A stretch of 64,000 nucleotides of DNA, from positions 3,039,501-3,103,500 of the forward strand of contig CP126168.1 in assembly GCA_032881465.1 (NCBI GenBank). The letters are read 5' to 3'. The position numbers and the translations under genes are program-made. The notes beneath the pieces are model-generated. The model made no database searches. It had not been told where the DNA came from and was given only the letters and a program-made list of their open reading frames with translations. Positions 1-64,000 of this stretch are shown here, piece after piece. The first letter of the stretch is position 1. Each line of letters begins with the position of its first letter. The DNA is from Parvibaculaceae bacterium PLY_AMNH_Bact1 (GTDB taxonomy: Bacteria; Pseudomonadota; Alphaproteobacteria; Parvibaculales; Parvibaculaceae).

Positions 1-419
1 ACCCCAGCTTTGCCGACATCACCCACAACCCGTTCGTGGTCGCTGTCATAACCCCGGTGGGTTGCAAGGTCGAAAGCAACCGACAGGCCCTTCTGACCCG
101 CTGCGAGGTTTCGCCGGTAAAAAGCATTTGATTCTTCGGCTGTAGAGAAGCCGGCATATTGCCGGATGGTCCAGGGGCGCCCCGCATACATGGTTGCCTG
201 CGGACCACGCACGAAGGGGGCCATGCCCGGCATGGAATTGGCGTCATACCCTTCTTCAGCAATCGCCTCTAGGTCAGCGGCTGTATAGAGCGCCTTGACG
301 TCGATCCCCTCAGGAGTCTCCCACGTCAAACTCTCGACAGAGCGGCCCTTCATCTGCTTTTCAGCCAAAGCGCGCCATGTCTCAATCGGAGTCTCTATCG
401 GGGTTCTGTCACTGCCCAT
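1..419 (-). CDS. scpA: Methylmalonyl-CoA mutase large subunit, N-terminal part (runs off window)
   Basis: Reading leftwards from an ATG at 419, the frame stays open to the window edge for about 139 codons. The translation includes [56 protein letters not shown] and [20 protein letters not shown], the conserved start of the substrate-binding barrel of B12-dependent methylmalonyl-CoA mutase. The family interconverts methylmalonyl-CoA and succinyl-CoA in propionate metabolism. The ATG at 419 is chosen because the nearby upstream ATG is out of frame and soon stops. The C-terminal cobalamin domain lies outside the window, so completeness cannot be judged. The gene is divergent from the histidine kinase at 888. 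Confidence 0.9.
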
Positions 420-887
420 GCGTCCACATTCCTAACCGGTCAGAAGTTGGCGCGGAGTATCGTGGAACGGCGCCGTCCGGTCAACAAAGCCCGAAAAACA
501 GCCAAAAACATACGAAAACGTTGGGGCAAGGAGAAGAGAAATGCGGCGACGGGCCATAGGGTACGCAACCCCGTCGCCGCGATCCGGAGCATCAGCGCTT
601 AGGGGTGTACCTAGGGGGCGCCGCACCAGATCAATCGCGCAATCAGGCTGGGAGTCCGTCATGCGCAGTTCTATTTTTCAGCATGTTCCAAAGAGAGACA
701 AAACACAGGCAAGCACGAGTATGTGATGAGGGCGTTGTAACGAAGGATTAAGGATGATCGGACCTTTGCGCCTGCCGAGCCATGTTCTTGGCTGCCATTT
801 AGACAATTTTTCCAGACCTGCCCGAAAATAGATCTAAGGATCAAATGTCCGAGGTGCGGCAGCGCCTGGACGCAGGGAGAATGTCTG
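420..887. other. Intergenic region between divergent genes
   Basis: This 468-bp stretch separates the leftward mutase gene from the rightward kinase gene and must hold both promoters. Short open frames occur on both strands, but none has a convincing ribosome-binding site or recognisable product. I see no RNA gene or repeat here. Confidence 0.5.
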
Positions 888-3266
888 GTGCGACAGAGTT
901 TGCAAACAATAAGGGATTTGGCTGGCAACGCCTGGCGTGGTCCCTTTGTCGCAAATTCGCTCACACCAGAGTGCATAGGAAAAGTCAAAGCCAGTCAGTT
1001 CGACTCCATCGCACGCGCTTACCGTGCAGCACCGTTCCTGATGTGTGGCGTTGGCTTGGCCCTATATCTCTTTTTTGAGAGCCAATATTCTGATGCGCTA
1101 ACGCTGACTTGGCTTCTTGCCGTGTTTGGAACCTACGCTGCCAAGATTTTGTTCCAGGAATATTACTTCCGCTCACCCGACGCAGGCGCAGAGCCGGAAA
1201 AATGGATCAATCAATATGCCGCGATCTACTGGGTGGTGAACGCCAACTGGGTATTGTTCCTTCCAATTTTCTGGAATCCGGAAAATGAAACACAGAACAT
1301 GCTCCTGTTTCTCGTTTTGATTTGTCATATCGTCACAGTGACAGCGATCGCATTCCGCAATTTCACAATCTATTTTTCCAACAGCGTGGCTCCCATCACC
1401 GCGGTTGTCGGTGGATGCTTGCTTGCTGGCGGGCCGGTTTACCCCGTCATGGGCATCTTGATGATTGCCTTCTACACCTTCCTTGGTTGTGTCGCGCGAT
1501 CAGCGCAGTTCGAAAATGTCGATACGCACCGCGTTCGCTTTCGGAATGAGGAGTTGATCGCCGATCTCGCGCAAGAAAAACAATCATCTGATCAGGCCCG
1601 CATACGCGCAGAACAGGCAAACCTGAATGCCCGCGAACGCGAAGAACTCTTCCGTGCATTGGTGGAGAATGCTTACGACACCATCATGTTGACAGACGAA
1701 GCAGGCTTCGTCCGTTACGCCGCACCGTCTGTTCGCCAGTTTGACATCATGCCCAACCAAGCGATAGGCCGACGCCTATCAGACTTGTTGACACCCATTG
1801 ATGACAATAGCCAGCTCAAGACGTCTCTGATCGAAGATGACGGTCAGGGCAGCATTCGCGAATTCAAAGACCACATCCGAACACCGCACGGAAACGATGC
1901 CTGGATTGAAGCTTCTGTAACAGATCTGCGCGGCACCGAGGCCGTTGGCGGCCTGGTGTTGAACATCAGAGATGTAACAGAACGAAAACGTGCAGACGAT
2001 GAAATGCGCAGTCACCTTGAAGTGCTGAATGCCTTGGCGCGCGGCATTGAGATAAACACAATTCTCGCCAAGGTCACGACGAGCGTGGATGAAATGGGCA
2101 GCGGCGGGCGTTCTGTAATCTTTCTAGTCGACAAAGACAATTGCGTCACAGACGCAGTTGGCCCCGGCGTTGACCAGCGACTGAGGGACGCGATCGTTGG
2201 CGACACTCTTAATCCAGAGGATGGCTGCTGCGGCGCTGCGATTGCGAGCGGCAAAAGAGTGGTCGTTTCAAACGTCGGCACGGACCCGCTTGAACGAGAC
2301 TATCGCGAAATTCTCGGCGAAATCGGATATGCCGCCTGCTGGTCTCAGCCAATCTTCTCTCGCAATGGACATATCCTGGGTACTCTTGCCACATTCTATG
2401 ACAAGCCAATGGCTCCAAGCGAAGCAGAGACCGCCTATATTGATGGGGCAGCACACTTGACCGGCATCGCCGTCGACCGTCGGGCACAGGAGCGTCAGCT
2501 GCGTGACGCCAGCGAAAGCGCTGAAATGGCCAACCGTGCCAAGTCACGGTTCCTTGCAACCATGAGTCATGAACTCAGAACACCTTTGAACGCAATCATC
2601 GGCTTCTCAGAAGTCATGCAGCAGGAGATGTTTGGCGAATTGGGCAATGACCGGTACCGCGACTATACAAATGACATTCTGATCAGCGGACGTCATCTGC
2701 TCAGCATGATTGACGACATACTCGACATCTCCAAGATCGAAGCCGGGCGCTATGATCTTGAAGAACGCGACATCGAAATAGATGATGTGATCCGCTGGTC
2801 GGCAGAACTCATCCGACCAAAGCTGGCAGAAGGCGGTCTTGAGTTGGAACTCGATGTGCCTGAAGACTTGCCGTTGGTCTATGCAGACAAACGAGCATTG
2901 CGTCAGGTGCTGTTGAACCTGCTGTCCAACGCCGTGAAGTTTACAGAAGCAGGTGGCTCCATCACTGTCGCGGCAGATGTTCACGACCATGACGGATTGA
3001 CAGTGTCGGTAACCGACACGGGCATAGGCATTCCGCCCAACCGCGTTCGTGAGACCCTTGAACCCTTTGTGCAAGTCGAGAGCTCCATGACGGGCAAACA
3101 TCACGGAACCGGTCTTGGCCTTTCTATCACCAAACACTTGGTTGAAATGCACAACGGGACCTTCGGTCTGGAAAGCCAGGAAGGTGTCGGCACAACGGTG
3201 AGCTTCACCTTCCCGCCGCACCGACTGATCCTGGCCACAGATCGTGTTTCCGCAGACCGCGCGTAA
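888..3266 (+). CDS. Membrane-bound PAS-GAF sensor histidine kinase
   Basis: A 792-aa protein from a GTG start preceded by a GGGAGA ribosome-binding site. Residues about 45-220 are hydrophobic and form several membrane segments. A PAS domain follows (about 250-365, ENAYDTIMLTDEAGFVRYA), then a GAF-like domain (about 380-530). The transmitter comes last: an H box FLATMSHELRTPLNAIIGF with the likely phosphorylated histidine near residue 561, an N box LLNLLSNAVKF near 677 and a G box DTGIGIP near 709. It should autophosphorylate and pass phosphate to a response regulator. No receiver domain is fused and no regulator gene is adjacent, so it is an orphan kinase whose signal and partner cannot be told from the sequence. 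Confidence 0.88.
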   Translation: MRQSLQTIRDLAGNAWRGPFVANSLTPECIGKVKASQFDSIARAYRAAPFLMCGVGLALYLFFESQYSDALTLTWLLAVFGTYAAKILFQEYYFRSPDAGAEPEKWINQYAAIYWVVNANWVLFLPIFWNPENETQNMLLFLVLICHIVTVTAIAFRNFTIYFSNSVAPITAVVGGCLLAGGPVYPVMGILMIAFYTFLGCVARSAQFENVDTHRVRFRNEELIADLAQEKQSSDQARIRAEQANLNAREREELFRALVENAYDTIMLTDEAGFVRYAAPSVRQFDIMPNQAIGRRLSDLLTPIDDNSQLKTSLIEDDGQGSIREFKDHIRTPHGNDAWIEASVTDLRGTEAVGGLVLNIRDVTERKRADDEMRSHLEVLNALARGIEINTILAKVTTSVDEMGSGGRSVIFLVDKDNCVTDAVGPGVDQRLRDAIVGDTLNPEDGCCGAAIASGKRVVVSNVGTDPLERDYREILGEIGYAACWSQPIFSRNGHILGTLATFYDKPMAPSEAETAYIDGAAHLTGIAVDRRAQERQLRDASESAEMANRAKSRFLATMSHELRTPLNAIIGFSEVMQQEMFGELGNDRYRDYTNDILISGRHLLSMIDDILDISKIEAGRYDLEERDIEIDDVIRWSAELIRPKLAEGGLELELDVPEDLPLVYADKRALRQVLLNLLSNAVKFTEAGGSITVAADVHDHDGLTVSVTDTGIGIPPNRVRETLEPFVQVESSMTGKHHGTGLGLSITKHLVEMHNGTFGLESQEGVGTTVSFTFPPHRLILATDRVSADRA

Positions 3267-3276
3267 ACGCTCAGGC

Positions 3277-3771
3277 TTATGCCTGAAGCTCTTTGAGAAT
3301 GTCGTCCATGATGGTGAAGCCAGCGCCCCACCCACTGCCAAACCCTTCCATCGCCCCAGCGAAACACGCAATCTCGGTCTCTGTGGCTTCATAGGGTGTC
3401 CAGACGAGGCGCACCTGGGTCTTCTCGCCCATGCCTTGAAAAGTCACTGTTGTCAGAAGGACACGCGGCCAATCCGGCATCATCGGATTGACGGTTGGCT
3501 TCCAGTCTTCGTCTGCTGAGGCGTGGTGCCAGACAAGCTTCTCCTCCGGCACAATTTCTTTAAACGTCATGATGCTGCGATCAGACATGGACTTCATCTT
3601 CATTTCATTGAGCCACACGCCGCCGGGCGTCAGATCAAACTTGTGAATGACTGTTTCGATATTGGGGCCATACCAGCGTGCGAGGAGCTCCGGGTCCGTC
3701 CAGGCGCGCCATACCAGACTGCGCGGCGCCTCAAATTCTCGATCAGTCACAAATTCCGGCAACTCACTCAT
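3277..3771 (-). CDS. SRPBCC (AHSA1-type) domain protein
   Basis: A 164-aa protein of the START/AHSA1 superfamily. It opens with DREFEAPRSLVWRAWTDPELLARWYGP and ends with a typical terminal helix (GWGAGFTIMDDILKEL). Such single-domain proteins form a hydrophobic cavity; most members have no assigned ligand. Its start overlaps the end of the ArsR-family gene at 3764 by 8 bp, so the two are translationally linked. ArsR plus AHSA1-domain pairs are a common arrangement in Proteobacteria, in which the regulator probably controls the operon. Confidence 0.85.
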   Translation of the reverse strand: MSELPEFVTDREFEAPRSLVWRAWTDPELLARWYGPNIETVIHKFDLTPGGVWLNEMKMKSMSDRSIMTFKEIVPEEKLVWHHASADEDWKPTVNPMMPDWPRVLLTTVTFQGMGEKTQVRLVWTPYEATETEIACFAGAMEGFGSGWGAGFTIMDDILKELQA

Positions 3772-4135
3772 GAAGTGTTTCCTTCTTGTGGGTTTGTTTC
3801 AGTTCGATCAGGAGGTCATCGAGCTGATCAAAGCTCTTCCCCCAAAATTCTTTGAACTCGGCCAGCCAATCGACGGCGGCGGCCATGGTCTCAGCCTTCA
3901 GCCTGGCGGGGCGCCTCTGTTCGTCGACATCGCGCTCCACCAGCCCGGCCTTTTCCAGCACTTTGAGGTGGCGCGAGACGGCCGGCTGGCTGATCTCAAA
4001 AGGCGCAGCCAACTCATTTACCGACGCCTGACCATCCGCCAGACGCGAGAGAATCGCACGCCGGGTCGGGTCCGCCAGCGCTGAGAAGACCGCATCCAGA
4101 TTAGGCTTCGACTCAATATAACCAATTCGTTCCAT
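3764..4135 (-). CDS. ArsR-family winged-helix transcriptional regulator
   Basis: A 123-aa protein with the ArsR fold: FSALADPTRRAILSRLADG, then the recognition-helix region FEISQPAVSRHLKVLEKAGLV and a wing with RPARLKAE. No metal-binding ELCVCDL motif is present, so it is not an arsenic or cadmium sensor. It belongs to the type usually found upstream of AHSA1-domain genes. It is the first gene of a two-gene operon with the SRPBCC gene at 3277, and the AT-rich upstream stretch (4136-4160) is a plausible promoter and self-regulatory site. The inducer is unknown. Confidence 0.85.
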   Translation of the reverse strand: MERIGYIESKPNLDAVFSALADPTRRAILSRLADGQASVNELAAPFEISQPAVSRHLKVLEKAGLVERDVDEQRRPARLKAETMAAAVDWLAEFKEFWGKSFDQLDDLLIELKQTHKKETLHE

Positions 4136-4223
4136 AACAAATAAGTTATATTAATTTACGCGCGAGTCAACAGGCCATTTCTCCCAACAAACAGAGACAT
4201 GAGATTATGATCCGCAGGAAAAC

Positions 4224-4772
4224 CTAGTCTCGCCAGCGGAAATGGCCGTCCCAGTCCACGCGAAAGACAGATGCATGGGGCAGGTTTTTCCAGAATTCAA
4301 AGTCAACGTGAGGGTCGAGCGACCTGAGGAAAAGGCTCAAAACATTCCCGTGGGTCCCAACCACCGTCGGGACGCCATCAGCGGCGACAGCAATTTCAAT
4401 CAGCGCTGCTTCAAATCGATAAAGCGCCTCACGTGCAGTCTCGCCACCGGACAGTTTGAAATCTGGCTCCTTGAAGGAGCGTTCCAGGTGGGGCAGAAAA
4501 TCTTCCAACCAGGCATCTGACCAACGCCTCTCTCGCAGCCCCTCATGGGTCTGTGTGTCGCGAGACAAGTGTTCAGAGAGGGGTGCCACCGTATCCATGG
4601 ATCGCCGATAAGGGCTGCTCCAAATTGCATCAATGGCCTCGTCGCCAAGCGACATCGCGAGATTACGAGCTTGGGCATGGCCTGCATCCGTCAGCGGCCA
4701 GTCCAGCTCAGCAATATCTGGGTGCGGAGCTGCAATCGCATGACGAACAAGATAAAGGCGGGTCTTAGACAT
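4224..4772 (-). CDS. Histidine phosphatase family protein (SixA/phosphoglycerate mutase-like)
   Basis: A 182-aa protein opening with LYLVRHAIAAPHPD, where RHA is the catalytic RHG-type motif carrying the phosphorylated histidine. Further family marks are WPLTDAGHAQARNLA, SSPYRRSMDT and, near the C terminus, VVGTHGNVLSLFL with the second catalytic histidine. The length fits small broad-specificity phosphatases rather than glycolytic phosphoglycerate mutase. It lies 23 bp downstream of the acyl-CoA dehydrogenase stop in the same orientation and may be cotranscribed. The substrate cannot be inferred. Confidence 0.85.
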   Translation of the reverse strand: MSKTRLYLVRHAIAAPHPDIAELDWPLTDAGHAQARNLAMSLGDEAIDAIWSSPYRRSMDTVAPLSEHLSRDTQTHEGLRERRWSDAWLEDFLPHLERSFKEPDFKLSGGETAREALYRFEAALIEIAVAADGVPTVVGTHGNVLSLFLRSLDPHVDFEFWKNLPHASVFRVDWDGHFRWRD

Positions 4773-4795
4773 GTCCCAAGACCCGCCTCATCCGA

Positions 4796-6091
4796 TTATT
4801 CTGCCGCCTGTTTTGGCGCAGCGTTTTTATTGATGTAGTTGAACAGATGCCCACCCACTTTGCGGATCTGAATTTCTTCCGCGCCTTCGGTGATCCGGTA
4901 GCGGCGGTGATGGCGATAGATATGTTCAAACGGTTTGTGCCGGGAATAGCCAATGCCGCCATGCACCTGCATCGCAAGGTCAGCCGCTTCACAAACAAGT
5001 CGGTTCGCCCGGTAGTTGCACATGGAGACTTTGTCTGAGAGGTGGATCGCCACTTCCGGTTTCGTCATCTGGTCCATCTGCCAAGCGGTCTTGTACACGA
5101 GGTTCCGGATCATCTCACATTCTGTATGAGCCTCCACAAGCGGGAACTGGATCGCTTGATTGGCAGCCAGCGGCTTCCCGAACGGTTTGCGATCTTTCGC
5201 ATACTGCACACTCTCATTGATGCAGAACTGTGCCGCCCCAACGCCAGAAGCTGCCTGACGGATCCGGTTCTCATGAACAAAATGCTGGGCAAGGGCGAGA
5301 CCATTTTCACGAGGACCGAGGATCGCACTATCGGGCACCCAGACATTGGTGAGCGAAATACGCGGATGGTCCGTCGGCATGTTGAAGGTCCAGAGATATT
5401 CTTCGATCTTGAACCCGTCCGCGTCGGTCGGCACCAGGAAACAGGTAATGCCGCGCGCCGCACCATCATCGCCCGCTGTGCGCGCAAAGATCATGTCGTA
5501 ATTGGCGATGTGAAGGCCTGTGTTCCACATTTTCGAGCCATTGATGAGCCAGCCATCAACACCGTCTCGTTTTTCGGGAACCGCCCGGGTCTCCATCCAG
5601 GTGGCATCGGACCCGTGATCGGGTTCCGTGAGACCGAAGGCAACTTTGTGGGTTCCAGCCAGCATGCCGCCGATAAATTCATCCTTCTGTTCCGGCGTCC
5701 CAAAATCCCGGAACATCAAAACCTGCGGCATGTTGCCAACGATCGAGCTCTCATTCTGCAGGTCATTGTGTAGGCCGAGACCTTTGGTCGCGAGATGCTC
5801 GCGGATCACCGCCATATCGAGATTGGTGCCATTCTGCCCGCCATACTCTTCGGGCAGCGCATACCGCAGATGACCCGCTGCATCGGCGCGTTTGCGCATC
5901 TCACGCAGGAGGTCTTCCCAATCTTCCCGCGGCAGTCCCTCATTGTCCCAGTCGGTGCGCGCATGCTCGCGCCGATGATCGAAAAAACGGATATTATCGT
6001 CGCTGTTTTCCAGCGGCTTGATCTCTTTCTCAATAAAATCGTCGAGCACTGCCAGATACTCGCGAAGTTTTTGTGGAATCTCGAAGTCCAT
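4796..6091 (-). CDS. Acyl-CoA dehydrogenase family protein
   Basis: About 431 aa from the ATG at 6091, preceded by AGGGAGG at good spacing (an ATG at 6109 is in frame but less well placed). The N-terminal helical domain contains ALPEEYGGQNGTNLDMAV. The middle domain has the FAD-contact pattern FGLTEPDHGSDATWMETRA and INGSKMWNTGLH. The C-terminal domain ends with QVHGGIGYSRHKPFEHIYRHH and RITEGAEEIQ. These flavoenzymes oxidise acyl-CoA to enoyl-CoA and pass electrons to ETF. The chain-length preference is unknown. Confidence 0.9.
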   Translation of the reverse strand: MDFEIPQKLREYLAVLDDFIEKEIKPLENSDDNIRFFDHRREHARTDWDNEGLPREDWEDLLREMRKRADAAGHLRYALPEEYGGQNGTNLDMAVIREHLATKGLGLHNDLQNESSIVGNMPQVLMFRDFGTPEQKDEFIGGMLAGTHKVAFGLTEPDHGSDATWMETRAVPEKRDGVDGWLINGSKMWNTGLHIANYDMIFARTAGDDGAARGITCFLVPTDADGFKIEEYLWTFNMPTDHPRISLTNVWVPDSAILGPRENGLALAQHFVHENRIRQAASGVGAAQFCINESVQYAKDRKPFGKPLAANQAIQFPLVEAHTECEMIRNLVYKTAWQMDQMTKPEVAIHLSDKVSMCNYRANRLVCEAADLAMQVHGGIGYSRHKPFEHIYRHHRRYRITEGAEEIQIRKVGGHLFNYINKNAAPKQAAE

Positions 6092-6109
6092 CTGCATCCT
6101 CCCTGCCAT

Positions 6110-6364
6110 CCTCTGGGGATGTGGTTTTGATTGGGTAATTTTGATGAGATCGACTATAGAGGCTGGAAGCCACCGCGCCAGACACGACGTTACGTAAGCC
6201 TCCCAACTTATCCACAGATTTTATTAACGTCCGTCCGCCTTCTCCCTTGATCAAACACCAGATTTAGCCGTGAACGGATCGGGAAAACATCCGAGTCATC
6301 GATTCGGACGTGATTCGTTCTCACAATGATCTGAAAGTTAACAGGCCAAACGTTAACGCAGGCA
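6110..6364. other. Intergenic region, divergent promoters expected
   Basis: This 255-bp gap lies between the leftward acyl-CoA dehydrogenase and the rightward helicase gene. It is more AT-rich than its surroundings and presumably carries promoters for both. No gene or strong hairpin is apparent. Confidence 0.4.
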
Positions 6365-9300
6365 ATGCCGGTCATTGGCACACACTCGAGCCATTTCAAG
6401 GCCTTGCATTCAGCCTCAAGAGCCGCGAAGGTGCGCGCCGACATGGACCTTCCCCGCGCCCTTCCAGCCCCTGACGGCAGCACCATTACCGCCGTACTGG
6501 GCCCGACCAATACCGGCAAAACGCACCTGGCTGTGGAACGTATGCTCGGCCACAAAACCGGCATGATCGGACAGCCGCTGAGGCTGCTCGCCCGCGAGGT
6601 CTATGACCGCATAAAGAAGCGTGTCTCGCCGTCCGAAGTGGCCCTCATGACCGGCGAAGAGAAAATCGTACCGCCCCATGCGCGCTATTTTGTCTGTACG
6701 ACAGAGTCTATGCCGCTGGACAAGACCGTCGATTTTCTAGCGGTCGATGAAATCCAGCTCGCTGCCGATCCCGAGCGCGGCCATGTCTTCACCGACCGCC
6801 TACTGCGTGCGCGTGGTGAAGAAGAGACCATGTTCTTAGGCTCTGAGACCGCACGACCTCTGATCTCCCGCCTGCTACCAGACGCCAGCATCACCAACCG
6901 CCCCCGCTTTTCGATCCTGTCCCATGCAGGGCAGAAAAAACTCACCAAACTGCCTAGACGTAGCGCGATCGTCGATTTTTCAGCCGACCGGGTCTATGCC
7001 ATCGCAGAGTTGATACGGCGTCAACGCGGCGGCGCCGCCGTTGTGATGGGCGCGCTCAGCCCCAGAACCCGCAACGCACAGGTAGCCCTCTATCAGAACG
7101 GCGACGTGGATTATCTGATCGCCACAGATGCGATTGGCATGGGTCTCAACATGGATGTGGATCATGTGGCCTTTGCCAGCACCTCCAAATTTGATGGTGC
7201 CAGACACCGACCTCTCCGAGCCGCTGAACTTGCGCAGATCGCCGGTCGCGCAGGCCGTCACATGAATGATGGCAGCTTCGGCACCACCGGCGAGGCGCCA
7301 GCGCTGGACCCGGAGACCATCGAACGCATCGAAGATCACCATTTCGACGCGGAGCAGGTTTTCTTCTGGCGCAACAACGATCTGGATTACTCCACTCTCA
7401 AAGACCTCATCCGGTCTCTTGAAATATCCCCAAACAGGCGCGGGCTCACCAGAGCCCCCGTGGCCACAGACCTGGAAGTGCTCACCCATCTATCCAGAGA
7501 CGAAGAAACGGCCGCCATGGCGGCAGGTCCGGCCTCCATCGGCATGCTTTGGGATGTTGCTCAAGTACCAGACTTCCGAAAAACCATGGCAAGCGAGCAT
7601 GCGAGCCTTCTTGCGCGGATTTACGCGAGCCTGATGTCGGAAGAGGGCCGCATATCTGAAGTCTGGCTGGACGCCCAGATAAAACGCCATGAACGCACCG
7701 ATGGGGACATAGACACATTGTCTAATCGCATCGCTCATATGCGTACATGGACCTATGTAGCCAACCGTGCAGGGTGGTTGGACGATTCTGCCCATTGGCA
7801 AGAGCGCACGCGCGCTGTAGAGGATAGGCTGTCAGATGCACTCCATGAGCGCCTGACCCAGAGGTTTGTCGATAGACGGACCAGTGTTTTGATGAAGCGC
7901 TTGCGAGAACGCGAGGAATTGATGGCGTCGGTAAATCAAGAAGGCGATGTACTCGTCGAAGGGGAATTCGTTGGCAAGCTGCAAGGCTTTGTCTTTGTGC
8001 CGGATGAGCGTGCGACAGGCGTGCACGGTAAAGCGCTCCGCGCCGCATCCGACAAAGCGCTCGCAGGTGAGATCGCCGTGCGCGCCGAAAAGTTCTCACG
8101 AGCCCCAGCGAGTGAAATTGAGCTCGCCGATCAGGGACGGTTTATCTGGGACGGGCACGCAGTCGGGCGCCTGGTAGCTGGCGACAGCCCACTGGCCCCA
8201 AAGGTTGAACTGCTCGCAAGCGAACAGCTCAACGGCCCTGACAGAGAAAAGGCGCAAGAACGCCTGGAGAGCTGGATCAAGGTTCACATCGCCAAAACAC
8301 TTGAGCCTTTGATCAACCTTTCAACAGGCGAAGACCTCACTGGCCTTGCCCGCGGTGTGGCGTTCCAACTTGTCGAAAATCTGGGCGCGATAAACCGCGA
8401 ACACATTGCCGACGACGTGAAGGCACTGGACCAGGACGCTCGCGGTCAGTTGCGCAAGAAGGGCGTGCGCTTTGGCGCCTACTCCATCTTCATGCCCATC
8501 CTGCTAAAACCGGCAGCCGCAAACCTGATCCTTACCCTTTGGACATTGAGCCGTCCCATGGACGACAAGGATGCCAACCCGTTTGAAGGTCTGCCACCGG
8601 CGCCGGCGCCAGGCCTCACCTCCATGACGGTGCCGGAGAATGCGCCTGCTGACTTTTATGAAGCCATTGGTTTCCGGGTGAGCGGGCCTCGCGCCGTGCG
8701 ACGGGACATGCTGGAGCGCCTGGCAGACGTGATCCGGCCCATCATTTCAGAACGCCGCTACAAAGGTGGCTTTGTTATTGACCCCGACATGATGTCGCTC
8801 ATGGGCTGCTCCGCTGAAGAAATGGCGGGAATCCTAAAAGGGCTCGGCTACCGTGTTGGAACAGAGAAGTTCACGCCAGAAGAGCTGGCCGAAGCCGAAC
8901 GCCTGACGGCAGCTGCAAAAGCACCAAAGAAGATTGCTGCAACCGCGCCCCACAAAGTGGAGACGCCCCAAAAGACTCCCGAAGAGACACAACAGGAGCA
9001 AACCTCACCTGAGGCGGGTTCTGAGATACCCGCAGCGGATACTGCCGAGGCGGCTACGGCTGCACCAGCAGTCACAGAAACACCTGAATCTGCTCCGGCC
9101 CCAAAACAAGCCTCCCCAGAACAAGCCTCCCTGGAACAGGATACCACTGAGAAAGCCGACACAGCTGAAGCACCAGCAGCTTCGGAAGCTCCCGCCTCCG
9201 AGCCTGAGAGTGCCCCATCTGAAAACGCAGAAGCAGCCCCGTCTGAGCAGGAAGCCGAAGCGCCTGTCGACGCAGACCTTCAGATCTGGCGCCCGCAGCG

Positions 9301-9541
9301 GCGCCATCAGGGCGGTCGACCTCAGCGCAACCGAGGCAAAAATCAGCAAAACACCGGTGGCGACAAGCAGCGAAATGGCAAGCCCGGAAATCGCAACCAA
9401 AAGGGCGCTGGTAAAGGCCCCAGGCGAGATCAGGGCGCAAAACGCCCCCATCACAAGCCAAAACCAAAAGACAAGCCGATTGACCCGGACTCGCCTTTTG
9501 CAGCTCTCATGGCGCTCAAAAATCCACCACCGAAGGACTGA
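6365..9541 (+). CDS. SUV3-like superfamily 2 RNA helicase with long disordered tail
   Basis: A 1058-aa protein. Residues about 40-370 form the helicase core: Walker A AVLGPTNTGKTHLAVERML, a DEIQ box in DFLAVDEIQLAADPERGH, and motif V/VI regions IATDAIGMGLNMDV and AQIAGRAGRH. This pattern matches SUV3, the mitochondrial RNA degradosome helicase, which has alphaproteobacterial relatives. The last ~220 residues are low complexity: an Ala/Glu/Pro/Ser-rich stretch, then an Arg/Gly/Gln/Lys-rich tail typical of RNA-binding disorder. The stop overlaps the start of the S4-domain gene (TGATG), so the two are coupled. The start is uncertain: an ATG at 6443 also precedes the core. Confidence 0.85.
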   Translation: MPVIGTHSSHFKALHSASRAAKVRADMDLPRALPAPDGSTITAVLGPTNTGKTHLAVERMLGHKTGMIGQPLRLLAREVYDRIKKRVSPSEVALMTGEEKIVPPHARYFVCTTESMPLDKTVDFLAVDEIQLAADPERGHVFTDRLLRARGEEETMFLGSETARPLISRLLPDASITNRPRFSILSHAGQKKLTKLPRRSAIVDFSADRVYAIAELIRRQRGGAAVVMGALSPRTRNAQVALYQNGDVDYLIATDAIGMGLNMDVDHVAFASTSKFDGARHRPLRAAELAQIAGRAGRHMNDGSFGTTGEAPALDPETIERIEDHHFDAEQVFFWRNNDLDYSTLKDLIRSLEISPNRRGLTRAPVATDLEVLTHLSRDEETAAMAAGPASIGMLWDVAQVPDFRKTMASEHASLLARIYASLMSEEGRISEVWLDAQIKRHERTDGDIDTLSNRIAHMRTWTYVANRAGWLDDSAHWQERTRAVEDRLSDALHERLTQRFVDRRTSVLMKRLREREELMASVNQEGDVLVEGEFVGKLQGFVFVPDERATGVHGKALRAASDKALAGEIAVRAEKFSRAPASEIELADQGRFIWDGHAVGRLVAGDSPLAPKVELLASEQLNGPDREKAQERLESWIKVHIAKTLEPLINLSTGEDLTGLARGVAFQLVENLGAINREHIADDVKALDQDARGQLRKKGVRFGAYSIFMPILLKPAAANLILTLWTLSRPMDDKDANPFEGLPPAPAPGLTSMTVPENAPADFYEAIGFRVSGPRAVRRDMLERLADVIRPIISERRYKGGFVIDPDMMSLMGCSAEEMAGILKGLGYRVGTEKFTPEELAEAERLTAAAKAPKKIAATAPHKVETPQKTPEETQQEQTSPEAGSEIPAADTAEAATAAPAVTETPESAPAPKQASPEQASLEQDTTEKADTAEAPAASEAPASEPESAPSENAEAAPSEQEAEAPVDADLQIWRPQRRHQGGRPQRNRGKNQQNTGGDKQRNGKPGNRNQKGAGKGPRRDQGAKRPHHKPKPKDKPIDPDSPFAALMALKNPPPKD

Positions 9542-9939
9542 TGGCTGCAGAAACGCCACATGCCCAGACCCAGCGGCTTGATCGCTGGCTCTGGTTTGCA
9601 CGGTTTTTTAAAAGCCGCACGCTTGCCGCCAGCATCGTGAGTGCTGGCAAGGTCCGAGTTAACACTGAGCGGGTCGGCAAGCCGAGCCATTCGGTAAAAA
9701 CCGGCGACGTCCTTACCTTTCCTGCCGCAAAACAGGTCAGAGTTATCAAAATTGTTGATCTGGGGACACGTCGGGGACCCGCCCCCGAGGCACAAGCGCT
9801 CTATGAGGACCAGGCACCGCCAGAGCCGCGAAAAACAGCTGAAAGACCGCAAAAAGTCGCTGAAAGAGAGGCTGGAGCCGGTCGTCCCACAAAACGCGAA
9901 AGACGGCAAACAACAGCCTTGAAAAAGGGCTTTGACTAA
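9541..9939 (+). CDS. S4-domain RNA-binding protein (Hsp15-like)
   Basis: A 132-aa protein. Residues about 10-70 form an S4 domain (QRLDRWLWFARFFKSRTLAA, VSAGKVRVNTERVGKPSHSV, GDVLTF), followed by a basic, charged tail. Hsp15 (HslR) binds stalled 50S subunits carrying nascent chains. This protein has the same architecture, although the exact role in this lineage is inferred. The start codon shares a base with the helicase stop, so the pair is translated together, consistent with a joint role in RNA or ribosome quality control. Confidence 0.85.
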   Translation: MAAETPHAQTQRLDRWLWFARFFKSRTLAASIVSAGKVRVNTERVGKPSHSVKTGDVLTFPAAKQVRVIKIVDLGTRRGPAPEAQALYEDQAPPEPRKTAERPQKVAEREAGAGRPTKRERRQTTALKKGFD

Positions 9940-10015
9940 AATCACATTATATTTATGTGGTTGAAATAGTTTTCTCAAACCTATAAGTGAAATTCCACTA
10001 ACAAATGGCGGACCC

Positions 10016-10474
10016 ATGCTCAAACGCATTCAAGCTCTGTTTCACAGCGAAGCTGAGGAAACACAGGAAAAGACCTTCGACGACGTGAAAGTCGCTGCAG
10101 CCGCCTTGCTGGTCTGCGCAGCGACCATGGACGAGGTCTACGGAAAGACAGAGCAAACGACGATCCGAAAGGTTCTGAAGAGCTTTTTTGAACTCTCTGA
10201 TGAAGAAACCGAAGAGCTTATCGCCCTAGCGGAGAGCGAAGAACAGCGAGCCGTCGGACTGCACCGCTGGACCCAGACGCTGAAAGACGCTTATGAGGTG
10301 GAGGAGCGCGCCCGGCTGATTGAGCAGCTCTGGGAAGTGGTCTATGCAGATGGCGAATTGCATGACTACGAAGCGAGCCTGTTGCGGCGGGTAGTAGGCT
10401 TGATATACGTTCCCGACCGCGAAGCAGGCCTTGCGAGGAAACGGGTGCTCACCCGGCTTGGTATCGAGGCCTGA
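10016..10474 (+). CDS. TerB-family protein
   Basis: A 152-aa all-helical protein of the tellurite-resistance TerB superfamily. Signs are VKVAAAALLVCAATMDEVYGKTE near residue 30 and the acidic repeat LIEQLWEVVYADGELHDYEASLLRRV near 105, with the D/E-rich helix turns that bind metal in this fold. Most chromosomal single-domain members have no proven link to tellurite. It lies between the S4-domain gene and the ferredoxin gene on the same strand, with a 76-bp AT-rich gap upstream that could hold its own promoter. Confidence 0.8.
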   Translation: MLKRIQALFHSEAEETQEKTFDDVKVAAAALLVCAATMDEVYGKTEQTTIRKVLKSFFELSDEETEELIALAESEEQRAVGLHRWTQTLKDAYEVEERARLIEQLWEVVYADGELHDYEASLLRRVVGLIYVPDREAGLARKRVLTRLGIEA

Positions 10475-10535
10475 GGCCTGGAAGCTTAGACCACACAAAT
10501 TGTCCGCATTCACAATGCGGAATTCGGAGTAGAAT

Positions 10536-10874
10536 ATGACCTATCTGGTGACCGACAATTGCATTAAGTGCAAATACATGGACTGCGTCGAAGTCTGCCC
10601 GGTCGACTGTTTCTATGAAGGCGAGAACATGCTCGTCATCCATCCAGATGAATGCATCGATTGCGGCGTATGCGAGCCCGAATGCCCAGCTGAGGCGATT
10701 AAGGCAGACACAGAGCCAGGCCTTGAAAAGTGGCTTGAGGTCAACACGGAATACGCATCGAAATGGCCAAACATCACCATGAAAGGTGAGCAACCGGCTG
10801 ATGCGGAAGAATGGGACGGCAAGCCGAACAAATTCGAAGAGCATTTCAGCACAGAGCCCGGCGAGGGCGATTAA
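10536..10874 (+). CDS. fdxA: 7Fe ferredoxin FdxA (3Fe-4S/4Fe-4S)
   Basis: A 112-aa ferredoxin. The N terminus [20 protein letters not shown] and then [34 protein letters not shown] show the cysteine spacing of the bacterial 7Fe type (one 3Fe-4S and one 4Fe-4S cluster). The C-terminal extension ([18 protein letters not shown]) is also typical. It is a cytoplasmic electron carrier, and the redox partner is not evident from the neighbours. GGAGT before the ATG serves as ribosome-binding site. Confidence 0.93.
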
Positions 10875-11280
10875 CCTCGTCCCGCTCTATGCATCTGATA
10901 TTGCTGAGCTTTCGCCGCCCGATCTTTATTTCAGGCGATTTTTGTGATATGCTGTCGCCAAAGCAATTCAACTAGGCCCCGGTTGAGGGATGACCGGGAC
11001 ATTTGGGCACCAATTTGGGCGGCAAAGCTTGGAGACAGGCGTACCGTCAGCGTGGGTCCTTTTCCAGGTCAAACCCGGAGATGAGATAGGGGATCCGAAG
11101 AAAAGCTGATCTAGCTCCTGACGACAACGGGGCAACATCCAGCGGTCTCTTCACGCATACGGATAAATTGGACAATAAGCAGCGGACCGATTGAACCGCT
11201 CTTCTGGTCTGTTTGATCCATTTAACGCCCCAAAGCCTAAAACCACATGCTGGCCCGACCAGCAAGCAGACGGAGCGATC
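10875..11280. other. Intergenic region upstream of the CarD gene
   Basis: This 406-bp gap presumably holds the promoter and leader of the CarD-family gene. A TTG at 11191 is in frame with it, but the ATG at 11281, with GGAG upstream, is the better start. I see no RNA gene or clear terminator after fdxA. Confidence 0.4.
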
Positions 11281-12379
11281 ATGGCAGCCAAGGCCACAAA
11301 GAAAACGAAGACCAGCGCAAAGAAGGCGACAAAGTCCGCCGCAAAGGCCAAGGCGAAACCAAAAGCCAAAACCAAAGTAAAAGCCGCCGCAAAAAAGACG
11401 GCAACGAAGAAGGCAGCACCGGCTAAGGCAAAAGCGAAACCAAAAGCCGCCGCCAAAAAAGCAGCCGCGAAAAAGCCGGCAGCAAAGAAGGCCGCTGCAA
11501 AAAGACGGCAACGAAGAAGGCAGCACCTAAAAACCTGCTGCAAAGAAAGCCGCGCCAAAAGCCGCCGCAAAAAAGACGGCTGCCAAAAAGCCTGCCGCGA
11601 AAAAGCCGGCAGCAAAGAAGGCCGCTGCAAAAACTGCGGCAAAAAAGGCGACTGCTAAGAAAGCAGCGAAACTTGAGGCCGTTGTCGAGAAGAAGGCACC
11701 AAGGACAAAGCCGATCATCGCGCGCCCTGCTAAGGTCGACATTCCAGAACCGGCTTCGATCCGGCCTATTCCCAAAGCAGAACCCAAGGTCACAGCGACA
11801 CCGGATCCAAGACCGAGCAAACTGGATTTCAAGAACAAAGAATTCGTCGTCTATCCCTCCCATGGTGTAGGGCAGATCACATCCGTTGAACGTCAGGAAG
11901 TGGCCGGTCACGAGCTAGAGCTTTACGTGATCACCTTCGCAAAAGACAAAATGACCTTGCGGGTTCCGACCAACAAATCCGAAGCGGTCGGCATGCGGAA
12001 ACTGTCTGAGCCAAAAGTTATTACCCAGGCAGTCGATACGCTGAAAGGGAAAGCGAAGGTTAAGCGCACCATGTGGAGCAGGCGTGCTCAGGAGTACGAA
12101 GCAAAAATCAATTCCGGTGACCTGATCTCAATTGCTGAGGTCGTGCGCGATCTCTTCCGGTCCGACAAGCAGCCGGAGCAATCCTACTCAGAACGCCAGC
12201 TTTTCGAGGCAGCGATCGATAGAATGGCCCGCGAAGTTGCCGCAGCGGACAACATGGACGATGAGGCAGCCATCGGGCGGCTTGAAACTGTTCTGGTGAC
12301 CGCCGCTGGAAAGGCAGAGAAAAAAGCCGAGGCGGAAGCTGCCGCAGAGGCAGCCGGAGAGGCGGCTGGAGAGGCCTAA
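11281..12379 (+). CDS. CarD-family transcriptional regulator with histone H1-like tail (two apparent frameshifts)
   Basis: The C-terminal half carries the CarD RNA-polymerase-interaction domain (KEFVVYPSHGVGQITSVERQ, LELYVITFAKDKMTLRVPTN) and the helical DNA-binding part (QAVDTLKGKAKVKRTMWSRR). CarD-type proteins stabilise open promoter complexes. The N-terminal ~130 codons are a Lys/Ala/Pro repeat like histone H1 tails. The reading frame changes twice inside this repeat. The A5 runs at 11499-11503 and 11529-11533 would each restore the Lys/Ala frame if they were A6, as in the parallel repeat near 11389. Two one-base losses bring the frame exactly into that of the CarD domain. The start ATG at 11281 has GGAG upstream. 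Sequencing error or real mutation cannot be told apart here. Confidence 0.8.
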
Positions 12380-12404
12380 ATTCCAGCCCAAACAAAGATT
12401 TCAG

Positions 12405-12433
12405 AAAAGCCCGCTCTTTAGCGGGCTTTTTTT
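12405..12433 (+). terminator. Rho-independent terminator after the CarD gene
   Basis: AAAGCCCGCT, loop CTTT, then AGCGGGCTTT running into a T tract: a 10-bp stem with a U-rich tail, 26 bp after the CarD stop codon. Confidence 0.93.
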
Positions 12434-12528
12434 GTGATCCAGCCCCTCAGCTGGTCCGTATACCCCATGACACAAAAATCATCTTGAGGTCGTCTCCACG
12501 ACCTGCAGGGAGGGGACAAGGAACGGTC

Positions 12529-13434
12529 ATGGTATCAACAGCATTTATCGATACACCTGAGACACAACGCGCCAATCGACGTTTCATCAAAAAGGTCATG
12601 ACCACACCGCTCCTGTCTGAAGAACATGAGCGCGACCTCGCACGACGGTGGCGTGACCACCAGGACGTGAACGCCCTCCATGAACTGACCGGCGCCTATA
12701 TCCGCCTTGTTGTTTCGATGGCGACACGGTTTCGAAATTATGGCCTGCCTGTCAGCGATCTCGTGCAAGAAGGCAATGTGGGCCTCATGCAAGCCGCAGC
12801 ACGTTTTGATCCTGATCGCAATGTTCGGTTCTCAACCTATGCAGGATGGTGGATCAGAGCCGCCATTCAGGACTTTGTCCTGCGAAACTGGTCCATTGTC
12901 CGCACCGGCACAACAGCAGCTCATAAGTCTCTGTTTTTCAACCTGCGCCGACTGAAAGCCCGCATCGCAAACGGGACACGGGACAAACTGACCCCTGATG
13001 ACCGTCAGTCGATCGCTGAAAACCTGGGCGTCAATGTTATCGACGTAGAAAAGATGGAAACCAGACTATCGGCCAGCGATCGATCACTGAATGCGGTACC
13101 GGGTGGCCAGGAGGAAGAAGGCGGGTCGACCTGGCAGGAATTGCTTGTCTGCGATGCACCAACGCCCTCAGAACAGGTCGAAGAGACCAACAAAAACGAA
13201 CGGGTCCGTGAATGGATCGAAAGCGCGTTCGAACATCTGAACCCTCGCGAGCGGGCCATCATTTCAGAACGCCGACTGAGCGACCAGACCGTCACACTGG
13301 AACAGCTGGGCACAAAATTTGGTATCTCGAAAGAACGGGTTCGCCAGATTGAAAACCGCGCTTTAGAAAAAATGAAAGCAGCGATCACCGACAAAATCGC
13401 AGATCCCGTTGCAGCCACGTTTCTATCAGCCTAA
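12529..13434 (+). CDS. rpoH: RNA polymerase heat-shock sigma factor RpoH
   Basis: About 301 aa from the ATG at 12529, with AAGGA upstream. Region 2 is clear: ALHELTGAYIRLVVSMATRF, DLVQEGNVGLMQAAARFDP, RFSTYAGWWIRAAIQDFVLR. The RpoH-box-like stretch NWSIVRTGTTAAHKSLFFNL separates sigma-32 from the housekeeping sigma. Region 4 ends with the helix-turn-helix VTLEQLGTKFGISKERVRQIENRA. Alphaproteobacteria often carry two rpoH genes and this is one of them. Its stop overlaps that of the convergent M48 protease gene by 4 bp. Confidence 0.92.
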   Translation: MVSTAFIDTPETQRANRRFIKKVMTTPLLSEEHERDLARRWRDHQDVNALHELTGAYIRLVVSMATRFRNYGLPVSDLVQEGNVGLMQAAARFDPDRNVRFSTYAGWWIRAAIQDFVLRNWSIVRTGTTAAHKSLFFNLRRLKARIANGTRDKLTPDDRQSIAENLGVNVIDVEKMETRLSASDRSLNAVPGGQEEEGGSTWQELLVCDAPTPSEQVEETNKNERVREWIESAFEHLNPRERAIISERRLSDQTVTLEQLGTKFGISKERVRQIENRALEKMKAAITDKIADPVAATFLSA

Positions 13435-15008
13435 CGCGGAGATACTTCTTCAATTCGTTTGAGTAGGCTTCCGGCGGAGACAAGGTCTTCCGCCCGCTTA
13501 CCATTGATCAGATAGAAAGCCGCTTCGTTCTCTCCATCGAGCGATAACCGATCAGCTATCTCACCCATCCGGGCACTACCTGGCGCTTCCAGAGTTCTTA
13601 TGCGAAGAGGACCTGTGTCTGCGTTTGTTTCATCGATAAGTCCAAAACTAGCTATGATTTCCTGGATTTCATCATGATGCCGGTCGCCCACCTGGGGCGG
13701 AATACCGATCAGAAAACGATAGGCTTTCCCGTGATGGGCGATAATCACAGCTGCCAGTGTATTGAGCCCTTGAAACCGCATCCAGGCTGACGCAGCAGGC
13801 AGCCCGTTCACATCGAACCGATGCGCGTCCCGCAGCGCGAGAGACGCCGCCCAATCATCTGTGAGATAGGCTAAAGGATCCGTCTCCTGGTCCACGCGAT
13901 GCCTGTCAAACTTCGCGATGACTTTGTCAGGCCCAAACGCCCACACAACGTCACCGGTATTAAACAGCTGAAACGTATCAGGCACCTCAAAATGGATGCC
14001 CTCGACAAGATGCACAAACCTGTTGCCGCGCACAAAGCCCTGATCGGCGGACATGCCAAAAAGCAGGCCATCAATCGCCGCCATGTATCGCGCCCGCGCC
14101 CGCTGTTTGGGCTGATCAGATGAACGCAAAGCATGAGCCCGCTCTGCCGTTCGGCGCGCACGGTCTTGTGTATCTGGATGATTGGCCAACCATCCGGCTG
14201 GAGACGCAAAAAGAGACGTGTCCATCTGGCTCGCACGGTGTTTTGTATAGGCGTTCATCACTACAAGGACATCACTAACAGCGAGCGGGTCGTACCCCGC
14301 ATCATCCAAGTAGCTTACCGCCAATCGGTCTGCATCGCTTTCCTGCAGGCGGGAATAACCTGCAAGCAAACCAGTGCGCGATAACAGTCCTGCGCGGTCA
14401 TCCCAGCCGACAAGGCCCCCTACCAGATCGTCCAGCAGCGCTATGTCAGACGCAATGTCCCGCCGGCTAGCAATATGGCGGGCGCTGACATGCGCCATTT
14501 CATGGGCCAGCACGGCAGCGAGTTCAGCTTCATCATTCAAATGCGCCAACATCCCGCGGGTGAGGTAGACTCTCCCATCGGACAGAGCCATTGCGTTGGC
14601 CAATGGACTGTTGAGGATGGTCAGATCATAGGTCTTTGTCGACAAGTCACCATGATGAGCAAGCCGCTCAATCACGCCATCGACATATGCAGCGAGCGCT
14701 GCATCTTCATAAACACCGCCATAGGATTGCAGGATACGCTCATGGGCGCCTATCGCTTTGCGCTCAACCCCGCCAGAAGGGGCAGACCCAGAGTTCGAAG
14801 AACGCCCGGCATCAAAGGAGCAGGCTGAAAGGACAAGCGCAGCAACCACCGCCACCTGCCGTGGCAGTGCTTTGCGTGCAAAACCATCCGCCCCCGACCT
14901 GCACAAACTCCTTGGGCCAAAAAACCAGTCTCTCAGCACGCATCTATTCCCCGAGCCGTCACCCAAAACCAATGTCACAACCTGCCCGACTTCTCTGGCC
15001 CAGATCAA
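13431..15008 (-). CDS. M48-family metalloprotease, putative lipoprotein
   Basis: Up to 525 aa. The catalytic zinc motif is AAVLAHEMAHVSARH (HEXXH), with the third ligand region YSRLQESDADRLAVSYLDDAG downstream. A hydrophobic segment ending ALVLSACS about residue 62 is a lipobox, so the mature protein should be lipid-anchored in the periplasm. The true start is therefore probably a GTG near 14939 or later rather than the TTG at 15008. The last ~250 residues, after the catalytic domain, resemble the extended tails of alphaproteobacterial M48 proteins. It follows the nuclease gene with a 4-bp overlap. Confidence 0.85.
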   Translation of the reverse strand: MIWAREVGQVVTLVLGDGSGNRCVLRDWFFGPRSLCRSGADGFARKALPRQVAVVAALVLSACSFDAGRSSNSGSAPSGGVERKAIGAHERILQSYGGVYEDAALAAYVDGVIERLAHHGDLSTKTYDLTILNSPLANAMALSDGRVYLTRGMLAHLNDEAELAAVLAHEMAHVSARHIASRRDIASDIALLDDLVGGLVGWDDRAGLLSRTGLLAGYSRLQESDADRLAVSYLDDAGYDPLAVSDVLVVMNAYTKHRASQMDTSLFASPAGWLANHPDTQDRARRTAERAHALRSSDQPKQRARARYMAAIDGLLFGMSADQGFVRGNRFVHLVEGIHFEVPDTFQLFNTGDVVWAFGPDKVIAKFDRHRVDQETDPLAYLTDDWAASLALRDAHRFDVNGLPAASAWMRFQGLNTLAAVIIAHHGKAYRFLIGIPPQVGDRHHDEIQEIIASFGLIDETNADTGPLRIRTLEAPGSARMGEIADRLSLDGENEAAFYLINGKRAEDLVSAGSLLKRIEEVSPR

Positions 15009-15811
15009 GACGCTCGGCCAGGGCCGTCGAGAAACTCGATCTGCTCGGGATGAGTCACCACAATTTCCGGTCCATTATAGGACTTAATCCAGCCGCGCAC
15101 GCGAATGCGCGCATTACGGTAAACTTTGAGATCGTCAGAAAACTGCCGCAGATGCTTGGGCGCAACCGTCACCGTAAAGTCGTCACGCCAGTCATCCCCA
15201 AAATTTAGATAGAGCCGCCCTCGGACAAGTGCTGCGCTCTGTATGACGCCTTCAACCAGTTGAAAGCTGTCAACATGATCGAGAAGGGTGAGTGGCTCGG
15301 TTGCGGACAGGACCGCATAATAGGGACGGCCCCAAATCTGCTGTTGCGCAGCTCTCGCTTGCCCCTCAAGGCGCAACAATTCGAGGACGCAGGACCGATT
15401 GTCAGGAAATGAATAAACGCGGGCCAGGCCTTCAGCGACCATGACACCCTGCACCCAGCGCCCGTCTGCCAAGTATAGATGGGCTAGATGCCGACCATAT
15501 CTGTCTTCACGGCGCCCGCCATAAAAGAGCTGAACCTCTTCATGCTCGACCAAGGCCGCCAATCGCTCTCGCGCCTCAACAGCCAGCGGCCAGTCGCTAA
15601 AGTTACGCCGCCCCAAAGCAAGCTTGGGTGCCTGCAACCCAACCAGCCGCACTTCCCGCCCATCCTGCAAGACAACAGTGTCGCCATCGACAATTGAGGC
15701 GACCCTGCTTGTCTCATCGCGTTCAAGGCCACAAGAGGGAAGAGCAGCAAATGCAGTGGACGAAAATGCACTCGAGACAAGTGTGCTCAGCACAAATGCC
15801 CCGAGCAACAT
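15005..15811 (-). CDS. Thermonuclease-family (SNase-like) secreted protein
   Basis: About 268 aa from the ATG at 15811, which begins a signal-peptide-like segment (MLLGAFVLSTLVSSAF, cleavage after AFA). The SNase-like core shows ASIVDGDTVVLQDGREVRLV, GLQAPKL, FYGGRREDRYGRHLAHLYLA and EGLARVYSF, matching catalytic and calcium-site regions of staphylococcal nuclease relatives. The C-terminal part (VTVAPKHLRQFSDDLKVYRN) looks like an OB-type extension found in alphaproteobacterial members. The frame stays open to 15946, overlapping the LuxR gene, so an upstream start is possible but less likely. Confidence 0.8.
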   Translation of the reverse strand: MLLGAFVLSTLVSSAFSSTAFAALPSCGLERDETSRVASIVDGDTVVLQDGREVRLVGLQAPKLALGRRNFSDWPLAVEARERLAALVEHEEVQLFYGGRREDRYGRHLAHLYLADGRWVQGVMVAEGLARVYSFPDNRSCVLELLRLEGQARAAQQQIWGRPYYAVLSATEPLTLLDHVDSFQLVEGVIQSAALVRGRLYLNFGDDWRDDFTVTVAPKHLRQFSDDLKVYRNARIRVRGWIKSYNGPEIVVTHPEQIEFLDGPGRAS

Positions 15812-15851
15812 GCTCGCCAACTGTTTCAAAGAGGTGGCAAGGCCGACGATA

Positions 15852-16508
15852 CTAGGCCTGCGCGTTTGCGTCGGTAAGACCTGCTTTGTAAGCAATGATC
15901 GCCGCTTCAGTTCTGTTCCGCACACCAAGCGTATTGAGGATCGCATTGACGTGAAGTTTCACCGTTGCCAGCGCAATGCCCAGTTGAGTGCCGATTTCCT
16001 GGTTGGATGCCCCGCGGCCCAGTTCCTTCAACACATCCATCTGGCGCCGTGTGAGACGGTCCAGCCCTGCAGAATCGAACGAATAATTCGGCTCCCCAAA
16101 TCCAGTGCTTTCCTTTGACAGAATTGACTCTGGAACATACCGCCCACCGGAAAGCACAAGCCTTACAGCACCGACAAGAACCGCCGCTTCAGTGGTCTTT
16201 GGCACAACACCCTGCACACCCATATCAAGATATCGGCGCACAATTTCCGGCTGATCCTGCTCATGAAGCAGAATGACTGAGCCGACACCCTCTGTTTCCT
16301 GAAGGCGTGAGATAGATGCCATCTCACGACCAACCTGTGAGGCGCCTTCCATCAACACCATATCAACAGAACTGCCCTGTCCCACCATATCGATGAGCGC
16401 ATCAACAGTCGCGACTTCAACAATTGTCGCCTCTGAATCCACACCCTTCAATATTGTGGCCAACCCAATGCGACAGCATGGGTGTTCACTCACAACAACT
16501 AAATTCAT
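15852..16508 (-). CDS. LuxR/NarL-family response regulator
   Basis: About 218 aa from the ATG at 16508. The N terminus is a receiver-like domain (MNLVVVSEHPCCRIGLATIL). The expected phospho-acceptor position reads DMVLMEGASQ, with an acidic residue in a non-standard context, so it may be a degenerate receiver. The C terminus is a clear LuxR helix-turn-helix: LTRRQMDVLKELGRGASNQE, IGTQLGIALATVKLHVNAIL, NTLGVRNRTEAAIIAY. It is followed closely by the nuclease and protease genes in the same direction. No cognate kinase is adjacent. Confidence 0.85.
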   Translation of the reverse strand: MNLVVVSEHPCCRIGLATILKGVDSEATIVEVATVDALIDMVGQGSSVDMVLMEGASQVGREMASISRLQETEGVGSVILLHEQDQPEIVRRYLDMGVQGVVPKTTEAAVLVGAVRLVLSGGRYVPESILSKESTGFGEPNYSFDSAGLDRLTRRQMDVLKELGRGASNQEIGTQLGIALATVKLHVNAILNTLGVRNRTEAAIIAYKAGLTDANAQA

Positions 16509-16987
16509 AACGCTTAGTCCCCCGACCTGCGCACTGCATCTCAAAAGCCAACGATCAACGACCCGCCAAGCTCATCAATCAGCTGAAAACCGAAATACAG
16601 AAGTCCAATAGTGAAATTACTAATTCAAGAATTATAGAACAGACTTTGGCCTGCGACAATGACGGGGCGTCATTCAATTTCGCTGAAATCCCTTATAGAA
16701 ACAGGGTTTCCGGACAGTCCATGATGGAATACTTGTTTCTCATGTAATCGGAAAGATCATCTATCCTTCGGACAGGTATCAAAAAGACAATACAGTCAAA
16801 ACAACTATGCCCGGCTCTCGTCGAGACGACACCCGAAGGGTCAGCTCGGGATGTGCCGTCAGATGCACCCCAAAAATTCGGGTGCATCCAGGCCAAAAAC
16901 AATCGGTGTAAAAGGACAAAACGACAAAGGAACCACCTACCTCACGTTGTGGCACTCTGCTATACAGGCCCCAATTGCGGCATATTC
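16509..16987. other. Intergenic region before tRNA-Arg
   Basis: About 480 bp between the LuxR gene start and the tRNA. It must contain the promoters of the regulator (leftward) and the tRNA (rightward). Short frames here look random, and I found no repeat shared with the prophage ends. Confidence 0.4.
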
Positions 16988-17064
16988 GGCCCCGTAGCTC
17001 AGCAGGATAGAGCATCAGATTCCTAATCTGAGGGTCGGTGGTTCGAATCCACCCGGGGTCACCA
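16988..17064 (+). tRNA. tRNA-Arg (anticodon CCT)
   Basis: A complete cloverleaf: acceptor GGCCCCG pairing with CGGGGTC, D arm GCTCAGCAGGATAGAGC, anticodon stem TCAGA/TCTGA around the loop TTCCTAA (anticodon CCT, reading AGG), T arm GGTGGTTCGAATCCACC and an encoded CCA. The relic phage end begins 27 bp downstream. Confidence 0.96.
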
Positions 17065-17090
17065 CGCGCACAGCTTAAACCTATTGGAGC

Positions 17091-17109
17091 GCGCCACATG
17101 GATCGCAAT
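17091..17109 (+). repeat. Left half of a relic transposable-phage end, interrupted by the prophage
   Basis: This 19-bp stretch, GCGCCACATGG plus ATCGCAAT, lies just outside the prophage. Joined to the sequence after the right junction (55141 onward), it rebuilds a segment matching the prophage's own right-end interior from 17139. It is therefore read as the outer part of a related element's end that served as insertion target. Confidence 0.75.
17105..17109 (+). repeat. 5-bp target-site duplication, copy 1 (GCAAT)
   Basis: GCAAT immediately precedes the TG that starts the prophage. The same pentamer follows the terminal CA at 55136-55140. Mu-family transposases make 5-bp duplications. Confidence 0.85.
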
Positions 17110-17149
17110 TGTAGCGCGCCACATGGTTTGGGTCAGGTGCGCCACATGG
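17110..17149 (+). promoter_or_regulatory. Phage right end (attR side): two transposase-binding sites
   Basis: Two copies of GCGCCACATGG in the same orientation, at 17116-17126 and 17139-17149, 23 bp apart. The first sits at the very end of the element. A weaker TTTGCCACACA at about 17228 may be a third site. Mu's right end likewise has closely packed sites R1-R3. Binding by the MuA-like protein encoded here is inferred. Confidence 0.75.
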
Positions 17150-17152
17150 ATC

Positions 17153-17266
17153 GCAATTTTCAAAAAACGAGTATTCACCAGTAACTCAAGGTTAATGGCA
17201 TCGGCTTACAAAAACTAAACGCGCTAATTTGCCACACAGGCCTTTCGATAGATGCCGCAAGGGAAG
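17153..17266 (+). repeat. Direct repeat shared with host flank, internal copy
   Basis: The stretch from GCAATTTTC through CGAGTATTC, CCAGTAA, AAGGTTAA, AAAACTAAACG and TTTGCCACACA is repeated in the same order outside the other end of the prophage (55136-55248) with many substitutions. It is part of the phage right end, and the outside copy is a relic of a related end. Confidence 0.8.
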
Positions 17267-17333
17267 GCCTGGGACTCGCTTTGGCCATCCAGATGGCGCT
17301 ATCGTCAAGAGCCTTGCAACACCCCTTCAACGG

Positions 17334-17711
17334 ATGTTCCGGCCCATGTTTACCCCCCTTAAACTGGTCTCCGCAGATCCCCGCCCTATCCCAATAGTCA
17401 CACTGAAAGACGGCCGGATTGAGCGGTGGCGGCCGTCGATCCTCACCCTGGGCGATGCCTTGGATTATGGCTTTGCGGTCGTGGTGCGCTGTCGCTGCTC
17501 ACAGCGTGTCGTTGTGATGAGCCCAGCCGCATTCCTGCAGCGTCACCGTCCGGTGCCTGAAACGACACATCTGGCGGATCTAGGCCAGCATCTGGTCTGT
17601 TCCAAATGCGGCAGGAAGGACGGTATATCGACCTCGACGGATGAGAAGCCCTGTCCAGGTCAACCCCCAAGGAAACAGCCGAACGAGAACCCTTGGTTTG
17701 GGGTCTGGTGA
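17334..17711 (+). CDS. Zinc-ribbon hypothetical protein, phage accessory region
   Basis: About 125 aa from an ATG at 17334; the frame opens at a TTG at 17229 and the start is uncertain. It has two cysteine pairs, VVVRCRCSQRVVV and HLVCSKCGRKDG, spaced as in a zinc ribbon, and an AFLQRHRP segment between them. It resembles its downstream neighbour (a shared LTLGD motif, a hydrophobic strand before the first cysteines, a C-x-x-C pair late), so the two look like diverged paralogues. It is the gene closest to the phage right end and opposes the late genes. No function can be assigned. Confidence 0.55.
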   Translation: MFRPMFTPLKLVSADPRPIPIVTLKDGRIERWRPSILTLGDALDYGFAVVVRCRCSQRVVVMSPAAFLQRHRPVPETTHLADLGQHLVCSKCGRKDGISTSTDEKPCPGQPPRKQPNENPWFGVW

Positions 17712-17717
17712 GCAATA

Positions 17718-18014
17718 ATGGATGACATTGGACCCCTGACGCTCGGGGACGTAGATGACTTGATCCAGGCCGATCAGTCATTCGGGTACTTCGCATTTTG
17801 CACGAACGCTGATTGTGAACGGTGCAAATACGAAGTGGCGATCCGCCTCGACCTCCGCGGGTTACTCAAACGCTATGGCCGTGAACACCTGCGGTCAGGT
17901 GTACTAACCACCTGCAGGCTATGCAGACAATACGGTCGAGATCGGACCCAGACAATCACAAAGGTTGGCGTCAAAAAGCCTGGTTGGGAACGCAGCCTGC
18001 CCTACATCCAATAG
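17718..18014 (+). CDS. Zinc-ribbon hypothetical protein, phage accessory region
   Basis: A 98-aa protein starting 6 bp after the previous stop, so the two form an operon. Cysteine groups are FCTNADCERCKYE and TTCRLCRQYGRD, a likely four-cysteine zinc site. The segment RLDLRGLLKRYGREH between them has an amphipathic helix. It shares the LTLGD opening and general layout with the upstream gene. Small zinc-binding proteins are common in phage accessory regions, and whether this one acts on DNA, RNA or protein is unknown. Confidence 0.6.
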   Translation: MDDIGPLTLGDVDDLIQADQSFGYFAFCTNADCERCKYEVAIRLDLRGLLKRYGREHLRSGVLTTCRLCRQYGRDRTQTITKVGVKKPGWERSLPYIQ

Positions 18015-18019
18015 CCACG

Positions 18020-18048
18020 AAAAACGGGCGACGCTTGCGCGCCGCCCG
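18020..18048 (-). terminator. Rho-independent terminator for leftward transcription
   Basis: On the minus strand CGGGCG, an inner stem and CGCCCG form a hairpin followed by five U. The inner A-C mismatch seen on the plus strand becomes a U-G pair on the minus strand, which also carries the U tract. It would stop leftward transcripts from the com/methylase side before the phage end. Confidence 0.7.
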
Positions 18049-18358
18049 CTGAATTTATTGTAGGGGAAGATAGAGCGCCACCACTATGAGGTAGCGAGGG
18101 ATCTTCACCTTCAATGTGAATTCAATCTTAAAGTGCAAAATATCAATCCCATGATCTATGGGATAAGAAACACCAAATGAAACACACCGCAAAAAATCGA
18201 TATTCCCACAGTTGACGCTAGAGTATCGACGGCCAAAACTCAAACTTCATGCCACATTCCAGAACAGCAGCCCGCCCCGGACTGTCTCGATAACCATCGG
18301 CTCCACAGAAACAACCGGTTTGCTATAGTGTAGAGCGCACAGCAGCAGGAGTTTTTCC
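18049..18358. other. Gap between zinc-ribbon and membrane protein genes
   Basis: This 310-bp AT-richer stretch probably carries the promoter of the rightward gene at 18359; TTTGCT and TATAGT near 18320-18335 are candidate elements. Short frames on either strand do not look coding. Confidence 0.35.
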
Positions 18359-19180
18359 ATGCGATGGACTGATTGGAAATCGATGATGCTTGAGCATTGG
18401 CGGCTAATCGCGTTGTGCTTCATCATTGGCGTCGCCGGTGGTTTCTGGCTGAATTCGGTCATACTGCACCCTGCAACGGAAGTCCTTGTTACGGGCATAG
18501 CAACGCTTGCAAGCGGTGCTATTGCAGCTGGTGCCGCCATCTGGGCCAGCAATATGACCGGAGAGAAGATGGCCTTAGTTGAGACAGCAAAGCATGAGCG
18601 CGAGGTGGAGGCTCTCAAAGCTGGTCTGGTCGAAGAAATGTCATGGACAGTGGAGCAAATAGCACATGGTCTCACACCAATTAACCGTAGGGGTGAAGAG
18701 ATCAGATTGTGGCGGATTAGATCGCAAATCATCACTGGCGGTTTTCCAGTTTTTGAAAGGAACGCTGACAAAATCGCGTTGGCCGGGAGCAAATTTGCCG
18801 GTCCAGTAGTCAGTTTTTATTCACACTTGAGAATGATCGGAGATGCTTCAAACCCCCTAGTTAGTCTGGATGTAAACGACATTCCAGGCCTGATAAAGAT
18901 GTGTCTCCTCGCAAATTCCCAAATTGATCATTCAACAGATACCTATGAAAGAGCATCTAAAGTCGTCAAAGACCTTGCGGCAACGTTCATCACAGCCTTG
19001 CACGATGTAGCGAACATCAGGTTGACTGATGAACAGGCGAGCGACATCAACGAGTTCCTTTCGTCGGACGTTCTAGAAGCCTTTGGTCATTTCAGTGCCA
19101 AAGTGCCCAAATTTGTCTTGGTGCAAACCCAACCTAAAGGACCGCATGGCCTTCCCAGTTGGAAAGCGAGTGGGGTTTAA
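18359..19180 (+). CDS. Hypothetical membrane-anchored protein, phage accessory region
   Basis: A 273-aa protein with GGAG before the ATG. Residues about 12-65 form two hydrophobic segments (LIALCFIIGVAGGFWLNSVI and VTGIATLASGAIAAGAAIWA). The remaining ~200 residues are a soluble, mostly helical domain starting with a charged helix (ETAKHEREVEALKAGLVEEM). It does not match a family I recognise. It is transcribed opposite to the late genes and to the methylase, as expected of a cargo gene. A role in superinfection exclusion or another lysogenic trait is possible but unsupported by any motif. Confidence 0.6.
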   Translation: MRWTDWKSMMLEHWRLIALCFIIGVAGGFWLNSVILHPATEVLVTGIATLASGAIAAGAAIWASNMTGEKMALVETAKHEREVEALKAGLVEEMSWTVEQIAHGLTPINRRGEEIRLWRIRSQIITGGFPVFERNADKIALAGSKFAGPVVSFYSHLRMIGDASNPLVSLDVNDIPGLIKMCLLANSQIDHSTDTYERASKVVKDLAATFITALHDVANIRLTDEQASDINEFLSSDVLEAFGHFSAKVPKFVLVQTQPKGPHGLPSWKASGV

Positions 19181-19186
19181 AGTCAC

Positions 19187-20089
19187 TTACCCAAACTCAT
19201 CCCTGAGAGTGCGGTACGCGAGCGCCGCAGCCAGTGGGCAAACCCCGTTACCGGCACCGCGCTGTCGGTCCACCCTATCGGCCATCCCATCAGCCAGTCC
19301 GAGAAAGCAGGGTTGAAGGTCAGGGGCGAAGCTGAGGGCCCGATGCCAGGCCGTAAGGTCACCAGGACCGGGTGCGAAGAGAGGCAATGGATCTGCGTCT
19401 GCCGCCTTGGTCGAAACCCCGCAGCTTGTAGCATCAGCCATTGCAGGGTCCACGCCTGAGCGCTCTCTTTTAGAGACGGCTGGCTGCCGCTCTGCCGACC
19501 GTCTGCCCGCAGCCGCAGCCCCTTTTTTGTGAACGCCAAATCGACCCGGTTTCCCGCCATCGAGGCGGTTGGCGTGTGCCAGTATGAAAAGACGTTCCCG
19601 ATAGTGGCTTGCGCCAACTTCAAACGCTGAGAAGAGGCCCGCTTTAACGCCATAGCCCATTCCCTGTAGCTCTCGGCCGACATCGGAAAATCCCAGATCG
19701 ATGTGGCCTTTGACATTCTCAAGGAAGACCCATTCGGGCTGTGCTTCCTTGATGATGCGTGCGACGTCTGGCCAGAGGTGGCGCGGGTCTGCCGCTCCTT
19801 TTTGTTTGCCGCCATAGGAGAACGGCTGACAGGGATAACCGGCAGAGAGGATCTGAATGCGGCCACGCCACGGGCGGCCTTTGAAGGACTTAACATCGTC
19901 CCAGACAGGCGCATGGTCCAGGGCCTGGTCTTCCATCCGCGCCACGAGGGTGGCTGCGGCATGGGCTTCCCGTTCGACGAAACAAACAGTTCGATAGTTG
20001 GGTTCTGCGATGTGCAGGCCAAGCTCCAATCCACCATATCCCGAACAGAGGGATATGCCGTTGAAGGAATGTTGGGAATGTAAAGCCAC
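19187..20089 (-). CDS. Phage DNA (cytosine-5-)methyltransferase
   Basis: A 300-aa C5-type methylase. Motif I is ISLCSGYGGLELGLH (AdoMet binding). Motif IV SAGYPCQPFSYGGKQKG carries the catalytic cysteine in PCQ. Motif VI is WVFLENVKGH and motif VIII REGRLF-like YRERLFILAH. The C-terminal GAGNGVCPLAAALA is motif X. The target-recognition region (about residues 170-240) is short. No restriction enzyme gene is nearby, so it is a solitary methylase that probably protects phage DNA from host restriction. It lies 13 bp downstream of com, the position held by mom in Mu, so its expression may be Com-controlled. Confidence 0.88.
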   Translation of the reverse strand: MALHSQHSFNGISLCSGYGGLELGLHIAEPNYRTVCFVEREAHAAATLVARMEDQALDHAPVWDDVKSFKGRPWRGRIQILSAGYPCQPFSYGGKQKGAADPRHLWPDVARIIKEAQPEWVFLENVKGHIDLGFSDVGRELQGMGYGVKAGLFSAFEVGASHYRERLFILAHANRLDGGKPGRFGVHKKGAAAAGRRSAERQPAVSKRERSGVDPAMADATSCGVSTKAADADPLPLFAPGPGDLTAWHRALSFAPDLQPCFLGLADGMADRVDRQRGAGNGVCPLAAALAYRTLRDEFG

Positions 20090-20102
20090 GACAAATGTCT
20101 TC

Positions 20103-20276
20103 TCACTTTTGAAGACGCTCGCGGCGTTCTGAGGTGGGGCTCTTGGTCACGGCCCTCAGCTGATTGATCGTGCCGCATCGGCGGCACTTGATCTCTATGG
20201 CTCCAGCTATAGCGGTCGCTTCTGCTTTAAACAAGAGTGCTCGGCATTTGTCATTGCCGCATCGTATGGACTCCAA
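20103..20276 (-). CDS. com: Com-like zinc-finger translational regulator
   Basis: About 57 aa from a TTG at 20276 with AGGGA upstream; a GTG at 20312 is an in-frame alternative. The sequence SIRCGNDKCRALLFKAE then EIKCRRCGTINQLRA has the four-cysteine finger of the Mu Com family. In Mu, Com binds the com-mom transcript and opens the mom ribosome-binding site. Here the gene just downstream is a cytosine methylase instead of mom. The 5' end of com lies within a ~160-bp leader that is duplicated at 20911-21071, where only the first ~14 com codons remain. Confidence 0.82.
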   Translation of the reverse strand: MESIRCGNDKCRALLFKAEATAIAGAIEIKCRRCGTINQLRAVTKSPTSERRERLQK

Positions 20277-20403
20277 TGAACGAATCCCTGCATGCTGAAC
20301 CCGCCGTGTCACACGGTGGCGGGATGGCTGTCTAGCCTAGGTTTTCAGTCATGCACATCGTTGGTGTGCGGTTCTGGGCGTTGGCGCGCCCATCCCCCGT
20401 CAA
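20242..20403 (+). repeat. Hairpin-rich leader repeat, copy A
   Basis: About 162 bp, nearly identical to 20911-21071. It spans the first com codons (minus strand) and the leader of the membrane gene at 20418 (plus strand). Stems on the plus strand: CCGTG/CACGG (20304-20316), GCACA/TGTGC (20353-20369), and long-range GGGATGG (20321-20327) with CCATCCC (20390-20396). Comparison with copy B shows stem-preserving changes. Confidence 0.85.
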
Positions 20404-20417
20404 TACATGGGAGGCAT

Positions 20418-20906
20418 ATGAAAAAGATGATCTCAAAACTGCGCCATCTATTTGCAAATATGGGCGAATACCTGGCGGATGTCGCTCTTGCTACTTTTGA
20501 AATGGCTGGAGAAATTCAGGGGACACTCGTTGTCGTCAATGCGGGGATAATATCGCTGTCTCTCTCAGCAACCATATCTGGGAACGTGGATGCAGAAATT
20601 ATCACCCACTTTGGCAGAGCCGCTGTCACATCCATTTTTGCATTCCTTTACACATTTTTTTTCACCTACTCCTACATCAACTTCATAAGAGTCAAACAGG
20701 AGCTTCCCGAAGTACCTCTTGAGCGGGGCAGCACAGGGGGTGGGTTGTTCGGTTTAACCAGTATTGCAATGACATTCGGCTCTGCAGTTTTTTTCCTCTA
20801 CGCAGTCATGACGCACGTCAAATCGCTCAACGCGCCAGGTCAAAATGTTAGTCCAGCTCAAGTCGAATTCTATTTCTCACCTCCAGAACCACCGCCACTG
20901 CCTTAG
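20418..20906 (+). CDS. Small multi-pass membrane protein, leader-associated cassette 1
   Basis: About 162 aa from the ATG at 20418, preceded by GGGAGG. Hydrophobic segments: TLVVVNAGIISLSLSATISG, AVTSIFAFLYTFFFTYSYIN and SIAMTFGSAVFFLYAVMTHV. The C terminus QVEFYFSPPEPPPLP is shared in form with the gene at 21108 (IEFYFSSAAPLP). Common points also include NAGII/SAAII, ITHFG/ITHSG and a following LY, so the two are diverged paralogues. The upstream leader repeat is also open in this frame, but an insertion/deletion difference between the copies argues that it is not coding. It is probably a lysogenic cargo gene of unknown function. Confidence 0.62.
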   Translation: MKKMISKLRHLFANMGEYLADVALATFEMAGEIQGTLVVVNAGIISLSLSATISGNVDAEIITHFGRAAVTSIFAFLYTFFFTYSYINFIRVKQELPEVPLERGSTGGGLFGLTSIAMTFGSAVFFLYAVMTHVKSLNAPGQNVSPAQVEFYFSPPEPPPLP

Positions 20907-20910
20907 AGCA

Positions 20911-21071
20911 CGGCATTTGTCATTGCCGCACCGTATGGACTCCAATGGGCGAATCCCTGCATGCTGAACCCGCCGTGTCACGCGGTGGCGGGATGGCTGT
21001 CTAGCCTGGGTTTTCAGTCATGCACCGGGCTTGGTGCGGCTCTGGGCGTTGGCGCGCCCATCCCCCGTCAA
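20911..21071 (+). repeat. Hairpin-rich leader repeat, copy B, with com remnant
   Basis: This second copy starts 5 bp after the stop of the gene at 20418 and precedes the paralogue at 21108. The stem at 21022-21037 is GCACC/GGTGC, where copy A has GCACA/TGTGC (a compensatory change). The stem at 20973-20985 has one U-G pair. On the minus strand it keeps about 14 com codons (LESIRCGNDKCRAL) and then loses com similarity. Confidence 0.85.
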
Positions 21072-21107
21072 GTAATGGTGGGAGATTTTCTCATAGGGGA
21101 CCGACAA

Positions 21108-21674
21108 ATGAATGCTGAGAACGAAACGCGGGCGGAGACGCTCAGGCATCGCCGAAACTTGGTCTCAGTTAGTGCGGCAATAATCTTCATTTCGACGTTC
21201 AGTCTTCAAGTTGGTTCGGTCGGTGGGTCCATTGTTGAACTAGATGGCATTACTCATTCCGGTGTTGTTTTAACGTTGTGGTTGGTGTTGCTTTATCAGA
21301 GCGCCTGCTATGGCGTCTCCTTACTGGTGACACGGCGCCTGGCAGGCTTGACGATGCTAATTGAGAACAAAGACGCAGCGCTAGCCGAACACGACGTGAC
21401 GCGTGCGAAAGACAAAGTTGCGCAGGAGGGTGGCCGTTCACCACCCCTTGACCATGGGACATTCATCGAAATCGACAGCGCGCGCCGTCGTTTGCATTTT
21501 GTTGAAAGAACAAGATTTATATTCATAGACATCGGCATCCCGGTGGTGATGGCAATTTATGGTACCCTTGCTGCCTTCACCTCTATCGACCCATCAGAGT
21601 TTTCAGGGGAGCAGTCGCACGATACTGCGCCAGCAATAGAATTCTATTTTTCATCAGCAGCACCACTGCCCTAA
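21108..21674 (+). CDS. Small multi-pass membrane protein, leader-associated cassette 2
   Basis: About 188 aa from the ATG at 21108, with AGGGG upstream. Hydrophobic segments: LVSVSAAIIFISTFSLQVGS, GVVLTLWLVLLYQSACYGVS and, after a charged central region, FIDIGIPVVMAIYGTLAAFT. It ends APAIEFYFSSAAPLP, like its paralogue at 20418. It converges on the tail-fibre gene (stop at 21721). No known family is recognised; position and orientation mark it as accessory rather than structural. Confidence 0.62.
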   Translation: MNAENETRAETLRHRRNLVSVSAAIIFISTFSLQVGSVGGSIVELDGITHSGVVLTLWLVLLYQSACYGVSLLVTRRLAGLTMLIENKDAALAEHDVTRAKDKVAQEGGRSPPLDHGTFIEIDSARRRLHFVERTRFIFIDIGIPVVMAIYGTLAAFTSIDPSEFSGEQSHDTAPAIEFYFSSAAPLP

Positions 21675-21720
21675 AGCCCGTCATAGACAATGCTGAAAGC
21701 ACCCACGATGCCCTCCATCG

Positions 21721-23166
21721 TCACAAACCAACAGTGAGGCTAAGGCCCGCCACATTGTCCAGGTGCCCGAATGTGCAGGTGAAACCGGGAGCAGTATAAG
21801 CAGACAGCGTGGCGTAGTGATATCCCTCCGACAGGCCGGACTTGGACACAGCCCCACCTATCGCACCGCCTGTACTACCAAACAGAGAAGCAGACGCACC
21901 CGTTTCAACATCACCGCCATCAAACGAGATGCCGTGATAGACCATATTGCTCCCGTTCACGAAGGCATAGCTGTTCAAGTTGCCTGCAACAACCTCATCT
22001 GACCAAGCCAAGAACTCACATCGGATTTCTGTATGAACCTCGCTCCAACTTGTGGCGGTTGTTGAGCGCGCCGTCGTGAACGCATTAAGACAATGCGATG
22101 CTTTTCGGTTAAACCAGGATCGCACAAACCGCTGTGTCTCGCTGTCCACCCACGCTGGACCAGCAATGGGCCTGGCTAGTCCAACGAGTGTGCGCGTGCT
22201 GTCGCCGGTCTTGATTTCAACGCCAGTGGTTGCGTCTGTGGCATGGGCGGTTGTCGATGCCTCAAGGGTCATCGTGCTTGAATTCATGTAGGCGTATATA
22301 TAGTGGTCTGTGTCGATGGTGAGGCCGGTTGCCGCAAGAGCCACCCCCGCAGCGGGGATCGTATACGCCGCACCATCAATGGTCAGTAGGTTGCCGTTGT
22401 AGGGATTGAGACGCAGGTTAGCCCCATCCTTCTCAAGCCGACACTCGCCGGCCGTTCCAGGCAACAGCAGCGCCTTTGCTTCTTCGAATGTCTTGAAGAC
22501 GTATGCCCCACCTTCCGTGACCAACACCCGGTCGTTCACGATTGGAGCGGGCAGGTTCGCAGCGGCGAGTGCTGCTACAGCTGCTGCCGCCGCGTCATCG
22601 GCGTCAGACGCAGACCCAGCGGCGGCGAGCGCCGAGTTACCGGCATTCGTTTCACTGGTGGCAGCTTCACCGGCCTTCGTCGTGGCATTGGTCTCGCTGG
22701 TTGCAGCTTCACCGGCCTTCGTGGTGGCGATGCCAGCCTGCGTTGTGGCTGTCGCTTCACTGGCGGCTGCTTCACCCGCTTTCGTGGTCGCGATGCCAGC
22801 CTGCGCGATGGCGGCAGCCCTTTGGCCGGTTGTGGCAGTCGCTTCACTGGCGGCTGCTTCACCCGCTTTCGTGGTCGCGATGCCAGCCTGCGTTGTAGCG
22901 GTTGCTTCACTGGCGGTTGCTTCACCGGCCTTCGTCGTGGCGATACCGGCCTGCGTTGTGGCAGTCGCTTCACTAGCTGCGGCCTCATCAGCTTTGTCAC
23001 CCACCGCCTGGCCAACTGTGCCCGTGTCTTCCAGCGCGGCCGGAAAATTCTCCTGGTGCCCATCATTGGCGAAGCCACCTGGATTGGTGGCCGGGTCATA
23101 GGCATTGGAATTATATTTGGTTTTAAGGCGGTCAATGGCCGCTTGCTCGGTGGCGTTATAGCTCAT
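21721..23166 (-). CDS. Tail fibre/receptor-binding protein with Ala/Thr/Glu repeats
   Basis: A 481-aa protein. Residues about 60-190 repeat a unit like ATTQAGIATTKAGEAAASEA five to six times. Such Ala-rich repeats in phage fibres usually form a trimeric coiled shaft. The C-terminal ~280 residues are Gly/Thr-rich beta structure, fit for a receptor-binding tip. It is the last gene of the late operon, overlaps the upstream tail gene by 4 bp, and sits where host-range fibres usually lie. The repeat array (22600-22990) could change length by slippage. No fibre-assembly gene was recognised nearby. Confidence 0.75.
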   Translation of the reverse strand: MSYNATEQAAIDRLKTKYNSNAYDPATNPGGFANDGHQENFPAALEDTGTVGQAVGDKADEAAASEATATTQAGIATTKAGEATASEATATTQAGIATTKAGEAAASEATATTGQRAAAIAQAGIATTKAGEAAASEATATTQAGIATTKAGEAATSETNATTKAGEAATSETNAGNSALAAAGSASDADDAAAAAVAALAAANLPAPIVNDRVLVTEGGAYVFKTFEEAKALLLPGTAGECRLEKDGANLRLNPYNGNLLTIDGAAYTIPAAGVALAATGLTIDTDHYIYAYMNSSTMTLEASTTAHATDATTGVEIKTGDSTRTLVGLARPIAGPAWVDSETQRFVRSWFNRKASHCLNAFTTARSTTATSWSEVHTEIRCEFLAWSDEVVAGNLNSYAFVNGSNMVYHGISFDGGDVETGASASLFGSTGGAIGGAVSKSGLSEGYHYATLSAYTAPGFTCTFGHLDNVAGLSLTVGL

Positions 23167-24038
23167 GCAATAATCTCCTCAATCTGGAGGTTCGATTGAT
23201 GGTTGCCATCAAAACGGTGAAGCGCGCCTGGTAGGTCGACAAAGGTGCCAAGAAACGCGCCGCGCTGGTTCGCAATCTCGTCTTGGGGGTCGGGCACAAA
23301 GACAACCGGGTCCACAATGTCGTTGCTCATACCGGCATCGAGAAAGGCCGTAACCTCTTCCTCATACAAGTAGGGGTAGCTCACTTCCTGAACACGCTTG
23401 GGACGACGACGATCAAACACGGGATGTCCTGAGGGTGTCTCATCGCGCCGGGTCCGGGACACCGCCCGCAAGCGCCGTCCCCGTTGATAGTTGAAGCGGG
23501 TGGAGATGTTGGAACCCACATAGAGATAGCCAATGTCGACATAGCCGTCTGGATTGGTGGGGTCGTCGATCTCAACGCGGATATGCTGTGCGGAAATCGC
23601 GGCATCAAACAGGAAGAAGCGGTTACGGCCGTAGCGATCAAGGTCGCCTTCCAACGCGCCCCCGGTCCAGAAGTTTGGGTCTTCCCATTCCAGGCTCAGC
23701 GACTTGTGGAAGCGATCATAAACGCGGGTCCAGTCCACCTGGTGAAGCACGGTTGTAAAAGCGGCATCACCCCCAAAGGTTATTTTAATCTTCGAGAGCA
23801 GCGACAGGTTGGTTCTAAAGAGACCGAAGAATTTCGTGTTGCGACGGCGTTGCAGCGTTACTTCAAACTGCGAGGTCGCGAGATTATCCGGCGTCTCACA
23901 GCGTGCAGGCCGGGCCACGACGCGCCGGTCAATCATGTTTTCAAGGGGCAGCTCCGCCGCCCAGGTGCCCCCGCTAAAGCCCGCTGTCAGGGCATGGTTC
24001 TCGGTAATCAGCTTGGCTTTGTAGTCAATCTCACTCAT
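23163..24038 (-). CDS. Phage tail tip-associated protein
   Basis: A 291-aa protein overlapping both neighbours by 4 bp. It has a beta-rich composition with SQFEVTLQRRRNTKFFGLFR and VRVEI-type strands and no clear catalytic motif. Its place between the large tip/hub protein (24035) and the fibre (21721) matches proteins of the distal tail in B3-like transposable siphoviruses. The call rests mainly on position. Confidence 0.6.
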   Translation of the reverse strand: MSEIDYKAKLITENHALTAGFSGGTWAAELPLENMIDRRVVARPARCETPDNLATSQFEVTLQRRRNTKFFGLFRTNLSLLSKIKITFGGDAAFTTVLHQVDWTRVYDRFHKSLSLEWEDPNFWTGGALEGDLDRYGRNRFFLFDAAISAQHIRVEIDDPTNPDGYVDIGYLYVGSNISTRFNYQRGRRLRAVSRTRRDETPSGHPVFDRRRPKRVQEVSYPYLYEEEVTAFLDAGMSNDIVDPVVFVPDPQDEIANQRGAFLGTFVDLPGALHRFDGNHQSNLQIEEIIA

Positions 24039-25576
24039 CCAAACAGCTCCAGGCTCAACAAGTGACGGCGGGGCCGTGTTGGCGCGATGCGGGTGACAAT
24101 GAAGTTGCGGTCAACGCCATCGGCAAGACGCACGGTCTGGCCCACTTCCAGGGCGAGTGTGGCGTCTGTCATCGGCACCTGCGCCTCCACCACTTCCCGC
24201 GCCGAGCCATCTGTACGGGGGCCATAGAGGTCAAGCAGCCGTGTCGCCAGAGCCTGCGCGTCTGCTTCGTTCACCAACCCCGTATTGAGGGTGCGTTCAA
24301 CAGCACCGGGCCAGCGATCTTTAATCGTTGTGTCCTCGACGATGGCGGTGCGCCATTCCTGGGCAAGAAAGCCTTCGCGCTCTGTGCCTTCGACCGAGCC
24401 TTGCAGGTCGGACCCGGTCATAACCGAATAGTTGCGGGCATAGTTGACGGTTACGCGCCAGGTGGGTGTGGCAAGCGGATCTGCGTTCGTGTCATTTACA
24501 ACCAGGTCGTCAGCTTCAAACGTGATGACCGGCGCATCGGTAGGTGGTGCCACCTGGATCAACTGCCAGACACCCATGCGGTCAGGCAGCACGACGGCCC
24601 CTATGGAACGGGCGAGATAGGCGACAACCTCACCAACGCTGGCAGGTTCATTCAACCAGACACCGACAGGCTCCGGGGCGACCGTCGCAAGAATACCAGG
24701 CGACAGGCTGGTTATGCCTGCGTTCTCAAGCACGCGCTGGATAAGCGCCGGGGCATCTTCAAAATACATGCCTTGCGTCGAGCCTTTGAGGTCGAAGGTC
24801 ACAGCGCCCACAGGCCGCGACCCGAATTTGACATAGCCTCTGGCGAGATCCGTTACATATTCAGCGTCACCGGGCGTCGCATTGTCAAAAACCGCGCCGG
24901 TCAGATCTCCCGCCAAGGTCTGATTGGCATCGCCACCCCCATTATAGATGGCACTTAGTGCCTCAAACCCGCCGTCACTGACCTGTGCCACCAGGTCTTC
25001 GGCATTTGCCCAGATGGCAGGCACATTGGCCTTTGTGAGATTGCCCAGGGCAACCGGCTTCGGCCTGTCCTTCAGGTCGCCGCTCGTGCCTTCATATCCG
25101 CTGCCACCACCCGCATTGGTGCCCGCATAAAGCGTCTCCTGAATGTCCTTTTCAAGATCGGCGCGGGGATCAAAAACAGGGACAAGCAATCTGTCCGGCC
25201 GGGATGACGACCGGCCAAACTCCGGCGTGCCGCAGAGACCCGACAAGAGAAGGTCATAGTCGGCAAAGGCCGCCCCAACCGTGCCCCGGTAAATGGCAAA
25301 CTGTCCAAACTGGTGTGACCGATAAGCCGTCAGCACCCCATCATTATTTGAGATGGCGATGACGCCGCCCCCCAGATCCCCGTCCAGATTGTCCAGGTCA
25401 ATGCCACGCACCACATTGCCCGCATCTTTCACGCGCGGGTCATAGGCCTGGTTCGGACGATCTGGATCGTGAGGGCCAAAGGGTTTAAGGGCTGTGTCAG
25501 CAAGATAAAGCCAAGAGGCCGCCCCACCGTCAGGTGGTGTTACCTGGATCTCGACAAGGAAAGCGATTTCGATCAT
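24035..25576 (-). CDS. Phage tail hub/tip protein
   Basis: A 513-aa protein starting inside the end of the tape-measure gene. It contains GVWLNEPASVGEVVAYLARS and a C-terminal beta-rich part (TLALEVGQTVRLADGVDRNF, IVTRIAPTRPRRHLLSLEL) of the kind seen in siphovirus baseplate hub proteins. In this gene order it would follow the tape measure and cap the tail tube. Assignment is by position and general character. Confidence 0.6.
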   Translation of the reverse strand: MIEIAFLVEIQVTPPDGGAASWLYLADTALKPFGPHDPDRPNQAYDPRVKDAGNVVRGIDLDNLDGDLGGGVIAISNNDGVLTAYRSHQFGQFAIYRGTVGAAFADYDLLLSGLCGTPEFGRSSSRPDRLLVPVFDPRADLEKDIQETLYAGTNAGGGSGYEGTSGDLKDRPKPVALGNLTKANVPAIWANAEDLVAQVSDGGFEALSAIYNGGGDANQTLAGDLTGAVFDNATPGDAEYVTDLARGYVKFGSRPVGAVTFDLKGSTQGMYFEDAPALIQRVLENAGITSLSPGILATVAPEPVGVWLNEPASVGEVVAYLARSIGAVVLPDRMGVWQLIQVAPPTDAPVITFEADDLVVNDTNADPLATPTWRVTVNYARNYSVMTGSDLQGSVEGTEREGFLAQEWRTAIVEDTTIKDRWPGAVERTLNTGLVNEADAQALATRLLDLYGPRTDGSAREVVEAQVPMTDATLALEVGQTVRLADGVDRNFIVTRIAPTRPRRHLLSLELFG

Positions 25577-28500
25577 GCCGCCACCCCGCGCCGCCGATTG
25601 TTGAGCCGGGTGTTGCGGTCGAGGTCGCGCGCCAACCGCTCGCTTACTTCTGTGCCTTCGCCCACCGCCAGAACAATGTCACCGCCTATGGCGGCCACTG
25701 CATGGGTGACGCTCGCCAGCTGACCTTCCAGTCGGCCAATCGCCCCAACAATGGCAGCGTCGTTCTTAGATGGATCAACGCCGGCGTTGAGAGAGTTGAA
25801 GAAGTCCACGCCGAAATGGTCAACAGCTGAAGCCTGGATCATGAATTCGTTGTCGCTTGCCATGATCGGAATGCTGTCTGACGTCTTTGTGCCAGGGCCC
25901 GTAATGTGACCACCGCTCGCGTATCCGGGGACACCCCATGCTCTAAACTGTCTAATCAGCGTGCTTCGAGCGCCAGCATCTGCCAGGGCAAGGACGCGCT
26001 CTGGATTAAGACGAGCCAGTTGCTGCAGGGCGTCGCTCACCCCTGCAAACTGGGCTTCCCTCGCTGTGATGCCGTCTGCAAAGTTCGCATAGTGTGAGCC
26101 GCCCTTCGTACCATGCGTGAACACACTGTAAAGCTGGTTGAGAAGAACATCTTCATAGGAATGTGTCGAATTGGCCTGAGAGTCCTTGGCTGCCTGTTCA
26201 GCTGCCGCCGCCCGCGCAAGAGCCGCATCAATCTGGCTTTGCGCTGCCGCCTTCGCATCTGCAATGGCCTTCTGCGTGGCGGTTTCAATGGCGGCAATGC
26301 GTTCGGCCGCCAGCGCCTCAGCTTCAGAGTTGATCTCTGCATTAAGGTCCGTTTCCGCCAAGGCCACCAACTGGCTGAGCAGATCCTCGGTGCGGGCTTG
26401 GCCGTCCAGGAAACCGTCAAACCCCTCGAACATCAAGGGTTCGTCGAGCTGCGTGTTGAGCGCGTTGAGTTCCGCCAACTGGCTTTGCAACAGAGCTGCA
26501 TCAGGCGACGGTGACGAGAGTGTGCCAAGGATCTCTTTTAGGAGATCTGCTTGCTCTGCCAGCAGATCCGCTTGTGTTTCGGCGATGTCAGCGCTGTCTG
26601 TTGCAATGAAGGCGGCTTCCTCAAGCAGGGCCTGCATCTCGGCAAAGTCCGCTTGATAAGCGGTATTGTCGGCGTTGAAGTTGGCGCTCGCATCAATGAA
26701 CCGTTTAACAGCAGCGGGCAGATCCGAGAGGGCCTCTTCATCGCCAGCAAGGGCTTTGCTCTTCAGCTCATCAACGATGGTCCGTGCCTCAGCCAATTGC
26801 TGGGCTGGCGTCAGGGTCGACTTGTCAGAGAAGCGAAGATCAATCCGTGTATCACCAAGGCTTTCAGCCGCGCGCCGTAGATTATTGGCCTGGGAGATAT
26901 AGGCGCGCGCCAGCTGATTGGAGGCGTTCAGCTGCTCCCCGATCGCGGAGGCGAGGTTTTGCTCAACCGCTGCGAGTGAGGCCCCAAAATCATCGGTGAG
27001 ATCGATAAGGTCCGAGATACCCTGCCGTTGTTCTTCGGTGAGCTGTCGCAGGAAGTCGCGGCGCTGCAACAGGTGCAGCTTTTCAACGGCGGCGAGATCC
27101 CCGCCGAGCGCAATCGTATCACGCACACGGACCTCTTGCTGCTCAATCATCGCAACCGCGGAGGCGCGAACCGGATCAAGCGCCTGGAGAAGAGCGTTGC
27201 TAATCCCATCATTAAAGTCTTCAGCCAGCCTTTCGCGGCTGATCGTTTCATAGGTGTCTATCTGCGCCACCGAAAAACCGAACTTGATCGCCTGTTGCCG
27301 CAGCCCATCAAGCTGATCTGTCAGGTTCTTAATGGCCTGTTCACCCGCCGTCAGATTGTCATTGGCACCAGTGAGACCGTTCAACGTCTGTTTGAATTGC
27401 TGTGCACTTTCGAGCAGGCTCACCAACTCTTCTACCGTCCCGGCATTCGAGTTTCGCAACAGGTTCGTGATGACAGGATCACCGCCTGCGAGGTTCGCAC
27501 CAATGCCGTGCTTCAAGGCCCCAACAATATCGTCGCCAAAGGTTGCGGTGCTGGCAGCACCGCCAGACACCATGAAGCCGTTGCGCTGGCTCTGCTCAAT
27601 GGCAAAGTTATGGGTCAGGTTAGCTTCCGTCGCGGTGAGGATGCGTTCAATAATGTTGCTGACTTGGCCGCCAAAGTCAGCGGCGGCGGAAGACGACCCT
27701 CCATTGTCGGTACCCGTGCCTATAACACTTCCGTCTGTCCCGAACGTCGCCGCAATCACCTCTCCCACGGAAGACTTTTTCTTAAACAGTGACCCGGCAG
27801 CAATTCCCACAAACGCGCCAATCGCAGCACCTATCGGCCCACCGAGAGAGCCAAACTGCGCACCTAAGGCCGCACCGCCCAGACCGCCTGCCGTTGAGAG
27901 ACCCGCGTCAATGAAACCGTTGCCAGACCCAAGGCCCAAAAGCTTTGCGCCCAGCGCCCCAATGGCCCCATAGGGTGAGTTCATGAATGCATTGCCAACG
28001 GCTGCCTGAGTGCCTGCACCTGCTCCAAAGAACTGAGCAATGTCCACGCCAATATTGCCGAGTGCTGGAGATTGAAGGCCACTGAAAATGTTGCCGATAC
28101 TTGAGAGATCGAACCCACCACCGCCACCGGTGTTGATCGGCCCACCAACACCATTGATGGGCCCGAGCCCCTGGTTGCCAAGCACATTGTTGACCTGCCC
28201 ACCCGAGAGACCAAAGAAACTGGTGCCGATTTGTTGAAGCACAGGCACAATGACGGGGCGAGCAAACGCCTGAAATGCCATCTCCGCCAGCATATCGAGG
28301 AAGCCTTGTTCAAACGCTTCCATCAACCGGTCAAAACCGCCACCGGTCTCTCTGAAGGCATCCTTGAAAGCCTCCTTAAAGCCGGTTTCAAAATTCGCCA
28401 CCACGGCTTCGAACTGACTTTGCCATCGGCCGAAGTGGCGCTGTTGATCTTCCGCAGCCTTCAGCGCTGCGACACCGGCTTCCGCCGCCGCGCGCGCTTC

Positions 28501-30810
28501 GGCTTCAGAAATCGAGACGCCTTCCTGCTTCGCGCGATTGAGGATCTCCCGCGTCTTAATCTCCACCTGGCGCTGTTCTTCCGAGAGGCGCGCCAGACGC
28601 GCCTCTTCAGCCATCGCCGCGATTTCGGCATCCAGAAGTTTAGAGCCTTCTTCGCGCGCCTTCTGTCGCTGTTGTTCAACAACCTTCAGCGCCAGTGTCT
28701 TGGCAGCAAGGTTCGTCTGCGCCCGCGCCCATTCCTCAATTTTTGCTGCTGGCGTCTTGGCCAGTGTTTTAGCGAGCGCCGCATCAAGACCTTCTTGCAG
28801 ACGGGCATGCTCAGCTGTTGAAGGGATAAGACCAGACTTAAGCCCCTGATCCAGCAACGCAGCAGCGGTCGCATAATCATTGAGCGCCGCGCCAATCGGA
28901 TCAGCAGCCCTCAGAACGGCTTCCAGCTCTGCAGCCAGATCACCCGTTACACCACCACCAGTGCCGCCAGCCCCACCCGATGAGCCATTATCATTAGCAG
29001 CCGCCTGAGCAGCCGCCAGGTCTTTCAGGCGGGCTTCCAGCGCCGATATATTCGCCGCTGTATTGTCCATATCAAGCAGCAGCGTGTCCCGCTGTGCCTT
29101 CAATCTTGAAATCTGAGCGTCAAGTGCGTCGGAGAGCTGACCGCCCAATGCGCCGGTCTGCTGTGCTTCTTTAAGCGCAATCTCCGTATCCAGCAGGTCC
29201 AGGTTCGATTTCGCTAGTGCCTGGTTCGCTTGGGCCACCCGCAACTTTTCAGCCGCCGCATTTCGAGTGACGATCATGCCGTCTGCGATTTCGCGCGTCA
29301 GCTTTTCCGTTGATGTTCGCATTCTGTCAGTGGCTGCCTGAGCAGCACTGACGGCATCACCGAAGATCACATAGGCACTGCCCGCTGCGATGATAGCCAC
29401 GCCGAGAGGCCCACCACTGAGGAGTAAAGCCCGTTGTGCAACAGCCAGAGCACCTGTTGCAGCTGATTGGGCCAGCAACTGAGTGGTCGCCACGGCACTA
29501 ACACTCGACATCATACGCAGACCGATGATCGCGGGTGAGATTGTTGAGGCCAGAAGCTGGAACCCAGCCGCTGCGCCCGCCGTGGTTGCCATGATGCCCA
29601 TGATCTGAATGACATCGAGACCGATCTCTTTGATGTCATCGAAATTCTCAAAGACAGTTTCTGCAGCCGGTGCCAGGCCTTGATTTATCGCCTCACCAGC
29701 GCCCAGCGCTTCATCCGCCAAGCGTCGGAAAAGCTGTTCAATTTTGAACCCGTCTTCACCCGCGATACGGTCAAAGGCTTCCTGCGTCGCCCCCGCTTTC
29801 GACCCCATATTCTCAAGTGTTTGCGCGAAGTCACCTGCAGCATTGCCCGCCAGTCCAAGGATCGGGATGAGGCTTTCAACACCACCAAATAGGACATTCA
29901 GATGAGTATCGGCTCCTTCAGTCTTCTCGACCACGTCAGCGAGGAAGCCCGCAAATCCCTTCGCACGGAGCGCAGCGCTCGAAAACTCAAGGCCCAATTC
30001 TTCGGCACGTTCTGCTGCTTCGACTGTTGGCTTAATGACGGCTGCCAACACAGCTTTCAGACCTGTTATGACTTTGTTGGTATCAATCCCGCCTTTGGTG
30101 AGCGCGGCAACAGCTGACAGCAATGCCTCCAAAGAGGTCCCGGTCTGTGCAGCAAGAGGAGCAACCTCTCCGATCTCTTTCGACAGTTCGACGATCCGCG
30201 TCTTGCCATCCTGCATGGTGACAATCAGCGCGTCAGTGACATTTTCAGCTCCGCCCGCCGCGTCACCATAAGCATTAAGGATCGAAGTCAGACCATCTGC
30301 CGCAACCGCAACCGACGTAACGCCACCAACCGCCAACTTGTTGGCCTGGGTAAGAAGCGTGATGGCTTCTTCTGATGTCTTGGCCCCAGCAGAGATGATA
30401 TCATAAAGCGCTTTGGCTTCCGCTTCTGGTGCCTGGTTGAACTGAATGGCCAGCTCGCGCACCTTGGCACCTAACAAACCAACATCCCGCTGTGCGAAGT
30501 CGGCAAGCGTCGTGACCTCGGCCATAGCCATAGAGAATGCCATCGCGTCAGCCGCGGCCTTTTTCAGACCCATCGCTAGAACCGCTGGGCCGACAAGACG
30601 CAAAGCCCCCCGCAAAGCTGTGGCTTCAAGCGAGGCCGACCCCATGCCACGGCCAAAGTCACGGGCATCTCCAGCCCCTGACTTCAGACCTTTACCTGCG
30701 TTGTAAGCCTCTCCGCCCAACCCTTTGAGTTTGCGCGTGCTCTTGTCAACGACGGCTTCGAGTCCCCGGCCATCAGCGGTCAGGCGAACACTGACAATTT
30801 TCTCTGTCAT
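25573..30810 (-). CDS. Tail tape measure protein
   Basis: At 1745 aa this is the largest gene of the element. The N terminus (VSVRLTADGRGLEAVVDKST) and the region with KVRELAIQFNQAPEAEAKAL and SVAVAADGLTSILNAYGDAA match TP901-type tape measure proteins. Long Ala/Glu/Gln-rich helices, several hydrophobic stretches (about 395-500 and 950-1060) and Gly-rich linkers follow. The ruler relation predicts a long tail, so the virion should be a siphovirus rather than a contractile Mu-type particle. The start lies 3 bp after the stop of the frameshifted chaperone frame. Confidence 0.9.
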   Translation of the reverse strand: MTEKIVSVRLTADGRGLEAVVDKSTRKLKGLGGEAYNAGKGLKSGAGDARDFGRGMGSASLEATALRGALRLVGPAVLAMGLKKAAADAMAFSMAMAEVTTLADFAQRDVGLLGAKVRELAIQFNQAPEAEAKALYDIISAGAKTSEEAITLLTQANKLAVGGVTSVAVAADGLTSILNAYGDAAGGAENVTDALIVTMQDGKTRIVELSKEIGEVAPLAAQTGTSLEALLSAVAALTKGGIDTNKVITGLKAVLAAVIKPTVEAAERAEELGLEFSSAALRAKGFAGFLADVVEKTEGADTHLNVLFGGVESLIPILGLAGNAAGDFAQTLENMGSKAGATQEAFDRIAGEDGFKIEQLFRRLADEALGAGEAINQGLAPAAETVFENFDDIKEIGLDVIQIMGIMATTAGAAAGFQLLASTISPAIIGLRMMSSVSAVATTQLLAQSAATGALAVAQRALLLSGGPLGVAIIAAGSAYVIFGDAVSAAQAATDRMRTSTEKLTREIADGMIVTRNAAAEKLRVAQANQALAKSNLDLLDTEIALKEAQQTGALGGQLSDALDAQISRLKAQRDTLLLDMDNTAANISALEARLKDLAAAQAAANDNGSSGGAGGTGGGVTGDLAAELEAVLRAADPIGAALNDYATAAALLDQGLKSGLIPSTAEHARLQEGLDAALAKTLAKTPAAKIEEWARAQTNLAAKTLALKVVEQQRQKAREEGSKLLDAEIAAMAEEARLARLSEEQRQVEIKTREILNRAKQEGVSISEAEARAAAEAGVAALKAAEDQQRHFGRWQSQFEAVVANFETGFKEAFKDAFRETGGGFDRLMEAFEQGFLDMLAEMAFQAFARPVIVPVLQQIGTSFFGLSGGQVNNVLGNQGLGPINGVGGPINTGGGGGFDLSSIGNIFSGLQSPALGNIGVDIAQFFGAGAGTQAAVGNAFMNSPYGAIGALGAKLLGLGSGNGFIDAGLSTAGGLGGAALGAQFGSLGGPIGAAIGAFVGIAAGSLFKKKSSVGEVIAATFGTDGSVIGTGTDNGGSSSAAADFGGQVSNIIERILTATEANLTHNFAIEQSQRNGFMVSGGAASTATFGDDIVGALKHGIGANLAGGDPVITNLLRNSNAGTVEELVSLLESAQQFKQTLNGLTGANDNLTAGEQAIKNLTDQLDGLRQQAIKFGFSVAQIDTYETISRERLAEDFNDGISNALLQALDPVRASAVAMIEQQEVRVRDTIALGGDLAAVEKLHLLQRRDFLRQLTEEQRQGISDLIDLTDDFGASLAAVEQNLASAIGEQLNASNQLARAYISQANNLRRAAESLGDTRIDLRFSDKSTLTPAQQLAEARTIVDELKSKALAGDEEALSDLPAAVKRFIDASANFNADNTAYQADFAEMQALLEEAAFIATDSADIAETQADLLAEQADLLKEILGTLSSPSPDAALLQSQLAELNALNTQLDEPLMFEGFDGFLDGQARTEDLLSQLVALAETDLNAEINSEAEALAAERIAAIETATQKAIADAKAAAQSQIDAALARAAAAEQAAKDSQANSTHSYEDVLLNQLYSVFTHGTKGGSHYANFADGITAREAQFAGVSDALQQLARLNPERVLALADAGARSTLIRQFRAWGVPGYASGGHITGPGTKTSDSIPIMASDNEFMIQASAVDHFGVDFFNSLNAGVDPSKNDAAIVGAIGRLEGQLASVTHAVAAIGGDIVLAVGEGTEVSERLARDLDRNTRLNNRRRGVAA

Positions 30811-30813
30811 GCT

Positions 30814-31311
30814 TCACCCACCCCGCTTCCGGCGTTGCTCAGCTTCGACGGCAAGTGTTTCGCGCTCCATTGTGTGGATGCCGCTGACGAGCCCATCTGA
30901 CCATTCGAGCCCCAGCCCATGCGCTGCCGCCTCAAGGGCTGCATAATCCAGCCCTGTGCGGATAAGCTCGGCGCGTGCAAGCGTGGTGAGCGAGACATAA
31001 CGCCATTGAGTTTCTGAGTGGATGAAGAGGGAGAGTGCCTCCTGGTTCGCGGCCTCCACGACGAAGACGTTCTCTCCCCCTTCGCCCGTCCCGTCATCCT
31101 CCCCCGAAAATGACGCGGCGGGTTTCTCTGAGGCCAAGGCAACAATATGAGCTGGTGCGCCAAACGCGACCAACTGCTCAGCCACATCAGCACCAAAGCG
31201 GCCCCGCGTATCGCCTTCTCTCCCTGACTTGCCGAGAGCAATCGCACGCGCGGCCTCCTTCAGTTTTTTTCGTGGTGCCCCTGAAGGCAGTGTGCATATG
31301 CGTTGACGCAT
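30814..31311 (-). CDS. Tail assembly chaperone, frameshift extension (T frame)
   Basis: This open frame lies -1 relative to the chaperone gene at 31260 and continues from it through the slippery run at 31263-31270. Its own start (31311) lies inside the upstream gene and has no good ribosome-binding site. The likely product is therefore a fusion of about 275 aa made by -1 frameshifting, as in lambda G-GT. The T part begins KLKEAARAIALGKSGREG and ends WSDGLVSGIHTMERETLAVE. Such fusions coat and recruit the tape measure, whose gene starts 3 bp downstream. Confidence 0.72.
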   Translation of the reverse strand: MRQRICTLPSGAPRKKLKEAARAIALGKSGREGDTRGRFGADVAEQLVAFGAPAHIVALASEKPAASFSGEDDGTGEGGENVFVVEAANQEALSLFIHSETQWRYVSLTTLARAELIRTGLDYAALEAAAHGLGLEWSDGLVSGIHTMERETLAVEAEQRRKRGG

Positions 31312-31640
31312 GCATTCAGGGTGTCTTCAAAACTAAGAATGGAGGCGAGACGTTCCTCGCTAAACGGCGTTTCCGCCTTCTGGTCATGGTCCAACACCCC
31401 TGACCAATTGAGCAGAACTTTTGCCATTCCCTCTCGATTTTTGGCGTTGTTGGTGAAACGGCCAAACATGCCGCCGCCAAAGATCTCTTCCACCTCGACA
31501 GAGGGGAGCACTTTGAAGTGTGCAGTAAAACCAACCTCTTCCATATCGCCGTCTGCGTTGGGCATCTTCCACTGCACCGGCCATTGAACAATGTGATCCT
31601 TCTTAGGATCGCGCATCACAAACTTGAGGCCTTTCGACAT
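31260..31640 (-). CDS. Tail assembly chaperone (G-type)
   Basis: A 126-aa protein (FVMRDPKKDHIVQWPVQWKM, FTAHFKVLPSVEVEEIFGGG, LNACVNAYAHCLQGHHEKN). Its place between tail tube and tape measure, its size and the overlapping -1 frame identify it as the short product of a tail-chaperone pair. The last codons GAA AAA AAC TGA include the slippery site. GGAGAGA precedes the ATG. Confidence 0.75.
   Translation of the reverse strand: MSKGLKFVMRDPKKDHIVQWPVQWKMPNADGDMEEVGFTAHFKVLPSVEVEEIFGGGMFGRFTNNAKNREGMAKVLLNWSGVLDHDQKAETPFSEERLASILSFEDTLNACVNAYAHCLQGHHEKN
31263..31269 (-). promoter_or_regulatory. -1 programmed frameshift site (A AAA AAC)
   Basis: On the minus strand the chaperone frame ends G-AA AAA AAC TGA. 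A AAA AAC is a canonical X XXY YYZ heptamer, and slipping back one base yields CGA AAA AAA CTG and enters the open T frame. The stop codon directly after the heptamer is a common arrangement. Confidence 0.75.
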
Positions 31641-31696
31641 GTCTCTCTCCTTAACTACTCACGCACTTGGTGAGGGGGGAACTTTTGGGTTTGGCG

Positions 31697-32635
31697 TTAC
31701 AAGAATTTCAGCAGCATCTCGTCATCACCGGCCGCACTTTCGGTGTGCAACAGATCAAGTTGCCAGGTCCGTTCGCCTTGATGCTCCCCTTGGGTGACGC
31801 CGACCACCTGTACAGTGGGCGATGTCAAATGCCATTGCGACCCGGCACCTGTGCCATGGAGCAAAGAGAAGGGCACGAGTGTCCGCGCAGCCTTTAGGGC
31901 TACAGGATCAAACGTCGCCAGGGTCGGCATCATCACTTCCAGGCGCGAGCGGAAATTGCGATCACCCGCCACCACAACTTCCTTCTGCCCTGGCAGGTCC
32001 CGGAAATTGACATTGCCAGGCGCGTTCGCGCTGAAACTACGCAACACCAGATCCGTGCTGTTGAGCTGGATTTCCTGCGTGCTGTCGTCTTCTGCCAACT
32101 CGGGCAATTCAAATGCGGAATAGTCCACACCGGCAGGCGCGGGCGTATCACTCGGCAAGGTCAGCAGAGCCATCCCATTGAAGGTAAAATAGGGAATGCC
32201 GCCACCTTCAAACTCAATACCCACCGCACCGCGAAGACCAAGGAACCGATAGAGAATGCCATCCAGATTTGCGTAAAGCGTAGCGCTATCAAAGGCAGAG
32301 GACACAAAGGCATAATCAACATCCGTTGTTGGCGTGACAGTTTCGTTCATCTGTCCAGCCAACAGCACAGACGAGAAGGCGGGGGGTGTTCCCGCTGCAC
32401 CTGACGGCGCAGCCTCAACCTTGAAGGAACAGGTCATATGCTCACCGGCAAAGAGCGATGGGCTCGCGCCCATGCCTTGGCGATCCAGCTGCCGTTGGAC
32501 CTCACTCCCCTCAATAGGGTTGAGCGTGAAGTCGCGGGTTAGGAGCGCATTGGCCCCAACCGGCACTGTGTCTGTGCCATATGTGACCTCTGTATCAATC
32601 AGGATCACGACCTTGTCTTTTTTGATGAAGTCCAT
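31697..32635 (-). CDS. Phage tail tube (major tail) protein
   Basis: A 312-aa protein (VVILIDTEVTYGTDTVPVGA, NALLTRDFTLNPIEGSEVQR, TPPAFSSVLLAGQMNETVTP) resembling the tail tube-like proteins of transposable siphoviruses. No sheath gene lies next to it, and the two chaperones and the tape measure follow directly, so the tail is non-contractile. The N-terminal Gly/Thr pattern and beta-rich content fit tube-forming folds. It is expected to be among the most abundant virion proteins. Confidence 0.72.
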   Translation of the reverse strand: MDFIKKDKVVILIDTEVTYGTDTVPVGANALLTRDFTLNPIEGSEVQRQLDRQGMGASPSLFAGEHMTCSFKVEAAPSGAAGTPPAFSSVLLAGQMNETVTPTTDVDYAFVSSAFDSATLYANLDGILYRFLGLRGAVGIEFEGGGIPYFTFNGMALLTLPSDTPAPAGVDYSAFELPELAEDDSTQEIQLNSTDLVLRSFSANAPGNVNFRDLPGQKEVVVAGDRNFRSRLEVMMPTLATFDPVALKAARTLVPFSLLHGTGAGSQWHLTSPTVQVVGVTQGEHQGERTWQLDLLHTESAAGDDEMLLKFL

Positions 32636-32668
32636 GGGACTTAGCTCCTGTTCTTGGCCTGACCAGCG

Positions 32669-32875
32669 TCAGTCTTGTGACTTGCCGGATGGCTTGCTGG
32701 ATTTTGGCTTAGGGGTTTCCTCGGCCCCACCTGTCTTAGATGGGCCTGGTTTGGGCGTGGACGGTTCCGTTTCAGCCTTCTTGCCTGACCGGCGCACCTG
32801 TGTGGCCGTTGGCGGACGGACGCGGCTGCGCTTGCCGTCACTGTCTTTCTGATAGCTGCCTCCAACATTGGGCAT
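32669..32875 (-). CDS. Small basic Pro/Lys-rich phage protein
   Basis: A 68-aa protein starting MPNVGGSYQKDSDGKRSRVR, with GAGGAGAG before the ATG. The second half is Pro/Lys/Ser-rich and probably disordered. It lies between the gp37-like and tail tube genes, where Mu-like phages often have a short gene (Mu gp38 position). No domain is recognised. An alternative frame at 32641-32868 is less convincing. Confidence 0.5.
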   Translation of the reverse strand: MPNVGGSYQKDSDGKRSRVRPPTATQVRRSGKKAETEPSTPKPGPSKTGGAEETPKPKSSKPSGKSQD

Positions 32876-32892
32876 GGCTCTCTCCTCTTTGG

Positions 32893-33342
32893 TCAGCTCG
32901 CGGTGAGCTTTTGAACGTGGCTTCTGTGGCTAAAACGCATTTCGTAAATGGCGAGCTGCCGCTTGGCGTCGAACTTGAGCAAACGCTCTGCAACAGCCAT
33001 GACACGGGAATGAGCTTGCGGGTGCCGCCATCCGATCAGTGCGTCCAGGACATCGTTCTTGACGGCCTCAAAATCCAGCAGCGCTGCCTTGCCATTCGCA
33101 CCCGTACCCGTAAAGAACAGCACCACAGAGAAAACATGGGTGCGTTCCTGACGCACAGCCCCATCAAGTTTGTTTGCGCCATAGCCAGCACTTGACGGCA
33201 AGACCAATGCAGCAGGTGACGTGCGCGTGCGGTCAGCACCAGCCGCCGCCTCAAATCCAGCATCTACAGCACGAAGCGTCGACACGTTGGCACCCAGGTA
33301 TTCAGCGATGGTGACCAAATCGGGCGTGACATTTTCGGTCAT
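32893..33342 (-). CDS. Mu gp37-like tail terminator protein
   Basis: A 149-aa protein (VTPDLVTIAEYLGANVSTLR, VVLFFTGTGANGKAALLDFE, VLDALIGWRHPQAHSRVMAV). Size, position after gpG and the helix-strand pattern match the gp37 family of Mu-like phages, which probably acts at the head-proximal tail end. It overlaps the gpG gene by 4 bp. Confidence 0.65.
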   Translation of the reverse strand: MTENVTPDLVTIAEYLGANVSTLRAVDAGFEAAAGADRTRTSPAALVLPSSAGYGANKLDGAVRQERTHVFSVVLFFTGTGANGKAALLDFEAVKNDVLDALIGWRHPQAHSRVMAVAERLLKFDAKRQLAIYEMRFSHRSHVQKLTAS

Positions 33343-33866
33343 GGCCGCGCACCTCCGGCTCCGCCAGGCGCGCCGTTATACCTGTCGAGAATGGCCTCAA
33401 TGAACATCTCGCTGATGAGCGCATCATCTTCACCGTTCACGCCAAGAAAGGGCCGCGCGGGAAGATCAACAGATGAGACATTGGCAAATCCGCCACCAGG
33501 CAAACGGAACCGAAGAGATCCACCCCCCTTGGCGTGAATGGTCATGCCTTCCTGGTGAGGCAGCGCATAGATGACGTCCGTGCCCCAGACAACATCTGAA
33601 GGCCCTGGCTCATGGGTGATGCTTTGGACCAGGCGAGCCGTGTCAATGAGTGTCTGACCGCTCACTTCCTCCGCTCGCTCTGAAGGTTGCCAGGGCGTGC
33701 CGTCAGGGCCAACACCCAGTTCAAAGCGTTGCTGCGTTGAAATCACCATGGACGCACCGATATCGTCCATCACCTCAGACTGGTCGCGACTGAAATCTGT
33801 CAACGCATCGAGCCCAGCCAACACGCTCGCATCATCAATGGATAGCTCCATCGACACACCGGTCAT
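33339..33866 (-). CDS. Phage virion morphogenesis protein (Mu gpG-like)
   Basis: About 175 aa from the ATG at 33866, one base after the gp36 stop; the frame extends further upstream but overlaps gp36. Sequence marks are IGASMVISTQQRFELGVGPD and GTPWQPSERAEEVSGQTLID, then PARPFLGVNGEDDALISEMF, typical of the gpG/tail-completion family. Mu gpG has a role in virion completion and its exact function here is inferred. Confidence 0.8.
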   Translation of the reverse strand: MTGVSMELSIDDASVLAGLDALTDFSRDQSEVMDDIGASMVISTQQRFELGVGPDGTPWQPSERAEEVSGQTLIDTARLVQSITHEPGPSDVVWGTDVIYALPHQEGMTIHAKGGGSLRFRLPGGGFANVSSVDLPARPFLGVNGEDDALISEMFIEAILDRYNGAPGGAGGARP

Positions 33867-33867
33867 G

Positions 33868-34296
33868 TCAGTAGCCCTCCAATGTGTCGCGGGAGAACGT
33901 GCGTTCCGGCGCGTTGACCTGCGGGCCACTGCTTTCAGCCGGAAGCACTGCGCTCGGATCATCATCCCCCAATGAGGCTTTGCCGGTCGCCAGGTCGCCA
34001 AGCATTTTGATCGCCGCTTTGTAGCGTTCTTCCACCTGTTCGGGCGCATGTTCGGGGTGCAGCTTGTAGCGCGCCACGTCGCAGGCGAGGTTCAAGACCA
34101 GCCGGGGAACCGGGCTAAGGGGCAGCGAGTGTTGGCGGACCAGGTAGGCGTTAATGTCCGCGTCCGCATCTTCCAGCGCACGCGTCACAATGTCAGCGTC
34201 TATCGCGTCTGAGGGAGGATCTGCACGATCAGTCAGGCGGATAAGCTCTTGCCCTCCGAACCGATCAATCAAATCCTGTTGTGACGCATAGGTCAT
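33868..34296 (-). CDS. Mu gp36-like protein (DUF1320)
   Basis: A 142-aa protein opening MTYASQQDLIDRFGGQELIR, LTDRADPPSDAIDADIVTRA and continuing LEDADADINAYLVRQHSLPL, a close fit to the DUF1320 family of Mu-like phages (head-tail connector region). It is the first gene after the hairpin-containing gap 34297-34565 in the transcription direction. Confidence 0.87.
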   Translation of the reverse strand: MTYASQQDLIDRFGGQELIRLTDRADPPSDAIDADIVTRALEDADADINAYLVRQHSLPLSPVPRLVLNLACDVARYKLHPEHAPEQVEERYKAAIKMLGDLATGKASLGDDDPSAVLPAESSGPQVNAPERTFSRDTLEGY

Positions 34297-34565
34297 AGCC
34301 GCGTGTGGGGTCCCTTAGTGTTCGGCGGTGGGGGAGACAGGTTCTGCTTTCTGCCTCCCCCGTTTCGGCTTCATCGGTCGGCGGGTCATCTCTGGGTGGG
34401 AGAGGCCCCGATGGGTGACACCTCTCCCTTTTGTCAGCGGAGCAGCGCTGGCAAAAGCGCCCCATCGCTCCTCAGTATTCTGGTTGGGAGGGGCAATTGC
34501 CTCGCCCCTCCCTTTCTTGTGCAGTCGGGCTCACGCCAGCCGGACCGCTGCAAAATCTTCTCGCG
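34297..34565 (-). other. Non-coding gap with three strong inverted repeats
   Basis: Three hairpins lie in a row: GGGGGAG-type arms at about 34330-34356, GGGAGAGG/CCTCTCCC at about 34401-34431, and GGGAGGGGC/GCCCCTCCC at about 34489-34515. In the first, the plus-strand A-C mismatch becomes a G-U pair in the minus-strand transcript. The other two have short T runs on the plus side. I see no credible gene here. Possible roles are attenuating late transcription or protecting the capsid-side mRNA. Confidence 0.6.
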
Positions 34566-34724
34566 CTACTTCGCCGCAGCCTTGGGTTCTGGCTTGCTGA
34601 CAGGCTCTATCGCCTTGACCGCAAGCAATGGCTCAGCAATCTCTTCGGTCAGATTGACTTCTTCATCGACTGCATAGTCTTTGTCGTCGTGTCTAACGGC
34701 GGTCTTGACTGTGAATTTCGGCAT
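34566..34724 (-). CDS. Small acidic phage protein downstream of the capsid gene
   Basis: A 52-aa protein beginning MPKFTVKTAVRHDDKDYAVD and ending KPEPKAAAK, with AGGAGAAG before the ATG. Small proteins of this type, with a conserved start and a charged tail, commonly follow the capsid gene in Mu-like and other tailed phages. Function is unknown. It lies 38 bp after the capsid stop. Confidence 0.7.
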   Translation of the reverse strand: MPKFTVKTAVRHDDKDYAVDEEVNLTEEIAEPLLAVKAIEPVSKPEPKAAAK

Positions 34725-34762
34725 GTCTTCTCCTTTTGCCCTCAAGCAATGAGGGTTATGTC

Positions 34763-35695
34763 CTAGCCAGAGACGGCGTTTTGAATGAGGTATCCAGCTT
34801 GGCTGGCGACAACGAGTTCCTTGACGCTCTCGCCGGACCGAACCGTGACGCCGCCACGCAAGCCCTTTTTCTTCTCTTCCATTTCACCAGCAACCTTGCC
34901 GCCATACTCGGCGGTATAGCCAAACGTGATGCCTTGTTTGGTGTCGGCGTTCCGGTCAATGAAATTCATGGAGATGTGATTTCCCCACACACGCGCGAGA
35001 CTTGCGTCTTGACCTTTCTTGGCGATGTTCAGACGCGACTGCCCGACATGGATGCGCTCCACCTCAAACACCTCGGCCATTTGGGCGGCGTTCACGACGC
35101 CCTTGTCGCCACTGTTTCCGTGAACGGCTTTCACCATATCAGGATGACGGCGGAGGACGCTGTAGGGACGCTGACCAAACGTCATTTCATTTGGCCGCAT
35201 GAGCGGCTGGTCGAGTGCATCCATGATCGTATCAATGGGCGTGGAGTTGACGTAGTCGTCGAACTGAGCAGTACCCGAAAGCGCGACCGTCAATCCGGCA
35301 GCATATGACGCGGCGGCGAACATCAACTCGGCTGTACGGACCTCACGGTCCAGCGCGACATAGTCGGTGAGCTGTTGAACAGCATGACCTTTCGGATTGT
35401 AGTTGGCCGGAGCCCCGTCAATGTCTGCTTGAGGAATGAAGTCGTCCAAACCGAAATCCTCGGTATGGCCGGTTTCTTCTTCCGACGTCAGATCGATCAT
35501 GTTCGGCTCAGATTTGCGGCCCACTTTCGTATCAGGCCGAGCGAACGTTTCCTCTACTGGGAACTTGTTGTATTTGAATTCACTCTTGCCAACGACCACG
35601 CGCGGCAGCACATCATCAGCAATATACCGCTGGTTACGATAGGCGATGGCGATGGCGACAAGCACTGGATCAGTAGGGAATGGGAACTGCGACAT
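34763..35695 (-). CDS. Major capsid protein
   Basis: A 310-aa protein. FPTDPVLVAIAIAYRNQRYI, ADDVLPRVVVGKSEFKYNKF and KVGRKSEPNMIDLTSEEETG near the N terminus, and MRPNEMTFGQRPYSVLRRHP with HGNSGDKGVVNAAQMAEVFE in the middle, match capsid proteins of Mu-like (B3/D3112-type) phages with the HK97 fold. It follows the protease/scaffold and cement genes, as expected. No obvious N-terminal scaffold region is present, consistent with a separate scaffold encoded in the protease gene. Confidence 0.85.
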   Translation of the reverse strand: MSQFPFPTDPVLVAIAIAYRNQRYIADDVLPRVVVGKSEFKYNKFPVEETFARPDTKVGRKSEPNMIDLTSEEETGHTEDFGLDDFIPQADIDGAPANYNPKGHAVQQLTDYVALDREVRTAELMFAAASYAAGLTVALSGTAQFDDYVNSTPIDTIMDALDQPLMRPNEMTFGQRPYSVLRRHPDMVKAVHGNSGDKGVVNAAQMAEVFEVERIHVGQSRLNIAKKGQDASLARVWGNHISMNFIDRNADTKQGITFGYTAEYGGKVAGEMEEKKKGLRGGVTVRSGESVKELVVASQAGYLIQNAVSG

Positions 35696-35741
35696 TTTGG
35701 TCTCCTAGAAAAATCAAATCAGTTTGAAGGCATCAGAGAGT

Positions 35742-36113
35742 TCAGCCTTGGAGAGTTCCCCGTGACATGAGGCATGAGCCGATGTCGCCCAACACTCCGG
35801 CAACTTCGGCGTGCCCGATGATCTCGGCATTTACACCAGCTGCAGGCGCAGCAACCACCGCCCTTCCTGTTGCGTCAGAAGTAAGAGGATCGCCCTTAGC
35901 GACCGTTCCGCCGTATTCAACCTCGACCAGGCCAGTGCGGTGAACGTCAATACGTTCTCCATCGGCAGTATCAAGCTCATGGGTCACCCCCATGAGCGCG
36001 GCAGCGCTTCCATCAGCCAAAGATACTTGGCCGTCGGCCGTATCGTGTTTGGCGATGCGGTACTTCTGTAGCGCACCAACAGCGATGTAGTTTTTTGTCA
36101 ATCCGGGGTTCAA
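35742..36113 (-). CDS. Capsid cement protein (DUF2190)
   Basis: A 123-aa protein (NYIAVGALQKYRIAKHDTAD, AALMGVTHELDTADGERIDV, GTVAKGDPLTSDATGRAVVA) matching the DUF2190 family of capsid decoration proteins, found upstream of capsid genes in many tailed phages. These small beta proteins stabilise the HK97-type shell. Confidence 0.83.
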   Translation of the reverse strand: MNPGLTKNYIAVGALQKYRIAKHDTADGQVSLADGSAAALMGVTHELDTADGERIDVHRTGLVEVEYGGTVAKGDPLTSDATGRAVVAAPAAGVNAEIIGHAEVAGVLGDIGSCLMSRGTLQG

Positions 36114-36148
36114 AGCCTTATCTCCTGGTTGAGTGGCGCAGCCTGTGC

Positions 36149-37285
36149 TTACGTCCGGGTTTTCTTCACATGCGCGACGGCATCAGCTGTCGATACCTCT
36201 CGACCGGCCGCGCGTTCACTTTCCTGGAACTCGACAGCCTCATTCGCAAGCGCATGCGGATCGTCACCAATGGCGACTGCACCGTCCTCAGCGCTCACCT
36301 CACCAAAGTCGATGACGGCCCCGCTCTTTTTCAAAAGACCGAGGAACCAATCGCGCCGGTTGGTTTTGACCTTGCCGTCGCCCTCGCCGAACTCAAGCCT
36401 CTCTGTCTTGTCGAGCCCGTCCATAAAGTCGAGTGCTTCTGGGATTACGCCTGGCGCGAGCTTGCCTGCATCGACAAGAGCCAGCAGCTCACGCTCATTG
36501 TCCTTGCGGTCATCGGCTTTCTGCTTCTCAGCAAAGTCGGCGCGCTCTTCGTCAAACGTCTTTTTGTCTGCCGCGAGCTTCGCAGCTTCAGCATCGATCT
36601 CTTCTTGTGTCTTGCCCACGGGAGCTTCCTTTCTCACTTGTTCTGAAAATGCAGACGAGGTCTCACTGGCGGCATCGGCTTTTGCACTCAAGCGTCCGGC
36701 GTCTCGGAACATGTCTTCAATCGCCCAGCTCTCAATAGCCTTGTTCGCTTCTTCCTCTCCGCGTTCTGCAACCAGAAAATCGCGGAATGCCTGCGCTAAG
36801 CGGCCAATTGATGAAATGGCCCACGACATAGACCGCAAGCCATCCTCTTCACCAAACTCAATGGTGATGGTGCCTTCTTCGTCGTCTGAGAACTCGATCC
36901 CCTCCATGCCCTTCACGGCCGGGGGTTGTGCCCCTAGAAAAGCAACATGACGGAGAGAGTAGGTGCCAGGCTTTGGGTTGCCTGGCGCATCCGGCAGATA
37001 GAAGGAAGCTGACCGCTTCTTGTAGAGTTCCTTATCGACCCATTCTGCGAATTCCGGTTGAACTGCACGGGGCGTCGCGTAGAGAGAGCCGTCTTTGGCA
37101 GTTACGCTTTCGATCCAACCATAGGCTGGCTTGTTGTCCTTTGGGTGCCCGACCACGATAGGTGCTTCGTGTACGCTGGGATCGTAGGCCGCAGCCGTTG
37201 CGGCCACGTCAGCATCCGAGAAGGACATGCCATCGCCGGAGCTACCTACATGCGTACCTGATTGAAAAATCTGAAACCGCTTCAC
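36149..37285 (-). CDS. Phage head protease with scaffold region (Mu gpI-like)
   Basis: About 378 aa from a GTG at 37285 (KRFQIFQSGTHVGSSGDGMS), the usual start of this family; the frame also opens at 37372. The N-terminal half carries HEAPIVVGHPKDNKPAYGWI and a later RSASFYLPD with LRHVAFLGAQPPAVKGM, as in Mu-type proteases. The C-terminal ~200 residues are charged coiled coil (EEIDAEAAKLAADKKTFDEE), a scaffold-like region. In Mu the gene also produces scaffold Z from an internal start. An internal start here is possible but not proven. Confidence 0.8.
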   Translation of the reverse strand: MKRFQIFQSGTHVGSSGDGMSFSDADVAATAAAYDPSVHEAPIVVGHPKDNKPAYGWIESVTAKDGSLYATPRAVQPEFAEWVDKELYKKRSASFYLPDAPGNPKPGTYSLRHVAFLGAQPPAVKGMEGIEFSDDEEGTITIEFGEEDGLRSMSWAISSIGRLAQAFRDFLVAERGEEEANKAIESWAIEDMFRDAGRLSAKADAASETSSAFSEQVRKEAPVGKTQEEIDAEAAKLAADKKTFDEERADFAEKQKADDRKDNERELLALVDAGKLAPGVIPEALDFMDGLDKTERLEFGEGDGKVKTNRRDWFLGLLKKSGAVIDFGEVSAEDGAVAIGDDPHALANEAVEFQESERAAGREVSTADAVAHVKKTRT

Positions 37286-37639
37286 TTGTGAGGCCCGTCT
37301 TTTTGTGACTTGATGACGGACACCTTCCCGCCGAACCAAAACGGAAAACATCCCGACAGATGTCGGGGTCATGCCTCAAAGTGCAGAGAAGCAGGCGCAC
37401 GAGATCTCGCCCGGATTTTGTGAGGCTTCGGCGCTCAGGCGTAACTTCACCGGAAACAAGCAGCCGAACGCGCCCAAATCGCCCAAATGCGCGTTGCAAA
37501 ATGCGTTGCAGGATTTTCAGGCCATGGATGTGGCGGCGGGAACGCTCTCAGGCGCTGAGACAGCCTCTATGACGATTTTCGGGATTTGGGGTTTTTCGAG
37601 AGAATGGGGACTCAAAACCAGGCAATTGAGCCCGCGACC
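37286..37639 (-). other. Gap between the gpF and protease genes
   Basis: About 350 bp without a convincing gene inside the late operon, unusual where neighbours otherwise overlap. It contains the dyad at 37352-37367, 67 bp upstream of the protease start. It may hold a promoter that boosts capsid genes. Small open frames here lack ribosome-binding sites. Confidence 0.5.
37352..37367. promoter_or_regulatory. Dyad CCCGACA-N2-TGTCGGG, copy 2
   Basis: A perfect 7-bp inverted repeat with a 2-bp centre, 67 bp upstream of the protease start. The same arms occur at 43952-43967, 64 bp upstream of the endolysin start. It may be an activator-binding site or a compact terminator. Confidence 0.6.
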
Positions 37640-38350
37640 CTACCCGCCCAGACGGGCGGGCTCGTTCGCGGGCTGACCGGGGTTCCAGGCGAAGCCCGGA
37701 TCGATACCTTCAGGCACCGTGATTCGCACCCTCCCCTCAGGCGTATTGACCTCAGCATCTCTCATTCGGATCTCAGGCGCTTTCTCAGAGACCTTGAGAC
37801 CCAGCCTTTTCACGTCGCGCGCAGAGAGCGATTGCACACGGCATCGACATCCCCATCCATTGGGCGGCCCGTGGGTTGTCCAGAAAGGATCATCAACCGG
37901 CAAGATCGTATTGTGCCACGCCTGATGCTCTGGCCTGGTGTTATCGTCCCGGACAGCGACATAGCGCGCGAAGGGTCGGCGAGACTTTTGTCGTTCAACC
38001 TGTTGCCAGCGGCCACTTGCATAGACCCCGCGCATATTGGTTTGAAAGATCACCCGGCTCCGCCACCCGCGCCCGCCATTGTAGGACCAGCCATGCCGCG
38101 CAACGATGTCGTCAAACTCTTTGCGGAACTGGTCGAGTGTCTTGCCTTCGGCTATGGCCTCTCCAACCGCCTCCTGAAAATCCTTGACGAGGTCATCTTT
38201 CATTGCCCCGGCAACGACAAATGTCCGCGCATGTTGATCCTGCCAGATGTCCGTCCAGGCGCGAGTGCCAAGCCGCAGCTTTGAGCGAAAGAAGTCTATC
38301 GCTTCTTTGAAATGAACCGGCTCTGCATTGACAGTGAAGTCGGATGCCAT
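37640..38350 (-). CDS. Phage head morphogenesis protein (Mu gpF-like)
   Basis: A 236-aa protein. EAIDFFRSKLRLGTRAWTDI, TNMRGVYASGRWQQVERQKS and WHNTILPVDDPFWTTHGPPN, then GWGCRCRVQSLSARDV near the C terminus, are the signature of the minor head protein F/SPP1 gp7 family, whose C-terminal CRC motif is conserved. It acts at the portal vertex during head assembly. It lies 4 bp after the portal gene. Confidence 0.87.
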   Translation of the reverse strand: MASDFTVNAEPVHFKEAIDFFRSKLRLGTRAWTDIWQDQHARTFVVAGAMKDDLVKDFQEAVGEAIAEGKTLDQFRKEFDDIVARHGWSYNGGRGWRSRVIFQTNMRGVYASGRWQQVERQKSRRPFARYVAVRDDNTRPEHQAWHNTILPVDDPFWTTHGPPNGWGCRCRVQSLSARDVKRLGLKVSEKAPEIRMRDAEVNTPEGRVRITVPEGIDPGFAWNPGQPANEPARLGG

Positions 38351-38354
38351 GAGA

Positions 38355-39839
38355 TCAGTCGCCGTCTTGCACGTCTGATTGCCCTGTGAGCTGAGCCAAT
38401 GCCAGGCCCTCGCGCATCAAGACGGAGAAGGCGTCCAGATCGAGCCCGTCTCCGATCTGCTCTAGGCTCTCCTGGAACTCCACCAGCGTCTTCGCCTTTG
38501 TCAGAGCTTTGCGAATGTCGCCAATGAGTTTCGTTTGAACCGGCTCCGCCAACCCTTCCAGCTGCCGCACCAGGCCGTCTACTTCATCGTCATCCGCTTC
38601 TGCAAAAGAGGCATCCGGGTTGCCAGGCAGGCCGGGAAGGATCTTCTGCGCCGGAGTGGGCACACGCTCATAGCCGGGACCGTACACCTCTTCGATCCGT
38701 TCAGTCGTGGGTTGAAAGCCCATTGCAAAGAGCTTTTCGTCTCGTTCCGCAACGGCGTTTAAATCTTCCGCCTGTTCAAGCTTCCGAAAAACACGTGGCG
38801 ACTTAGCACCCGGAAAGTTCCACTCCGTGAGCCAAAGTGCAGGACCTTTATTGAAACTGCCGCAATTGAGATCAGCGTCTGACTTCGTGACCTCTTCACG
38901 CACATCCATATGCACATCGGCGGCACCTGATCCGATGCCTGAGGCTTTGGCATCCGTGGTCATGGTTTGGCTCAAGATGACTTTTGAGACCGCGCCCTCC
39001 ATCCGGTCATAGAAGGCACCATAGTCAATCGCGCCTGAGCGCTTTGCCTCCAGCAGCTCAAGCATCATGCCTTCTGGGAGGATGACGGCGCTGTCTGTCT
39101 GGATAGCCGATGCTGCTGCAAGCAACTTATCCTGGTCAGTTTTTGTGCTGTTGGGACCAAACTCCCCAACCACCGTTGGCTGCCCAAATTTGTCCTGGTA
39201 GTAGGCCCAGAATTTGATGTTGTTCTTTTTAAACCAGACCGGCCAATAGCAATAATAGCCAAGACCGCGCCCATAGGGCTCATCATCATTGTCCGCGCCT
39301 GTCGCGAAGGTCCAGAACTTGCGCGGCGGCATCAGCTCCCCTTCGGCGGACTTGTTGAGGGTCAACAATCTCAGGCCGCCGTCCATGTCCCAGCGAAAGC
39401 GTTTGGCTTTCCGCACCTTGATATCTTCAAGGACGAACTGAGTGCCGTCCTTCGCCCACATGCACTCCCCAACCGCGTAGCCATAGAAGACGCCGTTCAG
39501 CATCTTGTCGGTGTGGTCGTCGAACTCCAGATTATTGAGGTTCTCCCGAAGCGCATCAGCGGCTTTCACGCTTGCGGCGTCATCGGAACCGGGTGTGACT
39601 TCCCATTCGGCGCTGATGACAGACCGCTTTCTCTGCTGGAAGCAACTTTGCACCTGATCGTCGCGCAGCAGCTCCTCGTAGATTTTCAGATCTCCACCCC
39701 GAGACATGAGAATAGGGTCACTGTTCGGCCGCATGGTTCCGAAATAGCCAAGCGTGATGTCAAGCCCATCACCACTAGTCGAGATCTCCTGCATCTCTGG
39801 TGCAGCGGTGGGCGCTGCCTGCGTTACGTCATCACCCAT
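38355..39839 (-). CDS. Portal protein (Mu gp29-like, DUF935)
   Basis: A 494-aa protein of the DUF935 portal family: YEELLRDDQVQSCFQQRKRS, VISAEWEVTPGSDDAASVKA, YGRGLGYYCYWPVWFKKNNI and KFWAYYQDKFGQPTVVGEFG are typical. It forms the dodecameric DNA entry ring and partners the terminase encoded just upstream. It starts 2 bp after the terminase stop. Confidence 0.9.
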   Translation of the reverse strand: MGDDVTQAAPTAAPEMQEISTSGDGLDITLGYFGTMRPNSDPILMSRGGDLKIYEELLRDDQVQSCFQQRKRSVISAEWEVTPGSDDAASVKAADALRENLNNLEFDDHTDKMLNGVFYGYAVGECMWAKDGTQFVLEDIKVRKAKRFRWDMDGGLRLLTLNKSAEGELMPPRKFWTFATGADNDDEPYGRGLGYYCYWPVWFKKNNIKFWAYYQDKFGQPTVVGEFGPNSTKTDQDKLLAAASAIQTDSAVILPEGMMLELLEAKRSGAIDYGAFYDRMEGAVSKVILSQTMTTDAKASGIGSGAADVHMDVREEVTKSDADLNCGSFNKGPALWLTEWNFPGAKSPRVFRKLEQAEDLNAVAERDEKLFAMGFQPTTERIEEVYGPGYERVPTPAQKILPGLPGNPDASFAEADDDEVDGLVRQLEGLAEPVQTKLIGDIRKALTKAKTLVEFQESLEQIGDGLDLDAFSVLMREGLALAQLTGQSDVQDGD

Positions 39840-39841
39840 GT

Positions 39842-41488
39842 CTAGAACCCGTCCATATTGTTGCGCCCGGCCACTGTGCCAAAGCCGGTGCTTGTCCGTT
39901 CCGCTGATGGCACTTCACCGAATGCCGGAACACTTGCCCGCGTCTGACCGCTCGATTGAAAATCAATGACCTTGGGATCTTGCCGACTGGCGTAATATGC
40001 CAATGCACCGGCAATACCCGTATCCCCATGGCGATCATAGCCGTCCGCGCCTTTGCCACTGTATCCATCTGGCACCTTTGCAACACCGCCCACCACCTGA
40101 ATGGCCTGATGATCTGAGAGAATGTCTGCATCGTTTGGCAACTGAACGGATTTGTCATCGAAGGCGCTGCGGTAGGGCTCCATGTTTGCGCGATACCAGG
40201 CTTGATTGAGTTTCACCTGATGGATAGCTTCGCCAAAGTTCTCATTGGCGGTTTCCGCCAGGTACTCACCATTGCCTGTTGCGTCCATTGCGCCTGCCAG
40301 AAAGCGTGGCATGCCCCTTATGATGTAGAACAGAATGATTTTCTGCATCGCATAGGGAGCTTTCCGCAACTCCAACACAAACCGCGACCGGCGTGTCAGA
40401 TTTGTGAGTATCTGGCCTCCAACAATCGACGTCATGTCGCCATGCCGACCGAAGTCTTCCCCAAAGTAAGACCACAGCGCGGGGTCAAAATCCTGCAAGA
40501 TTGATAGGAGATTTGTGTTGCACCAGTCGCGCGTAAAGGCAGCACGAATTTTAAGGGGTGCAGTTGCCACTTCCTCCGGCACCGCCCATCGAATGATAGG
40601 AATACCGTCAATCATGCAGCTCTCAATCTGAATACGCGTAAGGAAAGAACCGTCCCCCTCACCCGGGATACACTCCAGCTCTTGTTTGCGGGCGACATCG
40701 CGCGTGCCGTATGCCCCGACAATGAGGTCCAACCATTCCTGTTTGCCCTCATCAGTTGCTTCCCACCCGCGCACCAGACACACACGTTCATAAAGCCCAT
40801 TATCGACAGCAGTCTGGAAGGGGATGAAATGAAGCGAGAACGGAGGTTCACCAGACTTAGCGTCAGCGATCAGTTCATTGAATGGGTTCTTCACGCCATT
40901 GTGCGTGGAGATTACTCTGATCTTGCCACCCCAGATGAGCAAAGCATTCACAGCATCCAGCACACCGCGCACATCAATATGGAAGGCCGCTTCATCGATA
41001 ACGACAACACCCTGGAGACCCCGAATGTTCTCCGGCCGAGATGACAGAGCTTCAACACGGAACCCTGAAGCGAACCGGACACGATAGGCAGAAATCTCGT
41101 TGGCACTTCCGTCCTCACGTTGCTCCTTGAAGACGAACTCTTCAATCTCCCCCAGCTCGCCGGAAACAACTTTTGCGAAGTGCGCGACATAACCTATGAA
41201 CTCCCGGCCTTTGTCCTTCGTGTCGCCAATGTAAAAAACGTTGTCGCCACCCTCAGTTCGTTTGGTTGCTGCGATTAACGTGTCGTCCAGAGCTTCGGCA
41301 AATGTGATCCCGGTTCGCCGACCTTTTTCTGCGAGTTTCAACGTGGACGTATCGGCCAGCCAATCCTTTTGATGCTGCATAAGGATGCCGTCGGCAAACG
41401 GGTCCAGATCGTCGGGGATATCCGATCCGCGCGGCAACTCTTCTGGGAGAACTTCATCATGTTCAAAGCTCGGAATGAGGTCACTCAT
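39842..41488 (-). CDS. Terminase large subunit (Mu gp28-like)
   Basis: A 548-aa protein. The ATPase part has LKLAEKGRRTGITFAEALDD (Walker A-like region) and GLQGVVVIDEAAFHIDVRGV (Walker B, DEA), then IRVISTHNGVKNP (coupling motif). A nuclease region follows (ALWSYFGEDFGRHGDMTSIV and DATGNGEYLAETANENFGEA), with acidic residues typical of terminases. It packages DNA by headful cutting outside the prophage ends, as in Mu. It overlaps the gp27-like gene by 4 bp. Confidence 0.9.
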   Translation of the reverse strand: MSDLIPSFEHDEVLPEELPRGSDIPDDLDPFADGILMQHQKDWLADTSTLKLAEKGRRTGITFAEALDDTLIAATKRTEGGDNVFYIGDTKDKGREFIGYVAHFAKVVSGELGEIEEFVFKEQREDGSANEISAYRVRFASGFRVEALSSRPENIRGLQGVVVIDEAAFHIDVRGVLDAVNALLIWGGKIRVISTHNGVKNPFNELIADAKSGEPPFSLHFIPFQTAVDNGLYERVCLVRGWEATDEGKQEWLDLIVGAYGTRDVARKQELECIPGEGDGSFLTRIQIESCMIDGIPIIRWAVPEEVATAPLKIRAAFTRDWCNTNLLSILQDFDPALWSYFGEDFGRHGDMTSIVGGQILTNLTRRSRFVLELRKAPYAMQKIILFYIIRGMPRFLAGAMDATGNGEYLAETANENFGEAIHQVKLNQAWYRANMEPYRSAFDDKSVQLPNDADILSDHQAIQVVGGVAKVPDGYSGKGADGYDRHGDTGIAGALAYYASRQDPKVIDFQSSGQTRASVPAFGEVPSAERTSTGFGTVAGRNNMDGF

Positions 41489-42072
41489 TTGTCCGCTTTC
41501 TTTACGCCCAGAACTTCTCGTCGAATTTGATCAACCACCTTTCGGCTCAAGCCTTGTTCTTCTGCAACGCCAGCTACTTTGTCGGCGGTGTCTTCAATGA
41601 AGTTGTCTTGCTTCAGTTTGGCCGCACGCAGGTTGGCACCGCGCGCCAGCTCCAATTCCTTCACCGCTTTTGCAGCTGAACCCAACACCTTGATCGACGG
41701 GCTATCCCCTTCAAGGGTGCTATCAATGATCACGTCATAGATGAGCGTCTTAAGGGTCTCACCGAGCAGCAGGCCAACGTCTCCATCAGGCTGTTCATCC
41801 ATGCGTTCCGCAAAGATGCCAGCAACCTCTCGCGCCTGCATCATCTTGCGCCCCTGCGTCGCGAGATTTAGCGAATAGCGATTGAACGCAGATGACGAGA
41901 TGGGATCGCATCCAATGCCAAGAAGATGATTGTTCAACTCTTCCCGGATTTCTTCCTGGGTCCGCTTGCGTTCATTGAGCGCCTTGATGGCATCAACGAC
42001 AAATGGGCCTGCCTCATCGGGCAGCTGGTCAATGCTTGAGATGCGGCCACGGCCTTGCCTGCGGCGGGACAT
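41485..42072 (-). CDS. Mu gp27-like protein (DUF3486), probable small terminase
   Basis: A 195-aa protein starting MSRRRQGRGRISSIDQLPDE, typical of the DUF3486 family, with a helix-turn-helix-like region (KRTQEEIREELNNHLLGIGC). It lies directly upstream of the large terminase and probably recognises phage ends for packaging initiation. Its stop and start overlap both neighbours. Confidence 0.83.
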   Translation of the reverse strand: MSRRRQGRGRISSIDQLPDEAGPFVVDAIKALNERKRTQEEIREELNNHLLGIGCDPISSSAFNRYSLNLATQGRKMMQAREVAGIFAERMDEQPDGDVGLLLGETLKTLIYDVIIDSTLEGDSPSIKVLGSAAKAVKELELARGANLRAAKLKQDNFIEDTADKVAGVAEEQGLSRKVVDQIRREVLGVKKADK

Positions 42073-42371
42073 TACGACCTCCTTGCAGACGGCCGCGCGA
42101 CACCTTCAAGGCTCGTCCGCAATGCCAGGTGATCTTCTCCACGCTCAGTGATCTCTGCGACAACGAGCCCCATTGCTGCTGTTCGGATTACTGCTCCAGT
42201 CTCTTCAAGGTGCAGAATGTCGCTTCGGATAACCGTGCGGGACACATCGTGGCCAGCTTGACTTGTGAGACGGACCAGCAGAGTGTCGTTTAGCTTTCGG
42301 TCATGGGTTTTGGACAGGCCTTCCAAGATGATGAGACGGCGCTGCTCTTTCAGATGGTCTTCCCAACTCAT
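42072..42371 (-). CDS. Mu gp26-like winged-helix protein
   Basis: A 99-aa protein (EDHLKEQRRLIILEGLSKTH, HDVSRTVIRSDILHLEETGA) with a winged-helix pattern, resembling small DNA-binding proteins found before gp27 in Mu-like phages. Its role is unclear; it may help packaging or transcription. It shares a base with the gp27 start. Confidence 0.65.
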   Translation of the reverse strand: MSWEDHLKEQRRLIILEGLSKTHDRKLNDTLLVRLTSQAGHDVSRTVIRSDILHLEETGAVIRTAAMGLVVAEITERGEDHLALRTSLEGVARPSARRS

Positions 42372-42769
42372 CGCTCTGGTTTCCTCAAATAGTCGTCCAT
42401 TGTTTGAACTTGGTTTCGAAGAGCGCTCATCGTTTCCTTCATGGCTTCTTGATTTACGATGACCCGTTGAACTTCCCGTTGTGTTGGCATGTGCGCCTGG
42501 TTGCTTTCCAGATCCTTCATGCGGTCCTTAAGTTCACCAGCAGTGTTAGAGCGGCGATTGTCAATTTCGTGGGCGAACTCCCAGAGCTTGTCTGTCTGCT
42601 CTGTGTCTACAGCTGAATGCTGCAACGCGGTTAGGTCCGTGCGGAGTGCGTTGGTTTCTGACTGGTTGGCGGCTTGCTTCATATGAAAGAAGACGTAGAT
42701 CGCAGCGCCAAAAGAGATCGCAGTGGTTACCACGTCCCAAATCAAACGTATCCATTCCGGACTAGCCAT
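42368..42769 (-). CDS. Membrane-anchored coiled-coil phage protein (DUF2730-like)
   Basis: About 133 aa from the ATG at 42769. One N-terminal membrane helix (IWDVVTTAISFGAAIYVFFH) is followed by a long charged coiled coil. This resembles the DUF2730/gp25 family in Mu-like phages and could serve in lysis (spanin- or holin-associated). It sits between the holin and gp26-like genes. Confidence 0.6.
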   Translation of the reverse strand: MASPEWIRLIWDVVTTAISFGAAIYVFFHMKQAANQSETNALRTDLTALQHSAVDTEQTDKLWEFAHEIDNRRSNTAGELKDRMKDLESNQAHMPTQREVQRVIVNQEAMKETMSALRNQVQTMDDYLRKPER

Positions 42770-43319
42770 TGGCGGCACCGCCATTCCGACCATTCAACAC
42801 TGCGTTCATGATCTCGTTCTTACGAGACGAACTCGCCGACGATCCGAAATAGTAATTCGCGATTTGCCCGACCAATCCGCCGAGCACACCAAGCATCACC
42901 TGAAGCGGAGCTGTTGACGCCGAGGGGAGGTCTACAAAAATCAGCGCGCCAAGTATGGAAAAGAAACCAACCAATGCAGCGCTGGCAATATAGCCCGGCA
43001 TCTTATCTTTGGTTTGCATCTGGCGTTTCCGCGCACTGTCTCTGTCGCCCGCGTGAATGCGTTCGACATCGATTTCCAGCTCGCGCATTTTCTCCGCAAA
43101 ACGGTTCTCTTCAGCTTTGAGCTTGTGCAGGTCCTCAGCCGAGGCGCCCTGAATTGCCAGCATGGCTTCGTCAATCTTGTCGGAAGCTCTCTCCTCACCC
43201 AGAAGCGCGCCGGTCACCGCACGCGCAGCCATGCCAGCCAAAGGCCCACCAAAGGCGGTTGCAATCGTGGGCGCTACTGTTCCCAGAACTCCCTTTGCTG
43301 CATCCCATATATCGCTCAT
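42762..43319 (-). CDS. Holin (3TM type)
   Basis: About 185 aa from the ATG at 43319, overlapping the endolysin stop. An N-terminal hydrophobic segment (GGPLAGMAARAVTGALLG), a charged middle (EDLHKLKAEENRFAEKMREL) and two C-terminal membrane helices (YIASAALVGFFSILGALIFV, VMLGVLGGLVGQIANYYFGS) match the three-helix holin family. It should form the membrane lesion that lets the endolysin out. Confidence 0.8.
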   Translation of the reverse strand: MSDIWDAAKGVLGTVAPTIATAFGGPLAGMAARAVTGALLGEERASDKIDEAMLAIQGASAEDLHKLKAEENRFAEKMRELEIDVERIHAGDRDSARKRQMQTKDKMPGYIASAALVGFFSILGALIFVDLPSASTAPLQVMLGVLGGLVGQIANYYFGSSASSSRKNEIMNAVLNGRNGGAANG

Positions 43320-43888
43320 GAATACGCCCTCCTCAGCCATCCGTTCAAAAATTTCTTGAGGGGTGGTTTGGCGGCAGTGAGTGCACGATAGAAACCAGCG
43401 GCTTCAGATCGAAGGGCTGGCAGCAATGCACAGAGATCGGTCTGGTCAATTGCTCGTCGCGTTGCTGGGCCAATGAGCCCGTCATCGACCACCTCAACAC
43501 CGGAAGCTCTGAGGGCGCGTTGCAAGAGCTTGTGCGCCTGCCTTGCACCCATGTTGACAGAGAGATCAAAGACCTTGATGGCGACCTCACCGGGGAGGAG
43601 ATCATAGCGAAACTTCAACCACCAAAAGTCGCGATAGATCATTGCCGCTTGAGAGCGTTCCATTGAACGCACATCAATCGCGTCAACGTCGCCATCTTTG
43701 TCAAAGTCAAAGTCATGGAAACCGTCGTCATCCACATCCAACTCGCCCACTGAATGCAGGAAACGAAGGCTAACGCCGAAGTTTGTGGCACCACCTGGAT
43801 CGTCGGGATCATCGACAAACCCGCCCTCATGTTCCAGGATAACGTCTATTGCTTTTTGAAAAGCCCATTCAGGGGAAGCGGTGTCCAT
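43316..43888 (-). CDS. Endolysin, GH108-like lysozyme with EF-hand/dockerin-like insertion
   Basis: A 190-aa protein. The catalytic start VILEHEGGFVDDPDDPGGAT, NFGVSLRF is the GH108 pattern, with the catalytic glutamate in EHEGG. Between about residues 50 and 75 is an inserted DVDDDGFHDFDFDKDGDVDA, two calcium-binding-loop-like units (DxDxDG). The C-terminal part FDLSVNMGARQAHKLLQRAL and VVDDGLIGPATRRAI is the peptidoglycan-binding end of the family. There is no signal peptide, so release depends on the holin. The insertion suggests calcium-dependent folding. Confidence 0.85.
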   Translation of the reverse strand: MDTASPEWAFQKAIDVILEHEGGFVDDPDDPGGATNFGVSLRFLHSVGELDVDDDGFHDFDFDKDGDVDAIDVRSMERSQAAMIYRDFWWLKFRYDLLPGEVAIKVFDLSVNMGARQAHKLLQRALRASGVEVVDDGLIGPATRRAIDQTDLCALLPALRSEAAGFYRALTAAKPPLKKFLNGWLRRAYS

Positions 43889-43951
43889 CTTCTCTGCCGT
43901 TCGGTTGGTTTCAACGAACAGACTTTGATGGGAAATCCCGAAATTCGTAAT

Positions 43952-43967
43952 CCCGACAAGTGTCGGG
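43952..43967. promoter_or_regulatory. Dyad CCCGACA-N2-TGTCGGG, copy 1
   Basis: Lies 5 bp after the stop of the Mor-like gene and 64 bp before the endolysin start. It has the same arms as the dyad at 37352, at almost the same distance from the next gene. It marks the start of the late block. Confidence 0.6.
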
Positions 43968-43972
43968 GTGTG

Positions 43973-44371
43973 TCAGAGAAGACGGCCTTGGGAACCGGAC
44001 GGCTTCCGCTTCCGATGACGTCGCTGTTTTGCCGCCACCCGCTCAACCGTTCTTGTATGCACACCGGCGGCCCGTGCAGCCTCACTATGGGAAGCGTCTT
44101 TGTCCAGTAGCTCAGCAACCATTCGACGGCGCTTCTTTGGCCCTGCCATATCTGACATTGGAACCATGACATTTCCGCTGCCTATTTCCTTGCAGATGAG
44201 CATGGCCTTTTCCCTGCCCAGCAGCTCAACGAGGCGATGATCCCTTTTCACCTTCGCAGGTAGATAGAGCGCCCGCCCGCCCCATTCAGCCGCAATCAAA
44301 TCAGCCGACGCCTGGTCGGTGATCTCTGCTATGGCCGCTAGGAGCCCTGGCTGATGGCGGGGGGAAGCCAT
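43973..44371 (-). CDS. Mor-family late/middle transcription activator
   Basis: A 132-aa protein. EWGGRALYLPAKVKRDHRLV, ELLGREKAMLICKEIGSGNV and the C-terminal helix-turn-helix KDASHSEAARAAGVHTRTVE match the Mor/C family of Mu. In Mu, Mor drives the middle promoter and C the late promoters. Here a single family member at the junction of early and late genes probably switches on the lysis and head genes that begin just downstream. Confidence 0.75.
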   Translation of the reverse strand: MASPRHQPGLLAAIAEITDQASADLIAAEWGGRALYLPAKVKRDHRLVELLGREKAMLICKEIGSGNVMVPMSDMAGPKKRRRMVAELLDKDASHSEAARAAGVHTRTVERVAAKQRRHRKRKPSGSQGRLL

Positions 44372-44374
44372 GGT

Positions 44375-45100
44375 TTAGGTCAACAACCTCCGAGATTGCT
44401 GACCATCACGCGACATTGCCGCATTAACTTCTACATTCTGTCCTGCGCGAAACCCCTCTGATTGTGCAGCATCTCTAAATGCCCCACGCGAGCGGCCAAG
44501 ACTGCGTGCTGTTCCCAGGTCATTGCCACACCGAGCTGCCATCTTCTGGAGGCTATTCTGCACCGTTGTAATTTCAGTCGCGGCTTCCGCTCCATAGCGA
44601 CGCCATAGACCAGCGTTCAGCTTACGAACCACGCTCGCTGCGAAGCCCTCCTGAAAGGCGCGCACCGCGTGTGCCTTTGTCTTAGCCGTCCGCCTCCGAC
44701 GATAGGTATCAGTGGCACGAAACTCTTTGACAGCTCGCTTGGTGGCCCCCTGAAGCACCTCGTGCACATATTGCGCCACCAGCAGATCCTGTCTGCGCCC
44801 GAAATAGACAATGTATCTTTTGCCGCATGCATCAGTTTTGAACCACAACATGCAATCGGCAAATCGTGCCGTCGCAGACCATATGTCCTCCAAGGGCGAA
44901 CGCTTGGTCATACGCTCTTCCCAACAATCAAAGTCACCAGCTTCTAGATCATCGTCAGACCAACCCGACCTGGTAAGCAGTTCAGCCGCCTTCTCGGCGG
45001 CAGCAATCGCTTCCGCTTCCGTACAACCATTTGCCACCGTCATCTTTCGAAGTGCTTCGATGCGGGTGCGTAAACGGCCAAGTTGGGTCTGGTCGATCAT
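44375..45100 (-). CDS. DUF2786-like phage early protein
   Basis: About 241 aa from the ATG at 45100, overlapping the upstream stop (ATGA). The N-terminal part TVANGCTEAEAIAAAEKAAE, LLTRSGWSDDDLEAG matches the DUF2786 pattern. The middle contains ARFADCMLWFKTDACGKRYI and a basic region. It is found in the early operon of several Mu-like phages, and no function is established. Confidence 0.65.
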   Translation of the reverse strand: MIDQTQLGRLRTRIEALRKMTVANGCTEAEAIAAAEKAAELLTRSGWSDDDLEAGDFDCWEERMTKRSPLEDIWSATARFADCMLWFKTDACGKRYIVYFGRRQDLLVAQYVHEVLQGATKRAVKEFRATDTYRRRRTAKTKAHAVRAFQEGFAASVVRKLNAGLWRRYGAEAATEITTVQNSLQKMAARCGNDLGTARSLGRSRGAFRDAAQSEGFRAGQNVEVNAAMSRDGQQSRRLLT

Positions 45101-45471
45101 TGGTGCACCTCGAAACACTTAGGCGTTGAGCACACAGCATGAAGATGACCGTTGGACGATGAGAAAAGATAGTCAACATTGCCTGCGCCACATTTTGGAC
45201 AAGCAACACTTCCGCTATCACCCGGCGCTGTCTTGTCTTCCGCTACGATGGCACGAATGACCGTGAAGAGATCTTCCATCTGCTTGGCTGATTGCTCTTC
45301 GGCGGCTGCTAATTCGTCGGCGGTGTATTCCTCGCGAGCGGGACATGCTTTCTTTGGATCTCGGCAACAAGCCAACACGTTGCCGTACAAGGCGATGATG
45401 TCCATGCCTTTTGCACACACCATGCCGTTCTCATAGCCGTAGTGGCGGCAGCTGCCGGTTAGTGCGCTCAT
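45097..45471 (-). CDS. Cysteine-rich phage early protein (zinc ribbon)
   Basis: About 124 aa from the ATG at 45471. Cysteines fall in two groups (CRHYGYENGMVCAKG with CCRDPKKACP, and VACPKCGAGNVDYLF with CSTPKCFEVH). The C-terminal group forms a typical zinc ribbon. It is co-translated with its neighbours through 4-bp overlaps. Function unknown. Confidence 0.6.
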   Translation of the reverse strand: MSALTGSCRHYGYENGMVCAKGMDIIALYGNVLACCRDPKKACPAREEYTADELAAAEEQSAKQMEDLFTVIRAIVAEDKTAPGDSGSVACPKCGAGNVDYLFSSSNGHLHAVCSTPKCFEVHQ

Positions 45472-45782
45472 TGGGTGAATTTCCTCTTTGTCAAGCGACG
45501 CGCTGATTTCAAGCCGACAAGGCACTCAAGCTGCATGCTGTAGGCGCAGACCATCCGCCGCCCTTTCCATCTGACGGCGACGTAATAGCGCTGCCGACCT
45601 GCACGCTGGTAGGCATCAGCAGATTTCAAAATGCTGTTCTCCAGGTGCGAGATCTCCTCAGCTGAGAAGGAAAGCCCGCGCCTGTCTGCATCCGCGAGAA
45701 AGACCTTGCGACAGGATGCGCGCTTTGCTGCTTTCGCAACAGCCAACGGGATGGTGTGAACAACTTGTTCAAGATGGCGCAT
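45468..45782 (-). CDS. Hypothetical phage early protein
   Basis: About 104 aa, basic (QRYYVAVRWKGRRMVCAYSM and a C terminus RRLTKRKFTQ). No family is recognised. Its frame is held by overlaps with GemA upstream and the cysteine-rich gene downstream, which supports it being real. Confidence 0.55.
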   Translation of the reverse strand: MRHLEQVVHTIPLAVAKAAKRASCRKVFLADADRRGLSFSAEEISHLENSILKSADAYQRAGRQRYYVAVRWKGRRMVCAYSMQLECLVGLKSARRLTKRKFTQ

Positions 45783-46413
45783 CACTCACCACCAGTTTCT
45801 TCAAGGCGTGAAGCCGATAGGCCATGCGATTGGCGAGGCCTTGCGCCTTTTCAGCATCGAGCTGGTTGCAATAGTCCATCTCCATTGCGAAGCCGTCCTG
45901 CCCATCTTCGTATAGGGCGAGCTTCGCAAAGATGGCATGGCAGACGGCACGCTTGGCCGTAAGACCCGGATCAGGATCACCAGCCTGATAGACAATTTCG
46001 AGACCTTCCCGCTTGCACCAGTCTTTCAACGCTTCAACAACCGAGTTCGCCTGCCGGGGACTAAGCCACAGCATGCGCTCAACACCAGTCTGTCTCTTGA
46101 CGAATGCATCAAGGGCAGCGTCCCGTCTGTCCTCCACCGCGCCGAGCTGCCAAAGGTCGATCCAAAGGGCGACAATGAACCTGCCCTGATCGTGCTTGAC
46201 TGTTGTGCGCTGTTGTCGCTTGGTCTTAAAGCCCTGAGCCCGAAAGGCTGCCATCACCTTTTCCAGCTGATCGTCGGTCATGTCGCCTGCGGAGCGCAGT
46301 CCGGTTTCGCGCTCTAGAAGATCGCGGTAGGTCTCATCATCCAGCTTCCGCTGCTTCTTTGCGATGTGAACCAATCGAATTAGCTGGGTTCGTCGTTCAG
46401 GTAGCGCACTCAT
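45769..46413 (-). CDS. gemA: GemA-like regulatory protein (DUF1018)
   Basis: About 214 aa from the ATG at 46413, with AAGGA upstream. QLIRLVHIAKKQRKLDDETY, RDLLERETGLRSAGDMTDDQ and LEKVMAAFRAQGFK are the classic GemA opening. The C-terminal part resembles the gp16 family. In Mu, GemA affects host gene expression and DNA supercoiling during early growth. It lies in the semi-essential early region as in Mu. Confidence 0.87.
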   Translation of the reverse strand: MSALPERRTQLIRLVHIAKKQRKLDDETYRDLLERETGLRSAGDMTDDQLEKVMAAFRAQGFKTKRQQRTTVKHDQGRFIVALWIDLWQLGAVEDRRDAALDAFVKRQTGVERMLWLSPRQANSVVEALKDWCKREGLEIVYQAGDPDPGLTAKRAVCHAIFAKLALYEDGQDGFAMEMDYCNQLDAEKAQGLANRMAYRLHALKKLVVSDAPS

Positions 46414-46427
46414 GGGAGCCATCCTTG

Positions 46428-46805
46428 TCAGTCTGTTGAGATGGGGGGGAACTCAAGAACTGCGGCACGCATACAGGCGCGGCCTAGAAGAGTGAGAGCG
46501 TCGATAGGTTGACGCTGAGACGTGAAACCACCATTCGCCTTGTCATGGAACTGATCGACCAGCTCGCGAGGGCGCACACCCAAAGCGGCGCAGACATCCA
46601 GCGCACGCTTGTGAATATCAATAGCGGCGGCGCGGGCGCTCTTAGGTGCTGGCTCGGTTGGATCAAAAGACCCATGGCAAAGTGCGTCGGTTCCTGCGCG
46701 CCAGGCTTCAATGAAGGCTGCGCGCGCATCGCCCTTCAACACGCTGCGCATGGGCGTTGTGGCCCACAGCAGATTGCTCAGGGCTTCCTCATGAGGCGTC
46801 GGCAT
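46428..46805 (-). CDS. Hypothetical phage early protein
   Basis: About 125 aa from the ATG at 46805, with GAGGAGG upstream; it overlaps the GapR-like stop by 17 bp. LLWATTPMRSVLKGDARAAF and IDIHKRALDVCAALGVRPRE are helical. No family is recognised. Expression is presumably coupled to the GapR-like gene. Confidence 0.55.
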   Translation of the reverse strand: MPTPHEEALSNLLWATTPMRSVLKGDARAAFIEAWRAGTDALCHGSFDPTEPAPKSARAAAIDIHKRALDVCAALGVRPRELVDQFHDKANGGFTSQRQPIDALTLLGRACMRAAVLEFPPISTD

Positions 46806-47106
46806 CATCGCCTCCTCGTGCGCGCGCACGCGTAGCACGTTCCGTGCCAGTCTTCTTTTTCACGCCAGAGAGCGCCTCTTCGTAGAGCGCTATTTTCGCG
46901 TCTTTTTCCTGTAGCTCTGCTGTATCCTGTTGACGGCGGGAGAAGACAATCCGCATGATCTTCGGATCAAATCCCATCGCCTTCGCTTCGGCGTAGAGTT
47001 CCGACTTGTCGCCATTGAGCGCGTCAATTTCATCCTGCAGGCGTTCCAGCCGCTCAAAGAACTTACGGAGCTTTGCATTTGGCAGGTTGTGCCCGATGCC
47101 GCTCAT
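46789..47106 (-). CDS. GapR-like DNA-binding protein (DUF2312)
   Basis: A 105-aa protein (LRKFFERLERLQDEIDALNG, DKSELYAEAKAMGFDPKIMR, IVFSRRQQDTAELQEKDAKI) with the DUF2312 pattern. Host GapR in alphaproteobacteria binds overtwisted AT-rich DNA ahead of polymerases and helps replication. A phage copy may assist transpositional replication or replace Mu's other DNA-binding early proteins. It has a basic C-terminal tail. Confidence 0.78.
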   Translation of the reverse strand: MSGIGHNLPNAKLRKFFERLERLQDEIDALNGDKSELYAEAKAMGFDPKIMRIVFSRRQQDTAELQEKDAKIALYEEALSGVKKKTGTERATRARARGGDDADAS

Positions 47107-47288
47107 ACATCACCGCCTTCCGTCTCAGCCTTTTCAGCTTTGATCTTTGCGTCGGCGCAGTTGGCCTTACCCCACTTTGCGCGCGCGACAGTCAGCGCAC
47201 CTTTGCGGTGCCGTGCTGTGACTTCGCCGACATCAACACCGTCTGCATCAAAGATGGTGAACAGTTGATCTGGTTTCCGCTTACCCAT
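47103..47288 (-). CDS. Small hypothetical phage early protein
   Basis: A 61-aa protein (QLFTIFDADGVDVGEVTARH, RKGALTVARAKWGK). It overlaps the GapR-like start by 4 bp and follows DUF3164 by 5 bp. Function unknown. Confidence 0.6.
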   Translation of the reverse strand: MGKRKPDQLFTIFDADGVDVGEVTARHRKGALTVARAKWGKANCADAKIKAEKAETEGGDV

Positions 47289-47293
47289 ATGCC

Positions 47294-47953
47294 CTACTCC
47301 GCTGACTGTTGGGGGCGACGCGCAGAAGCGATGTCAATGGTGATGGGGTCCCATCCGTCCGTCGGCGTTTCCCGCCGGTAGAACCGAATATATTGCTTGG
47401 TCCCCTGGACGCGGATGCTGTCGGTGATCGCTTCTTTGGCTTTGATCCAGCGCTCGTCGTCTATTTCTATGTTGCGCAGGGAAAAGATCGCTTCACGGTT
47501 TACGAGCCCCGCCTTACGTGGTTCGAATGCGTGATCCACCAGCGCGCGGATCTCGTCGCGCGAGCCTTCCGCCCATTCGGCAATACACTCATCAATCAGG
47601 TCTTTGGCAATTTGAAGCTCAGGACCAAAGGTCAGCTGATCTGCGATGGCGACGCGCACCTGCAGTAGACCGTCATAGGACGTGAAGGTCATATTACCCT
47701 TCTGGCCACCGCGCTTTGCTCCATACTGTTCAGCCAGCAACGCGAGGAAGGTCGCGATGTCGTCAAAACTATGGCCCTTAAAGCGTGCGATCTGATCACT
47801 TAGTTCCGTGGCGTAACCCATGATGGTGCGCACCATCTGGTCTTCGAGCTTATGTTCTGGTTTGACCAAGATGAGAGGCACTTGCCGCCCCTTCCCGTCA
47901 ACCATGTAGACCTTGCCATCTATAATGGTGGTGTTGCTTTCGAAGGCGGTCAT
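47294..47953 (-). CDS. DUF3164 family phage early protein
   Basis: About 219 aa from the ATG at 47953, with GGAAGGA upstream. IMGYATELSDQIARFKGHSF, DDIATFLALLAEQYGAKRGG and VDHAFEPRKAGLVNREAIFS are the core of the DUF3164 family, found in the early operons of nearly all Mu-like phages. Function is unknown, though the conservation suggests a replication-linked role. Confidence 0.87.
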   Translation of the reverse strand: MTAFESNTTIIDGKVYMVDGKGRQVPLILVKPEHKLEDQMVRTIMGYATELSDQIARFKGHSFDDIATFLALLAEQYGAKRGGQKGNMTFTSYDGLLQVRVAIADQLTFGPELQIAKDLIDECIAEWAEGSRDEIRALVDHAFEPRKAGLVNREAIFSLRNIEIDDERWIKAKEAITDSIRVQGTKQYIRFYRRETPTDGWDPITIDIASARRPQQSAE

Positions 47954-48150
47954 CCGAGTGTCCTTCCTGTTTTTGAGGTGGAGGTGCCGTTTGACATCCA
48001 AGTCATTTGGGCGTCCCGCTGGCGCTTGCGTTTCTGTTCTTGGCGTTCGAGCCGCGCGCCCCGCCATGCCCACCAACGAATGCGGAGACTGAGAGACCCC
48101 CGGCAAGCAACATCACACGCTCGGGCAATTAGTTCATGAAGACGCTGCAT
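47950..48150 (-). CDS. Small basic phage early protein
   Basis: About 66 aa from the ATG at 48150 (MQRLHELIARACDVACRGSL), very Arg/Trp-rich. It overlaps the DUF3164 start (ATGA) and the end of the upstream gene. Support is only the coupling to neighbours. Confidence 0.45.
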   Translation of the reverse strand: MQRLHELIARACDVACRGSLSLRIRWWAWRGARLERQEQKRKRQRDAQMTWMSNGTSTSKTGRTLG

Positions 48151-48445
48151 GGCGGACCTCCTCAACCTGCTTGAAACCAACAGCAGCGAGCAGTTCTGAC
48201 AGTTGCGCCAGCGCATCATCTGTCTGTTGTTTCAGCTCAGCTGAGCCTGTGTTTTCGCCAAGCGTTTCGATGAGATGTAGAACGAAGGCAGTTTGGGACA
48301 GCGCTTCCGAGAAGTTCACGATGGCCGCTGCCATAGCGATGGTCTCTTGTGTCGAGACCATCGTTGCGCGACGGTTGCCCAGCACGAGCACCGCTGTAGC
48401 AACCTCAACAACATCGACGGGCGGTAGGTGCGGGTTGACAGTCAT
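48134..48445 (-). CDS. Hypothetical phage early protein
   Basis: A 103-aa all-helical protein (VEVATAVLVLGNRRATMVST, QETIAMAAAIVNFSEALSQT). It overlaps the previous gene by ATGA. No family is recognised. Confidence 0.55.
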   Translation of the reverse strand: MTVNPHLPPVDVVEVATAVLVLGNRRATMVSTQETIAMAAAIVNFSEALSQTAFVLHLIETLGENTGSAELKQQTDDALAQLSELLAAVGFKQVEEVRHAASS

Positions 48446-48759
48446 GCCTCCCCCACCACCGGCAAGGGTTCCATAGAGCTTCCGACAATCGCATCCGCTT
48501 CGAGCTGGGTAACTTCAAAGATCAACCGATTTGCCATCAGACATAGCCGCGACGCCTCGCTCTCGGTCAGGTCAATTTCCGTAGCGCCCAGGGCCATAGC
48601 GATTTGGTGAATTTTGACTGGCGTGTATCCAGGTACCTCCCGCACAACAAAACAGACCTGACCGCCATTGGCATAGAGACATGCATCGCCCCTATGTTCC
48701 CACCACTCATTGGGAAGGTAGAACTCGACTGTTAGTTCGTCTGACAGGGTCAAGAGCAT
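48442..48759 (-). CDS. Hypothetical phage early protein
   Basis: A 105-aa protein with a beta-rich first half (DELTVEFYLPNEWWEHRGDA, CLYANGGQVCFVVREV) and helical second half. It is linked to both neighbours by overlapping stops and starts. Function unknown. Confidence 0.55.
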   Translation of the reverse strand: MLLTLSDELTVEFYLPNEWWEHRGDACLYANGGQVCFVVREVPGYTPVKIHQIAMALGATEIDLTESEASRLCLMANRLIFEVTQLEADAIVGSSMEPLPVVGEA

Positions 48760-48965
48760 TACCGCTTCCCTCCCTCAATAAGTTCGAGCTGTGCAGTGTC
48801 ACGTCGAGCTGGCGCGCCCACTTGCGCACGCTCCAACGCCTCAACTCGATCAGCGAGATCACGTAGTCGCTTGAGAAAAATGTGTATGAAGGGCTCTCTT
48901 AGAATGCCTACATGCGCATATGCCTTAAGACTTGCTGTCAGGTTTCGAAGGTCAGTTGAGATCAT
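48759..48965 (-). CDS. Small hypothetical phage early protein
   Basis: A 68-aa protein (NLTASLKAYAHVGILREPFI, HIFLKRLRDLADRVEALERA) with a probable coiled-coil helix. It overlaps neighbours. Function unknown. Confidence 0.5.
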   Translation of the reverse strand: MISTDLRNLTASLKAYAHVGILREPFIHIFLKRLRDLADRVEALERAQVGAPARRDTAQLELIEGGKR

Positions 48966-49351
48966 GAGGCCGTTCCTTTATCAGTGGGGGACGTGTTGCC
49001 AATCCGCGAATGCGGACAACCGTCGCGGCAGGCGTCATAGACACGCCGCCGAATGGGGTTCTGAAACGTCAGAGGTTTGGCTTGCTCAGCAATGCAGCGC
49101 TGACGGGAAATCTCGGTGAGCACCGGACAGTCAACTGTCGCCGCCATGTAATGCCCACGCACCAACGCTTCGATTTTGCCCACATCACCTGGATAGGCGT
49201 TGGCGAGAACACGACTGACTACGGTAGATGATGCCCCAAGCGCCTTGGCTACTTTTGACTGACTGGCCTTGTCGCATTCGTCCGCGAGCACGACGATCCA
49301 GTCAGGTGGATCGCCCCAGGCGTCAGTCGCCTTTTGAAGAATTCCGCTCAT
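48962..49351 (-). CDS. Helix-turn-helix phage early protein
   Basis: A 129-aa protein. CDKASQSKVAKALGASSTVV, SRVLANAYPGDVGKIEALV is a typical helix-turn-helix. A C-terminal cysteine-containing part (CPVLTEISRQRCIAEQAK, CRDGCPHSRIG) may bind metal. It is similar to transcription-factor-like early proteins of other transposable phages. Targets unknown. Confidence 0.6.
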   Translation of the reverse strand: MSGILQKATDAWGDPPDWIVVLADECDKASQSKVAKALGASSTVVSRVLANAYPGDVGKIEALVRGHYMAATVDCPVLTEISRQRCIAEQAKPLTFQNPIRRRVYDACRDGCPHSRIGNTSPTDKGTAS

Positions 49352-49983
49352 GCGGCACCGCCCCTCGCAAGAGGTGCATCGTCAACTTCGATTTCTTCAC
49401 CCGTGTTGGGGTTGCAGAGCGTGGTACCGTTGCGCCTGAGATAAGGTGCTTCTGGTCCTAGATCATCGACGAGCAAATAGACATGGTGCCCGTTGCTGGT
49501 TGGGGCCGTGCCCGGCTCACGCCGAGCGAGCTTCTTGACCACACCCGCCGCCCGCAGACCTCGAATGTATCGCGAAGCATTTCTAAGAGCGTTCTGATCG
49601 TCGGTGTCTTCAAGGGCCGCATAGGCTATCAACTCACCAAGCGTTGCCCGCTTCTTCAGGCGAAGAGCTTTCCAGACACGCGAGCGCAGCGTAGTCCGTT
49701 GCGGTTTGCGTTCACCCGTCAGTGGCCCTTGCGGGCCAGATGTATAGCCGCGTTTATAGGCCTTTTTGCCTTTAGCTGTGACCTGATAGCACCCAGATTT
49801 CTTGCGAACGACGTAGCCATTCGTGACATGGCGGCAAATGCTGGATGTAATCTTCTTTCGCTTGAGATTTGGCAGCTGCGCGTCCAACTCATCGAGCGTC
49901 GTCGCCACATCCGTTTCCACGAGCAAAGCGAGGATCTGAGCCTGTGCACCACCGGTCTCGTTTTTAGGGGTGGCGTTTTTCAT
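49348..49983 (-). CDS. Two-winged-helix phage early protein
   Basis: A 211-aa protein with two winged-helix-like parts: QAQILALLVETDVATTLDEL to KITSSICRHVTNGYVVRKKS, and TLRSRVWKALRLKKRATLGE to ASRYIRGLRAAGVVKKLARR. Directly downstream of MuB and coupled by ATGA. No family is recognised; DNA binding is inferred from fold pattern. Confidence 0.6.
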   Translation of the reverse strand: MKNATPKNETGGAQAQILALLVETDVATTLDELDAQLPNLKRKKITSSICRHVTNGYVVRKKSGCYQVTAKGKKAYKRGYTSGPQGPLTGERKPQRTTLRSRVWKALRLKKRATLGELIAYAALEDTDDQNALRNASRYIRGLRAAGVVKKLARREPGTAPTSNGHHVYLLVDDLGPEAPYLRRNGTTLCNPNTGEEIEVDDAPLARGGAA

Positions 49984-50732
49984 GCCACCCTCTTTGCGGT
50001 CGTTCTCGCTTTGCCATCATTGGTGAGAAGTGAGAGCTGCATGTCCGTTGCCGCTATCGACTTCAGACCCCCTTTGCGGGCGTGTCTCTCAACCTCTTTG
50101 ACGGCATTGAGGACAGAACGCAGACGGCCTTCCGTGCGCGCGTGAATAGCGTTTACAAGATCGTCTTCGATTTTGAGGGGCACACCGCTGGAAGCTTCAG
50201 CAAGGCTCTCACAAACCCTGTGGACATCTTTAACCGTGCACATTTCAAAGCGCATCACATCGGTTATTCGTGAGTAGATCTGCTGATATCGCTTCAGCTT
50301 TTTGTCTACGCCTGTCATGCCGCCAATGATGATGTGGGTTTCGGTGAGATCCGAAATGTCCCGCAACATCTCAATCACTTTTGTGTCGTGCATTGCGTGT
50401 TCGATTTCATCGACCACGACATTGCGCCCACTTCCAGCAAGCCCTCTCAGAGCTTGCTCAAAGAGCTTTTCTGATCGGTTGGCTGGCATCTCGCCTAGCT
50501 CGGTTACAAGATCGCGAAGCGCCCAATTGAGACGCCATCCGCTCTTGGCCCGTAGATAGACATGATCGTCATTCTGCGTTGCCCACCATTCGAGCGTTTT
50601 CGTTTTGCCGAGACCCGGCGAACCCATAACCAGTTGCCAGCATGCTTCCGGTGCGCCGCGCTGAGCGACACGCTGAATACCCGCAAGGAACCTTTCAACG
50701 TTGGTGAGGTTTTTCACAAAAATTGGCCGCAT
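49980..50732 (-). CDS. MuB-like AAA+ transposition target ATPase
   Basis: A 250-aa ATPase. Walker A QLVMGSPGLGKTKTLEWWAT, Walker B GRNVVVDEIEHAMHDTKVIE, sensor-like IIIGGMTGVDKKLKRYQQIY. Like MuB and TniB it should bind target DNA, activate the transposase and impose target immunity near phage ends. It lies 24 bp after the MuA stop. Its N-terminal DNA-binding part is shorter than in Mu, as in B3-type phages. Confidence 0.88.
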   Translation of the reverse strand: MRPIFVKNLTNVERFLAGIQRVAQRGAPEACWQLVMGSPGLGKTKTLEWWATQNDDHVYLRAKSGWRLNWALRDLVTELGEMPANRSEKLFEQALRGLAGSGRNVVVDEIEHAMHDTKVIEMLRDISDLTETHIIIGGMTGVDKKLKRYQQIYSRITDVMRFEMCTVKDVHRVCESLAEASSGVPLKIEDDLVNAIHARTEGRLRSVLNAVKEVERHARKGGLKSIAATDMQLSLLTNDGKARTTAKRVA

Positions 50733-50756
50733 ACCCTAGTCTCCCGCTGACTGTCT

Positions 50757-52889
50757 TCATGAAGCGTTCGGTTCGCTGGCCTCAGCGTCCCGCACACGAA
50801 TGGCCGGGTCGTTTTCCAACTCGGCCAGATATTCCTGTTGTCCTTGTGTAAGTTTGTCGTGGTGCGCCCTCGCCCACTGCACCCACGTCCAATCGTCCGT
50901 CACATCCGCTTTTGGTTCGGGGGATGAGTGCAATGGGATCACCAGAGCTTGCTTAGCCTCTTCCGCAAGGGCTCGGTCTTCAGGGCTCAAACTGTTCGGT
51001 GGTTCCGGCTCTCGGTCCAAGTGCGCAGCCGCCTCGCCAGCTGCCCCCAGGGCAGCGGTGGTGTGCTCGTCGGTTGGGAGCGGAAATGGCAGGACATCAT
51101 CTGCGGCAATCGCCGCGAGAATTTCATCAGCGACATTGTGAACTTTATGATCCCGAGAGAGACTTCTGAGGTGCGCCTTAGCCTCTTTTACGGCCTCGCG
51201 CTGTCTCGCCTTCGCTTTCGTCGCGACTTCCTCACGACTTATGCCCGTCCGCTCCGGCGCTTCAGCTATACAGATAAACTGATGGTCGCCCCCATAGACC
51301 ATGATGCGACCCATATCAGCCGGGTCCAGGCGGACATGAACACGCTCACCAACGTGCGCGCCCAATTCCGGCGCGATAAAGAGAGCGTTTTCAACCCGAA
51401 TGCCCTTCTTGCCAACGACCCTGAGACCCTCGGTGTCGGGCGCTTCCGCCAGGAACACATCAAGCGCGCGTTCATTGGAAATCGTGGAGAGAGTTCCCGC
51501 CCAGGAAAGAGCCTGCAGTTTTGGTGACTGACCCAACGCACTGTGCGTGCGTCGGTGATAGACCTTCTCGATCCAGTCAGAGATTTTTGACTGCAGCTCT
51601 TCACCGTTCAATTCAACAGCGATGGCCCCTTGGGGATCGCCGAAGCGTTGTGCAAAGCTGCGGCGCGCTTCAATCGCCTGGCGGTCAGTTACATTGTGCC
51701 CAATGAAGCCCGGTAACAGCGAGACAAAATCCCGTTGGAGCGTGCCAAAGAAGCGCTCAACATGTGGCTTGCCCTCAGGTGTAAACGGCAGACAGAATTC
51801 CTGTTGAATGCCTAGCCCGCCAAGGGCACGCGCGACGTGAGCCGACGCAAAGTCCTTCCCATTGTCCATCTTGATGGTATCGGGCACGCCCCAATCCATG
51901 ATGCACTGACGCATGAGGAGTGTTGCAGCTGTGGCCTTCGGTGTTGGCGTCACCAACACCTTTGCCCGCCGCGTCCACACGTCCACCATAGCGACAAGAT
52001 TGAGCCGCCGCCCTTCGGTCGTCATGATGTCAGCAGGGGAAGCGTCGATCTCCCACACAGCATTTGGCGCAGATGCCTTTTCAGACTGTGATCCAAAGGC
52101 TACCAGGCGAAGGTTCTTGTGAGCGTCTGGATTGGCGGCAGCGAGGAAAGCGTCTGCATACCGCTCTCGCGCGATATTCATAAACCGCTGAACCGTTCGC
52201 TTCGCCAACCGCTTGTCGAACCTAGCCGCAACGATTTCGATCATCTGGTTCGCGGTCAGGTGGGGACGCTCTGCCATATTGGCGATACAGAAATCACGCA
52301 GCTGCGGATCACCTTCAATCTGGCCCTTGCCTTTGCGCGTTCCATACTTACCGCCGAGACGCTGAGCACCTTCTCGGGCAGCTTGAGACTGCCAGCGACC
52401 GAGAGACGAAACAGACAGGGTGCCAATCTCATCTTGCACCCACTCTTCAACGGGTATTTCACCGGCGTTGAAGAGGGTTGAAAAAGCACTTCGAGCAGCA
52501 ATCATCGACAGCCCACCTTCATCTTTGAAGGTGCGAACGAGGTTGATGATGACCGTTCTCGCTGCCTGGCGTTTTTGAGCCTTTGATCCTCTAACGGAAA
52601 TAGTGTTCCCCGCGCCGTTCGGGGGGACGACATGGCGCGGGGAACGTCCGTCCTGCTGACGGGATGTGGCGTTCAGCAGGACTGGATTATCAAGAAGAGA
52701 GCGACGGGCTAGTTCAATCCGGGCAGCTTCAGGCAAACTGGAAAGGTGATATTCACGACCGCCACCGCGCCCTTCACGTGGACGCCATTGCCACCCCTCA
52801 CGCTCTGCTTGACGATCTACGTTTGAACGGTGGTGCGGAATGGCAGACAGCTTGAGCGCCGCAAGATCTTTTGATGAAAACCAATCCAT
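50757..52889 (-). CDS. MuA-like DDE transposase
   Basis: About 710 aa from the ATG at 52889. The N-terminal winged helix (SSKDLAALKLSAIPHHRSNV) is followed by Arg-rich site-binding regions. The DDE core has VWEIDASPADIMTTEGRRLN (first D near residue 280), PDTIKMDNGKDFASAHVARA (second D near 343) and GKPHVERFFGTLQRDFVSLL (E near 378). The C-terminal beta-barrel and tail follow (LDPADMGRIMVYGGDHQFIC). It should bind the GCGCCACATGG sites at both ends and cut next to CA. It is co-translated with ner (TGATG). Confidence 0.93.
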   Translation of the reverse strand: MDWFSSKDLAALKLSAIPHHRSNVDRQAEREGWQWRPREGRGGGREYHLSSLPEAARIELARRSLLDNPVLLNATSRQQDGRSPRHVVPPNGAGNTISVRGSKAQKRQAARTVIINLVRTFKDEGGLSMIAARSAFSTLFNAGEIPVEEWVQDEIGTLSVSSLGRWQSQAAREGAQRLGGKYGTRKGKGQIEGDPQLRDFCIANMAERPHLTANQMIEIVAARFDKRLAKRTVQRFMNIARERYADAFLAAANPDAHKNLRLVAFGSQSEKASAPNAVWEIDASPADIMTTEGRRLNLVAMVDVWTRRAKVLVTPTPKATAATLLMRQCIMDWGVPDTIKMDNGKDFASAHVARALGGLGIQQEFCLPFTPEGKPHVERFFGTLQRDFVSLLPGFIGHNVTDRQAIEARRSFAQRFGDPQGAIAVELNGEELQSKISDWIEKVYHRRTHSALGQSPKLQALSWAGTLSTISNERALDVFLAEAPDTEGLRVVGKKGIRVENALFIAPELGAHVGERVHVRLDPADMGRIMVYGGDHQFICIAEAPERTGISREEVATKAKARQREAVKEAKAHLRSLSRDHKVHNVADEILAAIAADDVLPFPLPTDEHTTAALGAAGEAAAHLDREPEPPNSLSPEDRALAEEAKQALVIPLHSSPEPKADVTDDWTWVQWARAHHDKLTQGQQEYLAELENDPAIRVRDAEASEPNAS

Positions 52890-53164
52890 CAAGAGTCACC
52901 CCGAACGGCATACAGACGCCTGCCTGACTCGTCATATCTCTCTGGAAACAGTTGCTGAGGTGTGACACCGAGAACGTCTGCCAATTCCTTCTCAACAACG
53001 AAAGACGGCTGAAACAAAGCTTGCCTGACTGACGCAGCGGTTCGACCGATCCTCTCTCCTACGCTCTGATATGTGAGACCTTTCCGCTTCAGCTGGTAGA
53101 GCACCCAATAACCTCGGTCGCGCGGCTCTTTGGGAATGTCTATATTTATAGGCGATATGCTCAT
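52889..53164 (-). CDS. ner: Ner-like DNA-binding regulator
   Basis: A 91-aa protein (EPRDRGYWVLYQLKRKGLTY, QSVGERIGRTAASVRQALFQ, VVEKELADVLGVTPQQLFPE) of the Ner/Nlp family, with a central helix-turn-helix. In Mu, Ner down-regulates the early and repressor promoters. The first codons lie inside a large inverted repeat (53141-53191), and the early promoter -10 is only ~8 bp upstream of the ATG. No ribosome-binding site is visible, so the transcript may be leaderless. Confidence 0.87.
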   Translation of the reverse strand: MSISPINIDIPKEPRDRGYWVLYQLKRKGLTYQSVGERIGRTAASVRQALFQPSFVVEKELADVLGVTPQQLFPERYDESGRRLYAVRGDS

Positions 53165-53191
53165 TTAGTTAAGCATATGCCAATAAATATA
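53141..53191. promoter_or_regulatory. Large operator over the ner start and early promoter
   Basis: Arms TATATTTATAGGCG+ATATGCT (53141-53161) and AGCATATGCCAATAAATATA (53172-53191) are near-perfect inverted repeats with a 10-bp centre. They cover the -10 region and the first ner codons. This is the likely binding site of the repressor and/or Ner. Confidence 0.75.
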
Positions 53192-53199
53192 AGCGTCAA
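53172..53199 (-). promoter_or_regulatory. Candidate early promoter (Pe)
   Basis: On the minus strand TTGACG (53199-53194), a 16-bp spacer and TATGCT (53177-53172). Transcription would start close to 53165, practically at the ner ATG. The -10 overlaps the operator. Confidence 0.6.
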
Positions 53200-53342
53200 G
53201 CCTATTTTTTTGAGCGTTTTGCTTTTTTCTGATAAAGCGTTGAATTCACTTAGGGATTGTCGCTCCAAAAATTGGGTCAGATGTGCGACTAAGGGCAGTC
53301 GGGTTAGCCGGTGAAACAGCATCCGAACTGAAGGTCGGGCAC

Positions 53343-53993
53343 ATGGGGTCACTCAAAGACAGATTGCTAGACGTGCGCGAACATTTTGGTTTGTCGCAGC
53401 GCGAGATGGCGGCCTTTTTGGACATGTCACCTGGCACTTGGCACGGCTACGAACGCGATGAAGCATTGCCAAAATCAACAGCTTTGGAACAACTCGCCCA
53501 TGAAGGCATCGACACAAACTGGTTGCTGACTGGCGAAGGTCAGATGCTAAAAGCAACCAGTGAACAATCGGAGGAAGAAGATCTCGTCTACATCCCCCGA
53601 TACGACACTCTAGTTGCAGCAGGCTCAGGAGCTGTCCCAATTGAGCATCCCACCGCTACGCCGGTAGCTTTCTCACGCAAGTTCCTACGTGATGAGTTTG
53701 GAGTGAGCCCATCTGGACTCTTTCTGATTGAGGCACGAGGCGACAGCATGACCGGCCTCATCGACAACGGCGACGTTCTCCTTGTCGATACAAATGAGCC
53801 GAAGATGTCGGGCGACGGCATCTACGTTTTTTCCGTAGACGGCATGCTTCTTGTTAAACAGCTCCGTTCGCGCTTAAATGGTGATATTGAAGTTTTCGAC
53901 GGTGAGGGAAAGCTGCAACAGACACTTTCCCGCAAAGATCTAAAGAACGTCGAAGTTGTTGGGCGCGTCATTTGGAAGGCGGGTCGAGCTTAG
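53343..53993 (+). CDS. S24-family phage repressor (C-type)
   Basis: About 216 aa from the ATG at 53343. The N-terminal helix-turn-helix is FGLSQREMAAFLDMSPGTWH, GYERDEALPK. The C-terminal LexA/CI-like part shows FLIEARGDSMTGLIDNGDVL (catalytic serine in GDSM) and DGMLLVKQLRSR (lysine). It should keep lysogeny by blocking the early promoter and may self-cleave with RecA after DNA damage, which Mu's own repressor does not do. It is divergent from ner. Confidence 0.9.
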   Translation: MGSLKDRLLDVREHFGLSQREMAAFLDMSPGTWHGYERDEALPKSTALEQLAHEGIDTNWLLTGEGQMLKATSEQSEEEDLVYIPRYDTLVAAGSGAVPIEHPTATPVAFSRKFLRDEFGVSPSGLFLIEARGDSMTGLIDNGDVLLVDTNEPKMSGDGIYVFSVDGMLLVKQLRSRLNGDIEVFDGEGKLQQTLSRKDLKNVEVVGRVIWKAGRA

Positions 53994-54003
53994 GAGTATC
54001 GCT

Positions 54004-54318
54004 GTGAAATCGACACTGTTCCTGCTGCCGCTGATAGTCACTCTGACCGCCACCCCACTTGCCGCTGCTCAAAAAATCAACGGCCCAATCATCGGATGTT
54101 TGTCTGAGGAGAAACTGTCCCAAGTTCGCGACGCCATCGGCAGAGATGATCGCCGTCAGGCACAAGCAATTGTTGCGACCGGCCAATGCGCCACCCTCAA
54201 TGGGCAGGAATACTCTGTTGCTGATCGCGGACTGATCATCTCCGAAATCCTCGTCTACACAGGTGGTGGCTCAATCCCGATGTTCGTCAGCACCGAATCC
54301 ATCTCTGAAGCTAATTAG
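54004..54318 (+). CDS. Small exported hypothetical protein between repressor and phage end
   Basis: A 104-aa protein from a GTG with AGGAG upstream. The signal peptide KSTLFLLPLIVTLTATPLAA is followed by a ~80-residue mature part with two cysteines (IIGCLSEEKLSQVRDAIGRD, GQCATLNGQEYSVADRG). It probably goes to the periplasm. Together with the repressor it could be expressed in the lysogen, making it a conversion candidate. No family recognised. Confidence 0.65.
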   Translation: MKSTLFLLPLIVTLTATPLAAAQKINGPIIGCLSEEKLSQVRDAIGRDDRRQAQAIVATGQCATLNGQEYSVADRGLIISEILVYTGGGSIPMFVSTESISEAN

Positions 54319-54334
54319 GTGACGGTCGATCCTT

Positions 54335-54811
54335 ATGACAGATACAGGAAATGAGCCGGCCAAAGACATAACTGAGAGCGCAGATGAATCTGAATACGAG
54401 ATTCGTTTTTGGAAGGTACATCAGCAGACATTCGTTTTGGTCAATGGGGGTTTGCTCGCATTGAGTGTAGCGTTTCTCGCAGCTGGCTCCATTCAACTCA
54501 ATGCAGAGTTTGCATTCACCGTTTGTTCCCTTACTGCGGTGTTCAACTTCTTGAACATCACGGCTCAATCTGTAGCCGTGGACGACGGACGTGACGGTCG
54601 GACATTCTCGCCAACAATACACGGACTAACTTTCTATGAGGGACGTGTCTTAACCGATGTTGGGTCTTTACTTGCTGCTCTGTTCTTCGCAATCGGTTTA
54701 TGTCTCAACGTTTGGAATAGTTCAGTCGATGCTAGTCAATGCGCGTTGGCATCTACGAATGAGAATAGCATCTTGCCAGTTGGAAACGGGCAGCAGCCTC
54801 TCTCCAACTGA
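54335..54811 (+). CDS. Hypothetical membrane protein between repressor and phage end
   Basis: A 158-aa protein with hydrophobic segments FVLVNGGLLALSVAFLAAGS, FAFTVCSLTAVFNFLNIT and DVGSLLAALFFAIGLCLNVW. The first segment resembles that of the membrane gene at 20418 (QGTLVVVNAGIISLSLS versus QQTFVLVNGGLLALSVA), suggesting remote relation. It is co-directional with the repressor and likely expressed in lysogens. Function unknown. Confidence 0.6.
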   Translation: MTDTGNEPAKDITESADESEYEIRFWKVHQQTFVLVNGGLLALSVAFLAAGSIQLNAEFAFTVCSLTAVFNFLNITAQSVAVDDGRDGRTFSPTIHGLTFYEGRVLTDVGSLLAALFFAIGLCLNVWNSSVDASQCALASTNENSILPVGNGQQPLSN

Positions 54812-55135
54812 CAGACGTCCAGATGTGGCGCGCAGGTTCACAACAAAAACGCTAGTTTTCCAAGGGTTTGAGCGGCGCGCTGACACATAAGTTCGCGCCG
54901 CATGGTTTGGCAACCCGGCGCAGCTGCCTACAAGCTAACCATCTGTTTTCATTTGTGTTTCGCGTGAAACCATGTGGCGCACTGTGGGTCAATCCATGTG
55001 GCGCATCTGCAGCACCTTCTTCATTCCATGTGGCGCGGCAAATTTTAGGCTTCCCATTCTTTTCCCGCAGAATACCGCCAAATCCCGGTTAATCCCGCAT
55101 AGTTCCGCCTGGTTCAATCTATGTGGCACGGTACA
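54812..55135 (-). promoter_or_regulatory. Phage left end (attL side): four transposase-binding sites
   Basis: CCATGTGGCGC at 54970-54980, 54994-55004 and 55026-55036, and a variant CTATGTGGCAC at 55119-55129 at the terminus, all inverted relative to the right end. A ~83-bp space separates the terminal site from the inner group, as in Mu attL (L1, gap, L2-L3). GTTTCGCGTGAAAC nearby (54957-54970) is a further dyad. No gene seen. Confidence 0.78.
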
Positions 55136-55140
55136 GCAAT
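55136..55140 (+). repeat. 5-bp target-site duplication, copy 2 (GCAAT)
   Basis: Follows the terminal CA of the prophage and equals 17105-17109. Confidence 0.85.
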
Positions 55141-55248
55141 TTTCGAAAACGAGTATTCGCCAGTAATTGAAGGTTAAGCCACCCGTCAATTAAAAACTAA
55201 ACGTGCCGATTTGCCACACAACCCATCTATCGATGACGTTAGGGGAAG
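55136..55248 (+). repeat. Relic phage right-end sequence outside the prophage
   Basis: Matches 17153-17266 (prophage interior) in order and spacing with one indel and many substitutions: GCAATTTTC, CGAGTATTC, CCAGTAA, AAGGTTAA, AAAACTAAACG, TTTGCCACACA. It is the remaining inner part of an older related phage end. Confidence 0.8.
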
Positions 55249-55360
55249 CGAAGCTTCTTGTAGGTGACAATCGTGCGCGTCCCGCCACACACCTACGTCA
55301 TACATAATTGCGTTGAGCACCATCATTCCTACTTTGCCGGACCCATCGACAGAGAAGGAC

Positions 55361-55795
55361 ATGATCGCAATGGATGCCTTTCATGAAATGAACACGCAGA
55401 TCGCGCAGTTCCCACTATGGCTACAATGGTGGCTTACCTGGATGCAAACGCTGCTCATCGCTCTACCCTTCGCATTCATCAAAAGACGCGAAGCGCAGGT
55501 ACTGATCGCCGCTCAAGTTCTCAATTTTGCCCTCGGTTTTTACGTCTACACCGCTCAAGGGAACATGATCACCAAACTCTTTGGCCTGGGTCACATCTTC
55601 TGGGCTGTTGCATTTGCGTATTTTGTCTATCGGATTTTCAGCGGCAAGTCAGAGACCGAGGGTCGCCCCTATTTCCGCGCATGGCTTTACACAGCAACTG
55701 TCACGCTTGCCATCTCGCTTGTCTTCGACACTTACGATCTCATTCAGTATGTCAGCGGCACCCGCGAGCCAATGGTGGAATATTACGCACGGTGA
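55361..55795 (+). CDS. Hypothetical inner-membrane protein (host)
   Basis: About 144 aa with four hydrophobic segments (LTWMQTLLIALPFAFIK, VLIAAQVLNFALGFYVYTAQ, FGLGHIFWAVAFAYFVYRIF, TATVTLAISLVFDTYDLIQY). The start is uncertain: ATGs at 55361 and 55370 and a TTG at 55313 are in frame. It is the first host gene right of the prophage. No function known. Confidence 0.62.
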   Translation: MIAMDAFHEMNTQIAQFPLWLQWWLTWMQTLLIALPFAFIKRREAQVLIAAQVLNFALGFYVYTAQGNMITKLFGLGHIFWAVAFAYFVYRIFSGKSETEGRPYFRAWLYTATVTLAISLVFDTYDLIQYVSGTREPMVEYYAR

Positions 55796-55952
55796 GCGGC
55801 AGAGACGGGCCAATTTCACATGGTGCAGCCCCAGTGGCCCCTGTGGCCCCAGCGCCCCCAAGCATTGGCTCCACAACGGCTCCGCCAAATGGCCCCTCAT
55901 TGCGGACCGTTTCTCCTTATCTCTGACCTGCACACAAGGAGATTTGTCATTC

Positions 55953-56765
55953 ATGGAAACAGCCCACTCACAAAGCGCCGTCGGCGTCATGCTGAAAGAA
56001 TGGCGGGCAGCGAGAGGGTTGAGCCAGCTCGCCCTGGCCTGCGACGCAGACATTTCCCCGCGACACTTGAGCTTCGTGGAAACCGGACGCGCACAACCGA
56101 GCCGAGAGATGGTGCTGACCCTAGCCGACACGCTTGAAGTGCCCCTGCGCGAACAAAACGCGCTCCTCATTGCTGCGGGGTTTCCAGCGGCCTTCACAGA
56201 GGCTGACTATGACAGTCCAGAGATGAGCGAGATCAGAAATCTGGTCGACCTCATACTGAGCGCCAACGATCCTTTTTGTGCCGCTGCTATTGATCGCCAC
56301 TGGAACATTCTGAGCGCCAACCAAACCTATTGGGCAACGACCGGTGGCGATCCCGACCCAACACAGCCGAAACCGAACCTGCTCAAGCGCATGTTTGCAC
56401 CGGGCGGCTTTAGGGACCTCGTGACGAACTGGGATGATGTCGCCTATCCGATTGTCCAACGCCTCCATCGCGAAGCCATTGCGGAGCTCAGCCGGAATGA
56501 GACATCAACCAGAGATCTGTTAGACGAGCTGATGCGGACTTATGACCTCCCTGCCCAATGGAAGGTCATAGACATTGGGGCGCAACAGGCACCGCTCGTG
56601 CCAGTTACCCTCGAGGTAGGCGACAAGACCATACACCTAGTCACGACCATTACGACACTGGGCACAGCGCAGGATGTGACCCTGCAGGAGATCCGCATTG
56701 AGTCCTTCCTGCCCGCAGATCAGGAGAGCCGGGACAATTGGCTCGCCATCTTTGAAAACGCGTAG
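55953..56765 (+). CDS. XRE-family regulator with MmyB-like ligand domain
   Basis: About 270 aa from the ATG at 55953, with AAGGAGA upstream. The helix-turn-helix is VGVMLKEWRAARGLSQLALA, CDADISPRHLSFVETGRAQP. The rest is the MmyB-type binding domain (CAAAIDRHWNILSANQTYWA, TIHLVTTITTLGTAQDVTLQ, PADQESRDNWLAIF). Such regulators often control an adjacent gene; the membrane protein at 56859 is a candidate. Confidence 0.85.
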   Translation: METAHSQSAVGVMLKEWRAARGLSQLALACDADISPRHLSFVETGRAQPSREMVLTLADTLEVPLREQNALLIAAGFPAAFTEADYDSPEMSEIRNLVDLILSANDPFCAAAIDRHWNILSANQTYWATTGGDPDPTQPKPNLLKRMFAPGGFRDLVTNWDDVAYPIVQRLHREAIAELSRNETSTRDLLDELMRTYDLPAQWKVIDIGAQQAPLVPVTLEVGDKTIHLVTTITTLGTAQDVTLQEIRIESFLPADQESRDNWLAIFENA

Positions 56766-56858
56766 CGGCAGAAGGCGGTCACTTACGTCAGAGGGAATTG
56801 GACGTCACCCTCATCCATGTCACCGTTCGACAGCAAACCGAACAGTAAGGAGAGGCAA

Positions 56859-57293
56859 ATGTTCCTGACAGACGCATGGAAAAGTGACACGCCATTCAAC
56901 CCTGAAAGCAGATTGCTGCGCCGGTTCCTTTTGGGAAACGCGGCCTTCTCAACACTTACCGGAACGATCTGTCTTGTGGATGCAGCGCCGCTCACCCAAG
57001 CATTTGGCATTCCCGATCCCACTCTTTTGCCGGGCCTAGGTGTTCAACTTCTCCTCTTCGCTGCGGCAATTATCTGGATTGCCACACGGCAGGAAATCTC
57101 AACCCGCCTTGCCTGGGGCATCATCGCCCTCGACATTGGATGGGTCGCAGGCTCTATCGCACTCCTGCCATTCGTCACAGGCATGCTGACCTCAGCTGGC
57201 ATCACGGCAATGGTCCTGGTCGCTTTCGGCGTCGCGACCTTTGCCAGCGGTCAGATCGCAGGCGTAAAGCGCTTAAGCCAGCAGACAGCGTGA
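56859..57293 (+). CDS. Hypothetical small membrane protein
   Basis: About 144 aa from the ATG at 56859, with AAGGAG upstream. Four hydrophobic segments (FLLGNAAFSTLTGTICLVDA, LLPGLGVQLLLFAAAIIWIA, LAWGIIALDIGWVAGSIALL, SAGITAMVLVAFGVATFASG). It lies about 93 bp after the XRE gene, perhaps in an operon. Function unknown. Confidence 0.7.
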   Translation: MFLTDAWKSDTPFNPESRLLRRFLLGNAAFSTLTGTICLVDAAPLTQAFGIPDPTLLPGLGVQLLLFAAAIIWIATRQEISTRLAWGIIALDIGWVAGSIALLPFVTGMLTSAGITAMVLVAFGVATFASGQIAGVKRLSQQTA

Positions 57294-57583
57294 CCGGCAT
57301 CAATTTCCACAGTCTTTTCATAGGCAATAAGAAATAGAAATTTGATAGTACAAAAATAATAGAGACCGAATAAGCTGAGGCTCCAGCGAACATATAGCCG
57401 AACTCGTAGCCTCTCAAACTGGGCAATGGCTTACACCCAGCTGGACAACGATGGTCGTCGCCAATCCGGCGGATCGATGGACCCTTCAAACGCGAGAGAG
57501 TTGGCGGCCATGCTGAGGCAGAATGCTACACCCATGCGCCTCATAATTGCTGAATTTCTTTCTGCTGCTTTTTCAAAGAACGC
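57294..57583. other. Intergenic gap
   Basis: About 290 bp between convergent genes (membrane protein and pirin). AT-rich start with no clear hairpin terminator, and no gene recognised. Confidence 0.35.
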
Positions 57584-58498
57584 TTAGTCGGGCAACGGGA
57601 TAAACTCATCGTCACCTGGCACGTTCGCAAAGCGGCCTTTCCGCCAATCTTCCTTTGCCTGTTCAATGCGCTCTTGTCGACTGGCTACAAAATTCCAATA
57701 GAGATGCCGTTTCCCGTCAATCGGCGCGCCGCCGATCACAACATAATGCGCACCACCGGGCGCTGATACATCAACGGACTGACCGGGCTTCAGAACCATC
57801 ATGGTTCCAGCCTCAAACCTCGCGCCTTCTATCTCCACCGCGTCGCGAACAGGATATACGGCGCGCTCTTCATGATCAGGTGGGATGGTGAGCACAGACC
57901 CCGCTGCTGCCTCAACATCTGCATAGAGGGTCTCACTATGAACAGTAACAGGTGATGTCATACCCCACGCCTTGCCTGCAACCAGTGAGAGCTTGATGCC
58001 TTCTTTTTCGAAGGTCGGAATGTCAGCCGCTGCCACATGCTGGAAACTGGGGTCAGTTTCTTCAAGGTCTTGCGGCAAAGCCATCCACACTTGCAGCCCA
58101 AAGAGCGGACGCTCCCTACCAAGCAGATCTTCCGGCGTGCGTTCTGAATGGACAATGCCCGAGCCCGCTGTCATCCAATTCACTTCACCCGGGCGGATCG
58201 CTTGCACATAGCCCAGACTGTCGCGATGCATGATCTCACCCTCAAAGAGCCAGGTCAGCGTGGAAAGCCCAATATGCGGGTGCGGCCGAACACTGATCCC
58301 CTCACCAACAGGAAAAACCGCAGGGCCCATCTGATCGAAAAAGACAAACGGCCCAACACTGCGCCTCTCAACCGCTGGCAGCACGCGGCGCACGTCAAAT
58401 CCGCCGAGATCCTTGGTCTTCGGCGTAATCACAACATCAACAGCATCACATCCCTCAACCTTTGTGCAGGTTGGAATCTCGCTTCTTTGAAAAGTCAT
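57584..58498 (-). CDS. Pirin family protein
   Basis: A 304-aa bicupin. RVLPAVERRSVGPFVFFDQM, RPHPHIGLSTLTWLFEGEIM, HRDSLGYVQAIRPGEVNWMT, AGSGIVHSERTP contains the metal-binding histidines and glutamate of pirin. Pirins bind iron; some bacterial ones have quercetinase activity, others bind enzymes. It forms a two-gene cluster with the pirin at 58572. Confidence 0.9.
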   Translation of the reverse strand: MTFQRSEIPTCTKVEGCDAVDVVITPKTKDLGGFDVRRVLPAVERRSVGPFVFFDQMGPAVFPVGEGISVRPHPHIGLSTLTWLFEGEIMHRDSLGYVQAIRPGEVNWMTAGSGIVHSERTPEDLLGRERPLFGLQVWMALPQDLEETDPSFQHVAAADIPTFEKEGIKLSLVAGKAWGMTSPVTVHSETLYADVEAAAGSVLTIPPDHEERAVYPVRDAVEIEGARFEAGTMMVLKPGQSVDVSAPGGAHYVVIGGAPIDGKRHLYWNFVASRQERIEQAKEDWRKGRFANVPGDDEFIPLPD

Positions 58499-58571
58499 CT
58501 GGTATTCTCCTCTGGGCGGGGTCGATGAACAAGCTAGGTGTCAGGCCCTGAAATCAAGGCCTGACAATTGA

Positions 58572-59276
58572 TTAGGCGACCATGTCGAACAGGAGCAGGT
58601 GAGCATCTTCGACGATATCCAATGACAGCGCATCCTCATTGGCCAACGCCAAACCATCACCAGCAGAAAGGGTTTCACCTGCGACGGTCAGCGTCCCTTC
58701 TGCGACTTGCAGCCAAAGCAGACGCCCGGGTTCAGCCGTGTGAATAAAATCTTCGCCAGCGAGGAAACGTCCCGCATAGAGATCGGTATCCTGGCCGATC
58801 TTTAACGAGCCTTCGCGTCCGGTTGCGCTGGCCACAAGCTTGAGCCCGCTTGGGCCTTCTCCGACACCAAAGAAACGCTTCTGGTCATAAGAAGGCGTTG
58901 TGCCCTCTTCCTCGGGCATCACCCATATCTGAAGAAAATGCACCAGGTCTTCCGCAGACGCATTGTACTCACTATGTCGAATGCCACGACCCGCCGACAT
59001 CACCTGGACTTCACCTGCCTCAATCACCGACCCGGTGCCCAGCGAGTCTTTGTGTTCCAGCCGCCCCTTCAGAACATAGGTGATGATTTCCATATTCTGA
59101 TGGCCATGGGTATCGAAGCCAGCACCAGGCCGGACCTGATCCTCATTAATCACCCGCAAGGGACCGAAGCCCATATGGTCAGGGTCATAATAATGACCGA
59201 AGGAGAATGTGTGTTGGGAGGCAAGCCATCCAAGATTGGCCTGCCCGCGATCCGCTGCTTTTCTGATTTTCATCAT
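58572..59276 (-). CDS. Pirin family protein (YhaK-like)
   Basis: A 234-aa protein. GWLASQHTFSFGHYYDPDHM, GAGFDTHGHQNMEIITYVLK, GRLEHKDSLGTGSVIEAGEV and GRGIRHSEYNAS are the pirin/YhaK signature with metal ligands. It is divergent from the LysR gene at 59388 and upstream of the second pirin, so both are probably under LysR control. Confidence 0.9.
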   Translation of the reverse strand: MMKIRKAADRGQANLGWLASQHTFSFGHYYDPDHMGFGPLRVINEDQVRPGAGFDTHGHQNMEIITYVLKGRLEHKDSLGTGSVIEAGEVQVMSAGRGIRHSEYNASAEDLVHFLQIWVMPEEEGTTPSYDQKRFFGVGEGPSGLKLVASATGREGSLKIGQDTDLYAGRFLAGEDFIHTAEPGRLLWLQVAEGTLTVAGETLSAGDGLALANEDALSLDIVEDAHLLLFDMVA

Positions 59277-59387
59277 CGGACCTCTCCTTTGCTTGTTTCC
59301 TACAAAGGCAGATAGTTGTCCTGATTTATTTTACTATCGTTCAAAATATCCACATAATGTCTCCAATAAGGATACAATCGAGACCTC

Positions 59388-60299
59388 ATGGATAAGTTTG
59401 CGGCAATTTCAGCGTTTACGGCGGTTGTGGAACAGAGTGGCTTTGCCGCGGCAGCCCGCAAGCTCGGTGCATCCCGGTCTCAGGTGAATAAGGCCGTGAT
59501 CAACCTGGAAGATGATTTGGGCGTCCAGCTCCTCCAGCGTACGACCCGCCGGGTATCCCCAACACCAAGTGGCGAAGCTTTTTACGAAAAATGCAGGGCT
59601 GTTTTGGACGACCTGGCAGAAGCAGAACGCAGCCTTAAGGATACAAGCGGCAAGCCTGCCGGCGCGCTCAGGATCAATGCACCACTGTCGTTTGGCATGG
59701 CGCACGTCGGACCAGCACTTATTGATTTCATGAAACGCCACCCGGACATCACAACTGAGTTGGAGCTCAATGATCGTTTTATCGACCCGGTAAGTGAAGG
59801 CTATGATATCACAGTTCGCATTGGCACACCGACGCCCGTTCCGTCTCTGATTGACCATGAAATCGTTGAGATGAAGCGGGTATTATGTGCCGCGCCCTCA
59901 TTCGTAGAGGAACATGGCGCACCACAAGAGCCTAGCGACCTTACACGCCTGCCCTGCCTGCACTATGGGAACCTGACCCCGGGCAATTCCTGGGCATTGA
60001 GCAATGGCGAGACAGAAGAGACGGTCCGCACAAAAGGGCCTCTCTGTTCCAACAATGGAGAGGTCCTACGGGACGGAGCTGTTGCCGGCCTGGGCATCGG
60101 ACTACTCCCAACATTCATCGTTAGCAAAGACCTTCAAGCAGGTAGGCTTGTGACAATACTGCCCGGCTGGACAGCACCTCCTCTCCAGCTCTGTCTGCTC
60201 TATCCACCCAACAGGCACCTGGCCACCCGCGTGCGGCTCTTAGTGGAATTTATCTATGAGCGCTTTGGCGGCGAGCCCTACTGGGATCAGGTGAAATAG
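59388..60299 (+). CDS. LysR-family transcriptional regulator
   Basis: A 303-aa protein with the usual N-terminal helix-turn-helix (FAAISAFTAVVEQSGFAAAA, RKLGASRSQVNKAVINLEDD, LGVQLLQRTTRRVSPTPSGE) and a substrate-binding domain (GALRINAPLSFGMAHVGPAL). The divergent arrangement with the pirin genes (112-bp shared gap) is typical of LysR control. Confidence 0.92.
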   Translation: MDKFAAISAFTAVVEQSGFAAAARKLGASRSQVNKAVINLEDDLGVQLLQRTTRRVSPTPSGEAFYEKCRAVLDDLAEAERSLKDTSGKPAGALRINAPLSFGMAHVGPALIDFMKRHPDITTELELNDRFIDPVSEGYDITVRIGTPTPVPSLIDHEIVEMKRVLCAAPSFVEEHGAPQEPSDLTRLPCLHYGNLTPGNSWALSNGETEETVRTKGPLCSNNGEVLRDGAVAGLGIGLLPTFIVSKDLQAGRLVTILPGWTAPPLQLCLLYPPNRHLATRVRLLVEFIYERFGGEPYWDQVK

Positions 60300-60369
60300 A
60301 CCGCATACAGAGTTCCAATCTGACCCCTGAGTGATATGATTTGCAGACCAGGATGGGGGACCAACAACA

Positions 60370-61065
60370 ATGGCTGTTTTCTTCAGAGGTCTTGTCGGAT
60401 CCGCAATTGCGCTACTCTTTTACACCAGCATGCTGTTCGCACCGACTTGGTACATGACCGGCGGTTTTGATTGGCCACGAGGGTGGGAATTCCTGCTCCT
60501 TATCACACCCGTCTATGTCATCGCGACCATATGGCTTGCCTGGACAGACCCCGACCTCTTGCGAGACAGAACCTCGCTTGCAGGTAAACAACCACTCGCC
60601 GACAAATTTGCCACCACCCTTCTCGTCACCTTCATCATTCTCTGGTTTCTCTTCATTCCCTGGGACGTGCACAGCCTAATGCTCCTGCCAACACTCCCCG
60701 CGCAGATTGGCTACTGGGGAGGGGTGGCATTTTTCCTCGCTGGGTGTTTCATGATCTGGCGAACCTTTCGCGCCAATACCTTTGCTGCAAACATCGTTAA
60801 AACCCATGAGAGAGAACAATATGTTGTCGACACGGGCCCTTATGCTCGCGTTCGCCATCCCATGTATTCAAGCTTCATTCTGTTTTTCGTCGGAATTGGC
60901 CTGTTCCTGGAATCAATCGCCGCCGCTCTAATTGCCATACCCGGCACGCTTCTTTTCCTTTTGCCGCGTATGTTGATCGAGGAAAGGCAACTCAGCCAAG
61001 ACCTGGACGGCTACGCTGATTACCTGTCCCGTGTGCCTACTCGCGTAATCCCCGGTGTCTTCTAG
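60370..61065 (+). CDS. Isoprenylcysteine methyltransferase-like membrane protein
   Basis: A 231-aa protein with five or so membrane segments and the C-terminal motif EQYVVDTGPYARVRHPMYSS, FILFFVGIGLFLES, LIEERQLSQDLDGYADYLSR of the ICMT/phospholipid methyltransferase family (RHPxY, EE). It probably uses AdoMet to methylate a lipid or small substrate in the inner membrane. Confidence 0.82.
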   Translation: MAVFFRGLVGSAIALLFYTSMLFAPTWYMTGGFDWPRGWEFLLLITPVYVIATIWLAWTDPDLLRDRTSLAGKQPLADKFATTLLVTFIILWFLFIPWDVHSLMLLPTLPAQIGYWGGVAFFLAGCFMIWRTFRANTFAANIVKTHEREQYVVDTGPYARVRHPMYSSFILFFVGIGLFLESIAAALIAIPGTLLFLLPRMLIEERQLSQDLDGYADYLSRVPTRVIPGVF

Positions 61066-61106
61066 ATCATGCATCTTCTAGGTTTCGCGACCGCCTCTGG
61101 CTTGTT

Positions 61107-62069
61107 ATGACAGGCCCTATGGGCAGCACCAAAAACATCCTCATTATCAAACACGGCGCTTTTGGCGACGTGATGCAGAGTGAAGGCGCGCTGCACGATA
61201 TTCGGGGCCATCATCCAGATGATCAGATCACCGTGCTGACGGAACCCGCTTATGCGAAAATCATGGAACGCTGCCCATGGATCGACAATGTGGTCCGCGA
61301 TCCGCGTGCCCCTCGTTGGCGGCTCGATAAAATGTGGACCCTGCGACGCACCCTTAAGGCCTTCAATATTCACCGGGTCTACGATCTGCAAAACTCATCG
61401 CGCACTGCAGACTATTTCAAATGGATTTTCGCCGATGTGGAATGGTCCGGCACGGCGCCCGGGTGCTCTCACCCCCACAAGGCCAAAGACCCGAAGTCCA
61501 TCCATAGCCTCCGCCGAATACAGGGCCAGCTCACCGATGCGGGCCTGACCTGTCAGCATACATTGAGGCCAGATGTCAGCTGGATGGCAAACGAAGTAGG
61601 GCCGCTGCTTACAAACGCGGGTCTCAGCCCGGGTTACATTCTCTTGGTACCAGGCTCGTCGGCCTCTCTCCCCCACAAACGCTGGCCGTTTTATGGGGAG
61701 CTCGCCGCACGTCTTATTGAAGATGGACACCAAGTGGTCACTGTGCCGGGCCCCGATGAAATGGAGCTCTGCGCCAAAATTCCTGGAACAACGCTGACCG
61801 GCGGATCATTCCTGGACTGGTTCGATCTGGCGGGTGTTGTGAAAGCGGCGGCCTATATTATTGGCAACGACACCGGCCCCTCGCACCTTGCCGCCCATAT
61901 GGGAAAGCCAGGCCTTGCCCTTTTCGGGTCGCATACCACCGTGGAAAAGACAGGCATCAAAACAGATCGATTTGACGCCATCGAAGTGACAAATCTAAAT
62001 GACCTGTCAATGGAGCAGGTATATGAGGTGGTAACAGCCCACCTCAAAAATCACTCAAATTCGGTATAG
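61107..62069 (+). CDS. Glycosyltransferase family 9 (heptosyltransferase-like)
   Basis: A 320-aa protein. NILIIKHGAFGDVMQSEGAL at the start, ILLVPGSSASLPHKRWPFYG and YIIGNDTGPSHLAAHMGKPG, LALFGSHTTVEKTG are the GT9 hallmarks (donor binding). Likely adds a heptose or related sugar to LPS or another glycan. Its end overlaps the convergent DUF6165 gene by 19 bp. Confidence 0.87.
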   Translation: MTGPMGSTKNILIIKHGAFGDVMQSEGALHDIRGHHPDDQITVLTEPAYAKIMERCPWIDNVVRDPRAPRWRLDKMWTLRRTLKAFNIHRVYDLQNSSRTADYFKWIFADVEWSGTAPGCSHPHKAKDPKSIHSLRRIQGQLTDAGLTCQHTLRPDVSWMANEVGPLLTNAGLSPGYILLVPGSSASLPHKRWPFYGELAARLIEDGHQVVTVPGPDEMELCAKIPGTTLTGGSFLDWFDLAGVVKAAAYIIGNDTGPSHLAAHMGKPGLALFGSHTTVEKTGIKTDRFDAIEVTNLNDLSMEQVYEVVTAHLKNHSNSV

Positions 62070-62452
62070 GACTTTTCTTCAATCACTTGCGCGCCGGTCG
62101 CCAGATTGATGTCCTTCTTGATCGCCGCGCGTTTGTCATTGGTGACATAGACCGCCCGGGCCAACGCCACGAACTTTTCTCCAAAATCTTTGTCGCGCTC
62201 ACATTCCCGGATATCGTCTTCAATCACCCAGAGCGCTTGATTCACTTCCTTCAACGCCGCCGTGAGGTTTTGAAGCTCCGCCGTATCCTCCAGAGCTGCA
62301 TCACGCGCCGCGCTCAAAACCTCCAGCTCATAGCGGACGTTCTTCAGTTTGGCTTCGTCGCTCATCCGTTCGGATTTGATGGTGAGGATGGTGATCTTAT
62401 CGATCAGCTCACCTGCACCTACTTCGATCATGATGGGTTGCGTATCGGCCAT
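62051..62452 (-). CDS. DUF6165 family protein
   Basis: About 133 aa from the ATG at 62452. VGAGELIDKITILTIKSERM, LKNVRYELEVLSAARDAALE, ALWVIEDDIRECERDKDFGE match the DUF6165 family, which is often next to glycosyltransferase genes, as here. Function unknown. Confidence 0.8.
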   Translation of the reverse strand: MADTQPIMIEVGAGELIDKITILTIKSERMSDEAKLKNVRYELEVLSAARDAALEDTAELQNLTAALKEVNQALWVIEDDIRECERDKDFGEKFVALARAVYVTNDKRAAIKKDINLATGAQVIEEKSYTEFE

Positions 62453-62621
62453 AGAACTCTCGCTTAAATCTGAAGACAGTTTCATCTCGGAAAGCCGCTT
62501 TATAGAGGAACTTAGGAAGACGGCCCAGCCCTTAATATGACCATTCCGAACACCGACCAGACGTGCCAAAATGCCCAAAAGCAACAAGTCGCACCAATCT
62601 TGGACCTTCTGAGGACGTTAG

Positions 62622-62963
62622 ATGTCGAGTGAAACCGCTGCCCTGTCCTGGGCGCGCCGCCTCCAGGAGGAACGCCGTCTCCACATTCGGGCAAACCAAC
62701 CCTGGCTCAGGGTGGAAACAGAAGGCTTTGCCTATATCGTCCATGACTGGTCGGTTAGCGGCGCTGCAATCGACCATTTCCATTGCAGCGGCTCCGTCGG
62801 CAGTCTCGTGACAGGACAAGTGGGCTGGTCTGGTTCGGAGACACTCTCCCCCTTTCAAGCAGATATTGTGCGCCAGGACGGCGCGGGTCGCACGGCGCTG
62901 CGCTGGCTCAATATGGATGCGGCCCTCCAGCGCGAGCTGGACCAGATCGCCCGCCACCGCTGA
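62622..62963 (+). CDS. PilZ-like domain protein
   Basis: A 113-aa protein with RRLQEERRLHIRANQPWLRV, EGFAYIVHDWSVSGAAIDHF, resembling the RxxxR and D/NxSxxG motifs of c-di-GMP-binding PilZ domains. Length fits a single domain. Ligand binding is inferred and may be lost, since the first motif is irregular. Confidence 0.6.
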   Translation: MSSETAALSWARRLQEERRLHIRANQPWLRVETEGFAYIVHDWSVSGAAIDHFHCSGSVGSLVTGQVGWSGSETLSPFQADIVRQDGAGRTALRWLNMDAALQRELDQIARHR

Positions 62964-63008
62964 TCAGAGCATTCCAAGAAACCAATCTATGGCCGGGAGG
63001 ATAGTGTC

Positions 63009-63818
63009 ATGACCACCTACAAAACATTGAAAATCGAAAAACAGGGCGCCGTCGACTGGGTCACAATGAACCGTCCCGATGCGCTGAATGCCATGAACCC
63101 AGAACTCGTCACCGACCTGCTCAATTATTTTGGCGGGCTCTATATGGATCATAGTGTGCGGGTGGTCGTGCTTCGCGGCGCGGGACGGGCTTTCTGCGCC
63201 GGTCTCGATCTGAAAGATCGGTCAAACACACCAGAGACTGATACGACGTCAAGCCCACAAGCGGGCCTGGTTGGTCAACGGCGGATCAGCGAGATTGTCA
63301 TGCGCATGCGACGCGCGCCGCAACCCATCATCTCTTTGGTACATGGACCGGCCTGCGGCGGCGGCTTTGCCCTGGCACTTGCAAGCGACATTCGCATTGC
63401 CGGCGAGAGCGCACGCATGAACGCTGCTTTCATCCGTATTGGTCTCTCTGCCTGCGATATTGGCGTGAGTTACTTCTTACCGCGCCTTGTCGGGGTTTCC
63501 GTCGCCAGTGAACTCATGATGACGGGGCGCTTCATCAACGCGTCGCGCGCAGAACGTGTAGGACTCGTCTCCGAAGTTGTCCCCGATGATCAACTCGCGC
63601 AAGCAGTGCAGCCCTATCTCGACGAAATGCTGACAACAACACCGCTGGGACTCCGCCTCACCAAAGAATGCCTGAACATGAGCGTCGACGCAGGCAGCCT
63701 CGAAGCCGCCGTCGCCATGGAAGATCGCAACCAGATTCTCTGCGCCCAGACGGATGATTTTCGTGAGGGGATCAGCGCATTTCTGGGGAAACGGGCGCCG
63801 AATTATCAAAATACTTGA
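63009..63818 (+). CDS. Enoyl-CoA hydratase/isomerase family protein
   Basis: A 269-aa crotonase-fold protein. WVTMNRPDALNAMNPELVTD, VVVLRGAGRAFCAGLDLKDR (oxyanion hole), HGPACGGGFALALASDIRIA, MNAAFIRIGLSACDIGVSYF. Acts on enoyl-CoA thioesters, substrate unknown. It is followed by a probable acyl-CoA dehydrogenase start at 63986. Confidence 0.9.
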   Translation: MTTYKTLKIEKQGAVDWVTMNRPDALNAMNPELVTDLLNYFGGLYMDHSVRVVVLRGAGRAFCAGLDLKDRSNTPETDTTSSPQAGLVGQRRISEIVMRMRRAPQPIISLVHGPACGGGFALALASDIRIAGESARMNAAFIRIGLSACDIGVSYFLPRLVGVSVASELMMTGRFINASRAERVGLVSEVVPDDQLAQAVQPYLDEMLTTTPLGLRLTKECLNMSVDAGSLEAAVAMEDRNQILCAQTDDFREGISAFLGKRAPNYQNT

Positions 63819-63985
63819 TCCTCTGCGGTCACAATTCGGCAATATCCCTGATTTTCGTGGGGGAACCTACGATTTTTGCTGGACTCTTAAGGGTAATAAA
63901 GCGTCGAATCTGCTCGACAAACGCGTTCGGACGAATAGAATTCGGGCCGCTTACTGACAATTTTGAAAATTGAGGACACGACGCC

Positions 63986-64000
63986 ATGCCATCTTATAAG
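63986..64000 (+). CDS. Start of a CDS cut by the window (possibly acyl-CoA dehydrogenase)
   Basis: Only five codons (MPSYK) with GAGGA upstream. The opening MPSYKAP is common in an alphaproteobacterial acyl-CoA dehydrogenase group, and the preceding gene is an enoyl-CoA hydratase. Weak evidence. Confidence 0.35.

What the first reader, a model, noticed from the sequence alone, without database searches (positions are those of the whole stretch)
20242..21071. Duplicated structured leader with compensatory stem changes
Two ~160-bp leaders are nearly identical (about five substitutions outside one variable hairpin), while the membrane proteins behind them are strongly diverged. In the variable hairpin GCACA/TGTGC in one copy becomes GCACC/GGTGC in the other, keeping all pairs. 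In another stem a change gives a U-G pair on the plus strand, and the long-range GGGATGG/CCATCCC pairing is kept. This points to a conserved RNA element, or a recombination site, controlling exchangeable cassettes.
Basis: partly seen in the sequence, partly recalled or inferred. Interest (0 to 1): 0.83.

Follow-up and report, generated by a model that had tools for sequence, protein, structure and literature searches.

The report
RNA leader of phage DNA-modification genes
The two near-identical stretches are copies of a folded RNA leader, here recognised as a recurring and apparently undescribed family, that sits in front of the genes with which many proteobacterial phages chemically mark their own DNA, and it probably helps decide when those genes are switched on.

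Summary
In detail: 20236-20410 and 20905-21078 are about 92% identical, the variable hairpin changed by compensation, and the membrane proteins behind them share little beyond a C-terminal tail. The strand reading is wrong. By position the element belongs to the minus strand, directly 5' of com (Mu-type zinc ribbon) and a C5 DNA methyltransferase, in a Mu-like transposable prophage. Copy 2 is the same leader plus about 14 codons of a truncated com. Covariance-model searches found relatives across Pseudomonadota; 49 of 59 elements are directly followed by a modification gene (25 D12 adenine methylases, 23 com, 1 ParB-type). P1 and P2 show changes on both sides at 11 of 11 pairs in 29 elements aligned by sequence; in the 18 not found by a structure model, P2 still does at 4 of 5. 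Further helices, one reaching the start codon, pass permutation tests. In 16 D12 records searched, com was not detected. No Rfam family matches. Best reading: an undescribed cis-acting leader RNA that gates expression, probably translation, of phage DNA-modification genes, and a joint at which opposite-strand membrane cassettes entered. Trigger and mechanism are unproven, and pairing chemistry does not settle the strand.

The parts
20300..20402 (-). Leader RNA copy 1, core P1-P4 (the upstream arm of P0 lies beyond 20402 and is marginal here)
   Evidence: R2 match, 89.6 bits (by construction, since R2 was built with it); found only twice in the genome
20375..20392 (-). P1 hairpin, loop CGCCAA on the minus strand
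   Evidence: 6 of 6 pairs with changes on both sides in 29 sequences, 97.1% of cells paired
20353..20369 (-). P2, the variable hairpin of the finding
   Evidence: 5 of 5 pairs with changes on both sides, 95.1% paired; 4 of 5 in the 18 rows found by pattern
20300..20323 (-). P4 hairpin with CCA bulge
   Evidence: permutation of arms 39/5000 on the com strand, 671/5000 antisense (arms placed by a model that contains P4)
20290..20354 (-). P5: GCATGACTGAA pairs with TTCAGCATGC, enclosing P3 and P4
   Evidence: 17/5000 on the com strand, 102/5000 antisense, 45 loci; 7 and 3 of 5000 in an earlier set of 23
20103..20276 (-). com gene (57 aa from the proposed TTG start; the mechanical ORF begins at 20312)
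   Evidence: PF10122 Zn_ribbon_Com 6.4e-13 on ORF 20103-20312; start assignment
19187..20089 (-). C5 cytosine DNA methyltransferase behind com
   Evidence: PF00145 2.2e-34
20969..21070 (-). Leader RNA copy 2, core P1-P4
   Evidence: R2 match, 83.8 bits (by construction)
20906..20945 (-). com remnant behind copy 2: about 14 codons, then the reading continues into antisense of the membrane gene
   Evidence: sequence; no com recognised downstream of copy 2
20418..20906 (+). membrane protein 1 (162 aa), opposite strand, with its own ribosome-binding site
   Evidence: 2 hydrophobic segments, 47% GC; no Pfam family, PHROG matches only at E 0.18 or worse
21108..21674 (+). membrane protein 2 (188 aa), opposite strand
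   Evidence: 3 hydrophobic segments, 51% GC; no Pfam or PHROG family up to E 1

Best explanation
The element is the structured 5' leader (about 130-170 nt) of a phage DNA-modification operon, read on the minus strand: hairpins P0, P1, P2, then a helix P5 that encloses P3 and P4 and whose 3' strand lies at or just before the start codon of com or of the methyltransferase. I propose that it gates expression of the modification genes, most likely by hiding the initiation region through P5 until something (a phage or host factor, a ligand, or transcription and folding kinetics) opens it, so that phage DNA is modified at the right time. Shown here: the structure family, its position, its conservation in front of different downstream genes, and that it occurs in genomes where no com is detected. 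Inferred: that it is transcribed, that it acts on translation, that P5 is the off state, and that a trigger exists. In this window the leader was duplicated together with the first codons of com when opposite-strand membrane-protein cassettes entered between the tail genes and com, probably by homologous recombination in the leader.
For: On a MAFFT-only alignment of 29, P1 and P2 have changes on both sides at 11 of 11 pairs; the structure is 93.7% paired against 78.3% in shuffles and 36.9-49.4% when slid, 0/500 shuffles as high on percentage paired and covariation score. In the 18 rows found by DNA pattern, whose patterns do not touch P2, P2 has such changes at 4 of 5 pairs and 83 of 89 cells paired. 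Of 59 elements, 49 are directly followed by D12 (25), com (23) or a ParB-type methylase (1); L013, missed by the script, is com as well. The start codon lies 18-26 nt after P4 in 43 of 49 if the in-frame start nearest to 21 nt is taken, and in 27 of 44 if the first in-frame ATG after the preceding stop is taken. Com is found in 8 of 26 records and in none of the 16 of these where the element precedes D12, eight of them whole genomes or assemblies. P0, P4 and P5 pass permutation tests more strongly on the com strand (P0 38 vs 620, P4 39 vs 671, P5 17 vs 102 of 5000). In L169, L179, L199, L191 and L193 the P5 strand contains the assigned start codon. Related leaders precede the modification gene in isolated phages (B3, TJ1; StopSmel, Aussie, phiKM1, RR1-B).
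Against: No transcript, probing or reporter data. G-U against A-C counts do not favour the com strand (P1+P2: 2 GU, 5 AC; 1 GU, 8 AC), and the antisense strand has the lower folding energy in 34 of 49 (p 0.0001), though z-scores do not differ (p 0.41). In the earlier set of 23 loci P5 was slightly better antisense (3 against 7 of 5000). 11 of the 29 aligned rows were found by a model that contains P1 and P2, and P1 is part of the patterns that found the rest, so covariation in P1 is partly selected for. P5 is weak or absent in several loci (L162, L164, L201). 18 of 31 com genes in 398 genomes had no R2 match in front at E 0.01. G743 has an element before D12 and, on another contig, a com gene. 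No ligand or binding protein is known.
Confidence: 0.6

Rival explanations
1. The leader acts at the level of transcription or mRNA stability (attenuation, antitermination, processing of a tail-to-com read-through mRNA) rather than on translation.
For: Arms 1:2 (P0), 3:4 (P4) and a possible 2:3 pairing have the layout of an attenuator; many elements follow an open frame read in the same direction (mechanical frames).
Against: Arm 2:3 pairing does not exceed permutation (930/5000); no conserved U-run follows P4 (L152 has TTTTCTCTCT); in 20000-21800 three terminator-like sites were found against 2.1 expected, none in a leader on the minus strand, one at the plus-strand edge of copy 2 (21064-21082).
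Confidence: 0.2
2. It is a DNA-level element: operator and promoter of the late modification genes, or a site for recombination or packaging.
For: An A-T-rich stretch about 5-12 nt after P4 could be a -10 box; Mu com has its annotated late promoter at this place; the duplication shows recombination here; pairing chemistry does not prefer the com strand.
Against: A variable-sequence stem with compensatory change (P2) is not expected of an operator; position is tied to the start of the gene; no sigma-70-like promoter found at 20000-21800 (0 against 1.5 in shuffles), though other promoter types are not covered.
Confidence: 0.12
3. One reading: a plus-strand leader that controls the membrane-protein cassettes.
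For: Three such cassettes start 14-38 nt from the element with ribosome-binding sites (window twice, L017), and L017 keeps the element and its cassette although com is gone.
Against: 5 of 59 elements (6 with L016) have such a gene, while 49 of 59 have a modification gene on the other strand; P4 looks decayed in L017, where com is gone.
Confidence: 0.06
4. The leader is a binding site for Com (autoregulation), as Com binds mom mRNA in Mu.
For: 23 of 59 elements precede com (24 with L013); Com is an RNA-binding protein (PMC6483171, sections read).
Against: Element kept in front of D12 in 16 of 16 such records where no com was detected; no match of R2 at Mu com up to E 10.
Confidence: 0.04

Closest known systems
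Mu com/mom translational control (Com and the translation inhibition structure of mom mRNA)
   Same: Phage DNA-modification operon, RNA structure near a start codon, small zinc-ribbon Com protein.
   Different: There the structure is in front of mom and is opened by Com (PMC6483171); here the structured leader is in front of com itself, or of a methylase in genomes where no com was detected.
Cis-regulatory leader RNAs and riboswitches in Rfam 15
   Same: Compact covarying 5' leader with a helix at the initiation region.
   Different: No Rfam family reached its cut-off in the leaders scanned; ligand unknown.
D12-methyl RNA motif (name recalled; no paper with this term is in the library)
   Same: By recollection, a candidate RNA upstream of D12 adenine methylases.
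   Different: No Rfam model matched the leaders scanned; that such a model is among the 4227 is recalled, not checked, so membership is not supported rather than excluded.

Membership tests
Any Rfam 15 family | Covariance-model match at or above the gathering score | tested here: not met
   Window 64 kb at gathering: only tRNA; 20100-21150 up to E 5: SNORD94, E 1.1, outside the leader; 9 related loci up to E 1: only tRNA; 12 more loci up to E 1: four sub-threshold matches, three far from the elements and NiCo (29.3 bits, cut-off 37) on the other strand over the start of com in L205. Other element loci were not scanned
Mu com/mom translational control | Dependence on Com | tested here: not met
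   Element before D12 and com not detected in 16 of 16 such records; virus records may be fragments; G743 has both on separate contigs
Mu com/mom translational control | Com-binding motif CC(N)2-3GAG in a hairpin loop next to the inhibited start | not tested
   Motif taken from PMC6483171; no systematic search was made
Structured RNA (general) | Covarying base pairs beyond chance | tested here: met
   P1 and P2: 11 of 11 pairs with changes on both sides, covariation score reached by 0/500 shuffles; P2 4 of 5 in the 18 pattern-found rows. Shuffles do not keep relatedness
Intrinsic terminator or attenuator | G+C-rich hairpin followed by a T-run, with an alternative pairing | tested here: not met
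   No conserved T-run after P4; alternative arm 2:3 pairing 930/5000; scan of the window
Metabolite riboswitch (for example for SAM or SAH) | Ligand binding | not testable with these tools
   Only the absence of a match to known riboswitch models could be shown
Com translational regulator (window gene) | PF10122 match above cut-off | tested here: met
   48.4 bits against cut-off 22.9

The most novel reading that the evidence does not exclude
A phage-borne RNA switch, widespread in temperate phages of Pseudomonadota and independent of Com, that senses a signal (a methyl-donor metabolite, a late phage product or the folding state of a read-through mRNA) and thereby times the self-modification of phage DNA, whatever modification enzyme is plugged in behind it.
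Probability: 0.2. Interest if true: 0.85.

Novelty: new variant of a known kind. Interest (0 to 1): 0.62.

Why it matters
Phages must modify their DNA late enough not to harm the host and early enough to escape restriction. Mu does this with several layers around mom (recalled, and PMC6483171 for Com). A conserved RNA that stands in front of unrelated modification genes in many phages would be a shared, exchangeable control module for anti-restriction, and would make the timing question testable in tractable phages such as Sinorhizobium phages StopSmel and Aussie.

Tried and rejected
Plus-strand leader for the membrane genes: rejected as the main role, because relatives follow the other strand's gene. 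Pseudoknot or switch between the 5' GGCGGG and CCCGCC of P4: conserved complementarity, but no pair with changes on both sides and permutation 930/5000; kept only as a possibility. Deciding the strand by G-U pairs and by folding energy: inconclusive or against; told in the report. Nucleotide search of phage and plasmid records with the window leader: no match. tblastn with window Com against phage records: no match. Pattern matches L018, L024 and L144 were dropped as chance (L144: R1 E 0.5; the other two by eye). Family scans of both membrane proteins gave nothing useful. Nine literature searches found no paper on such a leader among the titles and abstracts listed; several lists were cut (for example 10 of 3,303, 10 of 81), and the library lacks most subscription papers.

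Choices and dropped rows: one search was given 60 sources; L203 and L204 gave no match there; L189 (a truncated element) was left out by oversight, L160 (second, partial copy in G066) was not included, and loci that repeat a place already given (L004-L008, L021, L023, L149-L151, L158, L165, L168, L185, L192, L196, L200) were not given. 29 of the 59 are the sequences R2 was built from. Searches used 49 of 59 (nine near relatives and one with too little upstream sequence dropped); one search used the 45 of the non-redundant set that have a recognised gene. The script took the in-frame start nearest to 21 nt (ATG preferred), which favours clustering; one search repeats the count without that choice. 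In some searches the ends of P2 and P4 were placed by a model that contains P2 and P4, so the P4 test is partly circular; P0 and P5 are not in the model. The two mismatched-arm controls gave 2245 and 939 (com strand), 2580 and 346 (antisense) of 5000. In one search the printed stretches of loci clipped at contig ends are not the matches; those loci were read again.

Full report
What is there. The window holds a tandem duplication: 20236-20410 and 20905-21078 are about 92% identical and are the only copies found in the genome, by blastn and by covariance model. On the plus strand each copy is followed by a small gene for a membrane protein (20418-20906 and 21108-21674; 2 and 3 hydrophobic segments) without a convincing family match. 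The two proteins share a C-terminal tail, (I/V)EFYFS..PLP, and little else. On the minus strand the first copy runs straight into com, a Mu-type zinc-ribbon regulator (PF10122, 48.4 bits), and then a C5 DNA methyltransferase (PF00145). The second copy carries the same leader and about 14 codons of com and then breaks off. The surroundings are a Mu-like transposable prophage: transposase, DNA transposition protein, portal, terminase, protease, head and tape-measure genes lie on the minus strand, with com and the methylase beyond the tail genes.

Relatives. A DNA search in 98 related genomes, the window's own included, gave four with matches, two of them sharing only a short core. Pattern scans gave more. 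Reading these loci, chance pattern matches apart, showed varied genes on one side of the element and on the other the start of com or of a methylase, or a remnant of one, except in L017 where com is gone. A covariance model (R1, from the 14 sequences of A2) found the element in 9 of 385 genomes of the class and 5 of 82 of another order; an improved model (R2, from 29 sequences) found it in 21 of 398 genomes drawn from the phylum, 14 of them outside the class, 3 of 18 and 8 of 40 of the window's own order, each at E 0.01 per genome. These sets overlap, and model E-values are rough.

Structure. On a sequence-only alignment of 29 elements (A4; near-duplicate pairs included) P1 has changes on both sides at 6 of 6 pairs and 97.1% of cells paired, P2 at 5 of 5 and 95.1%; with the possible long-range pairing included the set is 93.7% paired against 78.3% in shuffles and 36.9-49.4% when slid. 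A caution: 11 of the 29 rows were found with R1, which contains P1 and P2, and the patterns that found the others include P1. In the 18 pattern-found rows P2, which no pattern touches, has changes on both sides at 4 of 5 pairs and 83 of 89 cells paired; P1 there has 2 of 6. The P1 loop is CGNCAA in 22 of 29. In the larger set (59 elements; 49 after dropping near relatives) three further helices were tested by exchanging arms between loci: P0 in front of P1 (38 of 5000 permutations as good on the com strand, 620 antisense), P4 (39 and 671; arms placed by a model that contains P4), and P5, which joins the stretch after P2 to the region before or at the start codon (17 and 102; 45 loci; 7 and 3 in an earlier set of 23). 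With a shorter arm P0 gave 1 and 102 of 5000, and was better than all four of its own shifted controls in 25 of 47 loci.

Which strand. Position decides for the com strand. In 49 of 59 elements a DNA-modification gene follows directly: 25 D12 adenine methylases, 23 com, 1 ParB-type methylase. The other ten are L013 (com by eye, and by PF10122 in its record), the truncated copies (window copy 2, L166, L016), one that lost com (L017), four without a recognisable gene (L172, L174, L183, L184) and one at a contig end (L180). The models reach at most the first bases of the gene (R1) or end before it (R2), so the association is hardly built in. Taking the in-frame start nearest to 21 nt, 43 of 49 starts lie 18-26 nt after P4, median 22; without that choice, the first in-frame ATG after the preceding stop lies there in 27 of 44, and upstream of the end of P4 in 14, where the frame stays open. 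Pairing chemistry does not settle the strand: in P1 and P2 A-C cells outnumber G-U cells (5 to 2; 8 to 1), and the antisense strand folds with lower energy in 34 of 49 loci (z-scores equal, p 0.41). The arm-exchange tests of P0, P4 and P5 in the larger set are stronger on the com strand.

Com is not needed. A search with PF10122 in 26 records that hold elements found com in 8; in the 16 where the element precedes a D12 methylase no com was detected, eight of these being whole genomes or assemblies and eight virus records that may be fragments. One genome outside that set, G743, has an element before D12 on one contig and a com gene with its own leader on another. So the leader is probably not merely a Com target.

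Reach of the family. In 398 genomes PF10122 found 31 com genes in 26 genomes (two of them below the family's cut-off); comparing coordinates, 13 of 31 have an R2 match directly in front. With filters off, 17 of the other 18 loci gave two more matches exactly in front of com (L238 E 0.00075, L242 E 0.0021) and four weak ones at the same place (L222, L224, L225, L235; E 0.8-2.4); the remaining listed matches are all weak and mostly elsewhere. Of 35 phage records that matched a Com query ten were fetched: R2 found the leader of Curvibacter phage TJ1 (E 0.007) and Pseudomonas phage B3 (E 0.01), a weak one in JD024 (E 0.8), and nothing at Mu com. Of 172 records that matched a D12 query eight were fetched: R2 found Aussie (2.5e-5), StopSmel (6e-5), phiKM1 (0.006) and RR1-B (0.05), not the other four. 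A hairpin with a P1-like loop occurs 40-180 nt before the start in 14 of these 35 loci, against 34 of 576 control windows; in L215 and L238 it is probably not P1. By eye the leaders of B3, PAN70, AP3, Mana, MuM16-1 and others have the same order of hairpins; that they are homologous is inference.

How it probably works. P5 covers the assigned start codon in L169, L179, L199, L191 and L193 and the stretch before it in others, and is weak in several; the region between P4 and the start has only weak ribosome-binding features by eye. The simplest reading is a leader that limits initiation until it is opened. The trigger is unknown; the case for a switch is open. In Mu, Com is proposed to open an inhibitory structure in front of mom (PMC6483171: abstract, Introduction and the sections on binding and overview read); here a different structure stands one step earlier, in front of com or of the methylase.

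The duplication. The unit [first com codons + leader + membrane gene] is repeated with period 668-669. The likely history is insertion of a second cassette by recombination in the leader. Opposite-strand membrane genes stand at the same place in L017, L159 and L198 as well as twice here (5 of 59); L016 has a long opposite frame with four hydrophobic segments that may be a sixth. So the spot between tail genes and leader receives such cassettes repeatedly. Whether they use the leader is not shown.

Comparison with the known. No Rfam family reached its cut-off in the leaders scanned. Nine literature searches listed nothing on such a leader; PMC4378225 was only searched for terms and other papers were seen only in listings. 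I therefore call it an undescribed family of cis-acting leader RNA, with the limit that several listings were cut and most subscription papers are not in the library.

Noticed in passing
window 25573-52892: Minus-strand Mu-like transposable prophage with MuA-type transposase (50757-52892), transposition protein B (49980-50732), terminase, portal, protease, major head and a tape-measure gene of 1745 codons.
   Followed up: partly
window 22616-23025: Direct repeats spaced mostly 63 bases inside a minus-strand frame next to the tail genes (21721-23166), coding for Ala/Thr-rich repeats.
   Followed up: no
window 20418-21674, L017: Membrane proteins that are hardly alignable share the C-terminal tail (I/V)EFYFS..PLP or a close variant; the tail may be a sorting or interaction signal.
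   Followed up: partly
L173 com-strand ORF: A com zinc ribbon appears fused to a C5 DNA methyltransferase in one reading frame of 323 codons.
   Followed up: no
start of D12 genes in L009, L010, L014, L153, L156, L198 and others: D12 methylases begin with ATGGAGTC (MES), the same first codons as several com genes, as if genes had been exchanged behind a fixed leader and start.
   Followed up: partly
L179, upstream of the element: A second P1-like hairpin with loop CGTCAA lies just in front of the modelled element.
   Followed up: no
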